Below are positions 1 to 21,641 of a stretch of 21,641 bases of DNA, piece by piece; position 1 is the stretch's first letter, and every line of letters begins with the position of its first letter. The DNA comes from Candidatus Sumerlaeota bacterium. Its GTDB lineage: Bacteria > Sumerlaeota > Sumerlaeia > JAFGJS01. The stretch is from the NCBI GenBank assembly GCA_016928995.1, contig JAFGJS010000143.1, forward strand, positions 1 to 21,641. The letters are read 5' to 3'. The notes under the pieces are model-generated. The model did not search any database and was not told the DNA's origin. It was given only the letters and a program-made list of their open reading frames with translations. The position numbers were made by a program, and so were the translations under genes.

Positions 1-38
1 CATTGTTTGGCCTCGCTGATTGGATTGTTCCTTGACAT
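1..38 (-). CDS. possible 5' end of a further leftward gene (partial)
   Basis: An ATG at 38-36 on the minus strand opens a frame that stays open to the window edge and begins MSRNNPISEAKQ. A GGGA lies just upstream as a weak ribosome binding site. It would be the fourth gene of the leftward cassette, separated from the third by about 120 bases. Twelve codons cannot establish a gene, and no family is recognisable. The 123 bases between this start and position 162 hold only GC-rich sequence with short imperfect palindromes (for example GGCG-TTTA-CGCC near 94-105) and no feature I can name. Confidence 0.22.
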   Translation of the reverse strand, partial: MSRNNPISEAKQ

Positions 39-161
39 TGATCCCGGCGCCGCCGCCCCTGCGCGGATGGGCGTATGGGGAGAACAGAGGCGGCGTTTAC
101 GCCGGGCTTCCGGCTGATTGAGGATAGGAGCCGGCCGCCGGAAGATTAAAAGAACTGGTTG

Positions 162-383
162 CTATTGCCCCTTCATGATGTAGCTTGACGCCGATGAAAC
201 CTGATCCCCGTTGACCGTGATGAGCCTCGCTCCATCGACCTCAAGCGGCCGTCCCTGCTCATCGAGCAAGATCACGTTTATTCTTGGCCTTTCCGCCTCA
301 ATACGCTGAATCCAGCAGCGAAGCACAATCGCCGAAATGACAAAGAGCACTGCCGCCAGGATGATCACTTGGTACGAGCGCAT
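162..383 (-). CDS. small single-pass membrane protein of the phage-like cassette
   Basis: This 73-residue protein begins MRSYQVIILAAVLF and has one hydrophobic segment at about residues 5-22. A basic stretch and a short hydrophilic tail follow, ending near SSYIMKGQ. The start is chosen because its ATG (383-381) overlaps the TGA stop of the upstream gene (385-383) in a TGATG arrangement, and because AAGGGGG lies 9 bases or so upstream. Both point to translational coupling. A longer reading from 548 would overlap the upstream gene in another frame and is unlikely. I recognise no family. Small membrane proteins in phage cassettes are often holins, spanins or exclusion proteins, but nothing here distinguishes these. 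Position and coupling make it a probable third gene of a leftward operon. Confidence 0.6.
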   Translation of the reverse strand: MRSYQVIILAAVLFVISAIVLRCWIQRIEAERPRINVILLDEQGRPLEVDGARLITVNGDQVSSASSYIMKGQ

Positions 384-664
384 CAGGCGGCCCCCTTCTT
401 GCGCGCCGCTTCGACCTTCAGCACCACTTCGAGCGGACAGCGAAACTCCGCGCCTTCCGGCTGGACGTAGCCATACTCCGCGCACAGCACGCGGATGTTG
501 GCCGCGTTCATGCCGCCCCACCAGTCGCGCAACTGACGAATCGACCACAGCGGCCGAAGCTGCGCCTGCGTGTTGCGATCCAGCGCCTCGGCATGACCGC
601 GAAGCGCATCGGCCAGATAAAACGCCGCTTCATTGCTCAACGATTTGAAATTGCTCATGGCCAT
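383..664 (-). CDS. hypothetical phage-like protein, 93 aa
   Basis: This soluble protein of 93 residues begins MAMSNFKSLSNEAAFYL. It is rich in Leu, Ala and Arg, has a Trp-rich centre (LWSIRQLRDWWGG at about residues 39-51) and a basic C-terminus. The start at 664 fits an AGGGGAG at 682-676 better than the second ATG at 658. It begins 3 bases after the TGA of the preceding gene and its own stop overlaps the next start, so the three genes look like one tightly packed transcription unit. No signal peptide or membrane segment is visible. The central part resembles a helical DNA-binding or adaptor fold only in a general way, and I do not recognise a family. Confidence 0.6.
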   Translation of the reverse strand: MAMSNFKSLSNEAAFYLADALRGHAEALDRNTQAQLRPLWSIRQLRDWWGGMNAANIRVLCAEYGYVQPEGAEFRCPLEVVLKVEAARKKGAA

Positions 665-667
665 CGT

Positions 668-952
668 TCACGCCGCTCCCCTATTGGATGCTTGCTCGAT
701 TTCTGATAAGTAGCCGTCGTCATCCACATGGAGCACGCCCAACTGCACCAGCACAGCGGCCAACGCCGCGACCTTCGCCGGGTGAGCGCTAAGGCCGCTC
801 TTGATATTGGCGGCGACAGGCACAGTGATGCATGCCAGAGCGGCGATGCCATTGAGGTTGTAATGCGCGGGAAGGTTGTTGAGCGCGTCCTGCACCAAGC
901 GCAGGTTGTCTTCAAGGATTTCAGGAGTGATCAGTTTTATTTTTTGCATCAT
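668..952 (-). CDS. hypothetical phage-like protein, first gene of leftward cassette, 94 aa
   Basis: A protein of 94 residues beginning MMQKIKLITPEILEDNL, mostly helical in appearance, with an Ala/Val/Leu-rich middle (about residues 35-70) and an acidic patch VDDDGYL near the end. The frame is open further upstream to 1042, but that extension is a hydrophobic, Phe-rich translation of the AT-rich promoter region, so I take the start at 952 (or the adjacent ATG at 949). A GAGAGA lies about 6 bases before it. The gene is the first after the intergenic region it shares with the divergent regulator, like an early gene controlled by a phage repressor. No family is recognised. Confidence 0.6.
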   Translation of the reverse strand: MMQKIKLITPEILEDNLRLVQDALNNLPAHYNLNGIAALACITVPVAANIKSGLSAHPAKVAALAAVLVQLGVLHVDDDGYLSEIEQASNRGAA

Positions 953-980
953 ATAATCTCTCGAAATGTGATAGACAGAG

Positions 981-1009
981 ATATGACAAAAGACACACGT
1001 GAAAGTCAA
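981..1009 (-). promoter_or_regulatory. candidate leftward promoter for the three-gene cassette
   Basis: On the minus strand TTGACT (1009-1004) is followed after 17 bases by TCATAT (986-981). The -35 is good and the -10 is weak. The predicted RNA would start near 974 and give a leader of about 22 bases before the ATG at 952. Confidence 0.4.
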
Positions 1010-1028
1010 GAATAAAAATATGACAAAA
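981..1028. repeat. pair of direct repeats ATATGACAAAA, candidate operators
   Basis: ATATGACAAAA occurs at 981-991 and again at 1018-1028, 37 bases apart, inside the region shared by the divergent regulator and cassette. The left copy covers the proposed -10 of the leftward promoter and the right copy lies just upstream of its -35. That is where a repressor would bind. Function is inferred from position only. Confidence 0.4.
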
Positions 1029-1053
1029 AGCATATAAAACACAAGCCAACATA

Positions 1054-1082
1054 TTGACCTGATTCTATTACTGTTGGATAAT
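1054..1082 (+). promoter_or_regulatory. promoter of the HTH regulator, predicted leaderless transcript
   Basis: TTGACC (1054-1059), a 17-base spacer and GATAAT (1077-1082) form a good sigma-70 type promoter. Transcription should start 6-8 bases after the -10, which is at or next to the A of the ATG at 1089. No ribosome binding site is visible upstream of that ATG. Confidence 0.55.
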
Positions 1083-1088
1083 GCATGT

Positions 1089-1511
1089 ATGAAATTTACA
1101 GATGACGATATACGTGAATGGGATGCACTTAGGCGGCTGTTGAAAGCTGCTATTGAGCGTTCTGTTCAAAACAAGGCTTTGATTGCCAGAACAATCGGCG
1201 TGGATACACAGGGTTTCAGCAATCAGATTGGTGGAACACGCCCCAAGGTCATGGTACTTCCGACATATTCTCGAGCCCTCACGGAATGTGGAATCGACAT
1301 CAAGTCCATGATAGCCGCCGCAATCAACCACGTGGACGAATTGCCCGAGGCAGTCGCAGAAACCATAGAATCACCCGAGTTCCAGCGATTCGCGAACACA
1401 GAAGAAAAAGCGGCATTGATCGCGCTCGCCAAAACAGGCTTTTTCGATAAAGCAAAACCCGTAGACGTGAAAGCAGTGTGGCTCCAGATGGTTGATGCAA
1501 GAAAATCATGA
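1089..1511 (+). CDS. HTH-containing phage-type regulator (putative repressor)
   Basis: A 140-residue protein beginning MKFTDDDIREWDALRRLL. Residues of about 28-50 (KALIARTIGVDTQGFSNQIG and the next few) have the spacing of a helix-turn-helix of the lambda-repressor/XRE type: a helix, a glycine turn, then a recognition-like helix before a GGTRPK loop. The C-terminal half is helical and acidic and probably serves oligomerisation. No catalytic motif of LexA/CI-type self-cleavage is visible. The gene diverges from the leftward cassette, the usual layout of a lysogeny switch. The frame extends to a TTG at 1074, but no Shine-Dalgarno supports it. The strong promoter that would start RNA at 1089 favours the ATG there, translated as a leaderless message. 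The family assignment is by pattern only. Confidence 0.65.
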   Translation: MKFTDDDIREWDALRRLLKAAIERSVQNKALIARTIGVDTQGFSNQIGGTRPKVMVLPTYSRALTECGIDIKSMIAAAINHVDELPEAVAETIESPEFQRFANTEEKAALIALAKTGFFDKAKPVDVKAVWLQMVDARKS

Positions 1512-1597
1512 TGTTGCTTCAATTCAGTGATGTTACGTTTTAAGACAAAATGTAGTATGCAAACAACATGCCAGTTTTATAAATTACTATCATTCTT

Positions 1598-1626
1598 CAG
1601 GTTGCTAAATACTCACAGGTTACTAA
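1598..1626. repeat. direct repeats CAGGTTgCTAA / CAGGTTaCTAA
   Basis: Eleven-base copies at 1598-1608 and 1616-1626 differ at one position and lie 18 bases apart. Their place upstream of a tyrosine recombinase gene makes arm-type integrase sites or an excisionase/regulator site the likeliest explanations. This is inferred, not shown. Confidence 0.45.
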
Positions 1627-1638
1627 CGGGGCAAAAAT

Positions 1639-1676
1639 ATAAAATTATATATAAAAATTATATATAAAAATTATAT
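1639..1676. repeat. three tandem AT-rich 12/13-base repeats
   Basis: ATAAAATTATAT (1639-1650) is followed directly by two copies of ATAAAAATTATAT (1651-1663 and 1664-1676). The array is almost pure A/T. It could be an UP element, an easily melted region or a bending site for recombination. It may also be simple-sequence drift. Confidence 0.6.
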
Positions 1677-1761
1677 TTTTCTTGTAATTTCACGGTTCCA
1701 GAGAAGGTTCAATCGCTCATAATATTAACCTTGGTGCTTAATTCACTAATGGAGAGGGGTT

Positions 1762-1833
1762 ATGAGTGAGGCCATTGAAGGTTTTAGGTGGGCTGCGGGA
1801 ATTATCGCCATCGCCGAAATACTGGACCTTTAA
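1762..1833 (+). CDS. 23-residue peptide directly upstream of the integrase
   Basis: ATG at 1762 opens a 23-codon frame beginning MSEAIEGFRWAAG, with a hydrophobic end IIAIAEILDL, closed by TAA at 1831-1833. It has the best ribosome binding site in this part of the window, GGAGAGGGG at 1751-1759. Its stop lies two bases before the integrase ATG at 1836, which has no Shine-Dalgarno of its own. The likely role is a translated leader that brings ribosomes to the integrase by coupling. It could also be a tiny excisionase-like or regulatory peptide. No family is recognisable at this length. Confidence 0.5.
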   Translation: MSEAIEGFRWAAGIIAIAEILDL

Positions 1834-1835
1834 GT

Positions 1836-2819
1836 ATGCCCTCTGCATTTAAATCCACCAACGGCCAATGGATCGCAGACTTCCGTGGCTTGCACATGAC
1901 CGGACGCCGGCGCCGACGGGTGCGCATTCCAACAGGGCATGCGCTCAAGCCCAAAGCCTATGCCAATGAATGCGAACGTCTTTGCCGGCTGCTTGAATAT
2001 CCGCCAACAGTCGAACAGCGCCTGATCGAAAAAGCCCTTACGCTCAAGGCGATCACTGCCGACCAGGCTGCGAGCCTTGATCAATTTCAAACTGCCGGCG
2101 AGCAACCGCGCTTCGTGGATTATTCGGAGCTCACGATTCGCGCGGCAGCCGATGCGCATCCGTCAACGCGGCGCGAGGCGGAACGCCAACGGCGAGACTA
2201 TGACAAAAGAATGAAGTACCTCGATAAGTTCATGGAGTGGGCCGGCATCACACTGGCTCGTGAGATCACACTCGACGCCGTCCAGCGCTGGGTGACCGAA
2301 CTGCGACGCAAAGGCTACGCCTGGGATACGCGACGGCACCATCTGGCATACATTCGACGCGCCGCTAAAATTGGAGCGACGCACGGCATGCCTGATCCTC
2401 TGGCCGGTTTCCGCCTCGACCACAACGACGATTATAAACCGATCCAAACTTGGCCATTGGATTCCATCCAGGACGCGCTGAAGCATCTTAAGGATGAGCG
2501 TTGCCGGGCGATCATTGGTCTTGGGATTGGAATGGGTCTCAGGCCGTCAGAGATCGTCCGCGTGATGTCTGATGATATTAAAAACGGCATATTGACAGTC
2601 GGCTCCCGTGAACGAAAAAATAAAGCTTCAATTCGCCGATTGCCGGTTCCTCAAGTCGTGCTCGGTTGGCTGAAGCCGTTAAAAAAATCGGATTGCCCAT
2701 TGATACGCACGCAGCGCCCTGGCGCAAAAAAAATGAGTGTGCTTTCAGCCATGATATTTTATGCGCCTGGTGGAAAGAGAAATTGGCCGAACCGTTGGAC
2801 GACGATGGCAAGAGATTGA
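1836..2819 (+). pseudogene. tyrosine recombinase (integrase), N-terminal part before a -1 frameshift
   Basis: The frame begins MPSAFKSTNGQWIADFRG, an N-terminal strand region with a basic RRRRRVRIP stretch. A helical SAM-like core-binding domain follows (about residues 90-190). The start of the catalytic domain includes GMGLRPSEIVRV with the catalytic Arg236 and SRERKNKASIRRLPVP with Lys261. After about residue 280 the frame leaves the family pattern and stops at 2819. The rest of the catalytic domain continues in the -1 frame (to 3055), so joined the protein would be about 405 residues, normal for the family. I use the ATG at 1836, coupled to the peptide ending at 1833. A GTG at 1788 would overlap that peptide. 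Either the gene is broken, or it uses programmed -1 frameshifting, or one A is missing in the assembly. Confidence 0.75.
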
Positions 2820-3055
2820 TTGAGCATGCGCCGATCGTACGCATGCGAAAAACATTCGTGGCCATCCTTGATGAAGGCGGTCTATCAGGGCGGTTGATCG
2901 ATGCGTATATGGGCCATGCTGTGCGTGATTTTGAGCAGGTCACGAGAGGGCACTATTTGCCCAAGACAGCCATTGATCGTTTACGGCCTGTAGCCGCTTT
3001 TATGGACGAGTTTCTACACAGTATTTCTACAGGCGTTTTTGAAAGGTCGAAGTAG
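2666..3055 (+). pseudogene. tyrosine recombinase (integrase), C-terminal catalytic part in the -1 frame
   Basis: This frame carries the rest of the recombinase catalytic domain. IVRMRKTFVAIL contains the second catalytic Arg, YMGHAVRDFEQ has the GH box, and QVTRGHYLPK holds the nucleophilic Tyr. The His of the usual HxxR box is Val here, although RKTF after the Arg is typical. The frame has no convincing start of its own (a TTG at 2666 without ribosome binding site), so it should be read as the continuation of the gene from 1836. The switch must occur between 2666 and 2819, most likely at the runs of seven A (2681-2687) or eight A (2726-2733). The gene ends 35 bases before the 3' end of tRNA-Leu, the usual position of a tRNA-targeting integrase. 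Confidence 0.75.
2681..2733 (+). other. two A-runs in the phase of a -1 slippery heptamer within the integrase
   Basis: In the zero frame both runs read A-AAA-AAA: 2681-2687 (codons at 2682 and 2685) and 2726-2732 (codons at 2727 and 2730, followed by ATG). Both are X-XXY-YYZ heptamers in correct phase for the observed -1 change. Homopolymers are also where sequencing and replication indels occur, so the sequence alone cannot separate recoding from mutation. Confidence 0.5.
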
Positions 3056-3090
3056 GGGAGTGCAGGTTGGCCGTAAGTCTTTTGAAATCA

Positions 3091-3125
3091 TGGTGCCGAG
3101 GGCCGGAATCGAACCGGCACGAGGC
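3091..3125. other. probable attachment site of the integrative element (tRNA-Leu 3' part)
   Basis: Tyrosine recombinases often integrate into the 3' part of a tRNA gene, leaving the tRNA intact at one end and a short copy at the other. Here a recombinase gene ends 35 bases from the intact CCA end of tRNA-Leu. I found no second copy of the tRNA 3' sequence inside the window, so the core length cannot be fixed and the other end must lie to the left of position 1. Confidence 0.45.
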
Positions 3126-3179
3126 GTAAGCCCCAAGGGATTTTAAGTCCCTCGCGTCTACCAATTCCGCCACCCCGGC
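3091..3179 (-). tRNA. tRNA-Leu (anticodon TAA)
   Basis: The minus strand folds as a class II tRNA. Acceptor GCCGGGG (3179-3173) pairs with CCTCGGC, with discriminator A and an encoded CCA (3093-3091). The anticodon stem AGGGA/TCCCT encloses CTTAAAA, giving TAA. A long variable arm (TGGGGCTTACGCCTC region) and a T-loop GGTTCGATTCC follow. The length is 89 bases with CCA. Its 3' end faces the integrase gene, so the last 20-40 bases (from 3091) are the probable attachment core of the element on the left. Confidence 0.96.
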
Positions 3180-3260
3180 AGAGGGTTGCTGGCGAGTCCG
3201 GCTGGCGGAGCAGTTTGCGCGGAGGGCGGCGATGCGCCGTTGGCCGGCCGGAGATGAAAA

Positions 3261-3335
3261 TGGAGGTGGCGACCGGATTCGAACCGGTGAATGACGGTTT
3301 TGCAGACCGTTCCCTTACCACTTGGGTACGCCACC
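3261..3335 (-). tRNA. tRNA-Cys (anticodon GCA)
   Basis: On the minus strand acceptor GGTGGCG (3335-3329) pairs with CGCCACC. The discriminator is T, as is typical for tRNA-Cys, and CCA is encoded at 3263-3261. The anticodon stem ACGGT/ACCGT encloses CTGCAAA, giving GCA, and the T-arm is CCGGTTCGAATCCGG. It lies 81 bases upstream of tRNA-Leu on the same strand, and the two are probably transcribed together. Confidence 0.96.
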
Positions 3336-3374
3336 TCAGAGATTTGAACGCCGTTGTGTTATCAAAGGGTCTGG

Positions 3375-3404
3375 ATTCTATGAACCGTCGAACGGGCTTG
3401 TAAA
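3375..3404 (-). promoter_or_regulatory. promoter of the tRNA-Cys/tRNA-Leu unit
   Basis: TTTACA (3404-3399), 18 bases, TAGAAT (3380-3375) on the minus strand. Each hexamer matches the consensus at five of six positions. Transcription would begin near 3368, about 33 bases before mature tRNA-Cys. Confidence 0.5.
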
Positions 3405-3514
3405 GGAAAAATTCACACCTTTGTGTTGTATGGAAAATTACGATCATACATCGCTTTTACATTGACCGTATGCGGCTGAGTTTCTATGGGTAACATACGA
3501 TGTGGAGCGGGGCG

Positions 3515-3524
3515 AAAACGTTTT
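3515..3524. promoter_or_regulatory. candidate LacI-family operator AAAACGTTTT
   Basis: A perfect 10-base palindrome with a central CpG lies about 120 bases upstream of the LacI-type gene. A/T-flanked CG centres of this kind are characteristic of operators of that family. It would allow autoregulation of the whole transport operon. A possible -10 TACAAT lies downstream at 3583-3588, without a good -35. Confidence 0.45.
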
Positions 3525-3642
3525 AATCTGCTGTTTTTGCAATACGCCGCCGCATATAACGCTCAGGTTTGAATATTTCTTGTACAATATCCGGCGAATC
3601 GATACAGCCGATGCATTTGGGCGCTGAGGGGGAAAGCAAGCA

Positions 3643-4680
3643 GTGATGAAAAAAAAGAATGTGACGATCAAGGACATCGCGGAGCAGGCGCGCACATCAG
3701 TGGCGACGGTCTCGCGCGTGTTGAGCGAGAAGCCGGGCGTTGTGGAGAAGAAACGGGAATTGATCCAGAGGCTTGTCAGCGAGATGGGCTATGAGCCGAA
3801 TCGCAATGCGCAAAATCTGGCGGGATGCCGGACCAATTTGCTGGGCTTTATCACTTCGGATCTGAAAAATCCCTGGAAGGTGGATTTGATGCGGCGGATG
3901 GAGCAGTTTTGCCGCGAGCGGGGCAAACAGATTCTCGTCGCAAATTCGGCCATGCGTTTGGATTTGGAGCAGGAAAACATCAAGATCATGCAGCAGAACC
4001 GGGTGGAAGGTTTGATCATCTTCCCCGTGTCGGAATGGAAGGAACAAGAGGGCGATGATCACTTGTTGACGCTGAAGGCGCGGCGTTATCCTTTTATCCT
4101 GATGGGCCGCCTGGAGGACGAAGGTTTTGACATTGTCTGCAACGATGACATCGACGCCGGCCGTTGTTTGGCCAGGCGATTGATCGAATGGGGGCATCGC
4201 CGTATTTTGCTTTGCGGCCGTGCGATCCATATGCGCCGTTCTAACCGCAATAAGCGTTTGGGCGTCGAGATGGCGTTAAGAGAGGCGGGGCTGTCGCCAG
4301 AGGAGTCGCTGATGACGCTCAATATGGCCGAGGAGAACTGGACTGAAGAATTGCTGCGTTTGCAGCGGCAGGCAGAACGTCCCACGGCGTGCATCGTGGT
4401 GAATAGCGAACGGGCGCTTGAAATCTACCATGCGTTGCTTCAGGCGAAGATCCGGATTCCAGAGGATTGTTCGCTCGGTTGTTTTGACGATAATCTTTGG
4501 TGCAAGCACTTGGTTCCGCCGTTGACCTTGATGACGGCGGATGATGAGCAATTGGCGCAAGCGGCGTTCGATGCGTTGAGCGAACGCATGGACCATCCGG
4601 AGAAACCGCGAATCCGGCGGCTGCTGCCGATGCGCTACGTCGAGCGGGAATCATGCGGTCCGGCTCCTGCGGCGCGATGA
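3643..4680 (+). CDS. LacI-family transcriptional regulator
   Basis: A one-gene regulator of 345 residues, normal for the family. Residues 7-27 (VTIKDIAEQARTSVATVSRV) are the LacI helix-turn-helix. The hinge follows as NRNAQNLAG with its Leu-Ala pair at about residue 60. The remainder is a periplasmic-binding-protein-like effector domain (GFITSDLKNPW, VEGLIIFPVSEW, FILMGRLEDEGFDIVCNDD, GHRRILLCG, GCFDDN). GAGGGGG at 3626-3632 favours GTG at 3643 (10 bases away); an ATG follows at 3646. The stop TGA overlaps the ATG at 4677 of the solute-binding/permease gene (ATGA), so regulator and transporter are co-transcribed and translationally coupled. The effector is presumably the imported sugar or a derivative, and its identity cannot be read from the sequence. 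Confidence 0.93.
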   Translation: MMKKKNVTIKDIAEQARTSVATVSRVLSEKPGVVEKKRELIQRLVSEMGYEPNRNAQNLAGCRTNLLGFITSDLKNPWKVDLMRRMEQFCRERGKQILVANSAMRLDLEQENIKIMQQNRVEGLIIFPVSEWKEQEGDDHLLTLKARRYPFILMGRLEDEGFDIVCNDDIDAGRCLARRLIEWGHRRILLCGRAIHMRRSNRNKRLGVEMALREAGLSPEESLMTLNMAEENWTEELLRLQRQAERPTACIVVNSERALEIYHALLQAKIRIPEDCSLGCFDDNLWCKHLVPPLTLMTADDEQLAQAAFDALSERMDHPEKPRIRRLLPMRYVERESCGPAPAAR

Positions 4681-7412
4681 GGCGCTGGGCGCTGATCCTG
4701 CTGTGGTGCGCGCTGGGCAGCCTTGCTCATTCAGGAGAAATTTACGAACGCGACGGCAAGACGGTGATCCGCATCGTCGTGGACCGCTTGCCGGATCCCA
4801 CCAACACCGCCACCTTCAACCGCGCCGAGGCCGCCGCCGTCAGCGCGTTTATCGAGCAATTCCCGCAAATCTTCGCCGAACGCTATCGCGATCAATATCG
4901 GGCGAATCCCGAGAAATACGGCCGTTTCGACTGGGATCATGTTGAAGTGGAGCCGGTGCGTTTCAGCGGAATCACCGTCGAAGGAGTGGAGACCGATCTG
5001 CTGGCCATTGCCGGCGGCATGCCTCCCGACGTGCTCTACGTCAATTTTCGCAAGTCCGACAACTATATCCGCAACGGCTTCCTCTATCCGCTGGATAAAT
5101 CCGAGGACGGCTATGTCTCCGGCATGAGCGACGCGGCGCTGGCGCAACGGGTGAATCCCAAGATCTGGCCGGTGATTCGCTGCAAAGGTCCGGCTGGCGA
5201 GAAGCATGTATGGGCGCTGCCCTATGGCGGCGCGCTGGGCAAGGTGCTGCTGTATCGCAAGGATCTGTTTGATCTCAACGGCGTGCCGTATCCTGACAAG
5301 GAATGGACCTGGGATGACATGCTCGCCGCGTGTCGCAAGTTGACCGATCCAGCCAAGGGCACCTATGGTCTGCTGCTGACGCGCGCCAAGGATGAGTCGT
5401 GGTGGTGGGTTACGTTTCTCTGGTCGGCGGGCGGCGAGGCGATGGTCTATGACGAGGCGTCCGACCAATGGCGTTGCGCGTTCGATTCGGATGAGGCCGC
5501 TGTCGCGCTTGATTTTTACACGCGCCTGAGCACGGAAAAATGGACCGGCGCGGACGGCAAGCTTCATCGCGGCTACAGCACGAAGGACGCGGCGGATTTA
5601 GGCTCGAAGTGGGAGCGCGGCGAGATCGGCATGCGCTTCGATTACGTGGACGGCAAGCTGTTCTCGCGGATCAATCCTGAGGTCGTGGGGATGTGCCCCG
5701 TGCCGAAAGGTCCAACGGGGATTCGCGGCGCGGAGTTGAACAGCCGGATGATGGGCCTGTTTTCGCGCATCGAGCATCCAGCTGTGCGCGACGCCGCCTG
5801 GGAATATATCCGTTTCTTCGAAAGCGAAGAGGCGCTGCAAATCAAAACGCGGATCATGGTCGAGGGCGGCTTGGGCAAGTATTTCAACCCGGAGTTGCTG
5901 GAGCGTTTCGGCTACAAGGAATTCAGCCGTCTTTCGCCCAAGGGCTGGGCGGAGAATTTCCGCATCGCCATCGAGACGGGCAAGCCTGAGCCGTATGGCC
6001 GCAACAGCAATGTGATTTACGATGTGATGACGCGGCCGATTCATCTGGCTGAACAACTGGCGCTGAACGACGAATTGCCGGAAGATCCGGATGCGCGGCT
6101 GGCGGTGATGAAGGGCTTGCTCGAACAATGGAACGCGCGGGCGAATGAGATCATGATCGGCGCTGTCCCGCCGAAGGAACGCTCTAAGCGGCGAGCGGCC
6201 GCATTATTCGCGCTGCTGCTGATCGCCGTCGCTTTCGGTTTTGCCTTCCGGCGCGTGATGCGCGCGTTTCAGCCGCCGGAGGCGCCGGGCGTCGCGCAAC
6301 TCAAGTGGGGCTTCCGCAAGTACGCCTGGGCGTATGTCTTGCTGCTGCCCGCGGCGCTGACGATCCTGGTCTGGCAATACGCGCCGCTGGCGTATGGATC
6401 GGGCATGGCTTTCTTCGATTATAAGCTGCTGGGCGATTCCGCCTGGACGGGTTTGGATAACTTTGGCGATGTGCTGTTCGATGGCGAATGGTGGCGGGCG
6501 GTGTGGAACGCCGTGCGCTATAGCTTTTTGGTGATGGCGCTGACCTTTCTGCCGCCGATTGCGCTGGCGATTCTGCTGCAGGAGGCGCCGTATGGGCGGC
6601 TGATTTTCCGCACGATTTATTATCTTCCGGCGGTGATCACCGGGCTGGTGACTGCGCTGCTGTGGAAGCAATTTTACGAGCCGTCGGAGAGCGGCGCGCT
6701 GAACAGCATCGTGCTGCAGATCCCCGCCATTGGTTACCTCATCATCGGCGCGATGCTTTTAGGGATCGCGCTGATGTTCGCGCGACGGCTTTGGCGACAT
6801 GAACTACGCGGCGCATCGCTCGGTTTCGCTGTGGCGGGCTTGCTGTTGCTCTACACCGCGTTGCGCATCACCGCGCCAATCTTTTTACACAGCGGCGAGA
6901 CATTGTTCGAGGCGCTGCCGCATTGGCCGGGGCGGCTGTTCGAGTGCATGCCGGAGCCGTTGCGCTGGCTGGGCAATCCAGAGACATCGATGCTGGCTTG
7001 CGTGATGCCGATGGTCTGGGCCGGCATGGGGCCGGGTTGCCTGATCTATCTCGCCGCGTTGAAAGGCATTCCGGATGAAATCTACGAGTCCGCCGACATC
7101 GACGGCGGCACGTTCATCGACAAAATCATCTTCATCGTCTTTCCGATGCTCAAGGCGCTGATCCTGATCAATTTCATCGGCGCGTTCATCGGCTCGGTCT
7201 ACGCCGCAACGGGTCACATTCTCGTCATGACCGGCGGCGCGGCGAACACCGAGGTGGCCGGGCTGCATATCTGGTACCAGGCGTTCACGCACCTGCGCTT
7301 CGGACCGGCCACGGCGATGGCCTGGCTGCTGGGCTTTATGCTGATCGGCTTCACCATGAATCAACTGCGCATTCTATCGCGCGTGGAATTCAAGACGACG
7401 GGGGAGAAGTAA
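4677..7412 (+). CDS. fusion of extracellular solute-binding protein and MalF-type ABC permease
   Basis: This 911-residue protein joins two normally separate subunits of a CUT1-type sugar importer. A signal peptide (MRRWALILLWCALGSLAHS) precedes a family-1 solute-binding domain at about residues 25-490 (AGGMPPDVLYVNF, WALPYGGALGKVLLYRKDLF, EWTWDDMLAACRKLTDP). Membrane segment 506-525, a short linker and a MalF-like permease from about 545 follow, with EAA loop IYESADIDGGTFIDKIIFIV at 802-821. Segment 506-525 brings the chain back to the cytoplasm, so both halves keep their proper sides. Two further hydrophobic segments (about 684-702 and 712-735) precede a large loop inside the permease. The ATG at 4677 is preferred over 4653 because it overlaps the regulator stop. 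No lipobox is seen; tethering by fusion makes one unnecessary. Confidence 0.92.
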   Translation: MRRWALILLWCALGSLAHSGEIYERDGKTVIRIVVDRLPDPTNTATFNRAEAAAVSAFIEQFPQIFAERYRDQYRANPEKYGRFDWDHVEVEPVRFSGITVEGVETDLLAIAGGMPPDVLYVNFRKSDNYIRNGFLYPLDKSEDGYVSGMSDAALAQRVNPKIWPVIRCKGPAGEKHVWALPYGGALGKVLLYRKDLFDLNGVPYPDKEWTWDDMLAACRKLTDPAKGTYGLLLTRAKDESWWWVTFLWSAGGEAMVYDEASDQWRCAFDSDEAAVALDFYTRLSTEKWTGADGKLHRGYSTKDAADLGSKWERGEIGMRFDYVDGKLFSRINPEVVGMCPVPKGPTGIRGAELNSRMMGLFSRIEHPAVRDAAWEYIRFFESEEALQIKTRIMVEGGLGKYFNPELLERFGYKEFSRLSPKGWAENFRIAIETGKPEPYGRNSNVIYDVMTRPIHLAEQLALNDELPEDPDARLAVMKGLLEQWNARANEIMIGAVPPKERSKRRAAALFALLLIAVAFGFAFRRVMRAFQPPEAPGVAQLKWGFRKYAWAYVLLLPAALTILVWQYAPLAYGSGMAFFDYKLLGDSAWTGLDNFGDVLFDGEWWRAVWNAVRYSFLVMALTFLPPIALAILLQEAPYGRLIFRTIYYLPAVITGLVTALLWKQFYEPSESGALNSIVLQIPAIGYLIIGAMLLGIALMFARRLWRHELRGASLGFAVAGLLLLYTALRITAPIFLHSGETLFEALPHWPGRLFECMPEPLRWLGNPETSMLACVMPMVWAGMGPGCLIYLAALKGIPDEIYESADIDGGTFIDKIIFIVFPMLKALILINFIGAFIGSVYAATGHILVMTGGAANTEVAGLHIWYQAFTHLRFGPATAMAWLLGFMLIGFTMNQLRILSRVEFKTTGEK

Positions 7413-7413
7413 G

Positions 7414-9330
7414 ATGCCGATCCTATCCCCAGTCGGACGCAAATCGTTCAAGGCGCGCGCGCTGATGATCGGCATGTATCTCTTGCTCTGCGCGGGCGCA
7501 ACCACGATGCTGTATCCCTTTTTGCTGATGATTTCCGGCAGCACGAAGAGCGCGGTAGACGCGGCGGAGAACCGGCTCATCCCGTCGTACCTGTCTGATG
7601 ATGCGGCGTTGTATCGCAAGCATATCGAGGCGTTTTTCAACGAGTCGTTCGAGCAGATGCAGATGGCGTATGAAACGGACGCTGTTTCGTTTCAACGGCT
7701 TGAGCCGCCGGAGAAAATCAACGAGGCATTGATTCAGGAATGGAAGTCCTTTCTGGGGGAGGCGGATTTGCCGGCATGGACTTCAGCAGCGAGCAGCATT
7801 CGCGCGCCGGTTTCCGCTGGGACGTTGCCGAAAAATCTACGCGCCTTCAAGCGGGAGTTAATCGCACGTTTCGGCAACCGCATCGAAGATCTGAACCGCG
7901 CGCTGCGCACGAATTTCGTCAATTGGAACGCCTTCTGGATTCTGCCGGAAAATTATCTGCAGCGCGTGGAGACGCCGGAGGACGATCCGTTCGCCGTGGC
8001 GCATCGTGAGTTCAAGTTAAGCCTGCCTGCCGTCGAACGCTATTACTTCATCGCGGAAGGCTATTACAAGACGGCGTACCTGCAAACGCAATACACGCGC
8101 GACATCGGAAATTATAATACGCAGCATGGAACTGCATCTGCCTCGTGGGATGACGTGCATTTGCCACGCCGTGCGCCGGATGTAAGCGCGGCGCCGCTGG
8201 AGCGTGAGGATTGGGAGCATTTCACGCGCGACGTGCTGAATGTGCTTTGGCTGCGGTTGGACGCCTCGGCGGCGCCAGCATATCGAGAATATCTGCGTGC
8301 GAAATACCAAAACGATATCGCGATATTTAATGAAAAATACGATGTGAATATTTCGGCTTTCGATCAAGCGCCGCTGCCCGCGACAGCGCCGGGCGAAGGA
8401 CTGGCGCGCGTTGATTGGGAATCGTTTCTGCAGGGATGGCTGGATCCGGACACGCAAATCATGCATTTGGCGCCGCTGGAGGCGATCCGCATCGAGAGCG
8501 TTGAATTTCAATTTCAGGATTTTCTGAAAAACAAATATGGCGATGTGCTAGCGGCAAACACCGCATTGCATACCGAGTGGCGTGATTGGCGCGACGCCCT
8601 GCCGCCGCAACAGGCATGGCATTATCAGCATTTTCGCAGCGCGACCGGCGCCTTGCGACTTGAATTTTCCACGCGTAACTTCGCGGCGGTGCTTGATTAC
8701 GTCGCGCTGCATGGGCGCGGCATCCTCAACACAGTAGTCTATTGCCTGCTGGCGATTCTGGCGGCGCTGATCGTCAATCCGCTTGCGGCTTACGCGCTCA
8801 GCCGCTACAAGCCGCCGTCGGCGTACAAAATGCTGATGTTCCTCATGCTCACGATGGCCTTTCCGCCGATGGTGACGCAGATTCCGGTGTTCCTGATGCT
8901 GCGCGGTTTCGGGCTGCTCAACACGTACTGGGCGCTGATCCTGCCGGGGCTGGCGAACGGCTACGCGATCTTTCTGCTCAAGGGCTTCTTCGATTCGCTG
9001 CCGCAGGAACTGTATGAAAGCGCGGCGATCGACGGCGCGGGCGAGTTCCGCGTGTTCTGGCAGATCACGATGAGCCTGAGCCAGCCGATCCTCGCCGTGA
9101 TCGCGCTCAACGCCTTCACGCAAGCGTACTCGAACTTCATCATGGCGATGCTGATCTGCCAGGACGAAAAAATGTGGACCTTGATGCCGTGGCTGTATCA
9201 GCTGCAATCGCGCAGCGGCCCCGGCGTGATTTACGCCTCCCTGATTATCGCTGCGATCCCTACGTTTCTGGTGTTTGCCTTTTGCCAGAACATCATCATG
9301 CGCGGCATCGTCGTGCCGGTGGAGAAGTGA
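7414..9330 (+). CDS. MalG-type ABC permease with a large repeat-containing insertion
   Basis: A 638-residue permease, about 280 being usual. Residues 17-40 form the first membrane segment. The remaining segments start at about 437 and include the EAA loop LYESAAIDGAGEFRVFWQIT (533-552) and a typical MalG ending IIMRGIVVPVEK. Between them lie about 380 residues (45-428) predicted to be outside the membrane, built from five degenerate copies of a motif (about 66-114, 143-205, 218-278, 289-341, 366-415). Clear examples are YREYLRAKYQNDIAIFNEKY and FQDFLKNKYGDVLAANTALH, each followed by a Trp or Phe and an LP. A similar [FY]L..KYG...LN..W pattern occurs in some glycoside hydrolases of the GH42 type, but catalytic acids cannot be assigned. 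The start follows the fusion gene by one base, with GGGGAG at 7401-7406. No ATPase gene follows. Confidence 0.92.
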   Translation: MPILSPVGRKSFKARALMIGMYLLLCAGATTMLYPFLLMISGSTKSAVDAAENRLIPSYLSDDAALYRKHIEAFFNESFEQMQMAYETDAVSFQRLEPPEKINEALIQEWKSFLGEADLPAWTSAASSIRAPVSAGTLPKNLRAFKRELIARFGNRIEDLNRALRTNFVNWNAFWILPENYLQRVETPEDDPFAVAHREFKLSLPAVERYYFIAEGYYKTAYLQTQYTRDIGNYNTQHGTASASWDDVHLPRRAPDVSAAPLEREDWEHFTRDVLNVLWLRLDASAAPAYREYLRAKYQNDIAIFNEKYDVNISAFDQAPLPATAPGEGLARVDWESFLQGWLDPDTQIMHLAPLEAIRIESVEFQFQDFLKNKYGDVLAANTALHTEWRDWRDALPPQQAWHYQHFRSATGALRLEFSTRNFAAVLDYVALHGRGILNTVVYCLLAILAALIVNPLAAYALSRYKPPSAYKMLMFLMLTMAFPPMVTQIPVFLMLRGFGLLNTYWALILPGLANGYAIFLLKGFFDSLPQELYESAAIDGAGEFRVFWQITMSLSQPILAVIALNAFTQAYSNFIMAMLICQDEKMWTLMPWLYQLQSRSGPGVIYASLIIAAIPTFLVFAFCQNIIMRGIVVPVEK

Positions 9331-9340
9331 TGACCAACAT

Positions 9341-9399
9341 AACGCAAAGACGCGAAGGCGCAAAGATGCGCAACGAAATACTTTGCGTATCTTTGCGCC
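9341..9399. repeat. dispersed repeat copy 1 with a 17-bp hairpin
   Basis: AACGCAAAGACGCGAAGG (9341-9358) is repeated at 10605-10622. Bases 9357-9373 (GGCGCAAAGATGCGCAA) pair with 9383-9399 around a 9-base loop, one pair being G-T. It lies 10 bases after the permease stop codon, so as RNA it could end or protect the transport operon message. No U-run follows, which argues against a standard terminator. Elements of this 'cgcaaagacgc' type are familiar as intergenic repeats in environmental genomes. Confidence 0.65.
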
Positions 9400-9581
9400 G
9401 ATGCGATTTTGTGTTGAACGGATCCGTCAATAATGGCGCGCTCATACCAAGTTGCCGATTATGCTTATACCAGCGTATAAACTTGAGATAACCATTGATT
9501 TATTGGGGGGCGCGATGAATAAAGTTGCATGCGATGACAATCTGAAATGTTGATAAAATCCAAAACACTCGGACGGAAATC
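9400..9581. other. intergenic region before the TPR gene
   Basis: This holds a 6-bp inverted repeat TTATAC-CAGC-GTATAA at 9465-9480, which could be an operator, and an AT-rich TAAAAT at 9554-9559 that may be a -10. A GGGGGG at 9505-9510 precedes a 12-codon frame starting at 9515, too short to call a gene. No strong promoter is evident. Confidence 0.35.
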
Positions 9582-10574
9582 ATGGGCAAAAAGAGCAATG
9601 CAAAAAAGAGCAGTGCAAAAAAAAGCGCAACGGAGAAACGGCGCAAGCAAACAAAGCGAAGCCAGAACCCGGCTTCCGCTCCAGGGACGATGCGGCGGTC
9701 TTCGGAGAAATTCAACCGGGCGGTTCAGAAATTGCTCGATCAGCATGATTTTGGATCCATTGAAGCGACGAATAATTGGCTGCAAAGTTTGATCGAGGGC
9801 AAAACCATTGATGACATCGTTAAAATGGCGGGCTTGGAAGACGATCCTTATGAGTTGTCGCAGGATTTGTTTGAACAGGCGATGTCCGCGAAAGACTATG
9901 AAGAGAAGATCGAACTGCTGACAGAGGCCATGCTGCTGGATCCGGCCAACATTGACGTGAAAATAGAACTTATCCTTGAAACTTCCTTCACCGAACGGAA
10001 AACGATTCGGGAATTGAATCGTCTGGCGCGCGAAGCGGAAAGTCAGTTTGGCGAGGACTTTTTCCAGGAAAACGAAGGGCATTTCTGGGGCGTCCTGGAA
10101 ACCCGGCCCTACATGCGCGCCCGGGAGGCGCTGGCTTACCGGCTGTATGGTTGTGGAAGGACGCAAGAGGCGATTGATGAATACAAAGGGATGCTGCGGT
10201 TGAATCCTAATGACAATCAGGGCGTTCGTGAGTATCTGCTGGCAATTTATCTGGAAGAGGGGATGATTGACGAGGCCCGTCAATTGCTCGATCGCTATAA
10301 GGAGACCACGTTCGCGGTGTATAATTACGGCAAGGTTCTGGAGGCCTGGCTGAGCGATGAGCTCAAACAGGCGGAAGAACTGCTGAAATTCGCTATGAGT
10401 AAAAATCCGCACTTGCCAAAGTATATTTTTCACATCGAAGAACCCGAAGACTGGCATCCCGCAGGTTATTCTCCCGGCAAACCATCCGAAGCGGTTCATG
10501 CCCTGGAAATCCTGGGTTCCGCTATTTTGGAACATCCGGAGTTCATGGGCTGGATGAGCCGTTTTGTTGAATGA
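9582..10574 (+). CDS. TPR protein resembling the bacterial ST7-like family
   Basis: This cytoplasmic protein of 330 residues has no signal peptide or membrane segment. The first 40 residues are a Lys/Ser/Ala-rich basic tail (MGKKSNAKKSSAKKSATEKR), possibly nucleic-acid or membrane binding. Residues 90-125 contain a TPR-like pair of helices. The core at about 172-255 (ETRPYMRAREALAYRLYGCG, then LRLNPNDNQGVREYLLAIYL) closely follows the pattern of bacterial proteins related to the ST7 tumour-suppressor domain, in which a TPR is followed by LNPNDNQGVR. The biochemical role of that family is unknown. GGACGGA before 9582 supports the start; an internal ATG at 9690 would remove the basic tail. The gene stands alone, flanked on both sides by copies of the same dispersed repeat. 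Confidence 0.85.
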   Translation: MGKKSNAKKSSAKKSATEKRRKQTKRSQNPASAPGTMRRSSEKFNRAVQKLLDQHDFGSIEATNNWLQSLIEGKTIDDIVKMAGLEDDPYELSQDLFEQAMSAKDYEEKIELLTEAMLLDPANIDVKIELILETSFTERKTIRELNRLAREAESQFGEDFFQENEGHFWGVLETRPYMRAREALAYRLYGCGRTQEAIDEYKGMLRLNPNDNQGVREYLLAIYLEEGMIDEARQLLDRYKETTFAVYNYGKVLEAWLSDELKQAEELLKFAMSKNPHLPKYIFHIEEPEDWHPAGYSPGKPSEAVHALEILGSAILEHPEFMGWMSRFVE

Positions 10575-10604
10575 TCGCGCCATCGGCGAAGTGAAAACTA
10601 AAAA

Positions 10605-10634
10605 AACGCAAAGACGCGAAGGTGCGCAACGAAA
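10605..10634. repeat. dispersed repeat copy 2
   Basis: AACGCAAAGACGCGAAGG (10605-10622) followed by TGCGCAACGAAA (10623-10634) matches copy 1 except that eight bases (CGCAAAGA) between the two blocks are missing. GCGCAA here and TTGCGC near 10649-10654 can pair. It is in the same orientation as copy 1 and again lies just after a stop codon. Confidence 0.7.
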
Positions 10635-10774
10635 AATATTATATGTTTTTGCGCTTGAGACGCTCCCATTTGCTGGCCCATTCTTAGTGAGAATTTTCTC
10701 ATTTTCAACGGTCCAGTTTTCGAGGAGCAGCTCACTGACAATCCGTCTTGCGATTTTCCGTCGCGATTATGTCA

Positions 10775-10780
10775 TATAAT
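10775..10780 (+). promoter_or_regulatory. -10 element of the alkaline phosphatase promoter
   Basis: A perfect TATAAT lies about 40 bases before the ATG at 10820. There is no good -35 at the right distance, suggesting an activator. TGTCATA at 10770-10776 resembles half a PHO box, and another GTC lies exactly 11 bases upstream, but the second half-site is poor. Phosphate control is therefore only a possibility. Confidence 0.4.
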
Positions 10781-10819
10781 ATACAGCACAACACATTTTG
10801 ATTTCTCCCAGGTTTTGCG

Positions 10820-12238
10820 ATGCCTCAAACTCGTTGGATCAGCCTCTGTCTTTCAATCCTCCTGTATGGATTGTGCGTATTGCAGTCCGATGTGCAAGCG
10901 GCGCCGGCCAGCGAAACGGCGATGCTGCTGAAGAATGTGATCCTGTTTATCTCCGACGGCTGCGGCTATAATCACGTCGAGGCTGCTTCGTATTATCGCA
11001 GCGGAACGCCGGATAGTTTTTCCTTTCAACAGTTTCCGCTGCAAATCGGGATGAGCACCTACAATATCCACGGCAGTTATGATCCGGAAACGGCCTGTAC
11101 TTCGATGACCTATGTGCAAAACAATCCGACCGAATCAGGCGCGTCGGGCGCCGCCATCGCTTGCGGCAGGAAGACCTATTCGGGGGCGATCGGCATGATC
11201 GGCCACAGCAGCGCTGATGCGGTCCGGGCGCGATCCGTCGTCGAGCACGCCGAATGGCAGGGCATGGCCACTGGTGTCGCGACCTCAGTGCAATTTTCCC
11301 ACGCCACGGCGGCCAGCTTCGCCGCGCATAATGTGTCGCGCTATAACTACGAGGCCATCGCCCGCGAGATGCTGACGAGCAGCACGCTTGACGTGATCAT
11401 CGGGTGCGGGCATCCGGGTTTCGATAACGACGGGCAGACGACGGCCAGCGTCGAGTTTAAATATGCCGGCGGCGAGGAGACCTGGTTGGCGCTGCTCGCT
11501 GGCGAGCTGGCGGTCAGCGATGCGGATCGGGATCATCAGCCGGACGCCTGGAGTCTCGTTGAGTCGCGGGATGATTTTCAGTCGCTGGCTGCTGGACAGA
11601 ATCTGCCCAAGCGTCTGCTGGGGATTCCGCAAACGCACCTTACGCTGCAACAACGCCGTAGCGGCGGAAATGTGCAAGTTCCTTATGCCGACGCATTAAC
11701 GACAAGCGTGCCGACGTTGAGCGAGATCACAATGGCGGCGATCAATGTTCTGGAGCAGGATACGGACGGTTTCTTCCTGATGGTCGAAGGCGGCGCAGTC
11801 GATTGGGCCAGCCACTCCAACCAGAGCGGACGCATGATCGAGGAGGAACTGGAGTTCGCCGACGCTGTCTCCTCCGCCGTCGTTTGGGTGGCTGACCATG
11901 GCGGCTGGGAGCAAACGTTGATCGTCGTCACCGGCGATCACGAATGCGGCTATCTCACCGGTCCGGCGAACAGTGGAACGGTCGAGGAACAACTGCAAAT
12001 CGTTGGCGGCGCGCCGGGAGAAGTCCCGCAGATGCAGTGGCGCCTGACAGCGCATACCAACTCGCTGGTTCCGCTTTACGCCAATGGGCCGGAATCCGTG
12101 CTTCAGCAGTTGCTCGACATGGCCGACGAAGAAGATCCTATCCGCGGCTCCTACATCGATAACGCTGAATTGGGCGCCGCTCTGATCGACATCATTCCAC
12201 TCAAACCACCAACCGCCGCAACGATAACGATTTGGTAA
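10820..12238 (+). CDS. secreted alkaline phosphatase (PhoA superfamily)
   Basis: A 472-residue phosphomonoesterase with signal peptide (MPQTRWISLCLSILLYGLCV, likely cut after VQA at about 27). Active-site residues fall almost at the E. coli PhoA numbers: Asp46 (LFISDGCG), nucleophile Ser106 (PTESGASGAA), His161 and Thr163 (FSHATAASFAAH), Arg174 (VSRYNYE), Glu323, Asp328 and His332 (MVEGGAVDWASH), Asp373-His374 (VTGDHECG) and His412 (TAHTNS). Two-zinc phosphate-ester hydrolysis in the periplasm or outside is therefore expected. The Asp before the nucleophile is Glu here. The PhoA Asp153 position is His, as in many other bacterial and animal enzymes. No anchor is seen at the C-terminus. The gene has its own promoter and no co-transcribed partner. 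Confidence 0.92.
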   Translation: MPQTRWISLCLSILLYGLCVLQSDVQAAPASETAMLLKNVILFISDGCGYNHVEAASYYRSGTPDSFSFQQFPLQIGMSTYNIHGSYDPETACTSMTYVQNNPTESGASGAAIACGRKTYSGAIGMIGHSSADAVRARSVVEHAEWQGMATGVATSVQFSHATAASFAAHNVSRYNYEAIAREMLTSSTLDVIIGCGHPGFDNDGQTTASVEFKYAGGEETWLALLAGELAVSDADRDHQPDAWSLVESRDDFQSLAAGQNLPKRLLGIPQTHLTLQQRRSGGNVQVPYADALTTSVPTLSEITMAAINVLEQDTDGFFLMVEGGAVDWASHSNQSGRMIEEELEFADAVSSAVVWVADHGGWEQTLIVVTGDHECGYLTGPANSGTVEEQLQIVGGAPGEVPQMQWRLTAHTNSLVPLYANGPESVLQQLLDMADEEDPIRGSYIDNAELGAALIDIIPLKPPTAATITIW

Positions 12239-12332
12239 AAGCACGGTGTTGATCAACTGATATACAGCAAGTTTGGTTTTCCCAGTGAAATGCGCTCTGC
12301 TTTTGCATTCCCGCCTATAAAGTTGTTTCAAT

Positions 12333-12361
12333 TTGACAGATTCCACGTTCTAACATATCCT
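12333..12361 (+). promoter_or_regulatory. candidate promoter for the lamin-tail/CotH gene
   Basis: Perfect TTGACA (12333-12338), 17 bases, TATCCT (12356-12361). The distance to the coding start is long (about 330 bases), so a nearer promoter cannot be excluded. Confidence 0.4.
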
Positions 12362-12676
12362 TAACAAGCTATGTTGAAAGTGGGCCTTACCGGCTTATTT
12401 GGGTTTTGGGGAAGATAATGCAGTTGCTGATGTTACAGTCGGGGAATACATCCAATCCTTTCAAGAACGGATGGCAGGGGCGAGAAATTGCATAGCGGCG
12501 CGCGGTATTGTCTCACATCCCGCATCATTAACCATCTCTTTTGCCAAAGTGATTCGCTTGGGTTAAAGAATCCTCTTTCTTGCCACTCCCAATATTGGTG
12601 TTTTCCTGCAGTGGTATTTCGATTTCATTCATCGCCGGCGATGCTGTTTGCTCTGTCGCCGCGTGATCATCGGACC

Positions 12677-12682
12677 AGGAGG
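12677..12682 (+). promoter_or_regulatory. ribosome binding site deciding the start at 12691
   Basis: AGGAGG stands 8 bases before GTG at 12691 and 11 before ATG at 12694, which favours the GTG. An ATG at 12683 directly after it stops after three codons. Confidence 0.6.
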
Positions 12683-12690
12683 ATGTCTCT

Positions 12691-15600
12691 GTGATGAAAC
12701 GATTTTCAATCGTCTTTGCCGTCATCGTTCTAGGCGCAAGCCCGATATGGACGGCCCCTCAAGTGCAACTTACCACCGGCGATGTGATGTTCGATGCTTC
12801 GCCTTTTGTCGTTGACGACGCGCTTTCGGTCGTTGCAACCAGCGCGACATTAACCAGCGCCGTGGTGACTCTTTGGGATTTTCCGGACGGACCGCAAGAG
12901 TCGCTCAGCGCGTCGGCGTCAGGCGCCATCACAGGGGGTGATATTGTCTGGAGCTCTCCCTCGCTGCAGATTACAGCAACGGCTCCCGTGGCCGATTACC
13001 AGGCCGTGCTGCGCTCGGTGGTGTACGTCAACGCGGCCGGGACGCCCACCGCCGGCTTGCGGCGCGTCCAGTTTCGCATCTCCGACGGCAGTGAAGCCGG
13101 ACAGGGCAATGTGCGCGCCATCGGCATCGACTTCGCCTACGGCGCGGGCGATTCGGTGATTAATGAATTGCACTACGATCCGCTGGACAAGACCACTCCG
13201 TGGGAATTCATCGAGATTTACAACGCGGGCGCGGAGGCGATCGATCTTTCTGATTGGTATTTCTCCAACGGCGTTGATTATACCTTTCCATCCGGAGCGA
13301 TGCTGCTGCCAGGATCTTATGCTGTCGTAGCTCAGGATCCCGACGAGCTGCTGGCGCAATTCGGCGTGTCGTCCTACGGGCCGTTCACGGGCAAACTCTC
13401 CAACGACGGCGAGCAGGTGATGCTGCGAGATGCAGCCGGCTTCAAGCGGGACGAGGTGACGTATCAGGGGAATTTCCCCTGGCCCTGCGGATCGCATGGC
13501 GGCGGGCAGTCGATGGAGTTGATCCGGCCGGACTTGGATAATGATCTGGCGGGCAACTGGCGTCCCAGCGGCGGATACATTCCATACGACTCGATATCGG
13601 AATCCGGCGACGAAGATGTGACAGGCGGCGGCGACGGCGTGGACGGAACGGCTTCGGCCAGTTCGGAATATGGCGCTCCGTGGTATGAACTGGCTGTGAA
13701 CGCTTTTGACAACGATACTGGGACGCCCTGGACGACGACCGGTGGATTTCCTCAATGGCTGCAGTTTGAATTGGATGAAGCAAAGTCCATTGATGGCTAT
13801 TCGCTGGAAAGCAGGAGCGCCATGACGGCAAGGGTTCCCAGCGACTTCACGATTGAAGGCTCTAATGACGGTTCGATTTGGACTGTGCTCGACACCGTAA
13901 CGGGACATAGCGGAACGGCTAAAACGATCTTCAGCATCCCAAGGACCGACGCATACAAATTTTATCGGATCTATATCACGGCCAACAATGGCGATTCGCT
14001 GGTGGATCTTGCGGAGATGGAATTTCTGTCTTCAGTCGAGGAAAATGCCACACCCGGCGCACAAAATAGCGTTTATACCACGTCGATTCCACCGCGCCTG
14101 CGGCAGGTGGATCATTCGCCGAATGAGCCCGAAGCGAGCGAGCCGATGGTGATCACGGTCAAAGCGACGGATCCCGATGGCGTGGCCAGCGTGACGCTGC
14201 ATTACCAACCTGTGGATCCGGGCAGTTATATCCGGCTGTCCGATGCGGCGTATGAGACGACTTGGACGGACGTGGCGATGAATGACGCGGGATTGGACGG
14301 CGATGAAACCGCGGGCGATGACGTTTTCAGCGTGACGCTGCCCGGTACGATCCAGACGCATCGCCGCCTGGTGCGTTATCGCATCACGGCGGAGGACGGC
14401 GTGGGCGATTCGATCACGGCGCCGTTTCCTGATGATCCGACGCCGAATTTCGCCTATTTCGTTTATAACGGCGTGCCGGAATGGAGCGGCGCGATCAATC
14501 CCGGCGGCTCAGCGCCGGAGAATGTAGCAGTGACGTTCACTACAGATACATTAACCTCGTTGCCGGTGTATCATTTGATCGCGACGAATGCGGACGTCCT
14601 GGCCTGCCAGTACACTGGTCCTTACGCTGATGGGCTTTATCGCTATGAGGGCACGCTGGTTTATGATGGCGACGTTTACGACCACGTCCGCTTCAGGATC
14701 AAAGGCGCCGCATCCACGCGTGTATGGGGCAAGAACAAATGGAAATTTAATTTCCCGCGCACCAATCGATTCAAAGCGCGGGATAATTACGGTCATCGCT
14801 ACAACACCCTATGGGATAAACTCGTTGTCTCCACGGGAACCTGTCCCTGGTGGAAGTATCCGCATCCCGACGGATTCTGGGATCAAGGCACGGGCGGCAT
14901 GTACTGGAATGAAGCGCTTGGAATGCGTTTCTTTCAATTGGCCGGCGTGCCGGCGTCCAACACGCATTATTTTCATTTCCGGGTGATCGATGACGCTGTT
15001 GAAGCCGATCCTATTGATCAGTACGAAGGCGATTTCTGGGGCATGTATCTCGCCATCGAGCAACCGGACGGCCGGTTTCTCGATGAACGCGAATTGCCTG
15101 ATGGCAATGTTTATAAAAACGACGGCGCAGATTCGCACTATACCAATCAAGGCCCGGCACAGGTCACTGACATGTCGGATTACAATGCGTTTGTCAGCAG
15201 TTCGACCGGCTACAACAAGACTGGTCCGATTCAACCCCTGAGCTGGTGGCAGAACAATATCAATCTCGATGAATATTATCGTCAGAATGCCGTGTCGATG
15301 CTGATCAATAATTCCGACCGGCGGGCGGAGCCAGCGTTCAACTACTTGTATTACCATCACCCGGAGACCGGTCTGTGGTGGATGATCCCGTGGGATTTGG
15401 ATTTATCTTTCGAATACGGAGGGCACTATGCCTTTCCGCCTGCGGATCAAGAGCACTGGTACTATATCATTGATACCACCGCCGGTTATGCCGGCGAACG
15501 AATCAAATACGCCAATGTCGCGCGCGAATTGGGGGATTTGCTCTTTAACTCTGACGAGGGCGCCCGCCTGATCGACGAATATTTTGCGTTCATCTATCAA

Positions 15601-18054
15601 TCCGGCGGCCAGTCGTTCGCGGACGCCGACCGGGCGCAATGGGAATTCCATCCGCGAGTCGCCGCCGCCAGCGGCGGGAAATATCTGGACGCTTATTTTG
15701 CGAGAAACGAGTACCTGACATCGCAGGACTGGGACGGACTCAAAGCCTACTATAAGCAGTACATCACATCCGCAGGCTTCGGTTCGGTTTATGGCGGCGG
15801 CAAATTAGCCGCCGACGCGGCGGACGCCGATATTCCCAGCACGCCGGCGATCACCTACACCGGCGGCGCCGGATATCCATTGAATGACTTGTCGTTTGAA
15901 TGCTCTGCCTTCGCCGATCCGCAAGGCGCGGGAACCTTCGCCGCGATGAAATGGCGCATCGGCGAAATCAGCGTGCCCGGTTCGCCGTCATTCGAGCCGG
16001 ATGAGCCGCAGAAGTATGAGGTTCAGGCGATCTGGGAGAGCGAGGAAATCACGACCTTCGACAATTCAATCCTCATCCCGGCGGACGGCCTGGAGGTCGC
16101 TCATATTTATCGTGTGCGCGTGAAGATGAAGGATGCCACCGGCCGCTACAGCCATTGGTCGGAGCCGGTTGAGTTCACCGCGGGCGATCCGGACACCCAG
16201 GCGCAGTTGGCGCTCAGCCTGCGCGTAAGCGAGGTGATGTACAATCCGCCGGGCGACGATGATTACGAGTTCATCGAGCTTTACAACAGCAGCGAGTCGA
16301 CTGCCGTGGAGTTCAACGGCGAGATTTTCACCGGCGGCATCGACTTTACCATGCCGGCCGGGACGCTGATTCCGCCTGGCGGCTATCTTCTCGTCTCGCG
16401 CGACAGCACGACGGACTTCGCGAATTTCCGCGCTCATTACGGGCTGGACACAAGCGTTCCCATCGTGGGGCCGTATAGCGGAAAACTCAGCAATGACGGC
16501 GAGCGGGTGGAGCTCAGCCGCAACTCGGGCGGCGCCAAGCTGTTCGCATTCGAGTATAACGACTCGCGCGGCTGGCCGCTGCCCGCCGATGGCTCGGGGC
16601 ATTCGATGGTTCCGGTCAACATCGCCACACAGCCGGAAAACTCGCTGGACTACTGCGGCAACTGGCGCTCCAGCACGTACATCGACGGTTCGCCTGGCGA
16701 GGCGGATCCCACACCGCCCCAGACAGTCGTGCTGAATGAGGTTGTGGCTCATACAGATGTCAACGCTCCGCCGTATGACTCGAACGACTCCATTGAACTG
16801 CTTAACACGACGGACACAGTAGTGAACTTCACGGACTGGTATTTGACGGATGATCCTTCAGTTTTGGACAAATGGGCGATAGACAATTCGCAAGGATCGA
16901 TCCTCGCCGGACAATATCTTGTGCTCGACGAGATGAACGATTTCCACAATCCCATCACGGAAGGCTTCGGTTTGAGCAAATCCGGCGAGCAACTGCTGCT
17001 TTCGTATCTGCCAGGCACGTCCGAGGATCGCGTCGTGGATTGGGTGCGCTTCAAGGGTCAGGAAAACGGCCTGTCGCTCTCGCGTTATCCCGACGGCGAC
17101 GGTTATTGGCGCAATACGGCGATCACGACCGGCACGGCGAACTCCGCGCCGCTGGAGGACGTGGTGATCAGCGAGATCATGTATAATGCGGACGGCGAGG
17201 ACGATGGCATGGAGTTTATCGAACTCTATAATCTTTCATCCGCGCCGATTGAATTGTTCGAACTGATCGACGCGGTGAACGAACCGTGGCAGATCAACGG
17301 TTTTGACACGGATTATACGCTTCCTGCCGGCATCACGATCGCCGCGGGCGAACGGATTGTGCTGGTGAATTTCGATCCGTCGTCCGTTCCGGACCTTGCG
17401 GCGTTCGAGGCGCAGTACGGCGCTGTGACGGCGCGGATGTTCGGATCGCTGCCGGACAACCTGTCGAATTCCGTCCAGCGCGTGGCGCTGGAACGGCCGC
17501 AGCCTGCCGATCCGCCGGAGATTGATCCATCCTGGGTGATCGTGGACGAGGTGATCTACTTCGATCAAGCGCCCTGGACGCCGGACGCGGACGGAACCGG
17601 TTTGTCGCTGAACCGCGTAGAAGATAATGGCGCGGGACGCAACCCACAGAACTGGATCGCATTGACGCCGACGCCGGGCGAAGATCTGCCGTCGGTCAAT
17701 GTCGCGCTCTCCTCCCTGGACGTGACGCCAGGCGGCACGATATATTCCGGGACAGTGGAGATCCGGGCGACGTTCGCAGAAGCCGTTTCCGGATTTGACG
17801 CCAGCGATTGGATCACGACCGGCAACCTGGCCGTGCAACCCTTCAGTTTCTATGACGCGGGCGATGGAATGAACTATCGCATCAACGTCGCGCATACCGG
17901 TTACGGCGTCATGCAGATCGGTATTCCAGCCGGCGCTGCGGTTTCGACTGACGGCAGCGCGAGAAGCAACGCGGCGTCGAATGTGTTCTCATACACCTAC
18001 GTCGCCATGCCTATCGAAGACTCGACAAAGGTGTCCAACTGGTATTTATATTGA
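12691..18054 (+). CDS. giant secreted protein: lamin-tail domains, discoidin-like domain, CotH-type kinase
   Basis: 1787 residues with a signal peptide (to about residue 22). Order: cadherin/Ig-like module (23-150); lamin-tail domain 1 (155-295, WEFIEIYNAG); F5/8 type C (discoidin) domain (310-447); Ig-like domain (465-590); CotH-type protein kinase (595-1030); FnIII-like module (1050-1165); lamin-tail domains 2 (1177-1340, YEFIELYNSS), 3 (1345-1485) and 4 (1490-1665, MEFIELYNLS); a C-terminal Ig-like module. The CotH part shows RIKGAASTRVWGKNKWKF (nucleotide-side lysines), GMYLAIEQPDGRF, NNSDRRAEPAFNYLYY (Asp876) and IPWDLDLSF (Asp902, Asp904), as expected of active members. CotH of Bacillus phosphorylates spore-coat proteins; the bacterial substrate here is unknown. 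The discoidin domain interrupts the tail of lamin-tail domain 1. No anchor, dockerin or sorting motif ends the protein (SNWYLY). Confidence 0.9.
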   Translation: MMKRFSIVFAVIVLGASPIWTAPQVQLTTGDVMFDASPFVVDDALSVVATSATLTSAVVTLWDFPDGPQESLSASASGAITGGDIVWSSPSLQITATAPVADYQAVLRSVVYVNAAGTPTAGLRRVQFRISDGSEAGQGNVRAIGIDFAYGAGDSVINELHYDPLDKTTPWEFIEIYNAGAEAIDLSDWYFSNGVDYTFPSGAMLLPGSYAVVAQDPDELLAQFGVSSYGPFTGKLSNDGEQVMLRDAAGFKRDEVTYQGNFPWPCGSHGGGQSMELIRPDLDNDLAGNWRPSGGYIPYDSISESGDEDVTGGGDGVDGTASASSEYGAPWYELAVNAFDNDTGTPWTTTGGFPQWLQFELDEAKSIDGYSLESRSAMTARVPSDFTIEGSNDGSIWTVLDTVTGHSGTAKTIFSIPRTDAYKFYRIYITANNGDSLVDLAEMEFLSSVEENATPGAQNSVYTTSIPPRLRQVDHSPNEPEASEPMVITVKATDPDGVASVTLHYQPVDPGSYIRLSDAAYETTWTDVAMNDAGLDGDETAGDDVFSVTLPGTIQTHRRLVRYRITAEDGVGDSITAPFPDDPTPNFAYFVYNGVPEWSGAINPGGSAPENVAVTFTTDTLTSLPVYHLIATNADVLACQYTGPYADGLYRYEGTLVYDGDVYDHVRFRIKGAASTRVWGKNKWKFNFPRTNRFKARDNYGHRYNTLWDKLVVSTGTCPWWKYPHPDGFWDQGTGGMYWNEALGMRFFQLAGVPASNTHYFHFRVIDDAVEADPIDQYEGDFWGMYLAIEQPDGRFLDERELPDGNVYKNDGADSHYTNQGPAQVTDMSDYNAFVSSSTGYNKTGPIQPLSWWQNNINLDEYYRQNAVSMLINNSDRRAEPAFNYLYYHHPETGLWWMIPWDLDLSFEYGGHYAFPPADQEHWYYIIDTTAGYAGERIKYANVARELGDLLFNSDEGARLIDEYFAFIYQSGGQSFADADRAQWEFHPRVAAASGGKYLDAYFARNEYLTSQDWDGLKAYYKQYITSAGFGSVYGGGKLAADAADADIPSTPAITYTGGAGYPLNDLSFECSAFADPQGAGTFAAMKWRIGEISVPGSPSFEPDEPQKYEVQAIWESEEITTFDNSILIPADGLEVAHIYRVRVKMKDATGRYSHWSEPVEFTAGDPDTQAQLALSLRVSEVMYNPPGDDDYEFIELYNSSESTAVEFNGEIFTGGIDFTMPAGTLIPPGGYLLVSRDSTTDFANFRAHYGLDTSVPIVGPYSGKLSNDGERVELSRNSGGAKLFAFEYNDSRGWPLPADGSGHSMVPVNIATQPENSLDYCGNWRSSTYIDGSPGEADPTPPQTVVLNEVVAHTDVNAPPYDSNDSIELLNTTDTVVNFTDWYLTDDPSVLDKWAIDNSQGSILAGQYLVLDEMNDFHNPITEGFGLSKSGEQLLLSYLPGTSEDRVVDWVRFKGQENGLSLSRYPDGDGYWRNTAITTGTANSAPLEDVVISEIMYNADGEDDGMEFIELYNLSSAPIELFELIDAVNEPWQINGFDTDYTLPAGITIAAGERIVLVNFDPSSVPDLAAFEAQYGAVTARMFGSLPDNLSNSVQRVALERPQPADPPEIDPSWVIVDEVIYFDQAPWTPDADGTGLSLNRVEDNGAGRNPQNWIALTPTPGEDLPSVNVALSSLDVTPGGTIYSGTVEIRATFAEAVSGFDASDWITTGNLAVQPFSFYDAGDGMNYRINVAHTGYGVMQIGIPAGAAVSTDGSARSNAASNVFSYTYVAMPIEDSTKVSNWYLY

Positions 18055-18110
18055 TTCGTTGACTGACGACAGACTCAGAAAATCATCAAGCTATTTTGCT
18101 ATAAATCAAT

Positions 18111-18138
18111 CGGGGCGGGCCATTAAATGCCCGCCCCG
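18111..18138 (+). terminator. strong hairpin after the giant gene
   Basis: CGGGGCGGGC (18111-18120) and GCCCGCCCCG (18129-18138) form a perfect 10-bp stem with an 8-base loop, 57 bases after the stop codon. Only TTAT follows, so the U-tract is weak, but stability and position suit a terminator or mRNA-end structure. Confidence 0.7.
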
Positions 18139-18159
18139 TTATCTCCGCCCAAACTGCAT

Positions 18160-18187
18160 TTGACAAACAACCTGCCAAACCAATACT
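18160..18187 (+). promoter_or_regulatory. candidate promoter for the small membrane-protein cluster
   Basis: Perfect TTGACA (18160-18165), 16 bases, AATACT (18182-18187). The leader to ATG 18271 would be about 77 bases. Confidence 0.4.
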
Positions 18188-18270
18188 TTGAATCAGCGAC
18201 GTAAACTGACATTGATCGTTAGGATAGATAAACAGATCGTGTAAGTATATCAGCATGATCGGAGACCGCC

Positions 18271-18960
18271 ATGAAACGAGTATGGTGGATCATCTTGATT
18301 ATCATTATTATTGTCGTTGTGTGTTGGATTGTCCTGCAATGGACCTCTCAGGCTTCTCCCTTGGCGACGCTGCCGATCTCAACAACCGTAAATTCTGAAC
18401 AGCCGTCAGTGGCGGAATCGTCGCAATCGCAGACCGAACAAGAGGCGATCAACCAATTTCTGGGATTGCATCAAACAGAACATCAAGCCGCGACGCAGCA
18501 ACGCTCGATAGAAAAATTCGTTGTGCAAAAAAATATCGTGGATGAGCGTGCTGCGATTCAGCGCCTGGTTGATCGCTACTACAACGCTCTTCGCGCGAAA
18601 GATTTTCAATTGGCTGCGTCATTATACGATCCGCAGGAAGTCGGCGAGATCAACATGGCAAAACTTCTCGAAACTGCGTGCAGTGTGTTGGGAATTCCTC
18701 CTGTCGTCCGCCTGGCAGGCGTGCAAATCGAAGGCGACAGGGCCAAGGGCGAGACGTTCATTGACCGTGAAGGTCATGGCCCGGTGTATTACAAAGGGAT
18801 TGACAGCCACGGCAACGATCTGGGCACATGGGCGCGAACGCTCCATTTCGTCAAGCGTGACGACGAGTGGAAAATTTCCCTGGGTGGAGCACAATCCGTC
18901 GAAGGTCTTCAGCTGGGAAAAACCCATGATCTGTTGGACGAATTGGAAAAGAAAAAGTAA
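18271..18960 (+). CDS. membrane-anchored protein with NTF2-like extracytoplasmic domain
   Basis: A 229-residue protein. Residues 4-23 are an almost pure Ile/Val membrane anchor (VWWIILIIIIIVVVCWIVL) after MKR. There follows a Ser/Gln/Glu-rich linker (about 25-90), then a domain starting at AAIQRLVDRYYNALRAKDFQ (about 94) and ending near KISLGGAQ (about 210). A helix with RYYNALRAKDF, then strands with the VQIEGDRAKGETF and HFVKRDDEWKI pattern, is typical of NTF2/SnoaL-like folds, which in secreted proteins often bind small ligands or assist lipoprotein complexes. Catalytic residues cannot be assigned. GGAG at 18261-18264 supports the start. It is the first of three tandem genes with the same design (N-terminal anchor, outside domain). 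Confidence 0.8.
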   Translation: MKRVWWIILIIIIIVVVCWIVLQWTSQASPLATLPISTTVNSEQPSVAESSQSQTEQEAINQFLGLHQTEHQAATQQRSIEKFVVQKNIVDERAAIQRLVDRYYNALRAKDFQLAASLYDPQEVGEINMAKLLETACSVLGIPPVVRLAGVQIEGDRAKGETFIDREGHGPVYYKGIDSHGNDLGTWARTLHFVKRDDEWKISLGGAQSVEGLQLGKTHDLLDELEKKK

Positions 18961-18999
18961 AACCCTCTATGGCATAACGCGGATATGCTAGGCCGGATA

Positions 19000-19473
19000 A
19001 TGAAAAGAAAATACATTATTATTTCTGGCGCGATCTTATGCGGATGGGCGCTCGTCGCAATTTTCATGTATCGAGCCGTGCAGCCCAGGATTATCGCTCG
19101 AGCAACGGCCCCTGATGGAACTGAAATGTGTGTCGTTCAGGAGTTCAACTGGTCGGCTGAACCTTTCACGACCCGATTCTTGTATCGTCATCCCGGCGGT
19201 TCCTGGGGGGCGTTCTATTTTGATCATCAAGATATTTACTGGGGGATCGGCAAGATAAAGTTGAATTCGGCCACTTCCACTGCAATCGTTCTTCGCTCGG
19301 GCAAGAAAGTCATAGAATTCAATTGGAAGAATGATGTTTATGTGGCATATTGGCCGCATCTCACGCGCACAATGCAAGGCGCACAATGGCTGATGGCCTC
19401 TGATTGGGAACCCGGATTGTCGCTAGAGGATATCGCAAGCGACGGTCCAGCCAAGCATATTTCTGATAAATAG
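19000..19473 (+). CDS. small membrane-anchored protein of unknown function
   Basis: A 157-residue protein with N-terminal MKRKYIIISGAILCGWALVA as uncleaved anchor or signal. The extracytoplasmic part of about 130 residues is mostly beta-strand (TAPDGTEMCVVQEFNW, TRFLYRHPGGSWGAFYFDHQ, IVLRSGKKVIEFNW). The pattern, in which a charged product or strand is compared with a polypeptide carrying 'DGTEM', is reminiscent of small immunity or lipoprotein-like beta domains, but I do not recognise a family. ATG at 18985 would add five residues; neither start has a strong ribosome binding site. It begins about 40 bases after the preceding gene and ends 47 before the next, consistent with one operon. Confidence 0.7.
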   Translation: MKRKYIIISGAILCGWALVAIFMYRAVQPRIIARATAPDGTEMCVVQEFNWSAEPFTTRFLYRHPGGSWGAFYFDHQDIYWGIGKIKLNSATSTAIVLRSGKKVIEFNWKNDVYVAYWPHLTRTMQGAQWLMASDWEPGLSLEDIASDGPAKHISDK

Positions 19474-19506
19474 TCTGGCGAGGGATTGATCAGCACAAAT
19501 GACGCA

Positions 19507-19513
19507 TAAGGAG
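19507..19513 (+). promoter_or_regulatory. ribosome binding site for the GTG start at 19521
   Basis: TAAGGAG lies 7 bases upstream of GTG 19521, close to ideal. It decides this start over the ATG at 19499, which belongs to another frame. Confidence 0.7.
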
Positions 19514-19520
19514 CAGTGTT

Positions 19521-20018
19521 GTGCGAAAGACAGGCATCGCTATTCTGATTTTTGTGATCATTTATTTCGGCGTGCTGCCGATGTTTTGGCCGAAGCCGGC
19601 TGTGGAGGTCGTGTGTCCGAGTCAGTTCAACATCGGCGAGGATCTGGAAGTCACTGTGAGTATGTCGGCATGGCATCCGATGTTTCACATCAACCAAATC
19701 CGCTTTTATCCCGACCTCTACAAGTCCAGCGCGCTGAGCGCCTCCGATCCACTGTATGCCATGCTGCCGTATAGCGCGCCGCCGAAGCGCTACGGCCACG
19801 GCGACATGCTCAAGCGCTTCACCTGGCCGGTGACGCGTGTAAAGACGGTCACGGTTCCCCTGAGCGGCAAGGATGTTGCCGGCAAAATTCAACCGGGCGA
19901 AATCACCGGCAAGTTCGATGTCAACTTCACCTACGCCAACTACGTGATGCGGCTCATCTCGACGCGAGAAAGCTCCGTAAGCATTCCGTTCACGATCAAG
20001 GTGCATCCGGCCAAGTGA
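19521..20018 (+). CDS. small membrane-anchored beta-sandwich protein, unknown function
   Basis: A 165-residue protein with GTG start and an N-terminal anchor (MRKTGIAILIFVIIYFGVLP). The outer domain appears to be an Ig-like beta-sandwich: VCPSQFNIGEDLEVTVSMSA, WHPMFHINQIRFYPD, then VKTVTVPLSG, GKFDVNFTYANY and SVSIPFTIKV. The segment WHPMFHINQIRFYPD resembles the HPM...H.I..I..Y region of superoxide reductases/desulfoferrodoxins, where these histidines bind iron. The C-terminal Cys-x-x-His iron ligands of that family are absent, so enzyme activity is not supported. It is the third gene of a tandem set of anchored small proteins and converges with the methyltransferase gene, from which it is separated by 33 bases without a clear terminator. 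Confidence 0.78.
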   Translation: MRKTGIAILIFVIIYFGVLPMFWPKPAVEVVCPSQFNIGEDLEVTVSMSAWHPMFHINQIRFYPDLYKSSALSASDPLYAMLPYSAPPKRYGHGDMLKRFTWPVTRVKTVTVPLSGKDVAGKIQPGEITGKFDVNFTYANYVMRLISTRESSVSIPFTIKVHPAK

Positions 20019-20051
20019 CGGTAGCCGTATTGATCGTTATTGTATTTCAAA

Positions 20052-21518
20052 TTAACTGTGTTTCTTGAGCTGAATCACCACTTCACAATGATATGTCTGC
20101 GGGAAGAGATCGACGGGTTTGATGCGCGTGGGCGTGTAGCCGGAGGCGGCGAGGACTTCGATGTCGCGGCCGAGGGTCGCTGGATTGCAGGAGACGTAAA
20201 CCATCAGCGGGGCGCCGATGTTGATCAGGCCCTCCAGCGCTTTTTTATGCATGCCGCTGCGCGGAGGATCGACGATGACGCGGTTGAGGCCGCGGGCGCC
20301 GGCATGCCGACTCACGAGTGGAAGCACCTGCCGCACCATCCCGGCGAAAAACATGCAATTCTTTAGCCCGTTGTCGCGGGCGTTATGCCGGGCGTTCCAG
20401 ATCGCGTCGCGCACGGATTCGATGCCGTAGACGCGCTCGCATTCGCCGGCGCAGTAAATGCCGATGCTGCCCGTGCCGCAATAGGCGTCGAGTACGCGGC
20501 TTTTCGCGTCGAGTTCGGCGAACTCCTTCACAGTGTCGTAAAGCAGCGTGGCGGCGCGCGAGTTGACCTGGAAGAAGGAAAACGGCGAGACGCGAAAGGT
20601 CTTGCCGCCCAGGCGCTCGGAGAGATTCATCTCGCCCCAGGTGCGCCGCACTTCATCGGCGACGGAGATATCGGCCACGCGGTCGCTCAAACCCCACATG
20701 ACGCCCTTGAGCTTCGGGCAGGCGGCGTGGAGCTCTTCCACCAGCGCGTCGAAGTCGATCTCGCCGTCCGAGCGGGTGATGAAAACGAGGATGAACTTGT
20801 CTTCGTGGACGCTGTGGCGCATGAGCAGCTGCCGCCAGAAGCCGGTGTTGCGCTTCGGATCGTTCGCCGCGAGTCCGCTGCGATTAGCGAATTCGCGCAT
20901 TACGCGCAAGGCGTCGTCCATCTCCGGCGGATGCAGCAAGCAGCGTTCGATGTCGAGCACGTTGCGCCAGTCCTGCTTTTCATGAAAACCCAGCGTGGTC
21001 GCGTCGCCGTGCATGCGCGGGTGTGAGCCGAAGGAGAAGTCCATCTTGTTGCGATAGTGGAACTCGACCGGCGAGGCGATGATCGGCTCGACTTCGGGCA
21101 GATCGCGCAAGCCGCTGATGCGCCGGATCGTGTCGGCGGTTTGCTGCTGTTTGTGCTTCGCTTGCACGGCATAGGGGAGATGCAGGTAGTTGCAGCCGCC
21201 GCAGTGGTCGAAGTACGGGCATGGCGGTTTCAGGCGGTCGGGCGACGGCGTGATGATTTTCTCGATCGCGGCTTCGGCGTGGCTCTTCTTGCGCTTGAGG
21301 ATGCGCACGTCGAGCACGTCGCCCGGCGCGGCGTCATTGACGAAGACGACGAAACCGCCGCGTTCGCTTGAATCGCTTTCCAGCCGCGCCACGCCCTGTC
21401 CGCCGAACGCCAGGTCATGCACCTTCACACGGATGACCTGCCCCTTCTGCAACTTCTGCGGATCGGGCTGGTTATCCTTAAACGCGTTCGCTATCTGGTC
21501 GATTGGTATTTTCTGCAT
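20052..21518 (-). CDS. rlmD: 23S rRNA (uracil-C5)-methyltransferase, RlmD/TrmA family
   Basis: A 488-residue SAM-dependent enzyme that methylates C5 of a uridine in 23S rRNA (or tRNA). A TRAM RNA-binding domain lies at about residues 24-87 (VHDLAFGGQGVARLE). Cysteines 100, 106 and 109 (CPYFDHCGGC) with Cys193 form the [4Fe-4S] site of RlmD-type enzymes. The catalytic part shows FRVSPFSFFQVNS, SAM motif VLDAYCGTGSIGIY, VDPPRSG, the nucleophile Cys444 in YVSCNPATLGRD and the base Glu479 in YHCEVVIQL. All key residues are present. Fe-S and TRAM favour RlmD over TrmA, but the exact target (U1939, U747 or tRNA U54) is not decidable. The start ATG at 21518 has an A-rich upstream region and no clear Shine-Dalgarno. 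The gene stands alone on this strand. Confidence 0.93.
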   Translation of the reverse strand: MQKIPIDQIANAFKDNQPDPQKLQKGQVIRVKVHDLAFGGQGVARLESDSSERGGFVVFVNDAAPGDVLDVRILKRKKSHAEAAIEKIITPSPDRLKPPCPYFDHCGGCNYLHLPYAVQAKHKQQQTADTIRRISGLRDLPEVEPIIASPVEFHYRNKMDFSFGSHPRMHGDATTLGFHEKQDWRNVLDIERCLLHPPEMDDALRVMREFANRSGLAANDPKRNTGFWRQLLMRHSVHEDKFILVFITRSDGEIDFDALVEELHAACPKLKGVMWGLSDRVADISVADEVRRTWGEMNLSERLGGKTFRVSPFSFFQVNSRAATLLYDTVKEFAELDAKSRVLDAYCGTGSIGIYCAGECERVYGIESVRDAIWNARHNARDNGLKNCMFFAGMVRQVLPLVSRHAGARGLNRVIVDPPRSGMHKKALEGLINIGAPLMVYVSCNPATLGRDIEVLAASGYTPTRIKPVDLFPQTYHCEVVIQLKKHS

Positions 21519-21520
21519 AG

Positions 21521-21560
21521 TTTTTTTTTGACGGGATTAACAAGATCGACGGGACCCGGA
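21521..21560. repeat. dispersed-repeat-like sequence with 18-base period
   Basis: A run of nine T (21521-21529) is followed by GACGGGA at 21530-21536 and 21548-21554, separated by TTAACAAGATC. Sequences of the type T-run plus 'acaggattaacaagatc' recur between genes in many environmental genomes, and this looks like a degenerate copy. The remaining bases to 21641 hold a run of nine C (21576-21584) and no gene that I can support. Confidence 0.4.
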
Positions 21561-21641
21561 TTCAACTTCCAAGTGCCCCCCCCCACGGGGTGGTTGACAA
21601 AGCAGTGAGTTGAGGCATCCTCGCTCCTGCGATAATCAATC

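Follow-up and report, generated by a model that had tools for sequence, protein, structure and literature searches.

The MalG-type permease encoded at 7414..9330, on the forward strand of a 21,641-bp stretch of DNA from Candidatus Sumerlaeota analysed here in full (the window), carries between its first two transmembrane (TM) helices a large insert composed of five tandem repeat units. From sequence and structural model together, we read the unit as truly homologous to an element of clan GH-A glycoside hydrolases. The insert was retrieved from numerous phyla and was tied to one subfamily of fusions between a solute-binding protein (SBP) and MalF.

Transporter genes and the five-unit insert

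The 638-residue product is assigned to the CUT1 permeases on the basis of its BPD_transp_1 domain (residues 458-630, E 1.4e-13; 51.4 bits against a Pfam cut-off of 26.4), also matched by 61 of 61 homologues, and of matches to UgpE/MalG models. Its AlphaFold2 model superposed on MalG (3puv_G: Z 19.6, rmsd 3.4, 262 aligned, model residues 14-638), in agreement with an earlier note, made from the window's sequence, that placed the insertion in a MalG-type permease, after TM1 and before TM2. Immediately before the gene lies that of a 919-residue SBP-MalF fusion (4653..7412, forward strand; SBP_bac_1, E 5e-23; UgpA/GlcT/MalF-type permease models at 770-909), the sequence of which reads as a signal peptide, a solute-binding domain, one linking TM helix and a MalF-type permease. 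Over positions 4653-4680 the start of this fusion overlaps the 3' end of a LacI-type regulator gene (3643..4680, forward strand; Pfam LacI and Peripla_BP_3), and these two genes likely form one operon. The SBP and the MalF partner are thus encoded together, and a single OB_MalK ATPase is present in the genome (G000:C61), encoded separately from the transporter genes. The system would be a sugar importer of CUT1 type; its SBP resembles malto-, arabino-oligosaccharide and sorbitol binders (E 4e-12 to 2e-9). Neighbouring genes of the homologous loci, in which a clue to the substrate was sought, were diverse, each family being represented at most 4 times among the 104 neighbours.

Some additional features of the window may be mentioned. 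A seeming extra pair of TM helices was noticed in the MalF part of the fusion (residues about 700-770), without counterpart in divergent homologues, whose matches were split at 165|250. Downstream of the transporter lie a secreted-looking alkaline phosphatase (10820-12238; Pfam E 7e-47) and a 1787-residue protein (12691-18054) in which four lamin-tail stretches are combined with a CotH kinase domain and an F5/8 type C domain. The repeat CGCAAAGACGCGAAGG, of which only three exact copies occur genome-wide, is found at 9343-9358 and 10607-10622, in both intergenic gaps around a TPR gene. Upstream, two overlapping ORFs in different frames (1788-3055) read like a broken tyrosine recombinase, neither piece having any match in Pfam, and adjoin a tRNA-Leu and a tRNA-Cys (3091-3335).

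The TM1-TM2 region of the permease comprises about 383 residues and was correctly delimited in the earlier note (7546-8698, i.e. residues 45-428). That note spoke of 380 inserted residues; the insertion is indeed large, but its net gain over a MalG of about 300 residues amounts to about 340, since about 40-55 residues at this place make up the periplasmic loop that an ordinary MalG has anyway. TM helix 1 (residues 12-42, 7447..7539, by AlphaFold2/DSSP) is followed, on the same forward strand and with a period of about 75 residues, by unit 1 (residues 59-115, 7588..7758), unit 2 (138-201, 7825..8016), unit 3 (209-272, 8038..8229), unit 4 (280-341, 8251..8436) and unit 5 (359-408, 8488..8637), which scored 52, 55, 68, 61 and 50 bits, respectively, against a unit profile. 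These match the five stretches listed in the earlier note (66-114, 143-205, 218-278, 289-341 and 366-415). The remainder of MalG (8644..9327, forward strand) contains a pre-TM2 helix, TM2 onwards and the EAA loop, with AlphaFold2/DSSP helices from residue 411 and the BPD_transp_1 domain. Unit 1 is the most divergent from the shared motif and contains the invariant residues E72 and N76, while a conserved tryptophan (W110, W267, W335) is located within a dW..F helix motif.

The existence of five repeat units was borne out by four independent approaches. Self-comparison of the column profile, in which no unit boundaries were used, yielded offsets of 71-78, 145-152, 221-225 and 299, with a best score of 33.5 against a maximum of 10.5 in 200 column shuffles. 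All ten unit-versus-unit hhalign pairs scored 33-95 (shuffled maximum 17), and shuffled proteins reached at best 1.9 bits against the unit profile, which was built from eight sequences including that of the window and of which the remaining proteins are independent. A chance likeness of the five stretches is ruled out by these shuffle controls. The fourth approach was AlphaFold2 modelling with 58-61 homologues: the whole permease was predicted with a pLDDT of 89.7, and the insert alone, modelled without templates (pLDDT 95.9, pTM 0.92), displayed five repeated blocks of the form H(~13)-H(8)-turn-H(~13)-E(3). The topology of MalG, together with the basic N-terminus, would place the insert on the periplasmic side. 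A PDB fold search with the whole insert returned matches spanning about one unit, none of them at E <= 0.001, which is no proof of a new fold.

Relation to clan GH-A hydrolases

The resemblance to GH42-like hydrolases pointed out in the earlier note was recovered by Pfam, by comparison of the unit profile with the PDB and by superposition of single units, all three in agreement. Pfam Glyco_hydro_42 (PF02449) matched the permease with 33.3 bits (cut-off 21), a sum of weak matches of which none passes E 0.01 alone; the best of them lies in unit 3 (residues 221-276, profile positions 156-214 of 376). The same family was matched by 50 of 61 homologues. When the unit profile was run against 177,635 PDB sequences, matches were almost exclusively to clan GH-A, to which we take the matched enzymes to belong; among them were GH42 1kwg (152-196, E 7.5e-8), beta-1,2-glucosyltransferase 7vkx, beta-amylase 3voc, beta-agarase 4bq2 and GH167 9whd. 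A PDB search with the insert as a single sequence gave nothing notable. Elsewhere in the window's class, the unit was found in GH42/agarase-type hydrolases in all seven cases examined. Single units superposed on GH-A enzymes at 1.6-3.0 A, with 1.6 A over 56 residues for 5gsm and over 62 residues for 6ptm; the insert model scored Z values up to 7.7 over one unit, which taken alone are within the common range and agree with the sequence results.

GH-A hydrolases (GH42, GH14 and others) contain the unit once, as one local segment. A capture from a hydrolase, as put forward in the earlier note, is plausible, although the element may also have moved the other way. It is worth noting that the permease itself is no member of GH42 or of clan GH-A, since the best match covers only about 60 profile positions and no (beta/alpha)8 barrel with two catalytic Glu was found, the model being built from five helical units whose strands are at most 3 residues long. 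With no barrel in either the Pfam match or the model, an enzymatic function of the insert is ruled out. In a Pfam GH42 search across the whole genome the permease was not among the matches, because no single stretch scores high enough. Automatic annotation may be misled by a beta-galactosidase match that lies over the cut-off on a permease gene.

Distribution and association with the SBP-MalF fusion

A scan of GTDB genomes fetched 65 loci with the insert, distributed over Lentisphaerota, Kiritimatiellota, Verrucomicrobiota, Planctomycetota, Armatimonadota, Sumerlaeota, Latescibacterota and others, and a misassembly or single-genome oddity is ruled out by these loci in other genomes. Carriers include named strains or finished genomes such as Oligosphaera ethanolica DSM 24202 and Planctomycetes bacterium syqfu. 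Most homologues were 38-52% identical over the full insert and a divergent group 23-30%. According to the unit profile, 51 proteins have exactly five units, at positions that hardly vary, the divergent group having mostly three or four detectable units. Such a fixed number and near-fixed spacing in many phyla argue that the whole array is under selection. The search in Sumerlaeota was phylum-wide and covered 40 genomes; within the class to which the window belongs, the insert was confined to 3 of 39 genomes. A quickly built tree for the core of the permease implied that the phylum label changed 19 times where 8 would have sufficed, so that transfer, paralogy and mislabelled bins are all possible, and the window permease was placed, with modest support, near Armatimonadota and an unnamed MAG. 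MalGs of the G006 type showed a TM-like insertion of about 57 residues further on in the core.

Upstream of the insert-bearing malG, an SBP of one and the same subfamily was encoded in 55 of the 65 loci. Among the other ten, three retain only the MalF end at the contig edge (L022, L042, L071), two begin too close to the contig end for an upstream SBP to be judged (L038, L054), and the genomes of six (L039, L050, L054, L056, L067, L074) have the fusion located elsewhere, as found in 6 of 6 genomes searched. Among the genomes of the window's class, this fusion subfamily was confined to the three that bear the insert, being split over two contigs in one of them (G036). In the second copy of the locus in Planctomycetes bacterium syqfu (L057:3028-5813), SBP and MalF were observed as two ORFs of 579 and 334 residues in place of a single fusion.

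More distant SBP-MalF fusions of other Sumerlaeota had different partners. Six of them (L147, L148, L153-L156) are paired with an ordinary MalG of about 300 residues, and three lie beside a MalG with an unrelated TM1-TM2 insert of about 320 residues (L149:5151-6920, reverse strand; L151:6480-8087 and L157:5382-7127, forward strand), in which Pfam found no match in the two that were scanned. The five-unit insert, being tied to one fusion subfamily while distant fusions pair with other MalGs, is thus subfamily-specific, and the unrelated inserts at the equal place indicate that MalG loop inserts arose more than once in an SBP-MalF setting. The existence of fusions with plain MalG rules out the SBP fusion as a sufficient cause of the insert. 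Among 44 adjacent single-ORF fusions, including that of the window, the divergence of the insert was correlated with that of the SBP (partial correlation of 0.30 with MalF and the MalG core accounted for, versus 0.03 between SBP and core), the pairs being non-independent so that no valid p-value can be attached to these figures.

Proposed function and comparison with known systems

By analogy with the P2 loop of MalF, the five-unit array may serve to hold the tethered SBP, an interpretation to which we give about an even chance. Sequence and model show the first periplasmic loop of MalG to be extended by five alpha-alpha-(turn)-alpha-beta elements of about 65 residues in tandem, which form a rigid array. 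This array would act as a scaffold rather than an enzyme and rise from the transporter into the periplasm. There it would hold or position the solute-binding domain that a single TM helix would tether to MalF, taking a role equivalent to that of the P2 loop for maltose-binding protein in E. coli, and the separately encoded MalK-type ATPase would power the importer. The P2 loop is reported to contact MalE in that organism (Daus et al. 2009, cited in PMC3328499). Among the functions put forward in the earlier note, docking of the fused SBP is the best backed, although still indirectly, by the constant co-occurrence, the constant number of units and the modest excess of co-divergence between insert and SBP. 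The confidently predicted fold, the position between TM1 and TM2, the net acidic, cysteine-free sequence of the window's insert and the single OB_MalK ATPase of the genome also speak for this reading. Against it, fusions paired with plain MalG imply that a tethered SBP needs no such insert, and two genes inherited together as one unit would co-occur for that reason alone. A broader proposal, namely that a new tandem-repeat domain made from a multiplied hydrolase-barrel element became obligate in an SBP-fused importer across phyla and guides glycans or the SBP in a mode unseen among CUT1 systems, must as a whole be considered doubtful.

Another possible explanation is that each unit binds an oligosaccharide or cell-wall glycan, either passing the substrate on to the SBP or anchoring the transporter. 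The likeness of the units to a GH element in both sequence and fold would suit such a role, as would the 13% aromatic residues of the insert. In GH42 enzymes, moreover, Trp-200 and Phe-221, located at helix tips of the corresponding region, reach the substrate of the neighbouring subunit (PMC10688820). Judging from its spacing to the acid/base Glu, this Trp-200 may correspond to W182 of 1kwg, which, counted along the unit-profile alignment, belongs to five residues (fwsqr) absent from the permease units. The sugar contact of the enzyme was therefore not carried over, and glycan binding as the earlier note had derived it from GH42 was not borne out. As the conserved tryptophans of the units probably sit in the core and no carbohydrate-binding module was recognised by Pfam among the homologues, we consider this explanation unlikely.

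A similarly low likelihood is attributed to the array as a spacer or anchor that sets a distance in the envelope or contacts the outer membrane, the S-layer or cell-wall factors, with no part in SBP docking. The unrelated inserts of L149, L151 and L157 and the one of about 500 residues in MalG of Thermotogales (PMC2246101) are in its favour, as such unlike additions indicate that the loop tolerates large inserts; the tight coupling to one SBP-MalF subfamily, however, points inward, to the transporter. That the insert is what remains, in degenerate form, of an entire hydrolase domain once captured and now kept as a neutral passenger, as the above-cut-off Glyco_hydro_42 match might suggest, is highly improbable and largely refuted by the conservation of five units across phyla (51 proteins), the best match covering about 60 of 376 profile positions of a unit present five times in a model without barrel.

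The earlier note knew of no described CUT1 permease built in this way. This holds for the repeat, since no paper on a five-unit GH-A-like repeat in MalG, on its spread or on its coupling to SBP-MalF was found in the literature searched. It does not hold for the place of insertion: a hydrophilic TM1-TM2 insert of about 500 residues was described in 2008 for MalG1 and MalG2 of Thermotogales, its function being unknown (PMC2246101). Both systems thus share a large insert between TM1 and TM2; that of Thermotogales, compared here by its description only, was reported to be without similarity to known proteins and is accompanied by a separate SBP gene (PMC2246101).

GH42 beta-galactosidases and further clan GH-A enzymes (1kwg, 6ptm, 5gsm, 4bq2, 3voc) share the unit at the E-values and rmsd given above. 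They contain it as a single element of a catalytic barrel, whereas the permease has five in tandem without barrel and without the Trp-bearing five-residue piece. The reuse of part of a catalytic barrel as a repeated element bears on the origin of repeat domains.

As in other SBP-fused importers (other Sumerlaeota SBP-MalF, OpuA-type), the binding domain of the window's system is covalently joined to the permease, the other Sumerlaeota fusions differing by a MalG that is ordinary or has an unrelated insert. MalFGK2 of E. coli and LpqY-SugABC of Mycobacterium are alike in the TM fold of MalG and in the EAA loop (Z 16-20 for the window model). Their MalG, however, has an ordinary short first periplasmic loop and their SBP is unfused; in E. 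coli it is MalF that supplies the large periplasmic domain, through its P2 loop, whereas in the window it is the five-unit loop of MalG, beside an SBP fused to MalF. This natural, conserved transporter, which has both an SBP and a large loop of MalG built in, makes it possible to test what periplasmic loops contribute to SBP docking.
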